Source of the DNA: Acidihalobacter sp.
Lineage (GTDB): Bacteria > Pseudomonadota > Gammaproteobacteria > DSM-5130 > Acidihalobacteraceae
NCBI GenBank assembly: GCA_027013225.1
Contig: JALUXU010000040.1
Span: 1 to 52,772, forward strand
DNA: 52,772 bases
Direction of reading: 5' to 3'
This document shows, one piece after another, positions 1 to 52,772 of the stretch (its first letter is position 1; every line of letters starts with the position of its first letter). The position numbers were made by a program, and so were the translations under genes. The notes under the pieces were generated by a model. It did not search any database, was not told where the DNA came from, and saw only the letters and a list, made by a program, of their open reading frames with translations.

Positions 1-1
1 C

Positions 2-283
2 GGCGTGGTCGTGGTGGCGGATCGTTTTTTCCCAAGCAGCAAGACGTGTTCAAGTCCCGGCTGTAAATACACGCTGGACGATCTTGCGTTGTCGGTACGT
101 CAGTGGACGTGCCCTGAATGCGGCACAGTCCACGACCGCGACGTGAACGCCGCGATCAACTTAAAGAACCTGGCGGTGAGTTCCACCGCATCAGCCTGTG
201 GAGAGGAAGGCGCTGGCCGTCGTCACAAGACTTCGGCGAAACCCGCCTCGACGAAGCAGGAAGTCAGCTTTGTTCCTGTTTGA
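2..283 (+). CDS. tnpB: TnpB-family RNA-guided nuclease (IS605/IS607 OrfB), C-terminal fragment at window edge
   Basis: This is the last 93 residues of an IS200/IS605 or IS607 accessory protein; the rest lies upstream of the window. It shows the family's zinc ribbon (a CSSPGC pair followed by CPECG) and directly after it the DRDVNAA motif, which holds the third acidic residue of the RuvC-like nuclease site. TnpB proteins use a guide RNA made from the 3' end of the gene and the right end of the element, so bases from about 150 to 365 may also be RNA-coding. The reading frame is open to the window edge, so the gene itself may be intact. The family is clear; whether the element is IS605 or IS607 cannot be told from this part. 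Confidence 0.85.
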   Translation, partial: GVVVVADRFFPSSKTCSSPGCKYTLDDLALSVRQWTCPECGTVHDRDVNAAINLKNLAVSSTASACGEEGAGRRHKTSAKPASTKQEVSFVPV

Positions 284-340
284 GCAGGAATGAGCAAGTC
301 TGATGGAACGGAATCTCGCAAACCCCACCCAAGGGTGACG

Positions 341-363
341 CCTGATTATGAAGTGCGATCAGG
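341..363. other. Hairpin downstream of tnpB, possible IS right-end structure
   Basis: CCTGAT at 341-346 and ATCAGG at 358-363 form a perfect 6-bp stem with an 11-base loop, 58 bases after the tnpB stop. Elements of the IS200/IS605 group carry subterminal hairpins at the right end, and the TnpB guide RNA covers this area, so this may be the element's right end. A simple terminator is unlikely because no T-run follows. Confidence 0.35.
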
Positions 364-406
364 GGGGCTCCTGCAATCAGCGTGTCCGCGGATGAAGCAT
401 CTGCGC

Positions 407-412
407 TAAAAT
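407..412 (+). promoter_or_regulatory. Possible -10 element (TAAAAT) for the permease gene
   Basis: TAAAAT lies 56 bases before the ATG at 468 and matches the sigma-70 -10 consensus at five of six positions. No convincing -35 hexamer lies at the expected distance, so this is weak evidence. Confidence 0.2.
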
Positions 413-467
413 GAATTTCATGGCCGCCGATCAGATCAGCGCGGCGCTCTTCGAGTGATCTTTGGCG

Positions 468-1604
468 ATGTTCGAGCCTTTGCGCGAATGGTTTCGGCGC
501 TATTTCTCCGATCCCCAGATTGTCAGCCTGACCTTGCTACTGCTGCTGGGGGCAGGCGTAGTCCTGTTGTTCGGCCATTTGCTGGCGCCGCTTATTGCGG
601 CTCTGGTGATTGCGTTCGTGCTCGACGGCGCAGTGGAGTGGCTGCACCATTGGGGAATGCCGCGCCTTTTGGCCGTGTGGATCATGTTCTTGGTGTTCGT
701 GGTGGGGGTGGCGCTGTTCATCGGGGGAATGGTGCCGTTGCTGATGTCGCAGATCACCGAATTCGCCCGCGAACTGCCAAAAATGATCGCTCAGGGACAA
801 AGTGCCTTGAGCAACCTGCACGAACGCTATCCCAGCTATGTTTCCCAGGCCCAGGTCGAAGGGCTGATGAGCGAATTGCGCCACAGTCTGACCAGCTTCG
901 GTTCGCGCATCCTCAGCGTCTCATTGGCGTCGGTATTTGGGCTGATCACGCTGATCGTGTATCTCATCATGGTGCCGTTCCTGGTATTTTTTTTTCTCAA
1001 GGACAAGCACGAATTGCTCAATTGGCTGTCCAATCTCATGCCTCGCCAGCGAGCTCTCATGTCTGAGGTGTGGGCGGAGGTCAATCGCAAGTTCGTCGGT
1101 TACGTGCGCGGCAAAATTCTCGAGATTCTCATCATCTGGGCGATGAGTTATCTTGCCTTCGGTGTTCTCGGTTTGCATTATGGATTGCTGCTTGCTGTCC
1201 TGGTTGGTCTGGCGGTGGTAATCCCCTATGTGGGGGCTGTGGCCGTCAGCATCCCTTTGTTGTTCGTGGCTTACATTCAGTGGGGATTCACGGAGCCGTT
1301 CTATTACGTGCTGGGCGCCTTCGTGCTGATCCAGTTCATCGACGGCAATTTGCTCGTGCCCTTATTGTTCTCGGAAATGGTGAGCCTTCATCCCGTGGCC
1401 ATTATTACCGCGATCCTGCTTTTCGGCGGTCTCTGGGGGGTATGGGGGGTATTTTTCGCGATTCCCCTGGCCACGCTGATTCAGGCGGTGATCCATGCAT
1501 TGAGGCGCGCCGCCGCCGTCGTTACGCCGATTCCTGATGCCTCAGTCACAGAAAATCGGATGCAAAATCCGCGAGACGGGAACGTTCACCGCGACGCAGA
1601 ATGA
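468..1604 (+). CDS. AI-2E/PerM family inner-membrane permease
   Basis: The predicted protein has 378 residues, the usual size of the AI-2E transporter (PerM/YdiK/TqsA) family. It is strongly hydrophobic, with two membrane spans near the N-terminus, a long polar stretch at about residues 95-170, then further spans up to about residue 345. The region around residues 255-335 (VVIPYVGAV, then IQFIDGNLLVPLLFS) is the conserved family signature. I chose the ATG at 468; an in-frame TTG lies two codons earlier. The substrate is unknown; members have been linked to autoinducer-2 or Na+/H+ export. The gene's 3' end overlaps the convergent PhoH gene by 59 bases. A permease of this type near bcp-gcvR-dapA is a common gammaproteobacterial arrangement. 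Confidence 0.85.
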   Translation: MFEPLREWFRRYFSDPQIVSLTLLLLLGAGVVLLFGHLLAPLIAALVIAFVLDGAVEWLHHWGMPRLLAVWIMFLVFVVGVALFIGGMVPLLMSQITEFARELPKMIAQGQSALSNLHERYPSYVSQAQVEGLMSELRHSLTSFGSRILSVSLASVFGLITLIVYLIMVPFLVFFFLKDKHELLNWLSNLMPRQRALMSEVWAEVNRKFVGYVRGKILEILIIWAMSYLAFGVLGLHYGLLLAVLVGLAVVIPYVGAVAVSIPLLFVAYIQWGFTEPFYYVLGAFVLIQFIDGNLLVPLLFSEMVSLHPVAIITAILLFGGLWGVWGVFFAIPLATLIQAVIHALRRAAAVVTPIPDASVTENRMQNPRDGNVHRDAE

Positions 1605-2961
1605 TGTGGCCGCTATGCGGCCAATCCTTGAAGCGGTCGACTGCATAGGTCAAACCCGAGGTGGTTTCGGTTAGATAGGGCGTGTCGATCTGGGCGATGT
1701 TGCCAAGGCACACGATCTTGGTGCCGGGTCCGGCGCGGGTGATCAGCGTTTTCATCTGCTTCGATGTCAGATTCTGGGCCTCATCGAGAATGAGAAAACG
1801 ATTTAGGAAGGTGCGTCCACGCATGAAATTCAGTGAGCGGATTTTGATGCGGTTGCGGAGTAGATCGTTCGTCGCCTCTCGGCCCCATTCTCCACCGATG
1901 TCGCTGCGGGTGAGTACTTCGAGGTTGTCCATGAGCGCCCCCATCCAGGGCGTCATCTTTTCTTCTTCCGTGCCGGGCAAAAAACCGATGTCTTCACCGA
2001 CCGGCACCGTCACCCGCGTCATGATGATTTCCTTGTAGCGATTTTCATCCAGGGTCTGCATAAGCCCTGCCGCCAGCGTCAAAAGCGTCTTGCCAGTACC
2101 GGCTGCGCCCAGCAGGGTGACGAAATCTATTTCGGGATCGAGCAGCAGATTGAGGGCGAAATTCTGCTCTGGATTGCGCGCATGTATACCCCAGACGCTA
2201 TGGCGGGCTGTGGTGTAATCGGTCGCTGTTTCTATGAGAGCGCCTTGTTCGCCGACTTCTCGTGCCAGGGCGGAAAAATGCGCATCTTCCGGCATGATCA
2301 GGCATTGATTCGGATGCCATTTTTTGATCAAGGGGCCGTGGATACGATACAGCGTGCGCCCGTTTTCCTGCCAGGATTCCATGTTCTTGTTGTGTGAATC
2401 CCAGAAGTCGGCGGGTAGTTCTTCCAGACCAGTATAGATGAGGTCGGCATCATCGAGCACTTGGTCGTTGTGGTAGTCCTCCGCCGGAACGCCGAGTATG
2501 CGCGCTTTGAGCCGCAGATTGATGTCTTTTGAAACCAGCGTGACCGGCGGTCGGCCCGGGTCATGTTGCAATGCCAGGGCCGTGGCCAGGATTGAGTTGT
2601 CGGCAGAGGCTCCAGGCAGGTTGGCGGGAAGCGCATGCGCCAGTTCTTCAGTTTGGAAGAAGAGCCTTCCGCTGCGTGGAGCGAGAGCTTGGTTCAATCC
2701 CTTCCGAGCCGTCCCGAGCGGGAGGCCGGCGCGAATGGCGTTCTCGGCAGCGCCTGCAAGAATTTCGTCAAGGAAACGGCTGACTTGGCGTACGTTGCGC
2801 GCCACTTCCGAGAGCCCCTTCTTTGCCCGGTCGAGCTCTTCGAGCACGATCATGGGGATGTAGATATCGTGTTCCTGGAAGCGGAAAATCGCGCTTGGAT
2901 CGTGCATGAGCACATTGGTGTCGAGTATAAACAAGCGTTTTCCGTATTCAGTCGACGTCAT
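1546..2961 (-). CDS. PIN domain - PhoH family ATPase (YlaK type)
   Basis: This 471-residue protein begins with a PIN nuclease domain (residues 8-150, opening LFILDTNVLMHDP with the first catalytic Asp; a conserved acidic EELDRAKKG segment follows). It continues with a PhoH-type P-loop ATPase: Walker A GAAGTGKT near residue 290 and Walker B LILDEAQN near 390. PIN-PhoH proteins are thought to be RNA helicase/nucleases; the family has been described as toxin-like (PhoH2) in mycobacteria, but here there is no adjacent antitoxin gene. The start ATG is immediately behind the bcp stop codon, so both are probably co-transcribed as bcp-phoH. Both domains appear intact. Confidence 0.92.
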   Translation of the reverse strand: MTSTEYGKRLFILDTNVLMHDPSAIFRFQEHDIYIPMIVLEELDRAKKGLSEVARNVRQVSRFLDEILAGAAENAIRAGLPLGTARKGLNQALAPRSGRLFFQTEELAHALPANLPGASADNSILATALALQHDPGRPPVTLVSKDINLRLKARILGVPAEDYHNDQVLDDADLIYTGLEELPADFWDSHNKNMESWQENGRTLYRIHGPLIKKWHPNQCLIMPEDAHFSALAREVGEQGALIETATDYTTARHSVWGIHARNPEQNFALNLLLDPEIDFVTLLGAAGTGKTLLTLAAGLMQTLDENRYKEIIMTRVTVPVGEDIGFLPGTEEEKMTPWMGALMDNLEVLTRSDIGGEWGREATNDLLRNRIKIRSLNFMRGRTFLNRFLILDEAQNLTSKQMKTLITRAGPGTKIVCLGNIAQIDTPYLTETTSGLTYAVDRFKDWPHSGHIILRRGERSRLADFASDFL

Positions 2962-3420
2962 TCAGAGAGTCTCCAATGCCTCGAGGACAGCGGTGACGTG
3001 CCCGGGCACTTTGACTTTCCGCCATTCGTTTCGAAGGATGCCCTCCTTGTCTATCAAGAAGGTGCTGCGTTCTATGCCGCGAACCTGTTTTCCATACATG
3101 TTTTTGAGCTTGATCACCTCATAAAGGTTGCAAAGGGACTCGTCTTCATCGGAGATCAGGTCGAAAGGCAGTGCCAGTTTTTCCTTGAAGCGCAGATGGG
3201 ATTTCAGGCTGTCGCGTGAAGCGCCTAGAACAACAGTGCCGGCCGTTTTGAATTCGGGGTAATGATCACGAAAATCAATGGCTTCGTTGGTGCAGCCGGG
3301 CGTATTGTCTTTGGGATAGAAATACAACACCACCGTTTGGCCTCGAAGCTTGGACAAGGTGATGTCTCCTCCGGTGGAAGGACGGGTGAAGTCGGGGGCA
3401 GGCTTGCCGATTTCCAGCAT
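2962..3420 (-). CDS. bcp: Peroxiredoxin, thiol peroxidase of the Bcp/PrxQ family
   Basis: This 152-residue protein reduces hydroperoxides in the cytoplasm. The peroxidatic site is Cys43 in the motif DNTPGCTNE. In E. coli Bcp a second Cys lies five residues on; here that position is Asp (AIDFRD), and the alpha-3 Cys used by other PrxQ proteins is also absent. The only other Cys is Cys97 (DESLCNLY), equivalent to a non-resolving Cys in E. coli. The enzyme may therefore work as a 1-Cys form or use Cys97 or an external thiol. An AGGAGA ribosome site precedes the ATG. It lies between gcvR and the PIN-PhoH gene, head to tail. Confidence 0.93.
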   Translation of the reverse strand: MLEIGKPAPDFTRPSTGGDITLSKLRGQTVVLYFYPKDNTPGCTNEAIDFRDHYPEFKTAGTVVLGASRDSLKSHLRFKEKLALPFDLISDEDESLCNLYEVIKLKNMYGKQVRGIERSTFLIDKEGILRNEWRKVKVPGHVTAVLEALETL

Positions 3421-3450
3421 GTGCGTCTCCTAGAAAATGGTGGTGGATTT

Positions 3451-4008
3451 CTAATGTGTGACTGGTTCCATGATGCCATCAAGGTTCAGGTCGTCGCAAA
3501 GATCGAGAAATTCGTCTCGTAAGCTGGCTAGATGCGCCTGGGCCGGTATTTCCACGGTCATGTGAAGGCTAAACATGGGTGAGCCTGTATGGGGTGCTGT
3601 ATAGGTACTCGTGATCATGGTGTGTATGTTCACACCCCGAGCGGCGAAGAAATGCGCCAGTTCATGCACGATGCCTGGCTGATCGAGAGTGATCACGTCA
3701 ATGTCATAAGGCACTGAGTCTCTGCCGGGTGCGCGCCGTTCGGCGCGGCGGGTACTGATCACGAGATCAGTATTCTGACTCAGTCTAAATAGCGCTTTTT
3801 CCAGCTTGGTTGTCGTATTCCAATTGCCGCTGGCGAGCAGAATCATTGCGAAAGTGTCGCCGAGAACACTCATTCTGCTGTCTTCGAGATTGCAGCCCTC
3901 CTCATGGATTACATCGGTGATTTCCTCTATCACACCCGTGTGGTCCTCGCCAAGAATAGAAATGACGAGATGAGCGTGTTTGTTGGGCTTGGAAGTGGAG
4001 GCGGTCAT
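3451..4008 (-). CDS. gcvR: Glycine cleavage system repressor-like ACT protein GcvR
   Basis: The protein has 185 residues and two ACT domains: residues 8-80 (HLVISILGEDHTGVIEEIT) and 95-180 (YDIDVITLDQPGIVHELAHFF). This tandem ACT layout is that of GcvR, which in E. coli binds GcvA and blocks activation of the glycine cleavage operon when glycine is scarce. The frame stays open far upstream, but that part is antisense to dapA and unlike GcvR, so I place the start at the ATG at 4008, where family similarity begins. The upstream ribosome site is weak. It is divergent from dapA (117 bases between starts) and runs into bcp, as in many gammaproteobacteria. Confidence 0.88.
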   Translation of the reverse strand: MTASTSKPNKHAHLVISILGEDHTGVIEEITDVIHEEGCNLEDSRMSVLGDTFAMILLASGNWNTTTKLEKALFRLSQNTDLVISTRRAERRAPGRDSVPYDIDVITLDQPGIVHELAHFFAARGVNIHTMITSTYTAPHTGSPMFSLHMTVEIPAQAHLASLRDEFLDLCDDLNLDGIMEPVTH

Positions 4009-4066
4009 CAGAACAAGATTATCAGGTTGGCCAATGAGGTGGAATAGGGTCTGCCTTGCACGCGTC

Positions 4067-4095
4067 TTGTCATGCCTGTCGCCTGAAAGTACTAT
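4067..4095 (+). promoter_or_regulatory. Sigma-70-type promoter for dapA
   Basis: TTGTCA at 4067-4072 and TACTAT at 4090-4095 are separated by exactly 17 bases. Each hexamer matches four to five of six consensus positions. A transcript would begin near 4102 and give a leader of about 24 bases before dapA. This is the best promoter I can see in the window. Confidence 0.6.
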
Positions 4096-4125
4096 GACGC
4101 ATCTGTTTCTATACAGGGAAAGATG

Positions 4126-5022
4126 ATGTTTCACGGCAGCATGGTGGCAATGGTGACGCCGATGCGCGGCAATGGCGAAATTGATGAGGCGGCTTTGGCG
4201 CGCCTTATCGAGTTTCATGTGGAAAACGGAACCGATGCCATCGTCGCCGTAGGCACCACGGGTGAATCGGCGACGCTTGATTTCGACGAGCATTGCAGTA
4301 TCGTTCGTCGTTTCGTTGAGTTGGTCAAAGGGCGCGTGCCAGTAATCGCCGGCACGGGCGCCAATGCCACGGCTGAGGCCATTCGCCTGACCGAGTGCGC
4401 CATGAATGCCGGCGCAGAGGCCTGTTTGCTGGTAACTCCATATTATAACAAGCCCACTCAGGAGGGTCTCTACCAGCATTTCAAGGCCATTGCCGAGGCA
4501 GTGCCGATTCCGCAGATACTCTATAACGTCCCGGGACGTACCGCTGTCGACTTGCATCCAGAGACCACCGCACGCCTGGCCGACATTTCGAATATCATCG
4601 GCATCAAGGAAGCCTATGGAACAGTTGAGCGTATCCGCGACCTTCTTCAGCGCTGTGGCGACCGTATCGATATCTACACGGGAGATGACGCTACCGCGAT
4701 GGAATCCATCCTGGCAGGCGCAAAAGGAGTGATTTCGGTGACCGCAAATGTGGCACCCGCAGCGATGCATGCGCTTTGCGAAGCCGCCTCGTCAGGGAGG
4801 CGCGAGGAAGCCGAGGCAATCAATGCGAGGCTTGACGGCCTGCACCACGCCTTGTTCATCGAATCCAATCCGATTCCCGTCAAGTGGGCATTGAATCAAC
4901 TGGGCCTGATCGAATCAGGCATCCGTCTCCCATTGACTCCCTTGTCGCCTTCTCACCATGAAACTGTACGCGCGGCTTTACGCCGGGCCGGCATCCCTCT
5001 GAATGGAGATACCCATGCATAA
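4126..5022 (+). CDS. dapA: 4-hydroxy-tetrahydrodipicolinate synthase
   Basis: DapA condenses pyruvate with aspartate semialdehyde, the first committed step to diaminopimelate and lysine. The 298-residue protein begins MFHGSMVAMVTPM, matching the family start, so I chose the second of two adjacent ATGs (4123 and 4126); it is also better spaced from the AGGGAA ribosome site. Counted from there, Tyr133 (ILYNVPGRT) and the Schiff-base Lys161 (IIGIKEAYG) fall at the same numbers as in E. coli. GTTGE near residue 43 is the other conserved motif. It overlaps the 5' part of bamC, as in many gammaproteobacteria, so the two are probably one operon. Confidence 0.97.
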   Translation: MFHGSMVAMVTPMRGNGEIDEAALARLIEFHVENGTDAIVAVGTTGESATLDFDEHCSIVRRFVELVKGRVPVIAGTGANATAEAIRLTECAMNAGAEACLLVTPYYNKPTQEGLYQHFKAIAEAVPIPQILYNVPGRTAVDLHPETTARLADISNIIGIKEAYGTVERIRDLLQRCGDRIDIYTGDDATAMESILAGAKGVISVTANVAPAAMHALCEAASSGRREEAEAINARLDGLHHALFIESNPIPVKWALNQLGLIESGIRLPLTPLSPSHHETVRAALRRAGIPLNGDTHA

Positions 5023-6094
5023 TTCCTGGCGCCAGCTGCTTTTTGTTGGAGCGATCATGAGCCTCGGTGGTTGCTCACTTTTCGGGGGAGGCGGTAATTA
5101 TCAGCAAAGCACCTCTGCACAGGCGTTGCAAATGCCGCCCCAATTGTCGCCTCCTAAGACTGAGAGCACCTATGCTATTCCTCCAGCTTCGGGATTGGGC
5201 GCTCCGTCCTCGCAGATGAGCAGCGCTAACGGCGCGCTGTCCACACAAGCGGGTCAGGCCGGTGTCCTGCCCAAGGTGGCCGGCATGAAGCTCGAGCAGG
5301 CCGGCCCCTTTCATTGGTTACGCGTGGATGCGCCTCCAGGCGTGGTTTGGCCAAAGATCAAAGCCTATTTTCAGGCGCATGGTTATTCCTTTGTCGAAGC
5401 CAATCCCCGCTCTGGTGTTTTGATCACGAATTGGAAAGAAAGCGCTCATGGCCTTCCCAAAGGATTTCTGGGGATGTTGATTCGCAATATTGTTGCTTCC
5501 GGGGAACGCGAGCGTTATGTCGTGCGTCTGGTGGGCGCCCACGATGGCAAGGCGACGGATGTTTTTCTGAGCGAACAAGGGGCGATCAAGGCCAAAGATT
5601 CGCAGGGAGATCTGGTTTGGCAGTGGCAACCGCCCAATCCCGCCAAGGAGGCGACGACATTACAGGCATTGATGGTCTATATGGGTATGCCCAAGCAGGA
5701 AGCCAAAGCCATGCTGGCAGCCAGTCATGCGCCGATGGGTCAACTTTACACGCTAGCCGAGGAAGGCGGTACGCCGGTACTTAAAACCGAGCAGCCCTTC
5801 GCTATAGTCTGGCCTCAGGTGGGTTTGGGGCTGGATCGCGCAAATCTGGTTGTTGAAAAGCAGGATCGAGCCGAAGGGATCTATGCGGTGAAATATGTCG
5901 GTGAGAGTCAGAGCACTCCCTTGCAGCGCCTGTTCGGAGGCGGTTCGGTGCTGAATCATGGTGCCAGATTCGAGATCAAGGTCGTGTCGCAAGGTGGCGC
6001 TGTGCTTATATATGCGATGAATACCGAGGGCAAGCCTCTCCCGGCGAAAGGTGCGCGTGAGGTGCTCGAGCAGCTTCTTGGCAGCCTGCAATAA
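5015..6094 (+). CDS. bamC: Outer-membrane assembly lipoprotein BamC (NlpB)
   Basis: This 359-residue protein has a lipoprotein signal ending in the lipobox LGGC near residue 20, followed by a Gly/Ser/Gln-rich unstructured stretch and two helix-grip domains, typical of BamC. BamC is a periplasm-facing lipoprotein of the BAM complex, which inserts beta-barrel proteins in the outer membrane. The ATG at 5015 is preferred over the one at 5003 because GGAGAT lies four bases before it and the signal peptide then starts normally. It overlaps the end of dapA by eight bases. Sequence conservation in BamC is low, so the assignment leans on the lipobox, the domain pattern and its position behind dapA. 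Confidence 0.88.
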   Translation: MHNSWRQLLFVGAIMSLGGCSLFGGGGNYQQSTSAQALQMPPQLSPPKTESTYAIPPASGLGAPSSQMSSANGALSTQAGQAGVLPKVAGMKLEQAGPFHWLRVDAPPGVVWPKIKAYFQAHGYSFVEANPRSGVLITNWKESAHGLPKGFLGMLIRNIVASGERERYVVRLVGAHDGKATDVFLSEQGAIKAKDSQGDLVWQWQPPNPAKEATTLQALMVYMGMPKQEAKAMLAASHAPMGQLYTLAEEGGTPVLKTEQPFAIVWPQVGLGLDRANLVVEKQDRAEGIYAVKYVGESQSTPLQRLFGGGSVLNHGARFEIKVVSQGGAVLIYAMNTEGKPLPAKGAREVLEQLLGSLQ

Positions 6095-6097
6095 GTC

Positions 6098-6862
6098 GTG
6101 AGTCTGCGATACGCTTCGCTTGGGAGCGGCAGCCGCGGCAATGCTTGCGTCATCGAGGCCGGTAAGACAAGGATTCTGCTCGATTGCGGTTTTTCGGTAT
6201 CCCAGATCGATAAGCGCTTGAGCCGTCTGGGGTTGACCGGCAGTGATCTGGACGCAATCGTGTTGACGCATGAGCACGCCGATCATGCGGCAGGTGTGGC
6301 CCGTCTTTCACGGCGTTACGGCTTACCGGTGTGGACGACTATCGGTACCTTTTCTGCCTGCAAGGATGCCGATTTTCATCGCACCGAAATTTTCCATGCC
6401 CATGAAGCATTCGGGATCGGGGATCTCCACTTGCATCCTTTCCCTGTGCCTCATGATGCGCGCGAACCGGCCCAATTCATATTTGGCGATGGCGCGAAAA
6501 GCCTGGCACAGCTTACTGATGTGGGCAACATCACGCCTCACATAGAGCGTATGTTGAGTCGTCTTGATGCGCTGGTGCTCGAATGCAATTACGAATCCGA
6601 AATGCTGCGGTCGGGGCCTTATCCGCCTGCCTTGCAGGCCCGCGTAGGAGGGCCCTTCGGTCACCTCGGAAACGATCAGGCGGCGGCCTTGCTCGAGTCA
6701 TTGGATACTTCCAGGCTCCAGTGGCTAATGGGCGCCCATCTGAGTGAAAAAAACAACACGCCTGCCCATGCGCGGGCAGCCCTGGCCAAGGGACTGCGGT
6801 GCGATGAGGATGAGATTATTCTGGCGGCCCAGGATGGCGAGACAAGCTGGTATGGCGTCTAG
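6098..6862 (+). CDS. MBL-fold metallo-hydrolase (YycJ/WalJ-like)
   Basis: The 254-residue protein has the metallo-beta-lactamase metal motif THEHADH (near residue 58), an N-terminal GSGSRGNA loop and further metal ligands in a DVGN segment and in the GAHLSEKNN region near the C-terminus. Proteins of this type (YycJ/WalJ, also related to RNase Z-like hydrolases) act in the cytoplasm; the substrate is uncertain, with DNA nuclease activity proposed for some. The start is GTG, three bases after the bamC stop, so it is in the dapA-bamC operon. The usual next gene in this order, purC, is absent; a MITE-like element follows instead. Confidence 0.87.
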   Translation: MSLRYASLGSGSRGNACVIEAGKTRILLDCGFSVSQIDKRLSRLGLTGSDLDAIVLTHEHADHAAGVARLSRRYGLPVWTTIGTFSACKDADFHRTEIFHAHEAFGIGDLHLHPFPVPHDAREPAQFIFGDGAKSLAQLTDVGNITPHIERMLSRLDALVLECNYESEMLRSGPYPPALQARVGGPFGHLGNDQAAALLESLDTSRLQWLMGAHLSEKNNTPAHARAALAKGLRCDEDEIILAAQDGETSWYGV

Positions 6863-7196
6863 GTCGAACATTTACCTCCGCCAGCCGATGAAGTCTTGTA
6901 ACATGACCATTTACACAGGGCCCTGTCATACTAAATTCGTAAGCCGTTGAAAAGTGGAGCGGGTGTCTTCTCGAAAACGTCGGCGGCAAGGAGGCCGCCG
7001 TCGAGCCTACAGGGAGGTGTTCACGGCGTTTTTCCGGGCAGACGCCTGCTCCGCTACGCTACGGTTAGATGACGTGGTCCAGACGATTTACGGCAGAACC
7101 ATTTCTGTGTTGGCAAAAAGCGGATTGTAACCGCCAAAGCTACCCATCGGTCGGCAAGGCGCCTACGAAGTTGGCTACCAGACAGGAATGCGGTGT
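6863..7196. other. Non-coding gap of 334 bases
   Basis: No gene is apparent. The gap holds the MITE-like element described separately (6918-7080) and 116 bases after it in which I see nothing convincing. Confidence 0.6.
6918..7080. mobile_element. MITE-like element, long copy (163 bp)
   Basis: The ends are imperfect inverted repeats: the left end starts GGGCCCTGTCATACTAA and the right end, read on the other strand, starts GGACCACGTCATCTAA. A further inner pair (6956-6968 with 7040-7052) pairs at 11 of 13 positions. Inside lies a perfect 7-bp hairpin, CGGCGGC at 6981-6987 with GCCGCCG at 6994-7000. No reading frame of useful length is present. A second, internally deleted copy lies at 49056-49133. 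No target duplication is evident. It may be a non-autonomous transposon or a decayed insertion sequence. Confidence 0.6.
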
Positions 7197-7724
7197 TTAT
7201 TCGGTGGCGCGAGATCTCGCGCCGCGCAGCCGCTTGAATTCCGTGTTATTGCAGTGAGGGCACGGCGGTATGCGTGCTATGCGGTCGAAGTGGAGTTCTT
7301 CTCCGCAGAATGTGCATGCCAGAACGCCGGGTGCGGTGACTTCGCCGGTATGCAGGAGGGTGGGGCGCCAATGGTGTTCGGCCAGATCCATCAGCTCCAC
7401 GTCGGTTTTGTCAGCCACCGAGAACAACAGATCACGTATCGCGGCTTCGATCAGGGTGGTGTCCATGAGTAGCCAGTCCCGCAAATCTTTTTTTTCTTTG
7501 TCTTGGTGCAAATGATCGCCCAAATCCTGTAGATCGCGAAGAAGGTAACCGGCTATCTTGTCGGCTTCGTCTGGGGTGATTCCCTTGCTCCGTACGGTGT
7601 CTTCGCGGGCCAGATCAATGGCTTTTTCCAGCGGGGCGCCCTCGCCGGTCATGTGCTCGTACATGCGCTCCAGCATGTGCTGGTAGGCTTCTTCCATTTT
7701 CGTGGATTCTTGCTCATTATCCAT
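7197..7724 (-). CDS. Zinc-ribbon protein of the YbeL/DUF1451 family
   Basis: This 175-residue protein has an acidic, helical N-terminal part (about residues 1-120) and a C-terminal zinc ribbon with CTFCG and CPHCN pairs near residues 138 and 156. The middle (HHWRPTLLHTGEVTAPGVLAC) resembles the E. coli YbeL pattern in which a HSGEV segment precedes the ribbon. YbeL is encoded next to leuS-lptE-holA in E. coli and this gene sits near the same cluster, which supports the call. Function is unknown. The last codons contain a perfect 18-bp palindrome at 7206-7223 (GGCGCGAGATCTCGCGCC). An AAGGAAGT ribosome site precedes the ATG. Confidence 0.82.
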   Translation of the reverse strand: MDNEQESTKMEEAYQHMLERMYEHMTGEGAPLEKAIDLAREDTVRSKGITPDEADKIAGYLLRDLQDLGDHLHQDKEKKDLRDWLLMDTTLIEAAIRDLLFSVADKTDVELMDLAEHHWRPTLLHTGEVTAPGVLACTFCGEELHFDRIARIPPCPHCNNTEFKRLRGARSRATE

Positions 7725-7834
7725 AATGACTTCCTTTGCATCGAATGACTACAGTTTAGCGGTTTTACCGTGGCGCAGGGAGACTCGGAAACAGATTTTG
7801 CAGCGGCCTGGAGCAGACGAAGAGGAGTTGGCAC

Positions 7835-7862
7835 GGTAAACTATTTTTGCATATCCATGAGA
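7835..7862 (+). promoter_or_regulatory. Possible promoter for the lipoprotein-leuS run
   Basis: A TTGGCA hexamer is followed after about 16 bases by CATATC, shortly before the lipoprotein gene. The -10 match is weak. The position is right for the long gene run that starts here, but the call is tentative. Confidence 0.25.
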
Positions 7863-7873
7863 GGAGGTTCGGA

Positions 7874-8347
7874 ATGCTTGTTTCGACACGGATAATAGGG
7901 TCATTGGCTGTTGCCTTACCCCTGGTGTTGCTGGGCGGGTGTGCCACGGAGAATTTTAATGCGCAGACCTATCAAACGGGATTGGCCGCGCAACGCGTGG
8001 AGATAGGCCGTGTCGTCGCTATCCGGCAGGTGGCCTTGCAGCCCAATAATGCTGGCGGCGCGATAGGCACGGTGGCGGGAGGATTGATTGGATCACAACT
8101 TGGAGGTGATTCCGATTCCACCGTCATTCACGGCCTGGGTTTGCTGGGTGGCGCGGTGCTCGGCGGCATGCTCGGTCAGTCCATAGGCAACCGTGTGACC
8201 GGTGGGGTCGGGGAGTTGATTACCGTGCGCTTGCGCAGCGGGAGGCTGATCGCCGTCACGGAAACAGGTGCACAGGGAGTTTATGTGGGAGAACGGGTAG
8301 AGGTGTTGTTTTCACCCGATGGCAATGTGCGAGTCCTTCCCTATTGA
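7874..8347 (+). CDS. Glycine-zipper (2TM) outer-membrane lipoprotein
   Basis: The protein has 157 residues. It starts with a lipoprotein signal peptide ending in LLGGC (Cys near residue 24), then a polar segment, then a Gly-rich zipper at about residues 72-122 (GTVAGGLIGSQLGG and GGAVLGGMLGQSIG), and a small C-terminal domain. This layout matches the SlyB/PcpB-like 17-kDa lipoproteins, which sit in the outer membrane and help envelope integrity. I chose the ATG at 7874 because a strong GGAGG lies seven bases upstream and the signal peptide is then complete; an earlier in-frame ATG at 7847 would add nine charged residues. It precedes leuS by 46 bases. Confidence 0.85.
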   Translation: MLVSTRIIGSLAVALPLVLLGGCATENFNAQTYQTGLAAQRVEIGRVVAIRQVALQPNNAGGAIGTVAGGLIGSQLGGDSDSTVIHGLGLLGGAVLGGMLGQSIGNRVTGGVGELITVRLRSGRLIAVTETGAQGVYVGERVEVLFSPDGNVRVLPY

Positions 8348-8393
8348 ATGCCGACGGCGGCAATATCTATCTTTTTAGAAGCGAAGAGTAACT

Positions 8394-10964
8394 ATGCAGG
8401 AACAATATGATCCGGGCTCCGTGGAGGCGGCCGCCCAGCGCTGGTGGGATGAAAATCGCAGTTTCGAAGTGCAGGAGGTGTCAGGGCAGGAAAAATTCTA
8501 TTGCCTGTCGATGTTTCCTTATCCATCGGGGCGATTGCATATGGGGCATGTGCGCAATTACACTCTCAGCGACGTCATAGCCCGCTATCAACGCATGCTA
8601 GGCAAAAACGTGCTTCAGCCGATGGGCTGGGACGCGTTTGGCCTGCCGGCGGAGAATGCGGCCTTGAGCAATCATGAGCCGCCTGCGGCATGGACTTACG
8701 CCAATATCGCCTATATGCGCGAGCAGCTCAAATCCTTGGGTTTCGCTATCGACTGGTCGCGCGAACTGGCCACATGCAAGCCCGACTATTACCGCTGGAA
8801 TCAATGGTTTTTCCTGCGTCTTCTGGAACGTGGCATCGTTTATAAAAAAACCGGCGTCGTGAATTGGGATCCGGTGGATCAGACTGTCCTGGCCAATGAG
8901 CAGGTCATAGAAGGTCGTGGCTGGCGCACCGGAGCGCTGGTGGAAAAGCGGGAAATCCCCATGTATTACGTGGCAATTACCCGCTACGCCCAGGAATTGC
9001 TGGATGGCCTGGACGATTTGCCCGAGTGGCCCGAGCAGGTGCGTACCATGCAGCGCAATTGGATCGGCCGCAGTGAGGGCGTGCGCGTGGGTTTTCCTCA
9101 TCAGATCGACGGTGGTGGCGTGCTGTGGGTGTTCACTACCCGGGCCGACACCCTCATGGGCGCGAGCTACGTCGCCATCGCCCCGGAACACCCGCTGGCC
9201 CTGCATGCAGCAAAACACAATCCCCGCTTGGCCGCGTTCTTGGAGGAATGCCGCCATGTCGGCACCTCCGAGGCTGAACTTGCAGCGCAGGAGAAAAAAG
9301 GCATGGCCACGGGCTTTTCGGTGCAACATCCGCTCAGCAAAGAAGAATTGCCTCTTTGGGTTGCCAACTATGTGCTCATGAGCTATGGCGAAGGCGCGGT
9401 GATGGCCGTGCCTGCTCACGATGAGCGTGATTTCGAGTTCGCACACAAATATGGCCTTCAGATCCGGCCCGTGATCCGCACTTCGGCAGGTGACGAGACG
9501 CCGGCACCTTGGCAGGCCGCATACGCCGAACATGGCGTATGCATCAATTCAGGCAAATACGATGGCCTCGAATTCGAGGCGGCGGTCGAGGCAGTGGCGG
9601 CCGATCTGCAAGCGCGGAAATTGGGCGAGAAAAAAGTCACTTGGCGATTGCGTGATTGGGGAATATCACGCCAACGTTATTGGGGTACGCCGATTCCCAT
9701 CGTCCACTGTGCTCAGTGTGGCGATGTGCCCGTACCCGACGAGCAACTGCCGGTGATGCTGCCCGAGGATCTGGTGCCGGACGGCTCGGGAAACCCCTTG
9801 GCCAAACATGAAGCCTTCGTCAACTGCCATTGCCCTTCTTGTGGGGGGGCTGCGCGGCGGGAAACCGACACGATGGATACCTTTGTCGATTCTTCGTGGT
9901 ACTTCTTTCGTTACACCTGTCCGGATGCGCCTGCCATGGTTGATGAGCGTGCCGATTACTGGATGCCCGTCGATCAGTATGTCGGTGGCATCGAGCATGC
10001 GATTCTGCATCTGTTGTATTCCCGATTCTGGACCAAGGCCATGCGCGATCTCGGCTTGACGCGAGAGAGTGAGCCGTTCAAGCGTTTGCTGACCCAAGGG
10101 ATGGTGGTAGCCCCAACCTTCTATCGCGAAAGTGAGGGAGGCCGCCGCCAATGGTTCAATCCATCCGAGGTGCAGGTGAGTCATGATGAGAAAGGCCGGC
10201 CCGTGGCCGCCGTCCTCAAGGCCGATGGTTTGCCGGTGGAAATGGGGGGTATCGAGAAGATGTCGAAATCCAAGAACAACGGCGTTGACCCTCAGGCCTT
10301 GATCGAACGTTTCGGCGCCGATACAGCTCGCGTATTCACCCTCTTTGCGGCGCCTCCCGAGCAATCCTTGGAATGGCACGAAGCGGGTGTCGAAGGAGCG
10401 CATCGTTTTCTAAAGCGCTTATGGAATTTCGCTGTCGAGCAAAGTTTCGCGGAATCTGCGGAAACGATACCGGAGTCGATGCGGCCAGTGCGCCAGGAAC
10501 TGCATGAGATCTTGCGCCAGGCGCTCGTTGATTTCGAAAAATATCAGTTCAATACCGTGGTCTCGGCTTGCATGAAAATGCTCAATATTCTCAGTCGGCT
10601 GGAGGCCGTGCCAGAAACCGCGGGCGTGCGCCGCGAGGGTCTGTCGATTCTGCTGCGTTTGCTATCGCCCATTGCGCCTCATATCAGCCATCATCTGTGG
10701 CGCGTACTTGGTTTTGGGGACGATATCCTCGATGCTCCATGGCCGCAAGTGGATGCAAGCGCTCTGCAAAAGGATGTGCTGAAGCTGGTGGTCCAGGTCA
10801 ACGGGAAACTTCGTGGCCACATCGGGGTTCCGACCCACGCGGATCGGGAAACGATAGAAAAAACGGCGCTTGCCGAACCCAACGTGGCGCGTTTCACCGA
10901 AGGCCGCACAGTACGCAAAGTCATCGTCGTACCGGGCCGTTTGGTTAATGTGGTCGTCGCATGA
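8394..10964 (+). CDS. leuS: Leucyl-tRNA synthetase
   Basis: LeuS charges tRNA-Leu with leucine. At 856 residues it has the normal bacterial length (E. coli 860). The class I signatures are present: the HIGH-type HMGH in [16 protein letters not shown] near residue 50 and KMSKSKNNG near residue 621. Between them lies the large CP1 editing domain (about residues 220-410) with the [10 protein letters not shown] and AVPAHDERD segments typical of the hydrolytic site. The tail ends in the [16 protein letters not shown] region. Its stop codon overlaps the lptE start (ATGA), so translation of the two is probably coupled. Confidence 0.98.
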
Positions 10965-11491
10965 GCTGGGGTGGGGCGGTTCGGTATGGTATGCGTCTGC
11001 TGGCGCTGGCTGGCCTTGGCGTGACTCTGGCCGCCTGCGGTTTTCATTTGCGCGGACGCGTGGCGTTGCCGCCGGCAATGGATCGAACTTACATCCTCGG
11101 CGCTAACGATACTCTGAACAATGCCTTGCGCCTGGACTTGCTGGCCTCGGGCGTGCGCGTTGTGACGCAGAAGAAAAATGCCAGCGCTGTCTTGAAAATA
11201 GAAAACTACGGTTGCCAACAAAGTGTCCTAAGCCTCACCCCGGCGGGGCAGGTTTCCGGCTATCTCATGGTGTGTTCCCTGGGTTTTTCTGCAAAGGGGA
11301 CACACGGAAAGTGGGCCCTTCCGCTCACACACCTGTCGGTGCGGCGCAATTACACCTACAGCGTGTCCCAGGTGCTCTCCAAGCATGATGAGGTTCAACG
11401 TTTGCAGGCCGATATGGACAGGGAACTGGCCAGCCTGATCATGTTGCGATTGCAGGCAGCGGCCCAGCGTTTGCCGGCGCCCCGACCCTGA
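10961..11491 (+). CDS. lptE: LPS-assembly lipoprotein LptE (RlpB)
   Basis: LptE is the plug and chaperone of the LptD barrel that places lipopolysaccharide on the outer leaflet of the outer membrane. The 176-residue protein has a lipoprotein signal with lipobox LAAC near residue 26, directly followed by the family's GFHLRG motif. The rest is poorly conserved, as is usual, but has the expected size and a helical C-terminus. It overlaps leuS by four bases and is followed by holA; leuS-lptE-holA is the standard gammaproteobacterial order. Confidence 0.93.
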
Positions 11492-11549
11492 TGGAACGAA
11501 GAGAAGCGTTTGCGGCGTTTCAGCGTCCCTTTTGTCGGGCGTTTTGCTG

Positions 11550-12608
11550 ATGCCGATACGACTGGCGCAACTCGAAGCTCAGCTGCGATCAGGCCTGAAG
11601 CCGGCTTACCTGATCAGCGGCGACGAGCCACAACAAGTGGAAGAAGCGGCTGAGCTCGTGCGCCGCGCTGCGCGTGACCAGGGTCATGAGGAGCGTGTGG
11701 TGCTTGCCCTGGAAGCCGGCTTCGATTGGAGCCGGCTGGCTGAGGAGGCACGTGCGAGATCTCTGTTTGCGCAAAAACGCCTGCTCGAGTTGCGCCTGGG
11801 AGCAGGCAAGCCGGGGCGAACGGGGGGGGCGGCGTTGCTGGACTATTTGCTCCGCCCGCCCGACGAGACCGTTTTGCTCATTCAATCGGCGCGCCTGGAT
11901 CGTGCCGCCGCCAACAGCCGCTGGGTCAAGGCGTTGGAAAAAAAAGGCGTATGGGTAGCGGTCTGGCCGCTGCTGCCGAGCGAGACCCACCAGTGGGTGA
12001 GGCAACGTCTCAAAGCCCGGGGCTTGCATCCCGATGAGGCCGCTCTGGAATTGTTATGCGAGCGCGTGGAAGGCAATCTTCTGGCAGCGGCACAGGAAGT
12101 CGAACGCCTGGCCTTGCTGTTGCCTTCGGGACCATTGAGCGTGGAAGCCGTTCAGGAGGCCGTAGGAGGCAGCGCCCGTTTCGACGTGAGCGCGCTGGGC
12201 GAGGCCGTGCTGGCAGGCGACGCGTTGCGCGCTTCGCGCATCCTCGATGGCTTGCGCAAAGAAGGGGTTGAGCCGGCGCTGGCAGCGTGGGCGCTGGCCC
12301 GTGAGGCGCGCTTTCTGGCACGATGGACGGCCGGGCACTCTGGGAGCGATCTGTGGCGCGGCGTCTTTCCCAGAAGACGCGAACTCTTGCAAAGGGCGGC
12401 TGCGCGGTGGCCCCGTAAACGATCCCTTGGCCTGATTCGTCTCGCTGCGCGTCTGGATCGAGTGGTCAAGGGGCAAGAGAAAGGCGGCGATCCCTGGGAT
12501 GAATTGCTACAATTTGCATTATTCTTGAGCGGAAAGGCTCTCTTTCCACCTGCGGATGCCATTGGCATCGAAGAGACGGGAGTGATACGAAAACATGAGC
12601 GCAAGTGA
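11550..12608 (+). CDS. holA: DNA polymerase III delta subunit
   Basis: HolA is the clamp-opening subunit of the DNA polymerase III clamp loader. The protein has 352 residues (E. coli 343). It opens with [27 protein letters not shown], in which [11 protein letters not shown] is the family's N-terminal signature, though no working Walker A is expected. The C-terminal collar domain includes [13 protein letters not shown] chose the ATG at 11550, where similarity starts; an in-frame TTG is six codons earlier. The end overlaps proA by 14 bases. The composition is unusually rich in Arg, Ala and Leu. Confidence 0.94.
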
Positions 12609-13875
12609 ACAATCGAGAGTGGATCTGACAGATTACATGGAGGAAATCGGCCGCGCCGCGCGTGCCGCCTCGCGGGAAATGGCGCGCGCCGATTCGGCGC
12701 ACAAGAATCAGGCGCTTCTGGCCATCGCGGATGAGATCGAATCGTCCGTAGAGGCCCTCAAGGAAGCCAATCGGATCGATCTCGAAAATGGGCGCGCGGC
12801 TGGACTCGACGCGGCATTGCTCGATCGCCTGGAATTGACCGACGCCCGTATCACCGCGATGGCGTCGGGCGTGCGCGAAATTGCCGCCTTGCCGGATCCA
12901 GTGGGGCAGATTATCGATCTCAATTACAGACCCAGCGGCATTCAGGTAGGACGCATGCGCGTGCCCCTTGGCGTTATCGGCATTATTTATGAATCCCGTC
13001 CTAACGTGACGGCCGACGCCGCGGCTCTGTGCCTGAAATCAGGCAATGCCGCCATTTTGCGGGGTGGTTCCGAGGCGCTGCAATCGAATCGCGCCATCGC
13101 CCGCTGTCTGAGCGTGGGATTGAGCGCCGCTGCCCTGCCAGAGACGGCCATACAGGTCGTGGAAACGGCTGATCGCGCCGCCGTGGGCGCTTTGCTGAGA
13201 ATGAAGGATTGGGTGGATGTCATTATTCCGCGCGGTGGCAAGGGCTTGATAGAACGCGTGGCCCAAGAATCCCTGATCCCCGTGATCAAGCATCTGGACG
13301 GTGTGTGCCATGTGTATATCGACGCCGCCGCCGATGCCCAAAAGGCCATTGACATCGCCGTGAATGCCAAAACCCAGCGCTATGGCACTTGCAACACCAT
13401 GGAGACCTTGCTCGTGGACGTCTCACGGGCTGCGGAACTCTTGCCGCCGTTGGCGCGGGCGTATGCCGAAAAAGGCGTGGAGTTGCGCGGCTGTCCACGC
13501 ACACGGGAGATCTTGCCGGAAGTGGCGGCGGCCACTGAGGAAGACTGGGTAACTGAATACCTCGGCCCCATTCTGGCGGTGCGGGTGGTGGATGATCTGG
13601 ATGAGGCCATGGCGCACATCAATACCTACGGCTCGCATCATACCGACAGCATTGTGTCCGAGAACTACAGCCACGCACGCCGTTTCCTGCGCGAAGTCGA
13701 TTCCAGTTCCGTCATGGTGAATGCCTCGACCCGCTTTGCCGATGGATTTGAATATGGTTTGGGTGCGGAAATCGGCATCTCCACGGACAAGCTGCATGCG
13801 CGCGGTCCAGTCGGTCTGGAAGGGCTTACCAGCCTCAAATATGTCGTATTGGGCGATGGCCAGATCCGGCAATAG
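12595..13875 (+). CDS. proA: Gamma-glutamyl phosphate reductase
   Basis: ProA reduces gamma-glutamyl phosphate to glutamate semialdehyde with NADPH, the second step of proline synthesis. The 426-residue protein has the aldehyde dehydrogenase fold; the catalytic Cys266 lies in [13 protein letters not shown]. Other landmarks are [27 protein letters not shown] (cofactor-binding region, residues 121-150) and the [10 protein letters not shown] segment. proB, its partner in the pathway, is not in this window. Gene overlaps with holA and the two-base gap to the nadD frame suggest one transcript. Confidence 0.97.
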
Positions 13876-13898
13876 GAGTGGGTGAGTCGCTTACGGAT

Positions 13899-14585
13899 AT
13901 GCTGTGCCCTGGCCGCCGCCGCATGATCGGCCTGCTGGGTGGCACCTTCGATCCAGTGCATCACGGACATTTGCGCCCCGCCCTTGAAATCCGCGATCGC
14001 CTGGGGCTGGATGAAGTGCGTTTTATCCCTTGTGGCCAGCCACCGCACCGCTCGCAGCCGCGTGAGCCGGCAAGGGTGCGCGCTCTGCTTGTGCAATTGG
14101 CAATACAAGGCGAGGCGGGTTTCATTATGGATGGGCGGGAACTGGAGCGCCAAGGGCCTTCCTATACCGTGGAGACCCTGGAATCTTTTCGCGCCGAACT
14201 GGGCGAGGAGGCGGGTTTGTGCTGGATCATGGGAGCCGACGCCTTTCAAGGCTTGCCGGAATGGCATCGCCCAAAAGACCTGCTGCGACTGGCGCATATC
14301 GTAGTCGCCCAGCGCCCGCAGGAAGCATCGCCACATCCAAACCCCGCTCTGGATCGCCTCATCCGGGGCCGCGTGTGTGATTCGCCCGACATGCTGGCGC
14401 AGGCGCCGGCAGGCCGCGTGACCTTTATAGAAGTTACCCGCCTGGCGATCTCTGCCACGGCGGTTCGCGCGCTTCTGGCCGCGGGTCGAAGTCCGCGTTT
14501 TTTGTTGCCCGATCGGGTGTGGGATGCGATCCGGCGGCAAGAGTTGTATGGCTGGCGCGAGAATATGAGAGGGAAAATTGAATGA
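13899..14585 (+). CDS. nadD: Nicotinate-nucleotide adenylyltransferase
   Basis: NadD makes deamido-NAD from nicotinate mononucleotide and ATP in NAD synthesis. The nucleotidyltransferase motif GGTFDPVHHGHL is at the N-terminus and ISATAVR near the C-terminus. The start is uncertain: GTG at 13878 touches an AGGAG, ATG at 13899 has a nearby GGAT, and ATG at 13923 is where family similarity (MIGLLGGTFDPV) begins but has no ribosome site. From 13899 the product has 228 residues. The gene overlaps rsfS by four bases, a pairing found widely in bacteria. Confidence 0.94.
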   Translation: MLCPGRRRMIGLLGGTFDPVHHGHLRPALEIRDRLGLDEVRFIPCGQPPHRSQPREPARVRALLVQLAIQGEAGFIMDGRELERQGPSYTVETLESFRAELGEEAGLCWIMGADAFQGLPEWHRPKDLLRLAHIVVAQRPQEASPHPNPALDRLIRGRVCDSPDMLAQAPAGRVTFIEVTRLAISATAVRALLAAGRSPRFLLPDRVWDAIRRQELYGWRENMRGKIE

Positions 14586-14932
14586 ATGAGAAGGAAATGC
14601 ACAATCAGGTCGAACGGCTGCACGCTGTCGTGCTGGCGGCGCTGGATGATCTCAAGGCAGAGGATGTGCGCAGTCTGGATCTGCGCGGCAAGTCGCCGTT
14701 GATGGATATCATGATCATTGCTACCGGGCGCTCCGATCGGCATGTCAAGTCACTGGCGGGAAACGTTATTCGCAAGGCAAAGGAAGCAGGTTTCCGAGTG
14801 CGCAGCAGTGAAGGCGAGCGCGAGGCCGAGTGGGTGCTGGTCGATCTGGATGATATCGTCGTGCATGTGATGCTGCCGCGGATTCGTGATTTTTATAACC
14901 TGGAAAAACTCTGGGCCGCCGAGACGGAGTAG
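14582..14932 (+). CDS. rsfS: Ribosomal silencing factor RsfS
   Basis: RsfS binds ribosomal protein L14 and blocks joining of the subunits when nutrients run short. The 116-residue protein carries the family landmarks: KAEDVRSLDLRGKSPLMDIM, then IIATGRSDRHVKSLAGNV and, near the C-terminus, EREAEWVLVDLDDIVVHVM. The first ATG overlaps the nadD stop. Normally rlmH follows directly; here glpK stands between the two. Confidence 0.96.
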   Translation: MNEKEMHNQVERLHAVVLAALDDLKAEDVRSLDLRGKSPLMDIMIIATGRSDRHVKSLAGNVIRKAKEAGFRVRSSEGEREAEWVLVDLDDIVVHVMLPRIRDFYNLEKLWAAETE

Positions 14933-14938
14933 GCTGGC

Positions 14939-16438
14939 ATGCTGGCATCCTATATAGGCGCGATCGATCAGGGAACGAGCAGCACACGCTTCATCGTCTT
15001 CGATAGACAGGGCGGTGTGGTTTCCAGCGCGCAAAAAGAACACCGGCAAATTTGTCCGCAACCGGGTTGGGTGGAACACGACGCCGAAGAAATTTTGCGC
15101 AACACCCTCGAAGTGGCGGCCATGGCCCTGGCGCGCGCCGGATTGAATGCACGCGATCTCGCTGCGGTGGGTATCGCCAACCAGCGTGAAACCACCTTGT
15201 TGTGGGAAAGAGACAGCGGCCGCCCGCTCCATGCGGCACTGGTGTGGATGGACACCCGCACCGAGCCGATGGTAGAGCAATGGGCGGCCGAAAGTGGGCG
15301 CGATCGGTTTCGCGAACAAACCGGGCTGCCTCTTTCCACCTATTTCTCTGCACTCAAGTTGCGCTGGTTGATCGATCAGCTGCCGAATGCCAGGCAGCGG
15401 GCCGAACAAGGTGACATCCTGTTCGGCACTATGGACAGCTGGCTGGCATGGAATCTTACGGGCGGGACGGCTGTCGGGCTTCACGTAAGCGATGTGAGCA
15501 ATGCCAGCCGCACCCAGTTGATGAATATTCATAACTGCGAGTGGGATGCGGATCTGCTTCGGGTTTTTGGGATCCCCGCGGCATGCCTGCCGCGCATCGT
15601 GTCTTCATCTGCGGTGTTGGGCGAGATTACGCTTGAGCCGCTCGCCGGAGTGCCCTTGGCAGGGCTTTTGGGTGATCAGCAGGCGGCTCTGGTAGGGCAG
15701 GCCTGTTTTGAGGCCGGAGAAGCCAAGAACACCTATGGCACAGGCGCGTTTTTTTTGCTCAATACCGGTACCGAGGCGGTGGTTTCGCGTGCCGGTTTGT
15801 TGACCACGGTGGCTTACAGATTCGGTGAGGAGGCGCCGCGTTACGCGCTTGAAGGCGCGATTGCGATCACCGGCGCTGCAGTACAGTGGTTGCGCGACAA
15901 TCTTGGCCTGATCAGGCGGGCAGCCGACATCGAGACGCTGGCCGCCGAAGTCGAGGATAACGGTGATGTCTATTTCGTGCCGGCCTTTTCCGGCCTGTAC
16001 GCGCCTTACTGGCGGGACGATGCCCGCGGCCTCATCGCGGGATTGACGCGCTTTTCCAATCGCTCTCATCTGGCGCGGGCCGTACTGGAAGCGGTGGCCT
16101 ATCAGGTGCGCGATGTGGCAGAGGCCATGCGGGTCGACAGCGGCCTCGACTTGCGTCATCTCAAGGCCGATGGTGGCATGGCGGCCAATGGCTTGCTGAT
16201 GCAGTTTCAGGCCGATATGCTGGATCGCCCTGTGATCCGCCCCCGGCTGCTCGAAACCACGGCGCTGGGGGCCGCCTATGCGGCGGGTCTTGGAGTGGGG
16301 TTGTGGGCTGATACCCAAATGCTTCGCGACCATTGGATCGCGGAACATGTCTGGGAACCCGCTTTGGGCGCGGAACGCCGCGAGCGCTATTATGCGCGCT
16401 GGAAGCAGGCGGTGAATCGCGCTTTCGGTTGGATATAA
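14939..16438 (+). CDS. glpK: Glycerol kinase
   Basis: GlpK phosphorylates glycerol to glycerol 3-phosphate. At 499 residues it has the normal length and the FGGY-family landmarks: [16 protein letters not shown] at the N-terminus, GVANQRETT-like [37 protein letters not shown], and [14 protein letters not shown] followed by LEGAI. Glycerol-binding residues of the RE (in NQRETT), W and D type are in place. No glpF or glpD lies nearby, and the gene splits the usual rsfS-rlmH pair, with gaps of only 6 and 9 bases, so it shares their transcript. That suggests constitutive expression and insertion into an old operon. Confidence 0.96.
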
Positions 16439-16447
16439 GACGCGGGT

Positions 16448-16918
16448 ATGCGTATTCATCTGATCGCCATCGGCCAGCGCATGCCCGCCTGGGTTCGGGA
16501 CGGCTATGCCGAATATGCCACGCGCCTGCCACCGGAGGCAGAGTTGCGTTTGATTGAAATCCCGGCCGAGAAGCGCACTCGCAAAGCGAACCTCTCCCGC
16601 ATCGCTGAAAGCGAAGCCGAGCGTTTGCGAATGGCGACGCCTGCCAAGGCGCGCGTCATTGCTCTGGATGGGCGAGGCCGTCTGCTGGATACGCCCGCCC
16701 TCGCCGGGCGGGTGGCGCAATGGATGCAAGATGGCCGTGATGTGGCTCTATGGGTGGGAGGACCAGAAGGTCTGACGGACCGCGCCCGCAAGGAGGCCGA
16801 ATTTCTGTGGTCGCTATCGCCTTTGACCTTCCCTCATCCTCTGGTGCGGGTCATAGTGGCCGAGCAGCTTTATCGCGCTTTCAGTATCATGCGCAATCAC
16901 CCTTATCACCGGGACTAG
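16448..16918 (+). CDS. rlmH: 23S rRNA (pseudouridine1915-N3)-methyltransferase RlmH
   Basis: RlmH methylates pseudouridine 1915 in helix 69 of 23S rRNA on assembled 70S ribosomes. The 156-residue product has a SPOUT fold; the SAM-binding knot includes LWVGGPEGL (about residues 100-108) and the C-terminal tail LVRVIVAEQLYRAFSI ending in the HPYHRD sequence typical of the family. Length matches the E. coli protein (155). It follows glpK by nine bases and precedes maf. Confidence 0.96.
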   Translation: MRIHLIAIGQRMPAWVRDGYAEYATRLPPEAELRLIEIPAEKRTRKANLSRIAESEAERLRMATPAKARVIALDGRGRLLDTPALAGRVAQWMQDGRDVALWVGGPEGLTDRARKEAEFLWSLSPLTFPHPLVRVIVAEQLYRAFSIMRNHPYHRD

Positions 16919-16957
16919 GGTGCTTTCCCCACCCATGGAGCGGCTGATTGGAGCTCT

Positions 16958-17623
16958 ATGGCGGGGAAAGTACAAAAACATATCCTGAACGCATCGACCT
17001 CCAACGGCCTTGAATCCATGAGTTGGCAAGCAGATATAGTATTGGCCTCCGCTTCTCCCCGAAGACGCGAGTTGCTGGCGCAACTCGGCATTGCTTGCCG
17101 GATTCGCCCCGTTGATGTCGATGAATCTTGGCGGCAGAAAGAGACAGCTCCAAGTTATGTCTCCCGCCTGGCCCGTGACAAAGCCGTGGCCGCGTGGAGC
17201 AGATTGCCGGCAAATGAACATTTGCCCGTTCTCGGCGCCGATACCTGCGTGACTTTGGACGGGCGGATTTACGGCAAACCCGCCGATGAGGAGGAGGCCA
17301 GAGACATGCTCGCAGAGCTGAGCGGCTGCACTCATGAGGTGCTGACCGCGGTGTGCCTTGTCAGCGACAACATGGAAGAAACCATCGTATCCCGCTCTTT
17401 TGTTACCCTGCGCACGCTTAATACAGCGGAAATTACGGCTTATACAGCCACGGGGGAGCCGCTGGACAAGGCCGGCGCTTATGCAATTCAGGGCATGGGC
17501 GCGGTTTTTGTGGCCCACCTCGATGGCAGTTATTCGGGGGTGATGGGGTTGCCGTTGTACGAAACCGCCGCCCTGTTGGGCGCAGCGGGTATTGCCGTCC
17601 CACCGTCATTGGAGCACACATGA
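16958..17623 (+). CDS. maf: Maf-family nucleoside triphosphate pyrophosphatase
   Basis: Maf proteins hydrolyse nucleoside triphosphates, including modified pyrimidine nucleotides, and may restrain cell division. The signature LASASPRRRELL begins at about residue 30, followed by ARDKA and GADT in the conserved block. From the ATG at 16958 the protein has 221 residues with a 20-residue extension that the family lacks; the ATG at 17018 gives the usual N-terminus (MSWQADIVLASASP) but has no ribosome site, while GGAG lies four bases before 16958. The stop overlaps rng by four bases, the standard maf-rng arrangement. The EDE/QGMGAVFV region near the C-terminus supports the YhdE-type Maf. Confidence 0.93.
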   Translation: MAGKVQKHILNASTSNGLESMSWQADIVLASASPRRRELLAQLGIACRIRPVDVDESWRQKETAPSYVSRLARDKAVAAWSRLPANEHLPVLGADTCVTLDGRIYGKPADEEEARDMLAELSGCTHEVLTAVCLVSDNMEETIVSRSFVTLRTLNTAEITAYTATGEPLDKAGAYAIQGMGAVFVAHLDGSYSGVMGLPLYETAALLGAAGIAVPPSLEHT

Positions 17624-19095
17624 GCGCCGAATTGCTGATTAACATCACGCCCCAGGAAACACGCATCGCTCTAGTGGAAAACGGCGTGTTGCAGGAAGTT
17701 TTCATCGAACGCGCCAGGCGTTTGGGGCTGGTGGGTAATATCTATCAGGGTCAGGTTTGCCGCGTGCTTCCCGGCATGGAGGCGGCCTTCGTGGATATCG
17801 GCATGGACCGCTCGGCATTTTTGCACGCTTCGGACTTGAGGCGTCTGCATCAGGAAGACTCGGTCATGGGTGAGGCTTCGGCGCCAACACCGATATCCGC
17901 GCTGCTTCACGAGGGCCAGCATTTGCTGGTGCAGGTGGTCAAGGATCCGCTGGGCACCAAGGGCGCTCGCCTGACAACCCATCTGTCGGTGCCATCGCGG
18001 TATCTGGTGCTGATTCCCGGTGGGGATGGCGTGGGCGTGTCAACTCGCATAGAAGATGAAAACGAACGCGAACGCTTGCGGAATCTGATGGAGGAGTTGG
18101 CCGCGACGTGTGAGGAGCGACATGGGTTCATCGTGCGCACAGCGGCTGAAGGCGCCTCTGCCGAAGCGCTGCGACACGATCTTCAATATCTGAGCAGATT
18201 GTGGAAAGCGATTCGCAAGCGTTCGCCGTCGGCCAAAGCCGGCGCGCGAGTGTATGCGGATCTGCCTTTGATGTTGCGGGTGCTCAGGGACATGGCCTGT
18301 GATGAGGTGGACAAGATCCGCGTGGATTCGCGGGAAAACCTTGCCGTCATCCGCGACTTCGCTGAACATTATGTCCCTGAGTTGCTAGACAAAATCGAGC
18401 ATTACAGTGGTGAGCGCCCGATTTTCGATCTGTACGGTGTGGAGGACGAGATCCAAAAGGCGCTGGAACGCAAGGTGCAGCTCAAATCCGGTGGGCATGT
18501 GGTATTCGACCAGACGGAAGCCATGACCACGGTAGATGTGAATACCGGCACTTTTGTCGGCCACAGGAACCTCGATGAAACCATCCTCAAAACCAATCTC
18601 GAAGCGGCGCAAGCCATTGCCCGCCAGCTGAAATTGCGTAATCTGGGCGGCATCATCATTATCGACTTCATCGATATGCGTGATCCGGAACATCGCCGTC
18701 AGGTGATGCGGGCGCTGAACAGAGCCTTGGAACGTGATCATGCTCGCACCCAGGTGCTGGAAGTGTCGAGCCTTGGCCTCGTGGAAATGACCCGCAAGCG
18801 CACGCGCGAAAGCCTGGAGCATGTGTTGTGCGAGCCGTGCCCGGTCTGCGCCGGTCGGGGTTCATTGAAGACGGCGGAAACCGTATGTTTCGAACTTTTT
18901 CGGGAGATTTTGCGTGAGACGCGCCAATTCGAGGCGCGGGAAGTGTTGGTGCTGGCTTCGCAGGCCGTGATTGACAGGCTGTTGGATGAGGAGTCGGCCA
19001 GTCTTGCCGAGTTGCAGGAATTCATCCAGACGCCCATACGCTTGCAGGTGGAAACCTTGTACACTCAGGAACAATTCGATGTCGTGCCTTTGTAG
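17620..19095 (+). CDS. rng: Ribonuclease G
   Basis: RNase G (CafA) processes the 5' end of 16S rRNA and degrades some mRNAs. The 491-residue protein shows an N-terminal S1 domain (GNIYQGQVCRVLPGMEAAFVDIG, residues 38-60), the conserved catalytic DVNTG and DFIDM motifs carrying the metal-binding Asp residues, and the CPVCAGRG zinc-link near residue 407. The long C-terminal scaffold of RNase E is absent, as expected for RNase G. It follows maf with a four-base overlap and precedes yhdP by 21 bases; this order is conserved from E. coli. Confidence 0.97.
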   Translation: MSAELLINITPQETRIALVENGVLQEVFIERARRLGLVGNIYQGQVCRVLPGMEAAFVDIGMDRSAFLHASDLRRLHQEDSVMGEASAPTPISALLHEGQHLLVQVVKDPLGTKGARLTTHLSVPSRYLVLIPGGDGVGVSTRIEDENERERLRNLMEELAATCEERHGFIVRTAAEGASAEALRHDLQYLSRLWKAIRKRSPSAKAGARVYADLPLMLRVLRDMACDEVDKIRVDSRENLAVIRDFAEHYVPELLDKIEHYSGERPIFDLYGVEDEIQKALERKVQLKSGGHVVFDQTEAMTTVDVNTGTFVGHRNLDETILKTNLEAAQAIARQLKLRNLGGIIIIDFIDMRDPEHRRQVMRALNRALERDHARTQVLEVSSLGLVEMTRKRTRESLEHVLCEPCPVCAGRGSLKTAETVCFELFREILRETRQFEAREVLVLASQAVIDRLLDEESASLAELQEFIQTPIRLQVETLYTQEQFDVVPL

Positions 19096-19116
19096 GCGCG
19101 GTCTCCCTCTGAGCCA

Positions 19117-22100
19117 ATGAATCGCGAATCACTACGACGATTGATAGTATGGCTGCTGGGCAAGCTGATCTTGCTCGGCGCTGGAATCATCATTTTCGCC
19201 GCGTTGCTCACCGGCGTTATGCGCTTGCTGTTGCCGAAGGTTCCGCACTACCGGACTGCTATTGAAACCGTGGTCAGCAAGGCAGTCGGCTATCCACTCA
19301 AAATCGGCTCGATCACCGTCGGATGGGGTGGTTTATCGCCATTCATTCAGCTCGATAACGTGCGTCTTTTGCGAACGCCCAACGGTCCGGCCGTGTTGAG
19401 TCTGAAGCAGATCAGCGCCAGTCTCGATCCACTGGCTTCCGTGCGTGAATTGCGACCCGTGGTCGGGCGCATCGTGGTCGAAGGATTGACGGTGAAATTT
19501 ATTCGCCAAGCCGATGGCCGCGTTACCTTGAGTGGCCTGCCTTTGGTGGCCAAGGCCGGGGAAGGGAGTGGCAAGGGCGTGGCTCAGGCATTCTATTGGC
19601 TCGACGGTGCGCACTTCGTGCTCAGCGATTCCACCTTGATTTTCGTTAATGAGGCCACAGGCACACGCTATCGTCTGAGTCCTGTGACCCTTGGCGCACG
19701 GATAGGCGCCAAGGGCGCCCTGCGAGTGGCTGGGGCGGTTCAATTGCCTTTCAGCCAAACCAGTCGCTTCCAGTTCGCCGCCGACTTGCAAGATTTGGCG
19801 CCTGATGGTGGCCGGCATTGGAAAGGGCTTATCTATACACAATTGAATGCGGCGCCGTTGGGGCTGCCGCTGTTGCGCGTCTTCATCCATCAATGGCCCG
19901 GAGTGAAGGGCGTGTTGAGCGCCAAAACCTGGTCGTATTGGAGGGACGGTCGCCCGGAACGGACCGTGGGTCATTTCGATCTGCGCCATTTCGCCTTGAC
20001 GGGATTCAAGGCCAGCAACGATTCGTCTTTGCAATCGAATGCCATCACTCACATGAATGGCAACTTCCGGTTCCTTGTCCGCCCCGACGGTTGGGAACTG
20101 GACGCTGCCGATGTGGTGGCTGGCAATAAACTGCAGAGCTGGCCGAGCACGGCTTTCAGTGTGGCCACCCAGGATCGTCCGGGACGGCGGATCTATGGTT
20201 GGGCGCAATATCTCATTCTCCAGAATCTGCTGCCTTTGCTCACGGCCCTGCCTGTAGTGCCCGAGGCTGCGCAGGCGAAGATCATCGCCGCCATGCCACG
20301 TGGCATCATATCCAATGCCCGCTTCGATCTGAGTTTGCCGAACAAGGGACTGCCTGAAGTAACGGCGGCGGCCGAGTTCACCGGGATCGGCATGCGAGCG
20401 GTGGGCCGGATTCCTGGCGTCGAAGGTTTGAGCGGCAGCGTTTCCATCACTCCCCGCGGCGGAGCGGCTGTCATCCACAGCCCAGCGTTCGTATTCGACG
20501 CCCCCGAGTATTTCCGGCGCCCACCCCCGCCCGCCGCTCTCAACGCCGATATCACCTGGGCGCAAAAAGCCGATGAAATCCAGTTTCAGGCGCCGACATT
20601 CAGCCTCAACAATGCCGATCTTGGCGTCACAGGCCGCTTCGGTCTGTTGCTGCCCTTCACAGGCGGCGCGCCGAATCTCGATCTTGTGGCCGATATCGAT
20701 CATGGGCGTGTCGTGGCGGTGCCCCGATACATGCCCACTCGCCTGCTCGGCAGGCATCTGGTGCACTGGCTGAATACATCTCTGGTGGCTGGCAAGATCA
20801 CTCACGCCAGCGTCCTATTGCAGGGTGATCCGCGGCGTTTTCCTTTCCGCAAAGGTGGAGGCGCGTTCAAGGCCGAGGCGGATATCAGCGGTGGAGCAAT
20901 CGATTATCTCAAGCGCTGGCCTCCGTTGACGGATGTGACTGCGCACATGAGTTTCGATAACGCTACTTTGAAAGGCGCGGCCAGCAGCGGTCAGATTCTG
21001 GCGACGCAGATCCAGTCGGCGAGCGTGGTCATTCCGAACATCATGCATCCAGTGATCGATATCCATGGCAAAGCACTCGGCCCCCTGGCCGATGTGCCCC
21101 GGTTTCTGACCTTTACTCCCGTCGGCGTGGGGCATGAGAAGTTGTTCCAAAGCATGCAGGCCAAGGGCCAGGAAGAGGCCGTCATCCATCTGAAGTTGCC
21201 CCTGGATCACGGGCCCCTGGATCACATGAAGCTTTCAGGGCAAACCCGAATTATAAACGGCGGTTTTTCCATGCCGGTTCAGGATGTGGCACTTGACAGA
21301 ATCAATGGGGTTTTCGACTTCACTCTGCACAGCCTGAGCGCACAGGATGTCAAAGCCTTTTTCCGTGACCAGCCCGTGAGCATCAATGCGGCGACTGATT
21401 CCCGGCATGTGGCCACCTTGACTCTTGGTGGTTATTTTCCTGTTCGTGACATGCTGCCCGCCAAAAACACGCCACTGATGAATCTGATGCAAGGCGGGAG
21501 CTACGTGACCGCCACCTTGAGCCTGCCTATGACGCAGGCGAGTATGGATCGCTATGGCATCGGACTTGATATTAGTTCGAATCTTCGCGGCTTGACCATC
21601 GACATGCCCGCCCCGTTTGGCAAACAGGCCGCCACGGCGCGGCCCTTGCAATTGAGTTTTTCTTTGAATAGACAGGGTCCCATTGCATTTCGCTATGGCA
21701 GTGGTTTGCGGGCGCTATTGCAAATCGCTGGCAGCGGAGCCTGTCATTATTTGGCGTCGGCGGATATTCGTTATGATGCCGGCGCTCCCCGATTGAATGG
21801 GCGGGGAATATCCGTCGAGGCCAATTTGCCGACACTCGATGTCGACTCATGGCTCAAGTTGAGCCATGATTTTTCCGCTGCCTCTTTCAAGACGTCTTCA
21901 CCGAATTGCCCAGGCGGAATGGGAGGCGTTCTGAGACGTTTGCAAAGCGTGCGTCTCAAGACCTCGAAGCTCGTGGCGTTCGGCACGCCTTTGGGCGCGG
22001 TTTCCTTGCAGGCACAACGCCAGCGTATGGATTGGCAGGCACAAATAGATTCCACTCCACTACAGGGTCAAGTCAGCGTGCCGTTGGATCTGCAAGCGGG

Positions 22101-23064
22101 CAGGCCGATACGCTTCGATTTCAAACGGCTGCACATAGAGACCGCCTGGCTGTCGGGGACGGGGCCATCAGTGAAAAACCTGCCGGCTTCATTCGATCCA
22201 GCGTCAATTCCGCCGATCACGGGCCACATCGCGCAGTTCGATATCGCGGGTCGCCAGCTGGAAAACATTAACTTGGCCACGGCACCCATGCCTGACGGCT
22301 TGAAACTGCATACCCTGCAGATCGCACAGCCCCATCTGGATGTCAATGTGAGCGGCCAATGGCTGCAGACCGGAAGTGGCGCAAAGACGTCTTTGCAGGC
22401 GTTGATTAAAACGGATGACGCAGGTGCGGCTTTGTCTCTGTTTAAGGTGGATGAGGCAATGGCCGGAGGCAGTGGCCAAATCTCAGCCAAACTTTCATGG
22501 AGCGGCGCTCCCTATGCCTTTAACTGGAAAAGCCTTGGCGGCAACGCCGCCCTGTCGCTGAAAAACGGCCGCATCACCAAGGTGCGTATCGGCATACTCG
22601 GGCATTTGCTGGGTCTATTTAATCTAAACGCATTGCCCGCCCATTTAAGCCAGGGGTTCACAAGCGCATTCAAGACTGGGTTCCCCTATTCACAAATTTC
22701 CGGCAATGCCAATTTTGGACAAGGAAATATCTATCTCCAGAATGTCCAGGTGACCGGTTCGACCGCGCGCATTCAGGCCCATGGGAAGATCAATATGCTA
22801 AATCAGTCCCTGGATATCGACGTGAGCGCCATCCCGCAGATCAGCTCGACTGTGACCATTGCCGGCGCGATCGCAGGAGGGCCGGCTGTGGGCGCTGTGC
22901 TTTATTTGCTCGATAGGGTGCTTGGCGTCGGTAAGCAGATCAACAAGCTCGTCGCCGTGCGTTACCATGTGGGTGGATCATGGACTGATCCCAAGATCAT
23001 GCCGGCAGGTGGATTGGCGGGCAAGGGTGTCACTCCGTCTCACCATAACACTCCGTTGTATTGA
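19117..23064 (+). CDS. yhdP: YhdP family protein (AsmA-like lipid transport, TIGR02099)
   Basis: This 1315-residue protein has one membrane anchor near residues 12-38 and then a very long periplasmic repeating beta-groove region, ending in an AsmA-like domain (about residues 1090-1280, with NARFDLS- and GNANFGQGNIYLQ-type stretches). YhdP, TamB and YdbH carry phospholipid between inner and outer membrane in E. coli. Length is close to that of E. coli YhdP (1266). Its place behind rng and before a nitrilase and tldD is the conserved order. Central sequence is poorly conserved, as is normal for the family. Confidence 0.93.
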   Translation: MNRESLRRLIVWLLGKLILLGAGIIIFAALLTGVMRLLLPKVPHYRTAIETVVSKAVGYPLKIGSITVGWGGLSPFIQLDNVRLLRTPNGPAVLSLKQISASLDPLASVRELRPVVGRIVVEGLTVKFIRQADGRVTLSGLPLVAKAGEGSGKGVAQAFYWLDGAHFVLSDSTLIFVNEATGTRYRLSPVTLGARIGAKGALRVAGAVQLPFSQTSRFQFAADLQDLAPDGGRHWKGLIYTQLNAAPLGLPLLRVFIHQWPGVKGVLSAKTWSYWRDGRPERTVGHFDLRHFALTGFKASNDSSLQSNAITHMNGNFRFLVRPDGWELDAADVVAGNKLQSWPSTAFSVATQDRPGRRIYGWAQYLILQNLLPLLTALPVVPEAAQAKIIAAMPRGIISNARFDLSLPNKGLPEVTAAAEFTGIGMRAVGRIPGVEGLSGSVSITPRGGAAVIHSPAFVFDAPEYFRRPPPPAALNADITWAQKADEIQFQAPTFSLNNADLGVTGRFGLLLPFTGGAPNLDLVADIDHGRVVAVPRYMPTRLLGRHLVHWLNTSLVAGKITHASVLLQGDPRRFPFRKGGGAFKAEADISGGAIDYLKRWPPLTDVTAHMSFDNATLKGAASSGQILATQIQSASVVIPNIMHPVIDIHGKALGPLADVPRFLTFTPVGVGHEKLFQSMQAKGQEEAVIHLKLPLDHGPLDHMKLSGQTRIINGGFSMPVQDVALDRINGVFDFTLHSLSAQDVKAFFRDQPVSINAATDSRHVATLTLGGYFPVRDMLPAKNTPLMNLMQGGSYVTATLSLPMTQASMDRYGIGLDISSNLRGLTIDMPAPFGKQAATARPLQLSFSLNRQGPIAFRYGSGLRALLQIAGSGACHYLASADIRYDAGAPRLNGRGISVEANLPTLDVDSWLKLSHDFSAASFKTSSPNCPGGMGGVLRRLQSVRLKTSKLVAFGTPLGAVSLQAQRQRMDWQAQIDSTPLQGQVSVPLDLQAGRPIRFDFKRLHIETAWLSGTGPSVKNLPASFDPASIPPITGHIAQFDIAGRQLENINLATAPMPDGLKLHTLQIAQPHLDVNVSGQWLQTGSGAKTSLQALIKTDDAGAALSLFKVDEAMAGGSGQISAKLSWSGAPYAFNWKSLGGNAALSLKNGRITKVRIGILGHLLGLFNLNALPAHLSQGFTSAFKTGFPYSQISGNANFGQGNIYLQNVQVTGSTARIQAHGKINMLNQSLDIDVSAIPQISSTVTIAGAIAGGPAVGAVLYLLDRVLGVGKQINKLVAVRYHVGGSWTDPKIMPAGGLAGKGVTPSHHNTPLY

Positions 23065-23133
23065 TTGTGATTATTGTACCATTGGGGGAGGCAATGATTC
23101 GTTTGTTTAGCTGTGATTGTTATTGAGGGAGCT

Positions 23134-23970
23134 ATGATGCAAGTGGCGGCGATACAGATGGCATCGGGCGCGAACCTGTCGGCCAATTTGTTGGAAGCCG
23201 AGCGGCTTATTGCTGAGGCGGCGGCCTCGGGAGCGGGGCTGGTGGTGCTTCCCGAGAATTTCGGTTTGATGTTGACGCCGGGCATAGGTGGCGTGGCTGC
23301 GGCAGAGCCGGAAGGCCAGGGAGTCATACAGGATTTCCTCGCCGAACAGGCACTGCGCCATCGGATCTGGCTGGTTGGTGGAACATTGCCATTGCGAACG
23401 TTGGAACCGTCTCGCGCCTATGCCGCCACGCTGGTTTATTCTCCCGCCGGCGAACGCGTGGCGCGTTATGACAAGATGCATTTGTTCGATGCGGAACTCG
23501 AAACTGGTCGCGAACGTTATCACGAGTCGACCGATATAAAAGCGGGATCGCGGGTGGTTTGTGTCGATACGGGCGCATGCTGTATCGGCCTCGCTATCGG
23601 ATACGATCTGCGTTTTCCGGAGTTGTTCCGCGCCATGCTCGATCGAGGTGTGCAGGTTATTGTGATCCCGGCCATGTTCACCGTTCCCACCGGACGGGCC
23701 CATTGGGAGACCCTGTTGCGAGCAAGGGCGATAGAAAATTTGAGTTTTGTCGTTGCCGCCGCTCAGGGCGGCTACCATATCAATGGCCGTGAAACCTATG
23801 GGCACAGCATGATTATCGATCCATGGGGTACGATCATAAGCTGGCGGGAACGTGGAAACGGCGTGATCACGGCCAAGATCGATCTCGATCGCCAAAGCAT
23901 GTTGCGTCGATCTTTTCCCAGCATTGATCACCGCCGCCTGAAATGTGCGGCACCGATGGAGGATGTATGA
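23134..23970 (+). CDS. Nitrilase-superfamily protein lacking the catalytic cysteine
   Basis: The 278-residue protein is a Nit/carbon-nitrogen hydrolase homologue. The triad Glu and Lys are present: Glu41 (VVLPENFG) and Lys114 (RYDKMHLFD). The catalytic Cys, normally in the motif ...CYDLRFPEL, is Gly156 here ([11 protein letters not shown], codon GGA at 23599-23601). Two neighbouring Cys residues, 149 and 150, are six and seven positions away and not at the nucleophile position. The protein should thus lack amidase activity unless the base is a sequencing error. ATG at 23134 or 23137 follows GAGGGAG. It stands between yhdP and tldD, as in many relatives. Confidence 0.9.
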
Positions 23971-25412
23971 GTGAAAACGTTTTGGATCTCGCCCGGGAAC
24001 ATCTGCTGCGTCCCACAGGCCTGGGCGAGAGTGAACTCGAGCGCGTGCTCTCAGGGCTTCTTGGAGGCGCGATCGATTATGGCGATCTTTATTTCGAGCT
24101 GAGTCGGCACGAGTCCTGGGCGCTGGAAGACGGCATCGTGCGCGAAGGAAGCTGGCATGTCGATCAGGGTGTGGGGGTGCGCGCCATCAGTGGCGACAAG
24201 ACGGGCTTTGCGTACAGCGACGAGATCGTCCTGCCCGCTTTGTTAGACGCCGCTCATGCGGCCAGGGCGATTGCACGCCACGGAGAAAACGGGCGCATTC
24301 GTGCCTGGCAGGCATGCCAGGGGCACAACTTGTATGCGCCCGCTGATCCCAGCGCCGATTTGAGCGCGGACGAGAAAGTGAGCTTGTTGCAGCGGGTGGA
24401 TGCCGAAGCCCGGCGGCTCGATACTCGCGTGAGCCAGGTCATGGTCAGCTTGGCGGCCAGCCACGATCTGGTGCTGGTGGCTGGCAGCGACGGCACCTTG
24501 GTCGCCGATGCCAGACCCTTGGTGCGCCTCAATGTAAACGTCATTGTTGAACAGGACGGGCGCCGCGAAAGCGGCTCCTTCGGAGGGGGAGGACGGACTT
24601 CTTATGGGTTTTTTCTCGAGGACGATCGTGCGCTTACGTATGCGCGGGAAGCCGTGCGCCAGGCATTGGTCAATCTCGAGGCGATTCCGGCGCCCGCTGG
24701 CAGCATGAATGTCGTCCTTGGGCCCGGCTGGCCTGGCGTGCTATTGCATGAGGCGATCGGGCATGGCCTTGAAGGCGATTTCAATCGCAAGGGCACCTCG
24801 GCCTTCAGCGGCAAGATCGGGCAACAGGTGGCTGCCCGGGGTGTCACGGTGGTAGACAATGGCACCCTGCCGCAACGGCGTGGCTCCTTGAATGTGGATG
24901 ATGAAGGCATCCCAACCCAATGCACGACGCTGATCGAGGACGGGGTGCTGGTCGGCTATATGCAGGATCGCATGAATGCGCGCTTGATGAATATGCCGGC
25001 CACTGGTAACGGCCGGAGAGAGTCTTATGCCCATCTGCCTATGCCGCGGATGACAAATACCTATATGCTGGCAGGTGACCAGGCGCCGGAAGAAATCATC
25101 GCCTCGGTGGACAAGGGGCTTTATGCCGTGAATTTCGGCGGCGGCCAAGTAGACATCACCTCTGGAAAATTCGTTTTTTCGGCTTCGGAAGCCTATCTTA
25201 TAGAAAACGGCAAGGTGACGCGGCCGGTAAAGGGCGCCACTTTGATCGGCAACGGCCCGGATGTTCTGACCCGGGTTTCGGCGGTTGGCAACGATCTGAA
25301 GCTGGACGAAGGCGTCGGCACATGCGGCAAGGACGGGCAGAGCGTTCCTGTCGGAGTGGGGCAGCCCACCCTGCGGATAGACGGTTTGACGGTGGGCGGA
25401 ACTCAGGCCTGA
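23967..25412 (+). CDS. tldD: Metalloprotease TldD
   Basis: TldD is the catalytic subunit of the TldD/TldE (PmbA) protease, which trims unfolded peptides such as microcin B17 precursor. The 481-residue protein has the metal-binding [11 protein letters not shown] motif (HExxxH, near residue 260) and the C-terminal [16 protein letters not shown] segment typical of the family. The ATG at 23967 overlaps the nitrilase stop and follows GGAGG, so it is preferred over an upstream in-frame ATG at 23943. pmbA, its partner, lies 341 bases further on. Confidence 0.97.
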
Positions 25413-25474
25413 CAAATATACGGGCTTCATGACGAGGTTTGGCAATCAACAACGAGCATTAGGGAGTAGCGGAC

Positions 25475-25738
25475 ATGAATAATGAAAATATTCTTGAAAA
25501 AGAAGTCGATTTGCCTAAAGGCGATGGAATGGATGGAATCGTTCATTGGCATGTGTTTCGTCGCCTCGATGAGGCTGAGCGGTTCATTCCATGCATCAAG
25601 CTTGGAGAGGGGCAGCAATTGGTGGGTGGCCGAAGCCATGACAGCGTAGGCGAATTCTGGTGGCTGGGCGTTCGGGTCGATGATCTCGATCGCTGGGGCA
25701 GCAGACAGTCGATCAACAAGCATGCTGTTTCGGATTGA
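25475..25738 (+). CDS. Small hypothetical protein, between tldD and pmbA
   Basis: I do not recognise this 87-residue protein. It is acidic with several Trp residues (HWHVF, FWWLGVRVDD) and no membrane segment or signal peptide. GGGAG lies upstream of its ATG. It occupies the space where yjgA is often found in gammaproteobacteria, but it is far shorter than YjgA and not similar. The stop overlaps an in-frame TTG of pmbA, which fits co-transcription. An opposing frame is open over the same stretch, so coding is likely but not certain. Confidence 0.6.
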   Translation: MNNENILEKEVDLPKGDGMDGIVHWHVFRRLDEAERFIPCIKLGEGQQLVGGRSHDSVGEFWWLGVRVDDLDRWGSRQSINKHAVSD

Positions 25739-25752
25739 CGCGAGGGATAACT

Positions 25753-27096
25753 ATGCATGATGTGGAGTCTTCAAGGACAGAGCGGCTCTCGCTGGAGACA
25801 ATCGTAGAAAATGTTTTGGATCAGGCCAGGAAGGCCGGCGCTGACGCCGCAGAGGCGGTAGTCAGCCGTGATCTGGGTTTGAGTTCGAGCGTGCGGCTCG
25901 GTGAAGTCGAAACGCTGGAATATCATCGCGACAAAGGCTTGGGGCTGACGCTTTATTTCGGCAAACGCAAGGGGAATGCCAGCACCGGAGATTTGAGCGA
26001 AGGAGGAATAGTCCAGGCGATTGCCGCCGCCGCGGCCATTGCCAAGCATACAGCCGAAGATCCGTATGCCGGTCTGCCCGATGCAGAAAAGCTGGCAAAA
26101 AATTACCCCGACCTGGATCTCGATCATCCCTGGGATATAAAAGCCGAGCAGGCGGTCGAGCTGGCTCGCCGATGCGAAGCCGCCGCTCGCGATTACGATC
26201 CGCGCATCCGCAATTCCGAAGGCGCCACGGTCACCACCTTTCGCGGTACTCTGGCCTATGGCAATACACATGATTTTGTCGGCAGTTATACCGCCACTCG
26301 CCACAGCGTCAGTTGTTCGGTAGTCGGCGAGCAGGATGGCGGCATGCAACGCGATTACTGGTATGCCACATCCCGAGTGGCTGAGGATTTGCAGGATGTC
26401 GAAAGTGTCGGCCGGCAAGCAGCGGAACGCACTGTCCGTCGTCTGGGCGGACGACGCCTCTCGACTCGGGAGGTGCCGGTAATCTTCGAAGCGGGGGTGG
26501 CTCGCGGATTGATCGGACATTTCGTGGCGGCCATCCGTGGTCCGGCCTTGTATCGCAAGGCGAGCTTTCTGCTCGACCATCTGGGCGAGGCTGTTTTTCC
26601 CGTCTTCATGCAGTTGCGCGAGGCGCCGCATATTCCCCGCGCCCTAGGCAGCGCTCCTTTTGATGGCGAAGGCGTGGCCACTCAGCCCCGCGATATCATT
26701 ACCGACGGCGTCCTCCAGGGGTATGTGCTCGATAGTTATTCAGCCAGGCGGTTAGGTATGGAAACCACCGGCAATGCCGGCGGAGTGCATAACCTGATCG
26801 TCTCTGGCGAAGACACGGACTTCAACGATTTACTTGCGCGAATGGATACCGGACTTCTGGTTACTGAATTGATAGGTCATGGGATTAACATGGTGACGGG
26901 TGATTATTCGCGGGGTGCCGCAGGTTTTTGGGTCGAAGGTGGCCGTATCCAATATCCAGTAGAGGAAATAACCATTGCCGGAAATCTTAAACAGATGTTC
27001 CGGAACATTCTGGCGGTGGGCAATGATGTGGATTTGCGCGGCAATATCCGTACTGGATCGATCCTGCTCGAACGCATGACGGTCGCCGGCGAATGA
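25753..27096 (+). CDS. pmbA: PmbA (TldE) protease subunit
   Basis: PmbA is the non-catalytic partner of TldD. The 447-residue protein belongs to the PmbA/TldD fold but lacks an HExxxH motif, as expected for the TldE subunit. It shows the N-terminal segment ADAAEAVVSRDLGLSSSVRLG and the family C-terminal block (TGLLVTELIGHGINMVTGDYSRGAAGFWVE). The ATG at 25753 lies six bases after GAGGG and is preferred to an earlier TTG. It ends the long plus-strand run that begins at the lipoprotein gene. Confidence 0.96.
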   Translation: MHDVESSRTERLSLETIVENVLDQARKAGADAAEAVVSRDLGLSSSVRLGEVETLEYHRDKGLGLTLYFGKRKGNASTGDLSEGGIVQAIAAAAAIAKHTAEDPYAGLPDAEKLAKNYPDLDLDHPWDIKAEQAVELARRCEAAARDYDPRIRNSEGATVTTFRGTLAYGNTHDFVGSYTATRHSVSCSVVGEQDGGMQRDYWYATSRVAEDLQDVESVGRQAAERTVRRLGGRRLSTREVPVIFEAGVARGLIGHFVAAIRGPALYRKASFLLDHLGEAVFPVFMQLREAPHIPRALGSAPFDGEGVATQPRDIITDGVLQGYVLDSYSARRLGMETTGNAGGVHNLIVSGEDTDFNDLLARMDTGLLVTELIGHGINMVTGDYSRGAAGFWVEGGRIQYPVEEITIAGNLKQMFRNILAVGNDVDLRGNIRTGSILLERMTVAGE

Positions 27097-27171
27097 ACTT
27101 CTCGGCGCATGCAATCCAATTCCGTCAGGCTATCTCCGGCATGCCTGTTTATAGCGATACGGGAGGCCGCC

Positions 27172-27816
27172 TCAGCCGGAGCGTTTGGATGCATCGAAGG
27201 CCGAGGCGATGCGGCGTGCCACAGATTCTATGTCATCCTCGGAAAAAACGCCGCTGATCACGGCCAGCATGTCGGCCCCCGCGGCCGCCACTTGCGCGGC
27301 GTTGCCCGCATTAATCCCGCCTATGGCGCACACGGGGATGGAAAGCGTGGCGCGGGCCTGACAGATAAGTGCCAGATCGGCATGCACGGCCTCCGGTTTG
27401 GTGGGTGAAGGGAAAACGCTGCCAAAAGCCACATAATCCGCACCTTGCTGTTCCGCCTCGGTCGCTGCGTCGAGGCGGTCATAACAGGAGATTCCGATGA
27501 TCGCCTGAGAGCCGAGGATGCGGCGGGCGCGTGGTAAGGAAGGATCTTCCTCTCCCAGATGAACACCGTCGGCGCGGCTGGCGAGCGCAAGTTCGATATC
27601 ATCGTTGACGATGAACCCGACATGGTGGCGTCGGCAACAGTCGGCCAGGGCAGTTGCTTCGCTGAGACGACGGCTATGATCCCGCTGCTTGTCGCGGTAT
27701 TGCACCCAGCGTGCCCCCCCGCGGATCGCGCTTTCCACCGCAGGTATCAAGCGCTCGCCACCAATAAGCCTGGCATCGGTAATGACATAAAGCCCCTTGA
27801 GAGCGATGCGGGTCAT
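27172..27816 (-). CDS. thiE: Thiamine-phosphate synthase
   Basis: ThiE joins hydroxymethylpyrimidine diphosphate with thiazole phosphate to make thiamine phosphate. The 214-residue protein has the TIM-barrel landmarks: LYVITDARL (5-13), VQYRDKQ, FIVNDDIELALASRADGVHLGEED, IIGISCYD and VAFGSVFPSPTKPEA. The ATG overlaps the thiD stop by four bases, so the pair is one operon. The order thiD-thiE beside a rubredoxin gene is common in gammaproteobacteria. No TPP riboswitch is visible upstream of thiD. Confidence 0.96.
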   Translation of the reverse strand: MTRIALKGLYVITDARLIGGERLIPAVESAIRGGARWVQYRDKQRDHSRRLSEATALADCCRRHHVGFIVNDDIELALASRADGVHLGEEDPSLPRARRILGSQAIIGISCYDRLDAATEAEQQGADYVAFGSVFPSPTKPEAVHADLALICQARATLSIPVCAIGGINAGNAAQVAAAGADMLAVISGVFSEDDIESVARRIASAFDASKRSG

Positions 27817-28613
27817 GGAGATGTCTCCTGATGGCGGGCCCAGAATAGGCGGTCAGGCAGGTTTTGTCCCTGACCTGTTTTGTAGGCCGCGCGCAGACTG
27901 TTCCATGTGTAGCGCTGTGCGCTGCGCGCCGCAGCAGCCGGTGATTCGCCTTGGGCAATGAAAGCCGCCGCAGCTGCAGCCAGGGTGCAGCCGCTGCCAT
28001 GATATTCACCAGGCAGTCGTGGCCAGCGCATGCTGTTGCATCCGCCGTGGGGGCTGTATAACCTGTTGACAACCTCATCGCCTTTGGCATGACCGCCAGT
28101 GATGAGCACATATTCGCTTCCCAGTGCTCTCAGCACGGCGCCGGCAGCATCGCAGCCGTCGGCATCGCCAGCCAGTCGAAGCGCTTCGGGAAGGTTTGGT
28201 GTGAGTAAAGTGACCTGAGGGAGCAAAAGCCGACGTACGGCCTCGGGCAGATCGATGTCGCTGAGCATTCCGCCACCGCCGCCGCTAAGTACCGGATCCA
28301 GTACCACCGGTATATGGGGATAATCACGCAATACTCCCTGAACAGCCTCCACTGCCTCGGCGGAACCGAGCATCCCGATTTTCACGGCTGCCACCGGTAG
28401 GTCTTCGAGGACGGCGCGTGCCTGGGATGCGATCATTTCCGCTGAAATGGGTTCATAGCCATATACCTGACGGGTATCCTGTACCGTTACCGCAGTAACC
28501 ACCGGCGCGGGATGGCAGCCGAGACTGAGCGCGACGGCTGTATCAGCGGCGAGACCGGCCCCACCGCTTGGGTCATTGCCGGAAAAGAACAAAAGCGTTG
28601 GAAGGGATTGCAT
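27813..28613 (-). CDS. thiD: Hydroxymethylpyrimidine/phosphomethylpyrimidine kinase
   Basis: ThiD phosphorylates hydroxymethylpyrimidine twice in thiamine synthesis. The 266-residue ribokinase-like protein opens PTLLFFSGNDPSGGAGLAADTAV, has the TVQDTRQVYG segment, and near the C-terminus the GSGCTLAAA loop with the catalytic-base position typical of the family. It is divergent from rubredoxin with 67 bases between starts. Both thi genes look complete. Confidence 0.96.
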   Translation of the reverse strand: MQSLPTLLFFSGNDPSGGAGLAADTAVALSLGCHPAPVVTAVTVQDTRQVYGYEPISAEMIASQARAVLEDLPVAAVKIGMLGSAEAVEAVQGVLRDYPHIPVVLDPVLSGGGGGMLSDIDLPEAVRRLLLPQVTLLTPNLPEALRLAGDADGCDAAGAVLRALGSEYVLITGGHAKGDEVVNRLYSPHGGCNSMRWPRLPGEYHGSGCTLAAAAAAFIAQGESPAAAARSAQRYTWNSLRAAYKTGQGQNLPDRLFWARHQETSP

Positions 28614-28680
28614 GCGGGTTACTCATTCATGATCATTTGTGGACAATAGCGCTTTTCGTGGATAAATGTTCGAGGAATTT

Positions 28681-28857
28681 ATGGATAAAGACTACAAGCA
28701 ATATATGTGTGTCATCTGTGGCTTCATTTATGATGAAGAAAAAGGCCTGCCGGAAGAAGGCATACCGCCTGGAACCCGCTGGGAAGATGTGCCCCTCGCC
28801 TGGACTTGTCCAGACTGTGGCGCGAGCAAGGAAGATTTCGAAATGGTGGAAATTTGA
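28681..28857 (+). CDS. Rubredoxin
   Basis: Rubredoxin is a small iron-sulphur-free electron carrier with one iron held by four cysteines. Here they are Cys10 and Cys13 (YMCVICG) and Cys43 and Cys46 (CPDCG), with the YDEEKG and WEDVP segments of the family. The ATG at 28681 gives the usual 58-residue length; GAGGA lies four bases upstream, while the in-frame ATG at 28666 would add five residues. The partner enzyme is not evident in the window. Confidence 0.96.
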
Positions 28858-28859
28858 AC

Positions 28860-29306
28860 ATGGATCAGGCAAGCATCGATTTCTTGGTGGCGCAGTCCCT
28901 GGAGCAAGCGCCTCGCGTGGGGGATGATGAGATGGATCGATCCCTGCGCGAGCTGGATGCACAAATGAGCGCAATCGCCGACGCGCTGCGGGTTGAATAT
29001 GTCGGGCCTGGCATTGGCATGCGCGAAATGGGCGCCGAGCATGTGTTTCGCTTGGTGGTGCGTCATCATGTGTGGAACGTAACAGAGTCCGGATGGGGTT
29101 TGAAAGTATGCGACGGGCTTCCGAACGCTGCATTGCGCCCCATGTGGCCGATTTATGGTATTTCTCGCTTGCGGAAACGGCAGTTGGTACAGGTGCTGCC
29201 CGAATTCTTCCAAGGGTATGCCGAGGCGGTGAGGCGGGCAAACAAGGCTCGAAGCGAAGCGGGGGAGCGGCTAATGGCGCTCGCTGCGGCTTTCCAGAGT
29301 TCTTGA
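28860..29306 (+). CDS. Hypothetical protein behind rubredoxin
   Basis: I do not recognise this 148-residue protein. Its ATG lies two bases after the rubredoxin stop, so both are translated from one mRNA. It has no signal peptide, cofactor motif or membrane segment. The N-terminal half is acidic and predicted helical (EMDRSLRELDAQMSAIADALRVEYVG), the middle is more varied (RHHVWNVTESGWG, ALRPMWPIYGISRLRKRQ), and the C-terminal third is a basic helix (FFQGYAEAVRRANKARSEAG). The tight spacing and codon use suggest a real gene. Confidence 0.65.
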   Translation: MDQASIDFLVAQSLEQAPRVGDDEMDRSLRELDAQMSAIADALRVEYVGPGIGMREMGAEHVFRLVVRHHVWNVTESGWGLKVCDGLPNAALRPMWPIYGISRLRKRQLVQVLPEFFQGYAEAVRRANKARSEAGERLMALAAAFQSS

Positions 29307-29406
29307 GGGTCCATCGCTACGCTTTTTCCGACTTCCAATGATTTTTAATCCCGGGATTCGTCCAACGCTTTTGCGGATCCATTTCGTTGCTTGCAAACGC
29401 TATTTG

Positions 29407-30114
29407 TTAACAAGCATCTTTTGAGCTCTGCCGGCGAGGGGAGGGAGCTTTCGGGTTGAGGCTGTGTAGATGGATGATCGGCCAGTTTCTCTCTCTGGCC
29501 ATTTGCCGCAGGATTTCGTCCGGATCGACGGCGACAGGCCTGTCTACCCGCTCGAGCAATGGAATGTCATTGTGTGAGTCGCTGTAGAACCATTGCGTTC
29601 CCGCGGCTTCGGGATGTTCGGCCAACCACGCCTGCAGACGCTTCACCTTGCCCTCCTGAAAGGCAGGCACTCCTTCGATTTCAGGAAAAAACTGGTCGCC
29701 GACCTTTTTGGGTTCGGTAGCAATGAGATGCGGTACTTCAAAAAGATCGGCGATCGGTTGAGTTACGAAGCTGTTGGTGGCGGTGATGATCACGAGCACG
29801 TCGCCGGCGCTGCGGTGTTTTTCCACCAACGCCCGCGCGGCTTCGCTGATCAAAGGACGGATGCGCTCGTCGATGAAGCGGCGTCTCCAAGACAATAGGA
29901 CAGGCAAGGGGTTTTGCGCCAGTGGTGCAAATGAAAATCTCGAGAACGCATGAATATCCAGCTTTCCGGCGAGATAATCGGCGTGGAATCGGGCGTTTGT
30001 CTTTGTATACTCTTTTTCGTCCACGGCGCCGGTATCAGCAAGAAATCGTCCCCATTCATAATCGCTGTCGCCACTTAGCAAGGTGTTGTCAAGATCGAAA
30101 AGCGCTAGTCCCAT
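29407..30114 (-). CDS. HAD-superfamily phosphatase of the SerB-like IB class
   Basis: The 235-residue protein starts MGLALFDLDNTLLSGDSDYEWG, with the DxDxT nucleophile motif FDLDNT, and has VIITATN for motif II and YSDSHNDIPLL for motif IV. This pattern is that of HAD-IB phosphatases (SerB-like; similar proteins act on histidinol phosphate or phosphoserine). Substrate cannot be told. The ATG at 30114 follows GGAAG and is where similarity begins; an in-frame upstream ATG would add 22 odd residues. It is divergent from rppH. Confidence 0.88.
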   Translation of the reverse strand: MGLALFDLDNTLLSGDSDYEWGRFLADTGAVDEKEYTKTNARFHADYLAGKLDIHAFSRFSFAPLAQNPLPVLLSWRRRFIDERIRPLISEAARALVEKHRSAGDVLVIITATNSFVTQPIADLFEVPHLIATEPKKVGDQFFPEIEGVPAFQEGKVKRLQAWLAEHPEAAGTQWFYSDSHNDIPLLERVDRPVAVDPDEILRQMARERNWPIIHLHSLNPKAPSPRRQSSKDAC

Positions 30115-30301
30115 CGGTCTTCCAGTGAATTGTTTATAGAACATAAGATTGTACCCGAAGCGCCGAGAACAATTTGCCATGCAAGCTCGGCTTGTGGAAA
30201 AATGACTTCAGGCTTGCTCGAAAACCCTCTGCGTAGCCAAGCGATTGCGTCGCGTGTTCGTTCGCTCCTCGCCACTCTTTTCGATATCACTCGTTACGCA
30301 T

Positions 30302-30329
30302 AAAGACAGGCCGTGCGCGCCGTCTTTTT
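30302..30329 (+). terminator. Terminator-like hairpin upstream of rppH
   Basis: AAAGAC at 30302-30307 pairs with GTCTTT at 30322-30327, helped by an inner GGC/GCC pair and a single bulged A, and five Ts end at 30329. On the plus strand no gene precedes it for nearly 1 kb, so the RNA it would end must start within 30115-30300. It could be an attenuator or the end of a small RNA. Confidence 0.35.
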
Positions 30330-30398
30330 GTGAGCGATCGGACTGCTGAGGCATTTTCGGGCGAACGGGTTTTTTTGGTAGCGATTTGGGGTGTTCAA

Positions 30399-30911
30399 GT
30401 GATTGATTCGAATGGATTCAGGCCAAATGTAGGGATCATTCTCAGCAACGCCCGTGGACGCGTGTTTTGGGGCAAGCGCGTCGGTCAGCAAAGCTGGCAA
30501 TTTCCCCAAGGCGGAATTCGCGGCCATGAAACTCCCGAAGAGGCGCTTTACCGTGAACTTTGGGAGGAAACCGGCCTGGAAGCGCGCCATGTGGAATTGG
30601 TGGGGCGCACTCGAGGCTGGTTACGGTACCGGTTGCCGAAACGTCTGATTCGTCGCCATTCCAAGCCACGATGCATTGGACAGAAACAGGTCTGGTTTCT
30701 TTTGCGCCTCAATACAGAAGAAAGCTGTTTCAACCTGAGGGCGACCTCCCATCCAGAGTTCGATGGATGGCGTTGGGTCGATTATTGGCTGCCGGCCAGC
30801 GAGGTGGTGTTCTTCAAGCGTCGCGTTTATGAGCGTGCCTTGGGCGAGCTCGAACCATTGCTGTTCGAACGTCCTGCGGAACGAAATCGCGGTACAGAAC
30901 GTGTGTCCTGA
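30399..30911 (+). CDS. rppH: RNA pyrophosphohydrolase RppH
   Basis: RppH removes pyrophosphate from the 5' end of mRNA and so opens it to decay. The Nudix box lies at about residues 38-60 ([22 protein letters not shown]). The GTG at 30399 gives [15 protein letters not shown], the standard family start, with GGGG seven bases before it; the frame stays open upstream to 30330 but no family member extends there. Length is then 170 residues (E. coli 176). The ptsP gene overlaps its end, as in many gammaproteobacteria where rppH and ptsP are paired. Confidence 0.95.
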
Positions 30912-33225
30912 GAAAACCGTTTCCAGTGGCTTGAACGAAACAGGTTCATCACCTCTGCTCAAGACCCTGCAGCATATCGTCGAGGAGGTCGGAAAGGCTG
31001 AATCCATGGGCGAGGCGCTCCGTGTCCTGGTAAGCAGTGTTTGTGCGGCGCTGAAAGTGGATGTGTGTTCGGTTTATCTCGTTCAGCCGGGCAGCGAACA
31101 GTTGCTTTTGATGGCCACGGAAGGTCTGAATCCCTCGGCCGTGGGCAAGGTGAAGCTGGGATTCGATGAAGGCTTGGTCGGCCTGGTCGCGCAACGTGCC
31201 GAGGCGGTCAATCTCGAGGCGGCCCCTTCGCATCCTCGTTTCAAGTTTTTTCCAGAAACCGGCGAACGAGGCTATCACGCCTTTTTAGGCGTTCCCATCA
31301 TTTATCAACGCCGCGTGCTTGGTGTGCTGGTGGTGCAGCAACGTGCCCGGCGCAGCTTCGATGATAGCGACGTCGCTTTTCTGTCTACTTTGGCTGCGCA
31401 ACTGGCGGCCGCGATTCGCCAGGCTGAGTTGTCGGGCGAGATTCAACGCTTGCTGCGTGGCGAGTCATCGACCGATATTCTGGTGGAGGCACTTCCGGGC
31501 GCGCCCGGCGTGGCGCTGGGTGTGGCGCGGGTGGTCAGCGCCCAGGCGGAGATCGAGAGCGTGCCGGATCGACCGGCCGAGGATGTGGCTGCCGAGGTAG
31601 CGGCCTTGGAGCAGGCCGTAGAGGCGGTGAGGAGCGATCTGAAACGACTTGGCGAGCGCATGGCCACGGTGTTGCCGGAAACCGAAAGGGCGCTTTTCGA
31701 TGCCTATGCCCTGTTGCTGGACAGCGAATATTTCATTGGCGGCATCAAGCAGCGGATCAGGGAGAAAAACCTTTGGGCGCCAGCGGCCCTGCGAGACGAA
31801 GTCAAGCAAAACATGCGATTGTTCGAGGAGATGGAGGACGACTATCTGCGCGAGCGCGCCGCGGACATTCGCGACCTTGGACAGCGCATTCTGGCGCATT
31901 TGCTTCTGCTGCAGCGCCAAGAGATGGATTATGCCCGGAACACGGTGTTGATTGGCCGTGATGTGTCCGCTTCCCAGCTCGCCGAGGTGCCACCGGAATG
32001 CCTTGCGGCCGTCGTTTCTGGCCGGGGTTCCGGTTCTTCTCATGTTGCTATTCTGGCGCGTGCTTTGGGTGTCCCCGCAGTTATGGGCGCAACCAATCTG
32101 GCTGTGGGCGGACTCAATGGCAGGGAAATCGCCATCGATGGCTACAACGGCCGCGTCGTCATCCAGCCGAGCCGCGCGGTTCGGCGCGAGTTTCTGCGGT
32201 TGGCGCGGGAAGAGCGCGCGTTGGCCAGGGATTTGAGCGGTCTTGCAGGACTGGCTTCTCAGACGCCGGACGGCTATTCAATGCCAATCTATGTGAACAG
32301 CGGCTTGTTGGCCGATGTCGAGCCAGCCTTGCGTTCGGGAGCGGAAGGAGTGGGTTTGTATCGCACCGAGATACCCTACATGATGCGCGATCGCTTCCCA
32401 TCCGAAGAGGAGCAGATCCCCATCTACCGGCAGATATTGACCGCTTTGCATCCGCGTCCGGTGACATTGCGCACCCTGGATATCGGGGGAGACAAGCCGC
32501 TGCCTTATTTTCCGGTTACGGAAGACAACCCTTTTCTTGGCTGGCGCGGCATCCGCGTGATGCTGGATCATCCCGAATTGTTTCTGACGCAGTTGCGCGC
32601 CATGTTGCGAGCGAGCGAGGGCGTTGAAAACCTGCGTATTTTGTTCCCGATGATCAGCACGGTAGCGGAAATCGAAGAGGCCAACCGCCTGCTCGATCGC
32701 GCAATTTTTGAATTGGAAGAAGAAAAATATAGTATTGCAAAGCCCGCGCGAGGCGTGATGATTGAGGTGCCTTCGGCGGTCTATGTGGTCGAGTCGTTGG
32801 CCAAACGCGTCGATTACCTGAGCGTTGGCAGCAACGATCTGGTGCAATATCTTCTCGCCGTGGATCGTAACAATAGCCGCGTCGCTTCGCTTTATCAGCC
32901 ATTCCATCCAGCGGTGATACGCGCCTTGATGCAGATACGCGAAGGCGCGGCAAAAGCCGGAAAACCGGTGTACGTTTGCGGAGAAATGGCCGGCGATCCG
33001 GCGGCGGTCATTCTTTTGCTCGCGATGGGATATGAGTCACTCAGTGTCAGCGTGGCCAGCCTTACGCGAGTTAAATGGGTGGTGCGGACGTTCGCGCGCA
33101 AACAGGCGAAAAGCGTGCTTGAGGCGGCATTACAGATGGAAGATCCCCTGCAGATCCGCGAGATGCTCGTGCAAACCCTGATAGAGGCGGGCCTGGGCGG
33201 ATTGGTCAGGCCGGGGAAACGTTGA
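30901..33225 (+). CDS. ptsP: Phosphoenolpyruvate-protein phosphotransferase PtsP (nitrogen PTS enzyme I)
   Basis: PtsP starts the nitrogen phosphotransferase chain. The 774-residue protein has a GAF domain (about residues 20-175, CSVYLVQPG to the [20 protein letters not shown] segment), then an EI-type region: N-terminal phosphohistidine domain with His381 ([17 protein letters not shown]) and the PEP-binding barrel ([42 protein letters not shown]). The start is uncertain: GTG at 30901, inside the end of rppH, is the nearest usual start to the family N-terminus; no ATG fits. The gene looks complete. Confidence 0.95.
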
Positions 33226-33313
33226 CGGCACCAAGGTTTCGCCGGGTGTAAAAAACCGCCTAGTTTTCCATTGGCGAACGAATTAAGGTCACTCATTCCA
33301 GGGTAATCTGATC

Positions 33314-34048
33314 ATGGCGTTGTTTTTGATCTGTGATTTCGGCGCAGAAGGTCCCTATGTCGGCCAAGTATTGTGGCGTCTGCATCAAGAGGCGCCCAGG
33401 ATGCCTGTTTTCAGCTTGCTGACGAATGCGCCGACTTTCGATGCCTTTCATTCCGCTTATCTGGTCGCGGCCTATTCCAGGCCCAGCCGCGAAGGAGACG
33501 TGTTCCTGTGTGTGGTCGATCCGGGCGTGGGCAGCGAACGCGCCGGACTGGCCTTGCTGGCCGACGGGCGCTGGTATGTGGGTCCCGACAATGGATTGCT
33601 GGCCATTGCTGCCAAATGGTCACGGCAGGCGAAGTGGTGGCGTCTGCCGCCGCCTCCGGCGGATAGTTCCCTTTCTTTTCATGGGCGGGACTGGTTCGCG
33701 CCTCATGCGGCACGCCTCGCGCAGCAGCCCACTGCCCGGGGGTGGTTGGAAAGCGCATCACCCGCCGTCGGGGATGACTGGCCTCTCGATTTGGCCGAGA
33801 TCGTATACCTCGATCACTATGGCAACGCGCTGACCGGCCTGCGGGCGGCCGGACTGCCTAGCCACACTCGTTTGCGCGTGGCCGGGGAAAATGTGATGCC
33901 GGCTCAAGTGTTTTCTACAGTTTCACCCGGCACAGCCTTCTGGTACGAAAACGCCAACGGGTTGGCCGAGATCGCCGTCAATAAGGGCAACGCGGGGCAA
34001 TCTCTCGGGCTGGAGGTGGGCTCGCCAGTCGAAGTGCTTGCGGATTGA
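33314..34048 (+). CDS. SAM hydroxide adenosyltransferase homologue (DUF62 family)
   Basis: Members use water or halide to split S-adenosylmethionine into adenosine and methionine. The 244-residue protein keeps the proposed triad: Asp69 (VVDPGVGS), Arg76 and His123 (SFHGRDWFAP). The N-terminal motif, usually TDFG..D.YVG, reads CDFGAEGPYVG, lacking the second Asp. Two domains are visible, with the C-terminal part starting near LDHYGNALTG. It has no clear partner: ptsP is 88 bases upstream and uvrA convergent. True activity is not established for this group. Confidence 0.85.
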   Translation: MALFLICDFGAEGPYVGQVLWRLHQEAPRMPVFSLLTNAPTFDAFHSAYLVAAYSRPSREGDVFLCVVDPGVGSERAGLALLADGRWYVGPDNGLLAIAAKWSRQAKWWRLPPPPADSSLSFHGRDWFAPHAARLAQQPTARGWLESASPAVGDDWPLDLAEIVYLDHYGNALTGLRAAGLPSHTRLRVAGENVMPAQVFSTVSPGTAFWYENANGLAEIAVNKGNAGQSLGLEVGSPVEVLAD

Positions 34049-34093
34049 CAGCCTTTGAAAACCATTCGTGAACCGCTGGGTGGGCTGGGGCGG

Positions 34094-36904
34094 TCAGGAA
34101 TGACTTGACAGCAATTGGCGCAAGAACTGGCCGGTGTAGGAGGTTGTAACCTCTGCAATCTGCTCAGGGGTGCCGGAGGCGATGATCCGTCCACCGCCTT
34201 CACCGCCTTCTGGGCCGAGATCGATTACCCAGTCCGCCGTCTTGATGACATCGAGATTATGTTCGATGACGACCACGGTGTTGCCGCGATCACGCAGGCG
34301 ATGGAGAACATCGAGTAGCTGAGCCACGTCGTGAAAGTGCAAGCCGGTGGTGGGTTCGTCGAGGATATACAAGGTGCGGCCGGTATCCCGTTTCGACAGT
34401 TCCTTGGCCAGTTTTACGCGCTGCGCCTCGCCGCCGGATAAGGTGATGGCGCTTTGCCCGAGGGTGATGTAGGAAAGCCCGACATCCATGAGCGTTTGCA
34501 GCTTGCGCTGGATCAGGGGCACGTTGGCGAAGAATTCAAGAGCTTCCTCCACAGTCATTTCCAGCACTTCATGGATGTTTTTTCCCTTATACCTGATTCC
34601 CAGGGTTTCCCGATTGTAGCGTTGTCCCTTGCAGACATCGCAAGGCACGAAGATATCGGGAAGAAACACCATTTCCACGCGGGTATACCCCTCTCCCTGA
34701 CAGGCTTCGCAGCGTCCCCCACGGACGTTGAAACTGAATCGGCCCGGCGCATAACCGCGGGAACGGGCTTCCTGCGTGCCTGCGAACAGTTCACGGATGG
34801 GGGTGAATACGCCGGTATAAGTGGCGGGATTGGAACGTGGTGTCCGGCCGATGGGGCTTTGATCTATGGCGATCACCTTGTCCAGCTGATCCAGCCCCTC
34901 GATGCGCTCATAAGGGGCGGGTTCTTCCTGAGCGCGGTGAAAATGCCTGGCCAATGCGCGATACAGCGTGTCATTGACAAGGGTCGATTTTCCCGATCCC
35001 GAAACACCCGTGATGCAGGTGAACGCCCCCAACGGCAACTCCAGATCCACTTGCTTGAGATTGTTGCCGCGCGCGCCAATCAGTCGAAGGCAGGGGCCGT
35101 CGGTGGTGGAGTGACGTTTGGCGGGAAGGGAGATGCGGCGCCTGCCGGATAGGTACTGGCCGGTGAGAGAATCGGCGTGAGCGGCGATTTCCTCTGGCGT
35201 TCCCTGGGCGACGATGCGGCCGCCATGCACGCCCGCTCCGGGGCCGACATCGATGACATGATCGGCGGTGCGAATGGCGTCTTCGTCATGCTCCACCACG
35301 ATCACGCTATTGCCAAGATTGCGCAAGCGGATCAAGGTATCGAGCAAGCGCTGATTGTCGCGTTGATGCAGGCCAATGGAAGGTTCGTCGAGCACATACA
35401 TCACTCCTACCAGTCCTGCGCCGATCTGGCTCGCCAGGCGTATTCGCTGAGCCTCTCCGCCGGAAAGGCTTTCCGCGCTCCGCGCCAGGGTGAGGTAATC
35501 GAGACCGACGTTGACCAAAAAGCTCAAGCGCGAATAAATCTCTTTGACGATTTTTTCGGCGATTTCTCCCCTGCGCCCCGGGAGATCGAGATGCTCAAAG
35601 AAAGCCAGCGCTTTTTCTATCGGCAGATCCACGATTTCGGGCAGGGATTTATCCTGAACGAACACATGGCGCGCCGCCCGATTGAGACGGGTGCCATGAC
35701 ATTCGGGACAGGGGCGCACAGAGAGGTAGCGCGCCAGCTCTTCGCGCACCGCGGCGGATTCGGTTTCGCGGTAGCGCCGGTCCATGTTCGGCAAAATTCC
35801 CTCGAAAGGCTGCGGGCGGGCGCGTCCCGGCAACTTCAGTTTTTCCTTCGAGCTGCCATGGAGAAGAATGTGGCGGATGTTTTCAGGCAAGTCGTTCCAC
35901 GGTGTTTCCAGATCGAAGCCGTAATGTTCGGCCAGCGCCTGGATCAGCTTGTAATAGTGGATGTTGCGCCGATCCCAGCCGCGAATCGCGCCGCCGGCGA
36001 GGCTGACCTCCGGGTGCGCCACGACTCGCTCCGGATCGAAAAAGCTTTGTACCCCGAGGCCATCGCAGGCAGGACAGGCGCCTACGGGGCTATTGAAAGA
36101 GAACAGGCGAGGCTCGAGTTCGGAAATGGAATAGCCGCAGATCGGGCAGGCGAATTTGGATGACAGCACGATTTCTTGCCGTTCCGTCTCGTCCATGAAA
36201 GCGACGATGGCGATTCCATCGCCCAGGCCGATAGCGGTTTCGAACGATTCGGCCAACCGCAAGGCGATGTCGGGCCTCACCTTCAAGCGGTCGACGACCA
36301 CTTCGATGGTATGCTTGCGCCGCGCATCCAGCGTGGGCAGGGCGTCAAGCTCATGTATTACCCCATTGATGCGGACGCGAATGAAGCCCTGGCTGCGTAA
36401 TCCCTCGATCACCTGCTGGTGTTCCCCCTTGCGGTTGCGCAGCACAGGAGCCAGCAACATCACGCGCGATCCTTCCGGAAGGGCCAGTACCTTGTCGACC
36501 ATCTGCGAGATCGTTTGCGCTTGCAGGGGCAAGCCGTGCTCGGGACAATGCGGCTCGCCGACGCGCGCATACAACAGGCGCAGGTAATCGTAGATTTCCG
36601 TGATCGTGCCGACGGTGGAGCGTGGATTGTGAGAAGTGGTTTTCTGCTCGATGGAAATAGCGGGCGACAAGCCTTCGATGTAGTCTACGTCCGGCTTTTC
36701 CATTACCGAAAGGAACTGGCGGGCATAGGCGGACAGAGACTCGACATAGCGCCGCTGCCCCTCGGCAAACAGCGTGTCGAAGGCCAAAGAGGATTTGCCC
36801 GATCCCGACAGGCCGGTGATCACCACCAGCCGCTCTCTCGGCAAGTCGAGGTCGATGTTTTTCAGATTGTGCGTGCGTGCGCCGCGAATGTGGATAAACT
36901 CCAT
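34094..36904 (-). CDS. uvrA: Excinuclease ABC subunit A
   Basis: UvrA finds bulky DNA damage and loads UvrB in nucleotide excision repair. The 936-residue protein has two ABC ATPase halves, each with Walker A ([10 protein letters not shown] at about residue 31 and [10 protein letters not shown] near 640) and the SGGEAQR signature, and two zinc fingers of the family: CPICGYS with CPACDGLG, and CEACQGEGY with [11 protein letters not shown] chose the ATG at 36904, giving the standard [14 protein letters not shown] start; an upstream in-frame ATG at 36940 adds 12 residues. It is convergent with the DUF62 gene and divergent from the transporter. Confidence 0.97.
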
Positions 36905-37313
36905 AGGTGTCACTTGCTTGTTTGCGATCCAGCCGGGCATATTACGTTGTTGCAGATGGATTGTGATAGCCCGGTATTGATGGTCGTTATCAGGGTTCGT
37001 AAGCTATCCCACATAGGCGGCTGTAACATGGCTTCCCTCGAGGCGTGTTTGAAGAGTATTTGAGGAAAAAGGCTCAGCGATTCTCATGGCGAAGACGAGC
37101 CGCGACAAATCCGAAAGAAATATTGAAATTGGATGGAATTTTTTCGCTATCTTGTGGTCGAAGTGATTTCCTTGCTGCCCGGGATAAGCTGGCGGCAAGA
37201 GAAAATCGTGGCCATGCGTCTTCGCACTAAAGTTTCGCAAGCAGAGTCGTAATACGAAAAGCCATGATGGTTCGCACCATCCCAATCAGAACTTAAACTG
37301 GAGATTGTCATCT
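36905..37313. other. Divergent intergenic gap (409 bp) between uvrA and the transporter gene
   Basis: No gene is evident. Two hairpins stand out: CTTGCTGCC (37171-37179) with GGCGGCAAG (37191-37199), nine pairs including one G-U; and GATGGT (37266-37271) with ACCATC (37276-37281) around TCGC, 32 bases before the transporter ATG. No LexA-type box was recognised. Confidence 0.5.
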
Positions 37314-38711
37314 ATGCGTCGCAAGGCATCCGGATTCGACGACACCATGTCGCCCCAGGAGAAGCGTACCGCCTATTCGCTGGCGGGCATTTACATGGTC
37401 CGCATGCTGGGCCTTTTCATGATCCTGCCGGTATTTACGCTGTATGGTTCGGAGTTGACCGGCCATACGCCTTTTTTGATTGGTCTGGCGATCGGCATTT
37501 ATGGCCTGACCCAGGCGATTCTGCAGATTCCCTTCGGTATGCTTTCTGATCGCATCGGCCGCAAGCCGGTCATCTATCTTGGATTGGTCATTTTCGTCAT
37601 CGGAAGCGCCGTTGCCGGCTTCTCCCATTCCATCTACGGGGTCATCCTCGGCAGAGCCTTGCAGGGGGCGGGCGCCATCTCATCGACGATCATGGCGTTG
37701 GCCGCCGATCTCGTGCGCGACGAACATCGCACCAAGATTATGGGGACGATCGGCCTGAGCATCGGCTTCGCCTTCAGCCTGGGGATTATTGGCGGGCCGG
37801 TTTTGAATCAATGGATTGGAGTGGCGGGCATTTTCTGGCTGACCGCCGTATTGGGGCTTTTCGCTATCGTTATCGCGGCTGTTCTGGTGCCTACGCCGGC
37901 GCGCCACGTATTGCATCGGGATACGGAAGTGGTGATGGACAGTTTCGCCGAAGTGCTGCGTAATGGCGAACTTTTGCGCCTCGACTTCGGTATTTTCACC
38001 ATGCAGTTCATCTTGACGGCGAATTTCGTCATTCTTCCCATTGTCCTGACGAAGATGACCGGCCTTGCTTCCAATGAGCAATGGGCGGTCTATCTGCCGG
38101 TGATGCTGATCGCATTCATCATCATGCTGCCTTTTGTCATCATCGCCGAAAAGCGCCGCAAGATGAAGCCGATCTTCACCGCTTCCATCGGCATTCTGGT
38201 GTTGTGCGAACTGATGTACCTTTTCAGCGACCATTCTTTGGCGGAAATCATCGCGGTCATGCTGTTCTTTTTCGTTGCTTTCAATACCTTGGAAGCCACC
38301 TTGCCGTCTCTGGTCGCCAAGTTTTCTCCGCCCACCCGTAAGGGGACGGCCATGGGAGTTTATTCGACTTCGCAGTTTTTCGGCATTTTCCTAGGCGGGG
38401 CGGCGGGCGGCGCCGCTTATGCGCATTGGGGTGTCGACGGGGTTTTTCTGATGAGCGCGGGATTGGCGGCGATCTGGCTGTTGTTTGCCAGCAGCATGCG
38501 TAATCCGCGTTATCTCTCCACCTATGTTCTCCATCTTGGCGAGCTTCCAACGGATCAGGCGAATGGCCTGGAATCAGAATTGACGCGGATATCAGGCGTG
38601 GCCGAAGCGCAAGTGGTGCCTGAAGAAGGCGTGGCCTATCTCCGCGTCGATCGGGCGGCGCTGGATGAGCAAGCGTTGAAGAAGTTTTCCCCTGCACCGG
38701 CTTCGGCGTAA
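37314..38711 (+). CDS. MFS transporter of the YajR type
   Basis: The 465-residue protein has twelve predicted membrane spans in two halves, with the MFS motif [11 protein letters not shown] between spans 2 and 3. After the last span is a soluble C-terminal domain (about residues 395-460, [16 protein letters not shown]) resembling the YAM domain of E. coli YajR. Substrate is unknown; drug or metabolite export has been suggested for the group. The ATG at 37314 has GGAG about ten bases upstream. uvrA-MFS-ssb is a common gammaproteobacterial order. Confidence 0.9.
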
Positions 38712-38752
38712 AATGCCTGGCTCAAATCAGCTTGTATATGGAGGCAGGGCTC

Positions 38753-39220
38753 ATGGCCAGCAAGGGCGTTAATAAAGTCATTCTCATCGGTAATCTGGGC
38801 GCCGATCCGGAAACACGTTACATGCCGAGCGGCGGCGCGGTGACCAATATCCGCTTGGCGACCAGCGAAAGCTGGAAGGACAAGAACACGGGCGACACGC
38901 AGGAAAGAACCGAGTGGCACCGCGTCGTGTTCTTCAACCGGCTGGCGGAAATTGCCGCGGAATATCTTCGCAAGGGTTCACAAGTCTATATAGAGGGAAG
39001 TATTCGCACCCGCAAATGGCAAGGTCAGGACGGGCAGGATCGCTATACCACCGAGATCGTCGCCAACGAAATGCAAATGCTGGGTGGACGCCCCGGTTCG
39101 GGCAATTATGCCGAACCCCCGGCGCAACGCCAGGCGCATCCCTCTCAAGGGTCGCCCCGTACGCCCACTCCGCCCGCTTCTGAAAACATTGCTGATTTCG
39201 ATGACGATATACCGTTCTAG
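38753..39220 (+). CDS. ssb: Single-stranded DNA-binding protein
   Basis: SSB coats single-stranded DNA in replication and repair. The 155-residue protein has an OB fold (residues 5-105, [16 protein letters not shown] to [10 protein letters not shown]), a Pro/Gln-rich linker and the acidic tail FDDDIPF that recruits partners. The ATG at 38753 has GGAGG eight bases upstream. It follows the YajR-like transporter and is closed by a strong terminator. Confidence 0.97.
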
Positions 39221-39255
39221 GAAACACCTAAACCATAAAAGGTAAAATATGTCTC

Positions 39256-39284
39256 AAAGAGCCCTGTTTCTACAGGGCTCTTTT
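39256..39284 (+). terminator. Rho-independent terminator after ssb
   Basis: AGAGCCCTG at 39258-39266 pairs perfectly with CAGGGCTCT at 39273-39281 around a six-base loop; flanking A and T bases extend the stem and a T-rich run follows. It would stop the uvrA-side ssb transcript before the restriction operon, and is a natural boundary of the accessory region. Confidence 0.9.
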
Positions 39285-39303
39285 GTATTTAGTCGAAATG
39301 TAA

Positions 39304-39332
39304 TTGTTGCGGATGGGGTTTTCCGAGATACT
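39304..39332 (+). promoter_or_regulatory. Possible promoter of the type I restriction operon
   Basis: TTGTTG at 39304-39309 and GATACT at 39327-39332 are 17 bases apart, 28 bases before the hsdM ATG. Each hexamer matches three to four consensus positions. It is the only candidate between the ssb terminator and hsdM. Confidence 0.35.
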
Positions 39333-39360
39333 TGAAGTTTGGCCAAAGACATAGCACACC

Positions 39361-41808
39361 ATGGCGTTAAAGAAATCCGAGCTCTACTCCTCTCTCTGGC
39401 AATCCTGCGACGAGCTGCGCGGCGGGATGGATGCCTCGCAGTATAAGGACTATGTCCTGACCCTGCTGTTCCTCAAATACATCTCCGACAAGTACGCCGG
39501 GGATCCCAAGGCCCTCATCGTGGTGCCCGAGGGCGGTTCCTTCGACGACATGGCGCGCCTCAAGGGCGACAAGGAGATCGGCGACAGGATCAACAAGATC
39601 ATCGGCCGCCTGGCCGAGGAGAACGACCTCAAGGGCGTCATCGACGTCGCCGACTTCAACGACGAAGACAAGCTCGGCAAGGGCAAGGAGATGGTGGACC
39701 GGCTTTCGAAGCTCATCGCCATCTTCGAGACCATCGACCTGCGCGCCAACCGCGCCGACGGCGACGACCTGCTGGGCGACGCCTACGAATACCTGATGCG
39801 TCACTTCGCCACCGAGTCGGGCAAGAGCAAGGGGCAGTTCTACACCCCGGCCGAGGTCTCGCGGATTCTGGCCAAGGTCATCGGTGTCGGCAAGGACACC
39901 CGCCAGGACCAGTCGGTGTACGACCCCACATGCGGCTCGGGTTCGCTGCTGCTCAAGGTGGCCCACGAGGCCCCGCGCGGCCTCTCCATCTTCGGCCAGG
40001 AGATGGACAACGCCACCGCTGCCCTCGCGCGCATGAACATGATCCTGCACGATGCCCCCACCGCCGAGATCTGGCAGGGCAACACCCTGGCCAACCCGCA
40101 CTGGAAGGAGAAGGATGGCCGCCTCAAGACCTTCGACTACGCCGTGGCCAATCCGCCCTTCTCCTACAAGGCCTGGAGCAACGGCCTCGACCCCGAGCAT
40201 GACGAATACGGTCGCTTCGAATACGGCATCCCGCCGGCCAAGAACGGCGACTACGCCTTCCTGCTGCACATCCTCAAGTCGCTCAAGAGCACCGGCAAGG
40301 GCGCGGTCATCCTGCCCCACGGCGTGCTGTTCCGCGGCGGGGCCGAGGCCAACATCCGCCGCAACCTGGTCCGGCGCGGCTTCATCCGGGGCATCATCGG
40401 CCTGCCGGCCAACCTGTTCTACGGCACCGGCATCCCCGCCTGCATCCTGGTCCTCGACAAGGAACACGCCGCCGAGAACGCCGACCCCGAACAGGGCGGC
40501 ATCTTCATGATCGACGCCAGCAAGGGCTTCATGAAGGACGGCAACAAGAACCGCCTGCGCGAGCGCGACATCCACAAGATCGTCGATGTCTTCACCGGCC
40601 GCAAGGAACTGCCGCGCTATGCCCGCTTCGTGCCCCTGCGCGAGATCGAGGCCAACGACTACAACCTCAACATCCCGCGCTATATCGATGCCAGCGACCC
40701 CGAGGACCTGCACGACCTCAACGCCCACCTCAACGGCGGCATCCCCAACCGCGACATCGACGCCCTGCAGGACTACTGGCAGATCTTCCCGACCCTGCGC
40801 GACAGCCTGTTCGAGTCCCTGCGCCCCGGCTACAGTCAAGCCAGCATAGAGCCGGCGCAGGTCAAACCCACCATCCTCGAACACCCCGAATTCGCCGCCT
40901 TCCGCGAGCGCATCCTCGAGCGCTTCCACGCCTGGCGCGACCCGCACCGGCCCGGCCTCATGGGCCTGAATGGCGACACCGAGCCCAAGGCGCTCGTCCA
41001 CGAACTGTCCGAGGCCTTGCTGGAGCAGTTTGAAGGTGCTCCGCTTATCGACCCCTATGCCGTCTACCAGCACCTGATGGACTACTGGGCCGAGACCATG
41101 CAGGACGATGTCTATGCCATCGTCCAGGACGGCTGGCAGGCCGCCGCCAGGCCCCGCGAGCTGGTGGCCGAGAAAGGCCAGAAGCACACGGAGATCCCGG
41201 ACCTCACCATCGGCCGCAAGAAATACAAGACCGACCTCATTCCGCCAGATCTCATCGTCGCCCGCTACTTCGCCGAGGAGCAAAAGCACATCGACCAGCT
41301 CCAGGCCGAGGCCGACGCCGCTGCGCAGGCGCTGGAGAGCTTTATCGAGGAGCATTCGGGCGAGGACGGCCTGCTGGAAGAGGCCAAGACCGACAAGGGC
41401 AAGATCACCAAGGCCAGGGTGAAGCAATTGACAATGGACAATGGACAATGGACAGCGGAGGAGAGGGTGGCATTGAAACATTGTCTGGCGCTGTTCAACG
41501 CCGAGGCCGCCGCCAACAAGCAGCTCAAGGACGCCATCAAGGCCCGCGACGAGGCGGTATTGAAGCACTACGCCAAACTCACCGAGGCCGAGATCAAGGA
41601 ACTGGTGGTGGACGACAAATGGCTCGCCGCTCTCGAACAGGCCGTGCAGGGCGAGATCGAGCGCGTCACCCAACAGCTCGCCACCCGCATCCGGGAGCTG
41701 GAGGAACGCTACGCCGAGCCGCTGCCCGAGATCATGCAGGAGGTGGAGACCCTGCAGGCCAGGGTGGACGAACACCTGCGCAGGATGGGGCTCGCTATCA
41801 ATGAATAG
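39361..41808 (+). CDS. hsdM: Type I restriction-modification DNA methyltransferase subunit M
   Basis: HsdM methylates adenine at sites chosen by HsdS. The 815-residue protein has an N-terminal helical domain (residues 1-150), then the methylase: FYTPAEVSRILA, the SAM motif DPTCGSGSLL near residue 188 and the catalytic NPPF near 263. It belongs to the long class with a C-terminal extension of about 300 residues with coiled-coil character. At 41427-41454 four tandem 7-bp repeats lie inside the gene and encode TMDNGQW in a loop before the last helices. The stop codon lies at the edge of another repeat array. Composition is clearly more GC-rich than in the housekeeping genes around, suggesting transfer. 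Confidence 0.95.
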   Translation: MALKKSELYSSLWQSCDELRGGMDASQYKDYVLTLLFLKYISDKYAGDPKALIVVPEGGSFDDMARLKGDKEIGDRINKIIGRLAEENDLKGVIDVADFNDEDKLGKGKEMVDRLSKLIAIFETIDLRANRADGDDLLGDAYEYLMRHFATESGKSKGQFYTPAEVSRILAKVIGVGKDTRQDQSVYDPTCGSGSLLLKVAHEAPRGLSIFGQEMDNATAALARMNMILHDAPTAEIWQGNTLANPHWKEKDGRLKTFDYAVANPPFSYKAWSNGLDPEHDEYGRFEYGIPPAKNGDYAFLLHILKSLKSTGKGAVILPHGVLFRGGAEANIRRNLVRRGFIRGIIGLPANLFYGTGIPACILVLDKEHAAENADPEQGGIFMIDASKGFMKDGNKNRLRERDIHKIVDVFTGRKELPRYARFVPLREIEANDYNLNIPRYIDASDPEDLHDLNAHLNGGIPNRDIDALQDYWQIFPTLRDSLFESLRPGYSQASIEPAQVKPTILEHPEFAAFRERILERFHAWRDPHRPGLMGLNGDTEPKALVHELSEALLEQFEGAPLIDPYAVYQHLMDYWAETMQDDVYAIVQDGWQAAARPRELVAEKGQKHTEIPDLTIGRKKYKTDLIPPDLIVARYFAEEQKHIDQLQAEADAAAQALESFIEEHSGEDGLLEEAKTDKGKITKARVKQLTMDNGQWTAEERVALKHCLALFNAEAAANKQLKDAIKARDEAVLKHYAKLTEAEIKELVVDDKWLAALEQAVQGEIERVTQQLATRIRELEERYAEPLPEIMQEVETLQARVDEHLRRMGLAINE
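41427..41454 (+). repeat. Heptad array 1, inside hsdM
   Basis: Four tandem 7-bp units: ATTGACA followed by three copies of ATGGACA. They are read as part of hsdM. The three exact copies make this the most regular array of the set, and no stop codon appears in any frame. Confidence 0.85.
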
Positions 41809-41841
41809 TTGATAATGGATAATTGACAATGGATGATGGAC
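41807..41841 (+). repeat. Heptad array 2, between hsdM and the S23 gene
   Basis: Five degenerate units (AGTTGAT, AATGGAT, AATTGAC, AATGGAT, GATGGAC) start within the hsdM stop codon. Bases 41821-41842 recur at 42211-42232 with one mismatch. Confidence 0.85.
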
Positions 41842-42212
41842 AGGGACGTGTGAAGGGGAGTGTGGTTCGGGACAAGTCGTTTGCCTTTGCGGTGCGCGTG
41901 GTGCGTTTGTGTCAGCATGTGCAGCAGGAAAGACGCGAATATGTGCTGAGCAAGCAGTTGTTGCGCAGTGGCACTGCGATCGGCGCCTTGATTCGGGAAG
42001 CGGATCAGGCAGAAAGCCGGGCCGACTTTGTTCACAAGATGTCGATTGCACTCAAGGAAGCGAATGAATCGGAGTACTGGATTCAGTTGCTCAAAGAAAC
42101 CGGCTATATCGATGCGAAGGGTGCGGAATCCATTGGTTCGGATTTGACGGAGATATTGAAGTTGCTGGTGGCGATTGTGAAGAAAAACAAAGAGATAATG
42201 GGTGATGGGTAA
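41829..42212 (+). CDS. Four-helix-bundle protein of the S23 / 23S-intervening-sequence family
   Basis: The 127-residue protein matches the S23-type four-helix-bundle family (TIGR02436), with the typical helices FAVRVVRLCQHVQ, SKQLLRSGTAIGALIREADQAES, FVHKMSIALKEANESEYWI and an end helix. Family members occur inside 23S rRNA intervening sequences and as inserts in other operons; DGR accessory protein Avd shares the fold. Its function is unknown. Here it sits between hsdM and hsdS, reads from a repeat array (TTG 41823 or ATG 41829) and ends inside the next, so start and stop are both made of heptad units. Confidence 0.88.
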   Translation: MDDGQGRVKGSVVRDKSFAFAVRVVRLCQHVQQERREYVLSKQLLRSGTAIGALIREADQAESRADFVHKMSIALKEANESEYWIQLLKETGYIDAKGAESIGSDLTEILKLLVAIVKKNKEIMGDG

Positions 42213-42235
42213 TTGACAATGGATAATGGACAATG
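42194..42235 (+). repeat. Heptad array 3, end of S23 gene and start of hsdS
   Basis: Six units (GATAATG, GGTGATG, GGTAATT, GACAATG, GATAATG, GACAATG). It supplies the TAA stop of the S23 gene at 42210-42212 and, directly after it, the TTG/ATG starts of hsdS. Confidence 0.85.
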
Positions 42236-43541
42236 CCACGAAGCCCCTGCCGATTATCAATTATCCATTGACCATTCTCCATTGGACGAGGTTCCGGCGG
42301 GATACAAGCGGACCGAGGTGGGGGTGATTCCGGAGGATTGGGATGTTTCTCAGGTAGACTCTCTAATTTCCGAAATTTCAATGGGGCCATTTGGTTCAGA
42401 TATAAAAGTTTCGAATTTTGTATCGTCTGGGGTTCCTGTGTTGAATGGATTCAATGTGAGTTCCGAAAGGCTTATAGACTCTTTTACTAACTACGTTACC
42501 CAAGAAAAAGCAAAAAGACTAAAAAAAGCTGTTGCATCTAGAGGGGATATTGTTGTTACACATCGTGGCACTATTGGTCAAATATCTTACATACCTTCTG
42601 ATTCAAAATATGAGAAGTACGTAATATCTCAAAGTCAGTTTAGAGTGAGGTTTAGAAAGGACGTTCTTCCAAGTTGGGTTACATCTTATTTTTTATCGGA
42701 CAAGGGGGCGCTGGCTTTGCTTGAAGGCAAGGGCCACACTGGCGTCCCTGCGATTGCTCAGCCAACGACTACCTTTCGAAAACTTAAAATTCCAGTACCT
42801 CCAATCGAAGAACAACGCGCCATCGCCACCGCCCTGTCGGACGTCGATGCACTCATCGCTGCGCTGGACAAGCTCATCGCCAAAAAGCGCGCCATCAAAA
42901 CTGCCGCCATGCAGCAGCTCCTCACCGGCAAAACCCGCCTGCCGGGCTTCAGCGGCGAATGGGAAACGAAGCGGTTGGGAGAACTAGCCGAGGTGGTAAG
43001 CGGTGGAACGCCCAAGTCGGGTGTTGCTGAATATTGGGATGGAGGGATTTTCTGGTGTACGCCAACAGATGTTACAAAAACTCAGGGAAAGTATATTGAT
43101 GGCAGTGAAAGAACGATTTCTAAAGAGGGATTGCTGGCTAGCTCGGCACATCTTTTACCGCCGGGATCAATTTTATTATGTACCCGGGCAACAATTGGAG
43201 AAATGAAAATCTCAACTGTGCCAATAGCAACCAACCAGGGATTTAAGTCGTTGGTATGCAAGGAGGATGTGAGTAGTGAATTTTTATATTATAAGCTCTT
43301 GATGGAAAAAGGCCGATTGATTGAAAAAGCCTCGGGTTCGACGTTCCTGGAAATATCCAAGAGGGATGTGGTTGAACTCACTCTGCGGCTGCCGGAAATC
43401 GAAGAGCAAACCGCCATCGCCCAGGTCCTCTCCGACATGGACGCCGAGATCGCCGCCCTGGAAACCCGCCGCGACAAGACCCGCGCCATCAAGCAGGGCA
43501 TGATGCAGCAGCTTCTCACCGGCAAGATAAGGCTGGTTTGA
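42219..43541 (+). CDS. hsdS: Type I restriction-modification specificity subunit
   Basis: HsdS reads a bipartite DNA target. The 440-residue protein has two target-recognition domains (about residues 25-200 and 235-390) and two similar conserved helical regions ending EEQRAIATALSDVDALIAAL...QQLLTGKTRL and EEQTAIAQVLSDMDAEIAAL...QQLLTGKIRL. Both recognition domains are AT-rich while the helices are GC-rich, so they were probably exchanged separately. The N-terminal 20 residues before VPAGYKRTEVGVIPEDW are encoded by repeat arrays and look non-native. TTG at 42213 is an alternative start. Confidence 0.94.
   Translation: MDNGQCHEAPADYQLSIDHSPLDEVPAGYKRTEVGVIPEDWDVSQVDSLISEISMGPFGSDIKVSNFVSSGVPVLNGFNVSSERLIDSFTNYVTQEKAKRLKKAVASRGDIVVTHRGTIGQISYIPSDSKYEKYVISQSQFRVRFRKDVLPSWVTSYFLSDKGALALLEGKGHTGVPAIAQPTTTFRKLKIPVPPIEEQRAIATALSDVDALIAALDKLIAKKRAIKTAAMQQLLTGKTRLPGFSGEWETKRLGELAEVVSGGTPKSGVAEYWDGGIFWCTPTDVTKTQGKYIDGSERTISKEGLLASSAHLLPPGSILLCTRATIGEMKISTVPIATNQGFKSLVCKEDVSSEFLYYKLLMEKGRLIEKASGSTFLEISKRDVVELTLRLPEIEEQTAIAQVLSDMDAEIAALETRRDKTRAIKQGMMQQLLTGKIRLV
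42254..42284 (-). repeat. Heptad array 4, inverted, in the hsdS 5' end
   Basis: Units in the opposite orientation (TTATCAA, TTATCCA, TTGACCA, TTCTCCA). With array 3 it can form an imperfect hairpin around an 18-base spacer. It is translated as part of the HsdS N-terminus. Confidence 0.8.
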
Positions 43542-43543
43542 TC

Positions 43544-43576
43544 AATGGATAATGGAGAATTGATAATGGATATTGG
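43544..43576 (+). repeat. Heptad array 5, directly after the hsdS stop
   Basis: Units AATGGAT, AATGGAG, AATTGAT, AATGGAT and a partial unit follow hsdS by two bases. Confidence 0.85.
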
Positions 43577-43623
43577 CGCAGCGTTATTGAGCGGCGGGAG
43601 CCATAAAACCGCGCTCTTTGTCG

Positions 43624-43665
43624 ATTTTCCATTATCCATTGTCCATTATCCATCGCCCATTATAC
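43624..43665 (-). repeat. Heptad array 6, inverted, before the RhuM-Fic gene
   Basis: Units ATTTTCC, ATTATCC, ATTGTCC, ATTATCC, ATCGCCC, ATTATAC. It is complementary to array 5 across a 47-base spacer and could form a long hairpin 10 bases ahead of the next gene. Confidence 0.85.
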
Positions 43666-43675
43666 GGAGTTTGCC

Positions 43676-44668
43676 ATGGGCGATATTCTGATCTACGAAA
43701 CCGAAGACCAGCAGGTGGAAGTCCGGCTGGAGCGGGAGACCGTCTGGCTGACTCAGAAGCAGATGAGCGAGCTGTTGGAAACCTCGACGGACAACATCAG
43801 CCTCCATCTGAAAAATATCTATGCCGACAATGAGTTATCGGAGGCGGCAACTACCGAGGATTTCTCGGTAGTTCGGCAGGAAGGGGGGCGACGGGTCCGG
43901 CGAACACTCAGGCATTACAATCTGGATGCCATCATTTCCGTTGCCTACCGGGTCAATTCACGGCGCGGCACGCAGTTCCGCATCTGGGCCACCCAGCGCC
44001 TGCGTGACTACTTGGTGAAGGGCTACGCCATCGACCGCCAGCGGCTGGAGCAGAACGCCCGGGAGCTGGAGCAGGCGCTGAAACTGGTGAAGAAGGCCGC
44101 TCGTTCCCCGGTGCTGGATACCGACGCGGGGCGCGGGCTGGTGGAGATCATCAGCCGCTATACCCAGACCTTTTTGTGGCTGCAGCGTTATGACGAGGGC
44201 CTGCTGAAGGAACCTGCGGGCCACAAGGGCGGGAAGCTGCCGTCACCCGAGGAGGCCATGGCCGACCTGGCCCGACTCAAGCAGGACTTGATGGCGCGCG
44301 GCGAGGCCACGGAGCTGTTCGCCCGTCCACGCGATGATGGGCTGGCAGGGATCTTCGGTAATCTGGAGCAAAGCGTCTTCGGTGAACCGGCCTATCCAAC
44401 CATCGAGAGCAAGGCGGCGCACCTGCTCTATTTCGTGGTCAAGGATCACCCCTTTGCCGACGGCAACAAGCGCAGCGCGGCCTTTCTGTTCGTGGATTTT
44501 CTGCACCGTAACGGCAGGCTGTTCGATGCGGAGGGGCAGCCGATCATCAACGACACCGGATTGGCGGCACTGACCCTGCTGGTGGCGGAATCGGACCCGA
44601 AACAGAAAGCGATACTGATTCGGCTGATCATGAACCTGCTGGCGGATCAAGAGAAGCCAGATGAGTAG
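43676..44668 (+). CDS. RhuM-type N-domain fused to a Fic/Doc domain
   Basis: The 330-residue protein begins with a RhuM-like part (residues 1-130, WLTQKQMSELLETSTDNISLHLKNI, a helix-turn-helix-like stretch) and ends with a Fic/Doc domain whose motif HPFADGNKRSA starts at His258. The motif is nearer the Doc version (HxFx..NKR) than the AMP-transferase version (HPFxxGNGRxxR), so its chemistry is unclear. Such genes often lie inside type I restriction operons but their role is unknown. GGAG precedes the ATG; the stop overlaps hsdR by eight bases. Confidence 0.88.
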   Translation: MGDILIYETEDQQVEVRLERETVWLTQKQMSELLETSTDNISLHLKNIYADNELSEAATTEDFSVVRQEGGRRVRRTLRHYNLDAIISVAYRVNSRRGTQFRIWATQRLRDYLVKGYAIDRQRLEQNARELEQALKLVKKAARSPVLDTDAGRGLVEIISRYTQTFLWLQRYDEGLLKEPAGHKGGKLPSPEEAMADLARLKQDLMARGEATELFARPRDDGLAGIFGNLEQSVFGEPAYPTIESKAAHLLYFVVKDHPFADGNKRSAAFLFVDFLHRNGRLFDAEGQPIINDTGLAALTLLVAESDPKQKAILIRLIMNLLADQEKPDE

Positions 44669-47600
44669 CGTCGGCCAAAAAGAACGCCGGACCCAGGCCC
44701 GGGTCGTCGGGCTCTTCCACAAGGAACTGGGCTACGACTACCTCGGCAACTGGATCGACCGCGAGAACAACCGCAACATCGAGGAGGGCCTGCTGCGCGA
44801 TTGGCTGAAGCGGCGTGGCTATGCCGACAGCCTGATCACCCGTGCCCTGCACCAGCTCGACAAGGCAGCGGCGTTGGGCGAGGGCAAGCACCTCTACGAT
44901 GCCAACAAGGCGGTCTACAGGCTGCTGCGGTACGGCGTGAAGGTCAAGGAGGGGGCTGGTGAGCCGTTCCAGACCGTGTGGCTCATCGACTGGGCGAAGC
45001 CGGAGGCCAACGACTTTGCTATTGCTGAGGAGGTCTCCGTCACCGGCGAGAATACCAAGCGCCCCGACATCGTGCTCTATGTGAACGGCATCGCCCTTGG
45101 CGTGCTGGAGCTGAAGCGCGCCACGGTGGCCGTGAGCGAGGGCATCCGCCAAAACCTCGACAACCAGAAGAAGGCCTTCATTCGGGGATTTTTCACGACC
45201 CAGCAACTGGTGATGGCGGGCAACGACACCGAGGGCCTGCGCTACGGCACCATCGAGACGCCGGAGAAGTATTACCTGGCCTGGAAGGAGACAGGTAATG
45301 ATGAACGGACAATGGATAATGGACAATCATCGCTGTCCCCCCTGGATACTGCGCTACGGCAGCTCTGCAACAAGCAGCGGTTTCTAGAGATCATCCACGA
45401 CTTCGTGGTCTTCGATGCCGGCATCAAGAAGCTGCCCCGCCACAATCAGTATTTCGGCGTCAAGGCGGCGCAGGCGCGGATTCGTGCCCGAGAGGGCGGC
45501 ATCATCTGGCACACCCAGGGTTCGGGCAAGTCGCTGACCATGGTGTGGCTGACCAAGTGGATCCGCGAGCACGTGGAGAATGCCCGGGTGCTGGTGGTCA
45601 CCGACCGCACCGAGTTGGACGAGCAGATTGAGCGCGTCTATCTGGGGGTCAATGAGGCCATCTATCGCACCCGAAGCGGCGCGGACCTCATTGCCCAGCT
45701 CAACACCACCGATCAGTGGCTGATGTGCTCGCTGGTGCACAAGTTCGGGCGCAGCGAGGATGCCGCCACGGACGAGTTCATCGACGAGCTGGAAAAGAGC
45801 CTGCCCAAGGGCTTCTCCGCCAAGGGCAATCTGTTCGTGTTCGTGGACGAGTGCCATCGCAGCCAGTCGGACAAGCTGCACAAGGCGATGAAGAAGATCC
45901 TGCCGGAGGCGATGTTCATCGGTTTTACCGGCACGCCACTGCTCAAGGCCGACAAGCAGAAGAGCATCGAGGTGTTCGGGCCCTATATTCACACCTACAA
46001 GTTCGACGAGGCGGTGCGCGACGGGGTGGTGCTGGACCTGCGCTACGAGGCGCGGGACATCGACCAGGTGCTGATCGCCCCGGACAAGGTGGACCAGTGG
46101 TTCGAGGCCAAGACGCGGGGGCTGTCGGATCTGGCGCGTGTCCAGCTCAAGCGGAAATGGGGCACCCTGCAGAAGGTGCTCAGCTCCCAGTCGCGGCTGG
46201 AGAAGATCGTCGCCGACATCCTGTTCGACATGGAGACCCGCGACCGTCTCATGAGCGGGCGGGGCAACGCCATGCTGGTCTCCAGCAGCATCTACCAGGC
46301 CTGCAAGCTTTACGAGCTGTTCAGCAGGACGCCGCTGGCCGGCAAATGCGCCATCGTCACCAGCTACAAGCCGTCGCCGGCCGACATCAAGGGCGAGGAG
46401 ACCGGCGAGGGCATGACCGAGCGCCTGCGCCAATACGCCATCTATCGCAGGATGCTGGCCGACTGGTTCGAGCAGGACGAAGAAAAGGCTATGTATCGCG
46501 TCGATGAGTTCGAGCAGCAGGTCAAGGAGAAGTTCATCAAGGAACCGGGGCAGATGAAGCTGCTTATCGTGGTGGACAAGCTGCTTACCGGCTTCGACGC
46601 CCCGCCCGCTACCTATCTCTACATCGACAAGCAGATGCGCGACCACGGTCTGTTCCAGGCCATTTGCCGGGTTAACCGCCTGCACACCGAGGATAAGGAA
46701 TACGGCTACATCATCGACTATAAGGATCTGTTCAAGTCGCTGGAGGGCGCTATCCAGGACTACACCGGTGAGGCGCTGGGTGGGTACGACAAGGCCGACG
46801 TGGCAGGTCTGCTGGAAGACCGGCTGGCCAAGGGCAGGGAACGCCTCGAAGAAGCGCTGGAACAGGTGCGCGCCCTGTGCGAGCCGGTCGAGCCTCCGAA
46901 GGATACCAGGGCCTATCTGCACTACTTCTGCGCCGCCGACACCGCCGACAAGGAGGCGCTCAAGGACAACGAGCCGAAGCGCATCGCGCTGTACAAGGCA
47001 GTCGCGGCCCTGCTGCGCGCCTTCGCCAACCTGGCCAACGAGCTGCCCGAGGCGGGCTACAGTGAGGCGGATATCGAGCGGCTTCGGTATGAAGTAAAGC
47101 ACTACGAGCAGGTTCGGGAAGAGGTGAAGCTGGCCAGCGCCGACTACCTGAACATGAAGCTGTACGAACCGGCCATGCGCCACCTGCTCGATACCTATAT
47201 CGAGGCCAAGGAAAGCCGCGTGCTGTCGGCTTTCGACGAACAGGGCCTGGTGGATCTGATCGTGCAACAGGGGCCGGAGGCATTCGAGCGCTTGCCCGAG
47301 AGCATCCGCTCGGACCGTGACGCCATGGCCGAGACCATCGAGAACAACCTGCGCAAGCTCATCATCGACGAGCAGCCCGTAAACCCGAAGTACTACGAGC
47401 GCATGTCCGAGCTGCTGGATGCGCTGATTGAGGAACGCCGGCAACAAGCACTGGAGTACGAGGAATACCTGCAGCGGCTGGTCGAGCTGTCGGAGAAGGT
47501 CAAGAACCCGGCCGGAGCATCCCACTATCCGCCCAGCATCAACAGCCCCGCGCGGCGCGCCCTGTATGACAACCTCAAGGACAGGCCCGAACTCGAGGCC

Positions 47601-47819
47601 ATCGCCAGTGAAAGCGAGATGGTGGCCGACACCCAGGATCTGGCCGAACATCTTGCCCGGACCATCGACGAGGTGGTGCGCAAGACCAAGAAGGCCGACT
47701 GGCGTGGCAATCGCTTCAAGGAGCGGGAGGTGCGAAACGCTATTGCCGAAGTCATCGGTTCACATGATGAACTGGTGGATCTCTTGTTCGAAATCATGAA
47801 AAACCAGGATGAATACTGA
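44661..47819 (+). CDS. hsdR: Type I restriction enzyme subunit R
   Basis: HsdR is the ATP-driven motor and nuclease of the complex. The 1052-residue protein has a PD-(D/E)xK nuclease in the N-terminal part (PDIVLYVNG, then GVLELKRA near residues 135-152), a P-loop GSGKS near 288, the DEAD-type motif DECH near 397, FTGTPL and the helicase motif region through residue 800, and a C-terminal helical domain. Array 7 inserts the peptide TMDNGQ near residue 218, between nuclease and motor. It overlaps both neighbours and shares the high GC of hsdM. Confidence 0.96.
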   Translation: MSSVGQKERRTQARVVGLFHKELGYDYLGNWIDRENNRNIEEGLLRDWLKRRGYADSLITRALHQLDKAAALGEGKHLYDANKAVYRLLRYGVKVKEGAGEPFQTVWLIDWAKPEANDFAIAEEVSVTGENTKRPDIVLYVNGIALGVLELKRATVAVSEGIRQNLDNQKKAFIRGFFTTQQLVMAGNDTEGLRYGTIETPEKYYLAWKETGNDERTMDNGQSSLSPLDTALRQLCNKQRFLEIIHDFVVFDAGIKKLPRHNQYFGVKAAQARIRAREGGIIWHTQGSGKSLTMVWLTKWIREHVENARVLVVTDRTELDEQIERVYLGVNEAIYRTRSGADLIAQLNTTDQWLMCSLVHKFGRSEDAATDEFIDELEKSLPKGFSAKGNLFVFVDECHRSQSDKLHKAMKKILPEAMFIGFTGTPLLKADKQKSIEVFGPYIHTYKFDEAVRDGVVLDLRYEARDIDQVLIAPDKVDQWFEAKTRGLSDLARVQLKRKWGTLQKVLSSQSRLEKIVADILFDMETRDRLMSGRGNAMLVSSSIYQACKLYELFSRTPLAGKCAIVTSYKPSPADIKGEETGEGMTERLRQYAIYRRMLADWFEQDEEKAMYRVDEFEQQVKEKFIKEPGQMKLLIVVDKLLTGFDAPPATYLYIDKQMRDHGLFQAICRVNRLHTEDKEYGYIIDYKDLFKSLEGAIQDYTGEALGGYDKADVAGLLEDRLAKGRERLEEALEQVRALCEPVEPPKDTRAYLHYFCAADTADKEALKDNEPKRIALYKAVAALLRAFANLANELPEAGYSEADIERLRYEVKHYEQVREEVKLASADYLNMKLYEPAMRHLLDTYIEAKESRVLSAFDEQGLVDLIVQQGPEAFERLPESIRSDRDAMAETIENNLRKLIIDEQPVNPKYYERMSELLDALIEERRQQALEYEEYLQRLVELSEKVKNPAGASHYPPSINSPARRALYDNLKDRPELEAIASESEMVADTQDLAEHLARTIDEVVRKTKKADWRGNRFKEREVRNAIAEVIGSHDELVDLLFEIMKNQDEY
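45294..45328 (+). repeat. Heptad array 7, inside hsdR
   Basis: Units GGTAATG, ATGAACG, GACAATG, GATAATG, GACAATC, read in frame as GNDERTMDNGQS. The same peptide core TMDNGQ is found in the hsdM insert. Confidence 0.85.
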
Positions 47820-48546
47820 ACGCCACTACATCGAAGTCAGTGGCATCCAGGTGGAGGTGGTGCGCAAGGCGATCAAGAACCTGCATCTGGGCGTCTATCC
47901 ACCCGAGGGCAGGGTGCGGATCGCCGCGCCGCTGCGGTTGGACGACGAAGCCGTGCGTTTGGCGGTAGTCGGACGCCTGGGATGGATACGCCGGCAACAA
48001 CAGCGGTTCCGGCAGCAGGCGCGTCAAAGCCGGCGTGAGATGGTCACCGGCGAGACCCACTACGTCTGGGGCCGAAAATACCGGTTGGACGTGGTCGAGC
48101 AATGGGGCCGCCAGAAGGTGGAGCGAGCCGCTGGCCGGCGATTGCGTCTGACGGTCAATCCGGGCGCCGACAGAGCCCGTCGCGAGCGGGTGCTGAACGA
48201 ATGGTACCGTTCTGAACTCAAGGCCCGTATTCCTGCGCTGATCGAGAAATGGGAACCCAGGCTGGAGGTGCAGGCCGCCTTTTGGGGCGTCAAGCGCATG
48301 CGCACCCGCTGGGGCACCTGCAATCCCGATAGCTGGCGCATCTGGATCAACCTGGAGCTGGCGAAGAAACCGCCCGAGTGCCTGGAGTACATCGTGGCGC
48401 ACGAGCTTGCGCACCTGCTCGAACGCCACCATAACCAAAGCTTCCGCCAGCTCATGGACAGGCATCTTCCGCAGTGGCGAGCACGGCGGGAGCGGCTGCA
48501 GAGCGCACCGCTGGGGCATGAGGGCTTTTTGGAATTAAAGCCGTGA
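47809..48546 (+). CDS. YgjP-type M48 metallopeptidase (DUF45)
   Basis: The 245-residue protein carries the zinc motif HELAHLLERHH near residue 198 and the family segments KRMRTRWGTCN and LEYIVAHELAH. YgjP-like genes are often last in type I restriction operons; their substrate is unknown. The ATG lies 11 bases inside the hsdR end, so translation is coupled. An upstream part of the operon may lie elsewhere, but no further defence gene follows. Confidence 0.9.
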   Translation: MNTERHYIEVSGIQVEVVRKAIKNLHLGVYPPEGRVRIAAPLRLDDEAVRLAVVGRLGWIRRQQQRFRQQARQSRREMVTGETHYVWGRKYRLDVVEQWGRQKVERAAGRRLRLTVNPGADRARRERVLNEWYRSELKARIPALIEKWEPRLEVQAAFWGVKRMRTRWGTCNPDSWRIWINLELAKKPPECLEYIVAHELAHLLERHHNQSFRQLMDRHLPQWRARRERLQSAPLGHEGFLELKP

Positions 48547-48590
48547 GCGGATACGCCAGTAGCATTGAAATGATGAGAGAACGCTTTTTG

Positions 48591-49067
48591 TTACGTTGCG
48601 TTTCGCGTAATGAATGCGGCCAATTGATCCGCCGGCAAAGGTTTGCTGAAGTAATAACCCTGAATCTCGTCACCGCCTTGCTCACGCAGGAAGGCGAGTT
48701 GCCCGTCTGTCTCCACCCCTTCGGCGATTGATTTCAAACCGAGACTCTTGGCCATGGAGATGATCGCGGTGACGATGGCCCGGCTACCTGCGTCGGTATG
48801 AATATCGCGCACAAAGGACTGGTCGATCTTGAGCTTGTAAATCTTGAATTTCTTGAGATAACTTAGCCATGAATAGCCGGTGCCGAAATCATCGATCGAC
48901 ATGCAAACGCCTCGTTCATGCAAGTCATTCATCACCTCGATTGCATACAGGGGGGTGGGCAGGCCGGTGGCGCTAATAATAGGCGTCGAATAGCGGTCGA
49001 TAATCCTCCCATTATTCAACCGAATCTCTTTGGATGGAGTGGGGGCAATGAGGCAGGGCCGTGTCAT
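48591..49067 (-). pseudogene. Scrambled remnant of a PAS-EAL signalling protein
   Basis: The frame of 158 codons contains the second half of an EAL phosphodiesterase domain (SIDDFGTGYSWLSYL, KIDQSFV, IAEGVET, GYYFSKPLP) from about residue 40 on. The first 38 residues look different: LNNGRIIDRYSTPI resembles the end of a PAS domain. The intervening sequence, with the EAL motif itself and any GGDEF domain, is gone, so this looks like an in-frame deletion product. The first codons run into the MITE-like element at 49056. No function is expected. Confidence 0.75.
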
Positions 49068-49133
49068 CTAAATTCGTAAGCCGTTGAAAAGTGGAGCGGG
49101 CGTCTGCTCCGCCACGGTTAGATGACGTGGTCC
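49056..49133. mobile_element. MITE-like element, short copy (78 bp)
   Basis: Same ends as the element at 6918-7080: the left side starts GGGCCGTGTCATCTAA and the right end is TTAGATGACGTGGTCC, which pair at 13 of 16 positions. The shared left segment reads CTAAATTCGTAAGCCGTTG. The middle of the long copy (about 85 bases) is missing. The whole short copy can fold into a single hairpin. It abuts the PAS-EAL remnant and precedes mrdA by about 170 bases. Confidence 0.65.
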
Positions 49134-49179
49134 TGGGGCCGTGGGGAGAAGTGGATTTTATTTCGCCGGAACCTTGCTA

Positions 49180-49185
49180 AAATGT
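49180..49185 (+). promoter_or_regulatory. Possible -10 element for mrdA-rodA
   Basis: TAAAAT, matching five of six sigma-70 consensus positions, lies about 120 bases before the mrdA ATG and just past the MITE-like element. I see no good -35 hexamer at the right distance. Confidence 0.2.
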
Positions 49186-49307
49186 GCCGTCTCGTTCGTT
49201 AGAAACAATCAGCCTCCCCATGCCTGCTTTTTGTTTTTGGATGTTGACGATTTCGCATTCATATGGAATGCGGGTCAGCGCCGGCATCGATACTTGTCCT
49301 GACTAAG

Positions 49308-51443
49308 ATGTCAAGATTGAAAACCCCCGTTGCCGAAACCAGCAAACAAAGGCGTCTTTTCGGCGCGCGTCTCACCTTGATGGTGGGCGTGGTTTTTGTG
49401 CTGCTGGCAGGGGCTGTATACCGGCTGGTGAAACTTCAGGTCGTCGATCACCGTAATTACGCTCTCGCTGCACATGGCAATCGTGTGCGGATCGAACCGC
49501 TGCCGCCGCCGCGAGGTTTGATCTACGACAACAATGGCTATCTACTGGCTGAAAACAAGCCCAGTTATGCCTTGGTGCTGGTGCCGGATGAGGTTGCAAA
49601 CGTGCATGAAACGGTCAATGCCTTGCGCCGCTGGCTGTCAATTCCATCCGCTGATATCAACCGCTTCTATCAATTATTGCGCATCACCCCGTCTTATCGG
49701 CCGGTGCCGTTGATGACGAATCTGCGGCCGCGTCAGATCGCCCGTTTCGCGGTAGAGGAGTACCGTTTTCCTGGGGTGCGTGTCCAGACGCAACTCGTTC
49801 GTTACTATCCTTACAAGAATCTGACCGCGGATTTCGTCGGCTATGTCGGACGCATCAACGCGGCCGAGCTGTCCAAGGTCAATGCGAACAATTATGCGGG
49901 AACCAATTACTATGGAAAAACCTGGCTGGAAGCCGATTTTCAATCGAAACTTCACGGCGATGTGGGTTACAAGGTCTATCGGGTCAACGCGGCCGGCCGC
50001 CCTCTGAAAACCCTGAAACAGCATTTGCCCGTCCCCGGTCGGGATCTCGTTCTGACGATAAACATAGGCATGCAACGGGTGGCCCAGCAAGCCATGAAGG
50101 GAAAGCAGGGGGCGGTGGTGGCGCTGAACCCGCGTACCGGAGCGATCCTTGCGTTGGTGTCCAGCCCCAGCTTCAATCCGAATGATTTCGTCAATGGCAT
50201 CAGCGAAAAACAATATCATCAGTTGTTGAACAACCCCAACAAGCCATTATGGAATCGCGCGCTGGAAGCCGCCTATGCGCCGGGCTCCACCATCAAACCC
50301 TATATCGCCCTGGGTGCGCTGCAGGATGGCATCGTCACCGCAACGCAGAAAATTTTCGCCGGCCCGTACTGGGAAATTCCGCACGATCCGACCCACCACA
50401 AGTATTGGGACTGGACGCCTGCGGGCGCCGGTTGGACTGATGTGGAAAAGGCGATCGAGCAATCGGTGGATACCTATTTCTATCCGGTCGCCTACAAAAT
50501 GGGAATAACGCGCCTTGATCAGACCTTGTCGATGTTCGGCTTCGGCCGAGATCCCATGCCCGGCCTGCCAGGTGTTTCCCGTGGCCTGTTGCCTTCGCCT
50601 GCCTGGAAGCGGAAGGCGTTGGGTCAGCCGTGGTACCCGGGCGATACGGTAGTCATGGGTATCGGCCAGGGCTATCTCGAAGTCACGCCCCTGCAACTGG
50701 CAAAGGCCGTATCGATCATCGCCATGCATGGAAACGGTTATGTTCCCCGTCTGGTGCGCGGCTGGTACGACCCTTTGACCGGAAAGATGCGCCGGAATAC
50801 GCCTCAGCCTTTGCCGGCGATCCACCTTCGCAATCCGCAATACTGGAATGATGTCATCGCCGGCATGCATGATGTCACCGCCTCGCCGCATGGAACCGCC
50901 TATTGGTCATTTGTGGGCTTCAAGCATCCGGTCGCCGGCAAAACCGGCACGGCACAATTATTCACTACGCCGCACACCAATCCCTATGCACGGCAGGCGA
51001 AGGTGCCTTACTATCTTCGTGACAATGACTTGTTCGAATCGTTTACGCCGATCAAGCATCCTCAGTTGGTGGTCGTGGTGGTGGTCGAGCATACCGGCGT
51101 GATGATTGGCGCCGCCTCGCGGGTGGCGCGCAAGGTGATGGCCTACTGGTATGCTCATCGTTCCCAGATCGATCGGCCGTTCTCTAAACTGGTTCTGCAT
51201 ACCCAGCTTCCGGAAAAACCGGCAAAAACAGTGCCCGCCCGAAGTAAAAAACCAGCCCATCCGCCCGGCAAGCGAATCGAAGTCATCATTCAGCCCGGCG
51301 ATACCCTATGGAAAGTCGCTCATCGCTACAAGGTCACCATCAAGGATTTGATGGTGTGGAATCATCTTTTCAGCGTTCAACAGCCTATTTTGGTCGGTCA
51401 GAAGCTGGTGGTGTGGCGCAAAACCACTGCAAAATCGCATTGA
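49308..51443 (+). CDS. mrdA: Penicillin-binding protein 2 with C-terminal LysM domain
   Basis: PBP2 is the transpeptidase of the elongasome and forms cross-links during side-wall growth. The 711-residue protein has one membrane span (residues 18-38), a pedestal domain and the transpeptidase with STIK (near residue 326), SVD (near 386) and KTG (near 545). E. coli PBP2 has 633 residues. Here about 70 additional residues follow: a Lys/Pro linker and a LysM domain (VIIQPGDTLWKVAHRYKVTIKDLMVWN, about residues 658-705). LysM binds glycan strands of murein. The ATG at 49308 fits the family better than the one at 49263. It precedes rodA. Confidence 0.93.
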   Translation: MSRLKTPVAETSKQRRLFGARLTLMVGVVFVLLAGAVYRLVKLQVVDHRNYALAAHGNRVRIEPLPPPRGLIYDNNGYLLAENKPSYALVLVPDEVANVHETVNALRRWLSIPSADINRFYQLLRITPSYRPVPLMTNLRPRQIARFAVEEYRFPGVRVQTQLVRYYPYKNLTADFVGYVGRINAAELSKVNANNYAGTNYYGKTWLEADFQSKLHGDVGYKVYRVNAAGRPLKTLKQHLPVPGRDLVLTINIGMQRVAQQAMKGKQGAVVALNPRTGAILALVSSPSFNPNDFVNGISEKQYHQLLNNPNKPLWNRALEAAYAPGSTIKPYIALGALQDGIVTATQKIFAGPYWEIPHDPTHHKYWDWTPAGAGWTDVEKAIEQSVDTYFYPVAYKMGITRLDQTLSMFGFGRDPMPGLPGVSRGLLPSPAWKRKALGQPWYPGDTVVMGIGQGYLEVTPLQLAKAVSIIAMHGNGYVPRLVRGWYDPLTGKMRRNTPQPLPAIHLRNPQYWNDVIAGMHDVTASPHGTAYWSFVGFKHPVAGKTGTAQLFTTPHTNPYARQAKVPYYLRDNDLFESFTPIKHPQLVVVVVVEHTGVMIGAASRVARKVMAYWYAHRSQIDRPFSKLVLHTQLPEKPAKTVPARSKKPAHPPGKRIEVIIQPGDTLWKVAHRYKVTIKDLMVWNHLFSVQQPILVGQKLVVWRKTTAKSH

Positions 51444-51455
51444 GGATGTGTATCC

Positions 51456-52568
51456 ATGTTGACTGAAAGTCTTGCTGGCAATACAGCGGCCCGTTTTGGA
51501 TCGATCAAGTTCGACGCGCCTCTGCTGGTCGCTGTCCTGCTGGTTTTTCTGGTGGGTGAAGCTGTGTTGTATAGTGCTTCCGGACCGGGTTACAGCGTTG
51601 TGATCCATCAGGCGGTCAAGTTTTTCATCGCCTTGGGCGTCATGCTGTTCGTGGCGCAGATCCCGCCTCACGATCTGCGCCGGCTCAGCCCTGCGTTCTA
51701 CGTGGTGGGGGTGGGCCTATTGGCGCTGGTGCTGGTGCATGGGCACGCCGAGCTGGGAGCGCGGCGCTGGCTGGATTTCGGCCCGCTCCGGGTGCAGCCG
51801 TCGGAATTCATGAAGTTGGCCGTCCCCATGATGCTGGCATGGCTGATAAGCCGCAAACCCTTGCCCATTGGCCTGGGTGACATCGGCCTGTCTTTGCTCG
51901 TTCTCGCGCTGCCTTTTTTGTTGATCTACAAGGAACCGGATCTGGGTACGGCTTTGATCATGGCCATGGCGGCGATCATCATTATCGTGCTTGCAGGCGC
52001 ACGTTGGCGTTATATGTTGATTGGAGCCGTGATTGGCCTTGCTCTCTTGCCCGTGGCCTGGCATTTCATGCACGCGTATCAGCGCGAACGCATCCTTGTT
52101 TTCCTGGATCCGGCCAATGCGCCGCTTGGCGCCGGTTATCACATCGTGCAGTCGATGATTACCATCGGCTCGGGCGGGGTCTATGGCATGGGGTGGCCGC
52201 ATGCCCCGCAGGCTCAACTCGGCTTTCTTCCGGAAAGCCGCACCGATTTCATCTTTGCGGTTTTCGGCGAGGAGTTCGGCTTGTTCGGAGGGCTCGCGCT
52301 GTTGGCAATCTATCTCTTCATCATCTTGCGCGGCTTATACATTGCCTGGCGCGCAAGCGACAATTATTCACGCCTTCTTGCCGCGAGCCTCTCGCTGATT
52401 TTCGCAATCGAGGTGTTCGTCAACATCGACATGACCTTGGGATTGCTGCCTGTGGTCGGCGTGCCCTTGCCCTTTATGAGTTACGGTGGAACTTCGCTGG
52501 TCAGTATGGCAATGGTACTTGGAATCTTGCAGAGTATCGCGGCGCACAAGCCTCTTGTTCCCTCATGA
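51456..52568 (+). CDS. rodA: Rod shape-determining protein RodA
   Basis: RodA is the SEDS-family glycosyltransferase that polymerises murein with PBP2. At 370 residues it has the E. coli length and ten or so membrane spans. Family landmarks are GARRWL, QPSEFMKLA, EPDLGTALI with the key Asp, GSGG, LPESRTDFIFAVFGEEFG and MSYGGTSL near the end. It starts 12 bases after mrdA and uses the same transcript. Its stop overlaps a new ATG of a frame that closes after 22 codons. Confidence 0.96.
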   Translation: MLTESLAGNTAARFGSIKFDAPLLVAVLLVFLVGEAVLYSASGPGYSVVIHQAVKFFIALGVMLFVAQIPPHDLRRLSPAFYVVGVGLLALVLVHGHAELGARRWLDFGPLRVQPSEFMKLAVPMMLAWLISRKPLPIGLGDIGLSLLVLALPFLLIYKEPDLGTALIMAMAAIIIIVLAGARWRYMLIGAVIGLALLPVAWHFMHAYQRERILVFLDPANAPLGAGYHIVQSMITIGSGGVYGMGWPHAPQAQLGFLPESRTDFIFAVFGEEFGLFGGLALLAIYLFIILRGLYIAWRASDNYSRLLAASLSLIFAIEVFVNIDMTLGLLPVVGVPLPFMSYGGTSLVSMAMVLGILQSIAAHKPLVPS

Positions 52569-52633
52569 GTTCAGAAAACGGTGGATTTTTGGGGTGTGGC
52601 AGAGGGCGCGGGGATTTCATCGCCGGCACTTAG
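52565..52633 (+). pseudogene. Broken start of the gene behind rodA (22 codons)
   Basis: ATGA couples this frame to rodA as expected for the next gene of the operon, usually a lytic transglycosylase or rlpA, but the frame ends after MSSENGGFLGC... at 52633 and no such gene follows. It may be a stub left by insertion of the element that begins near here. The identity cannot be told. Confidence 0.3.
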
Positions 52634-52706
52634 TGAGGTTCGACAGAGGGCTCGAGCAGTTAAGCAGTTACTTGCACGATATTGCGCGTTCATATACAAA
52701 TTAAGC

Positions 52707-52772
52707 ATGTCTAGTAAGATGGTCAGTATTCGCGAAGCCGGCGAGTTCCTGGGCGTCGTGCCTCAAACGCTG
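52707..52772 (+). CDS. tnpA: MerR-like HTH start of a putative IS607-type recombinase, partial
   Basis: The 22 codons left before the window end read MSSKMVSIREAGEFLGVVPQ plus TL. SIREAGEFLGVxPQTL is the start of a MerR-like winged helix found at the N-terminus of IS607 serine recombinases (OrfA) and in some excisionases. With a tnpB end at the other edge of the window, IS607 is the likely element. The gene continues past the window, so this is an inference from few residues. Confidence 0.5.
   Translation, partial: MSSKMVSIREAGEFLGVVPQTL

Follow-up and report, generated by a model that had tools for sequence, protein, structure and literature searches.

The hsd operon in the 52,772-nucleotide contig of an Acidihalobacter sp. 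analysed here (the window) consists, on the plus strand, of hsdM, an S23 gene, hsdS, a RhuM-Fic gene, hsdR and a YgjP-like gene. The locus raises the question of how an S23 gene came to lie between hsdM and hsdS. S23 proteins have mostly been encountered in rRNA intervening sequences (IVSs), as passengers without an explanation, a problem that has been open since about 1990. The product is a clear member of the family (PF05635, 93.2 bits versus a curated cut-off of 33.8) with a relative of solved structure (2rld, E 9e-39), and its gene is the only PF05635 gene of the genome. The gene is under strong purifying selection, with dN/dS of 0.06 between the window and a related operon (L017, described below) and of 0.02–0.19 in the other computable pairs. 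The RhuM-Fic gene, a fusion, also lies inside the operon, between hsdS and hsdR.

The original prediction, made from the sequence alone, was that the S23 gene is a cassette bracketed by a 22-bp direct repeat, through which it could be deleted. The repeat itself was confirmed: a single mismatch separates 41821-41842 from 42211-42232, the two copies lie 390 bp apart, and a 22-bp repeat with one mismatch arose in 0 of 200 shuffles of the surrounding 2.2 kb. The open reading frame list and the PF05635 match place the whole S23 gene (41823-42212) in this interval, and both S23 and hsdS begin with TTG ACA ATG GAT within a repeat copy, as had been noticed; in-frame ATG codons at 41829 (S23) and 42219 (hsdS) are alternative starts to the two TTG codons. 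From the hsdM stop (41806-41808) to the S23 TTG the distance is 14 bases. A point overlooked earlier is that the 22-mer belongs to degenerate 7-nt tandem arrays, its two copies being held in longer stretches (41799-41842 and 42194-42235). It is thus a generic piece of arrays that occur at seven places in the operon, which argues against its being a cassette boundary or excision site.

The array unit is AATKGAY, in degenerate tandem copies. A phase-aware scan of the window detected seven arrays, all within 41425-45327 (about 4 kb of the hsd operon), five on the plus and two on the minus strand (Table 1). Genome-wide counts were made by exact pattern searches: the two-unit pattern AATKGAYAATKGAY has 11 matches in 2.27 Mb, 11 of 11 in the hsd operon, and its reversed control has none. 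Arms at 41799-41830 and 42253-42284, 78% complementary, bracket S23 in inverted orientation, and the predicted RNA fold closes around the S23 open reading frame (z -2.5). The second 22-bp copy is an extra array in direct orientation between S23 and the inverted arm, so that the window departs from the layout usual elsewhere: direct arrays adjoin S23, and the inverted arm is farther out. The S23-less inverted pair at 43543-43663 is predicted to form a long hairpin (RNA fold -50.2 kcal/mol, z -5.6). A search of the operon against Rfam gave no relevant match.

Table 1. Genes and heptamer arrays of the hsd operon, with positions in the window
Position	Strand	Feature	Basis
39361..41808	+	hsdM (host gene)	Pfam N6_Mtase, HsdM_N
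41425..41454	+	Lone heptamer array, in frame (TMDNGQW), in the length-variable hsdM linker	Array scan, HsdM alignment
41799..41842	+	Array on the upstream side of the putative S23 element, sharing bases with the hsdM stop and the start region of S23; first 22-bp copy inside	Array scan, inverted-partner search
41823..42212	+	S23 four-helix-bundle gene	ORF; PF05635 (23S_rRNA_IVP); dN/dS 0.06 vs L017
42194..42235	+	Downstream direct array; codes the S23 C-terminus; hsdS start and second 22-bp copy inside	Array scan
42213..43541	+	hsdS; about 25 N-terminal codons array-derived	Pfam, HsdS alignment
42253..42284	-	Downstream inverted array, right arm of the putative element, read within the hsdS ORF	Array scan; same in L017
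43543..43576	+	Left arm of an inverted pair of heptamer arrays without S23, located between hsdS and RhuM-Fic	Array scan, RNA fold
43618..43663	-	Right arm of the same inverted pair without S23	Array scan, RNA fold
43676-44668	+	RhuM-Fic gene	Pfam/ORF
44661..47819	+	hsdR (host gene)	Pfam HSDR_N, SWI2_SNF2
45307..45327	+	Lone heptamer array, in frame (TMDNGQ), in the length-variable hsdR linker	Array scan

We compared the hsdM/hsdS junction in the best 80 hsdM relatives, where the count of junctions is a lower bound because the contigs of some end near the junction. One of them, the Chromatiales MAG locus L017 (86% HsdM identity), has the same element: S23 lies at the junction with the same arrays in the same frame and spacing, at 87% DNA identity to the window. 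Apart from L017, none of the 79 other relatives has S23 there (some of their contigs end near the junction), contrary to the possibility that all close relatives share the gene, which would have told against a cassette. At the L022 junction there is an array and no S23. In L013 (77% HsdM identity), the nearest homologous junction without S23, hsdM leads directly to hsdS with neither S23 nor array, and the S23 block therefore looks like an insertion. The earlier idea is correct in substance and mistaken on the edges: the comparison supports an S23 cassette inserted between hsdM and hsdS, but the 22-bp direct repeat is not its edge, and a role of the repeat in excision finds no support.

In L075 (Thiodictyon), an S23 gene bracketed by arrays of the AATKGAY unit lies directly before hsdR. 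The window HsdS can be aligned with most of its relatives only from residue 24-27 onwards, so its N-terminus of about 25 residues is array-derived, presumably by fusion or by restart of translation. The HsdM linker of L017 (within 6001-8547) reads VIPAEAGIQ where the window has the heptamer-coded insert; this looks like the translated form of another common palindromic repeat, and the linker seems to collect small repeats.

The association between S23 genes and heptamer arrays extends far beyond hsd operons. Our sample of 211 distinct S23 genes was drawn from the relatives, from the window's own phylum, from the phyla of a cyanobacterium and of an Ignavibacteriales MAG that both carry hsdM, and from further genomes with hsdM, and includes orthologous insertions (74 pairs with common surroundings). 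The density of period-7 arrays is 23.8 per 10 kb up to 100 bp from these genes, 8.2 between 100 and 200 bp and 0.3-0.8 beyond 300 bp, an enrichment of about 40-fold nearby. Period 8 has a smaller peak (5.5 per 10 kb), and periods 5, 10, 11 and 13 have none; in some loci, such as L208, L220, L223 and L300, the S23 gene has 8-nt arrays, likewise inverted. Where arrays occur on both sides, the unit on the left is the reverse complement of that on the right in 56 loci and has the same orientation in 5, so bracketing by direct repeats, as originally seen in the window, is not the rule. The similarity of the two units within a locus is 0.80, versus 0.525 for shuffled pairs. Scored directly, inverted arms flank 128 of 202 S23 genes (3 in the reversed control); 170 of the 202 have 7/8-mer arrays or inverted arms, and about a sixth have neither at the thresholds used. 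Six plasmid S23 loci of named organisms, examined in a separate collection, all have period-7 arrays, most of them both-sided and inverted.

The S23 genes are co-oriented with their neighbours in 130 of the 151 contexts in which both neighbours are parallel. On the coding strand the upstream arrays are G-rich and C-poor, and 55 of 84 contain stops in all three frames, compared with 29 for the opposite strand and 19 for shuffled sequence.

The units vary widely between loci (GGGAGTA, GTAGGCA, GAGTTCT and TTAGTCA, for example), and they vary with the S23 protein. The unit of the S23 locus on Dolichospermum pAfl69 is GTAATTC. Unit similarity rises from 0.49 at less than 25% S23 identity to 0.65-0.70 at 55-75%, and the correlation holds for pairs without common surroundings and with the GC difference removed (partial r 0.21, against a maximum of 0.11 in 500 permutations). 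Within one genome, the units of distant S23 genes resemble each other no more closely (0.47) than do those of different genomes (0.50). The window's own values in this comparison are too low, since its downstream array was mis-oriented, the direct array being nearer to S23 than the inverted one. The unit thus goes with the S23 lineage and not with the genome, a covariation that could reflect common descent of the whole element or recognition, and that argues against a genome-wide cause of the arrays. Presence of AATKGAY per genome, by strict pattern, did not track presence of S23 per genome because the unit is lineage-specific, and the local test was used instead.

Evidence on gain and loss comes from one genus, that of locus L162, where the element is flanked by a gene ending ..LIGR and a gene starting M.TIAFIGLG. 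Among 61 genomes, about 18 have filled sites, where the flanks are 428-572 bp apart, and the S23 gene is missing from about 40. Eleven of these S23-less sites were read over their whole length; they have gaps of 24-40 bp, and their flanks are as much as 93% identical. At this junction, one genome carries an inverted array of a different heptamer with no S23 gene. The array of a filled site adjoins or replaces the stop codon and stops short of the ribosome-binding site. Comparison of empty and filled sites of this genus revealed no target duplication. The filled/empty label requires eight changes on a tree of one flank, built from 30 loci that are best matches and over-represent filled sites; these changes may be gains, losses or flank recombination, and presence and absence in the genus could be explained by loss or flank recombination as well as by insertion. 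Between 177 pairs of loci, homology is limited to the S23 gene and its arrays.

The element was also compared with two kinds of mobile DNA. It resembles an insertion sequence or MITE in having inverted terminal repeats, but the target-site duplication of such DNA transposons was not visible at the sites compared in the L162 genus. A diversity-generating retroelement, with S23 as an Avd-like partner, calls for a reverse transcriptase, and a PF00078 search of the window's own genome gave no match. With no target duplication, no recombinase and, in the own genome, no reverse transcriptase, we assign no route of movement.

We conclude that S23 and its heptamer arrays are likely to constitute an IVS-like insertion element of about 490 bp in the hsdM/hsdS junction, one of a widespread class in which a four-helix-bundle S23 gene lies between inverted 7-nt (sometimes 8-nt) arrays, each S23 lineage having a unit of its own. 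Hairpins without S23 and lone arrays in the hsd operon are probably derivatives of the element.

Other explanations fare less well. S23 could instead be cargo moved by homologous recombination between dispersed, pre-existing heptamer satellites, with the direct repeat marking a crossover. The evidence disfavours that possibility and we regard it as unlikely: the 22-bp direct repeat around the window S23 and the S23-less arrays, in the hsd operon and at the L022 junction, would fit it, but by exact pattern search such arrays are confined to the operon in the window's own genome, all unit matches in G149 and G152 flank one S23 gene, and each S23 lineage has its own unit. Moreover, recombination between flanking arrays that are inverted as a rule would produce inversion and not deletion, and empty sites in the genus of L162 retain no array.

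Because 7 is not a multiple of 3, slippage in the arrays of hsdM, hsdS and hsdR might also switch restriction on and off. These arrays are read in frame in all three genes, and array copy number differs among the filled sites of the L162 genus. Such phase variation nevertheless seems improbable here, as the arrays of the window are imperfect and L017 has kept their spacing and frame, and it would leave unexplained the S23 gene, the inverted arms and the arrays around S23 genes in unrelated operons. That the arrays are slippage-prone or regulatory intergenic DNA of the host, where S23 merely happens to be located, is very unlikely: although heptamer arrays have been reported, with no mention of S23, from Beggiatoaceae, Cyanobacteria, Bacteroidetes and Xanthomonas (PMC4679880, PMC4692102), units follow the S23 lineage and not the genome, and intergenic DNA holds 3.3 arrays per kb close to S23, compared with 0.43 in the rest of the same loci and 0.01 in hsdM loci that lack S23.

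The closest known counterpart of the IVS-like element is the 23S rRNA IVS of Coxiella burnetii, which is 428 nt long, has an S23 open reading frame preceded by three to four GACAGAT heptamers and has complementary ends, with a heptamer copy number that differs between strains (PMC4990558). The element described here likewise combines an S23 gene, upstream tandem heptamers and complementary ends that are predicted to form a stem around the open reading frame. The Coxiella IVS lies in helix 45 of the 23S rRNA, from which RNase III cuts it out, and its S23 gene is thought to be unexpressed and decaying (PMC4990558); in contrast, the element in the window is located in a protein operon, at the hsdM/hsdS junction, with an S23 gene under strong purifying selection.

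Heptamer arrays have also been reported in their own right. TAACTGA direct repeats, with a unit one base off that of the window, occur patchily in Beggiatoaceae, Cyanobacteria and Bacteroidetes, often just before start codons, and have indels in 7-nt steps; no gene is reported to accompany them, and S23 is unmentioned (PMC4679880). GGGAATC and GGGGA(T/C)T heptamers of Xanthomonas and Nostoc, described as quadruplex-forming regulatory repeats, are intergenic arrays, some inverted, likewise without a link to S23 (PMC4692102). REP sequences with TnpA-REP (RAYT) are similar in outline, as a small gene lies between matching inverted repeats and gene-less copies occur elsewhere (PMC8266576). However, RAYT is a Y1 transposase, whereas the S23 protein is a four-helix bundle in which no catalytic residues are known, and the arms around its gene are tandem heptamers. 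In an open-access full-text search (preprints and subscription journals were outside its scope), the sole paper with both S23 and heptamers was that on the Coxiella IVS (PMC4990558), and no paper found describes a general S23-heptamer association.

S23-bearing 23S rRNA IVSs look like the same element placed in rRNA. We propose that each S23 protein recognises the array that accompanies its gene, whether as DNA or as an RNA hairpin, and that it would serve the persistence or spread of the element. The upstream array, with stops in all frames and many possible starts, may end translation of the preceding gene and let the next gene restart, so that insertion into operons could be tolerated. More tentatively, S23 with matched inverted 7/8-mer arrays may represent an unrecognised class of mobile element, transposase-less and present in several phyla, in which self-array recognition drives movement into operons and whose members that landed in rRNA are the IVSs; we put this at somewhat less than an even chance. 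Movement could occur at the RNA level, because S23 is co-oriented with its neighbouring genes. S23 proteins, which are common (present in 61 of 80 sampled genomes of the G145 phylum), would thereby gain a defined genetic context, the anatomy of an insertion element and a candidate partner in their own heptamer array. The heptamer arrays reported without cause in several phyla would gain a possible origin, and both would be tied to the IVS problem.

With a single S23 protein as query, no S23 relative was found in viral contigs. In L109 (1320-2100), S23 and its arrays lie between two tRNA genes. S23 elements also occur between cas2 and cas1, in antisense, in Anabaena cylindrica (L360, pANACY.01) and between csx2 and cas1 in Pseudanabaena (L363, pPg_04). 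Together with the hsd cases, these may point to a preference for defence operons, or may reflect plasmid sampling alone.
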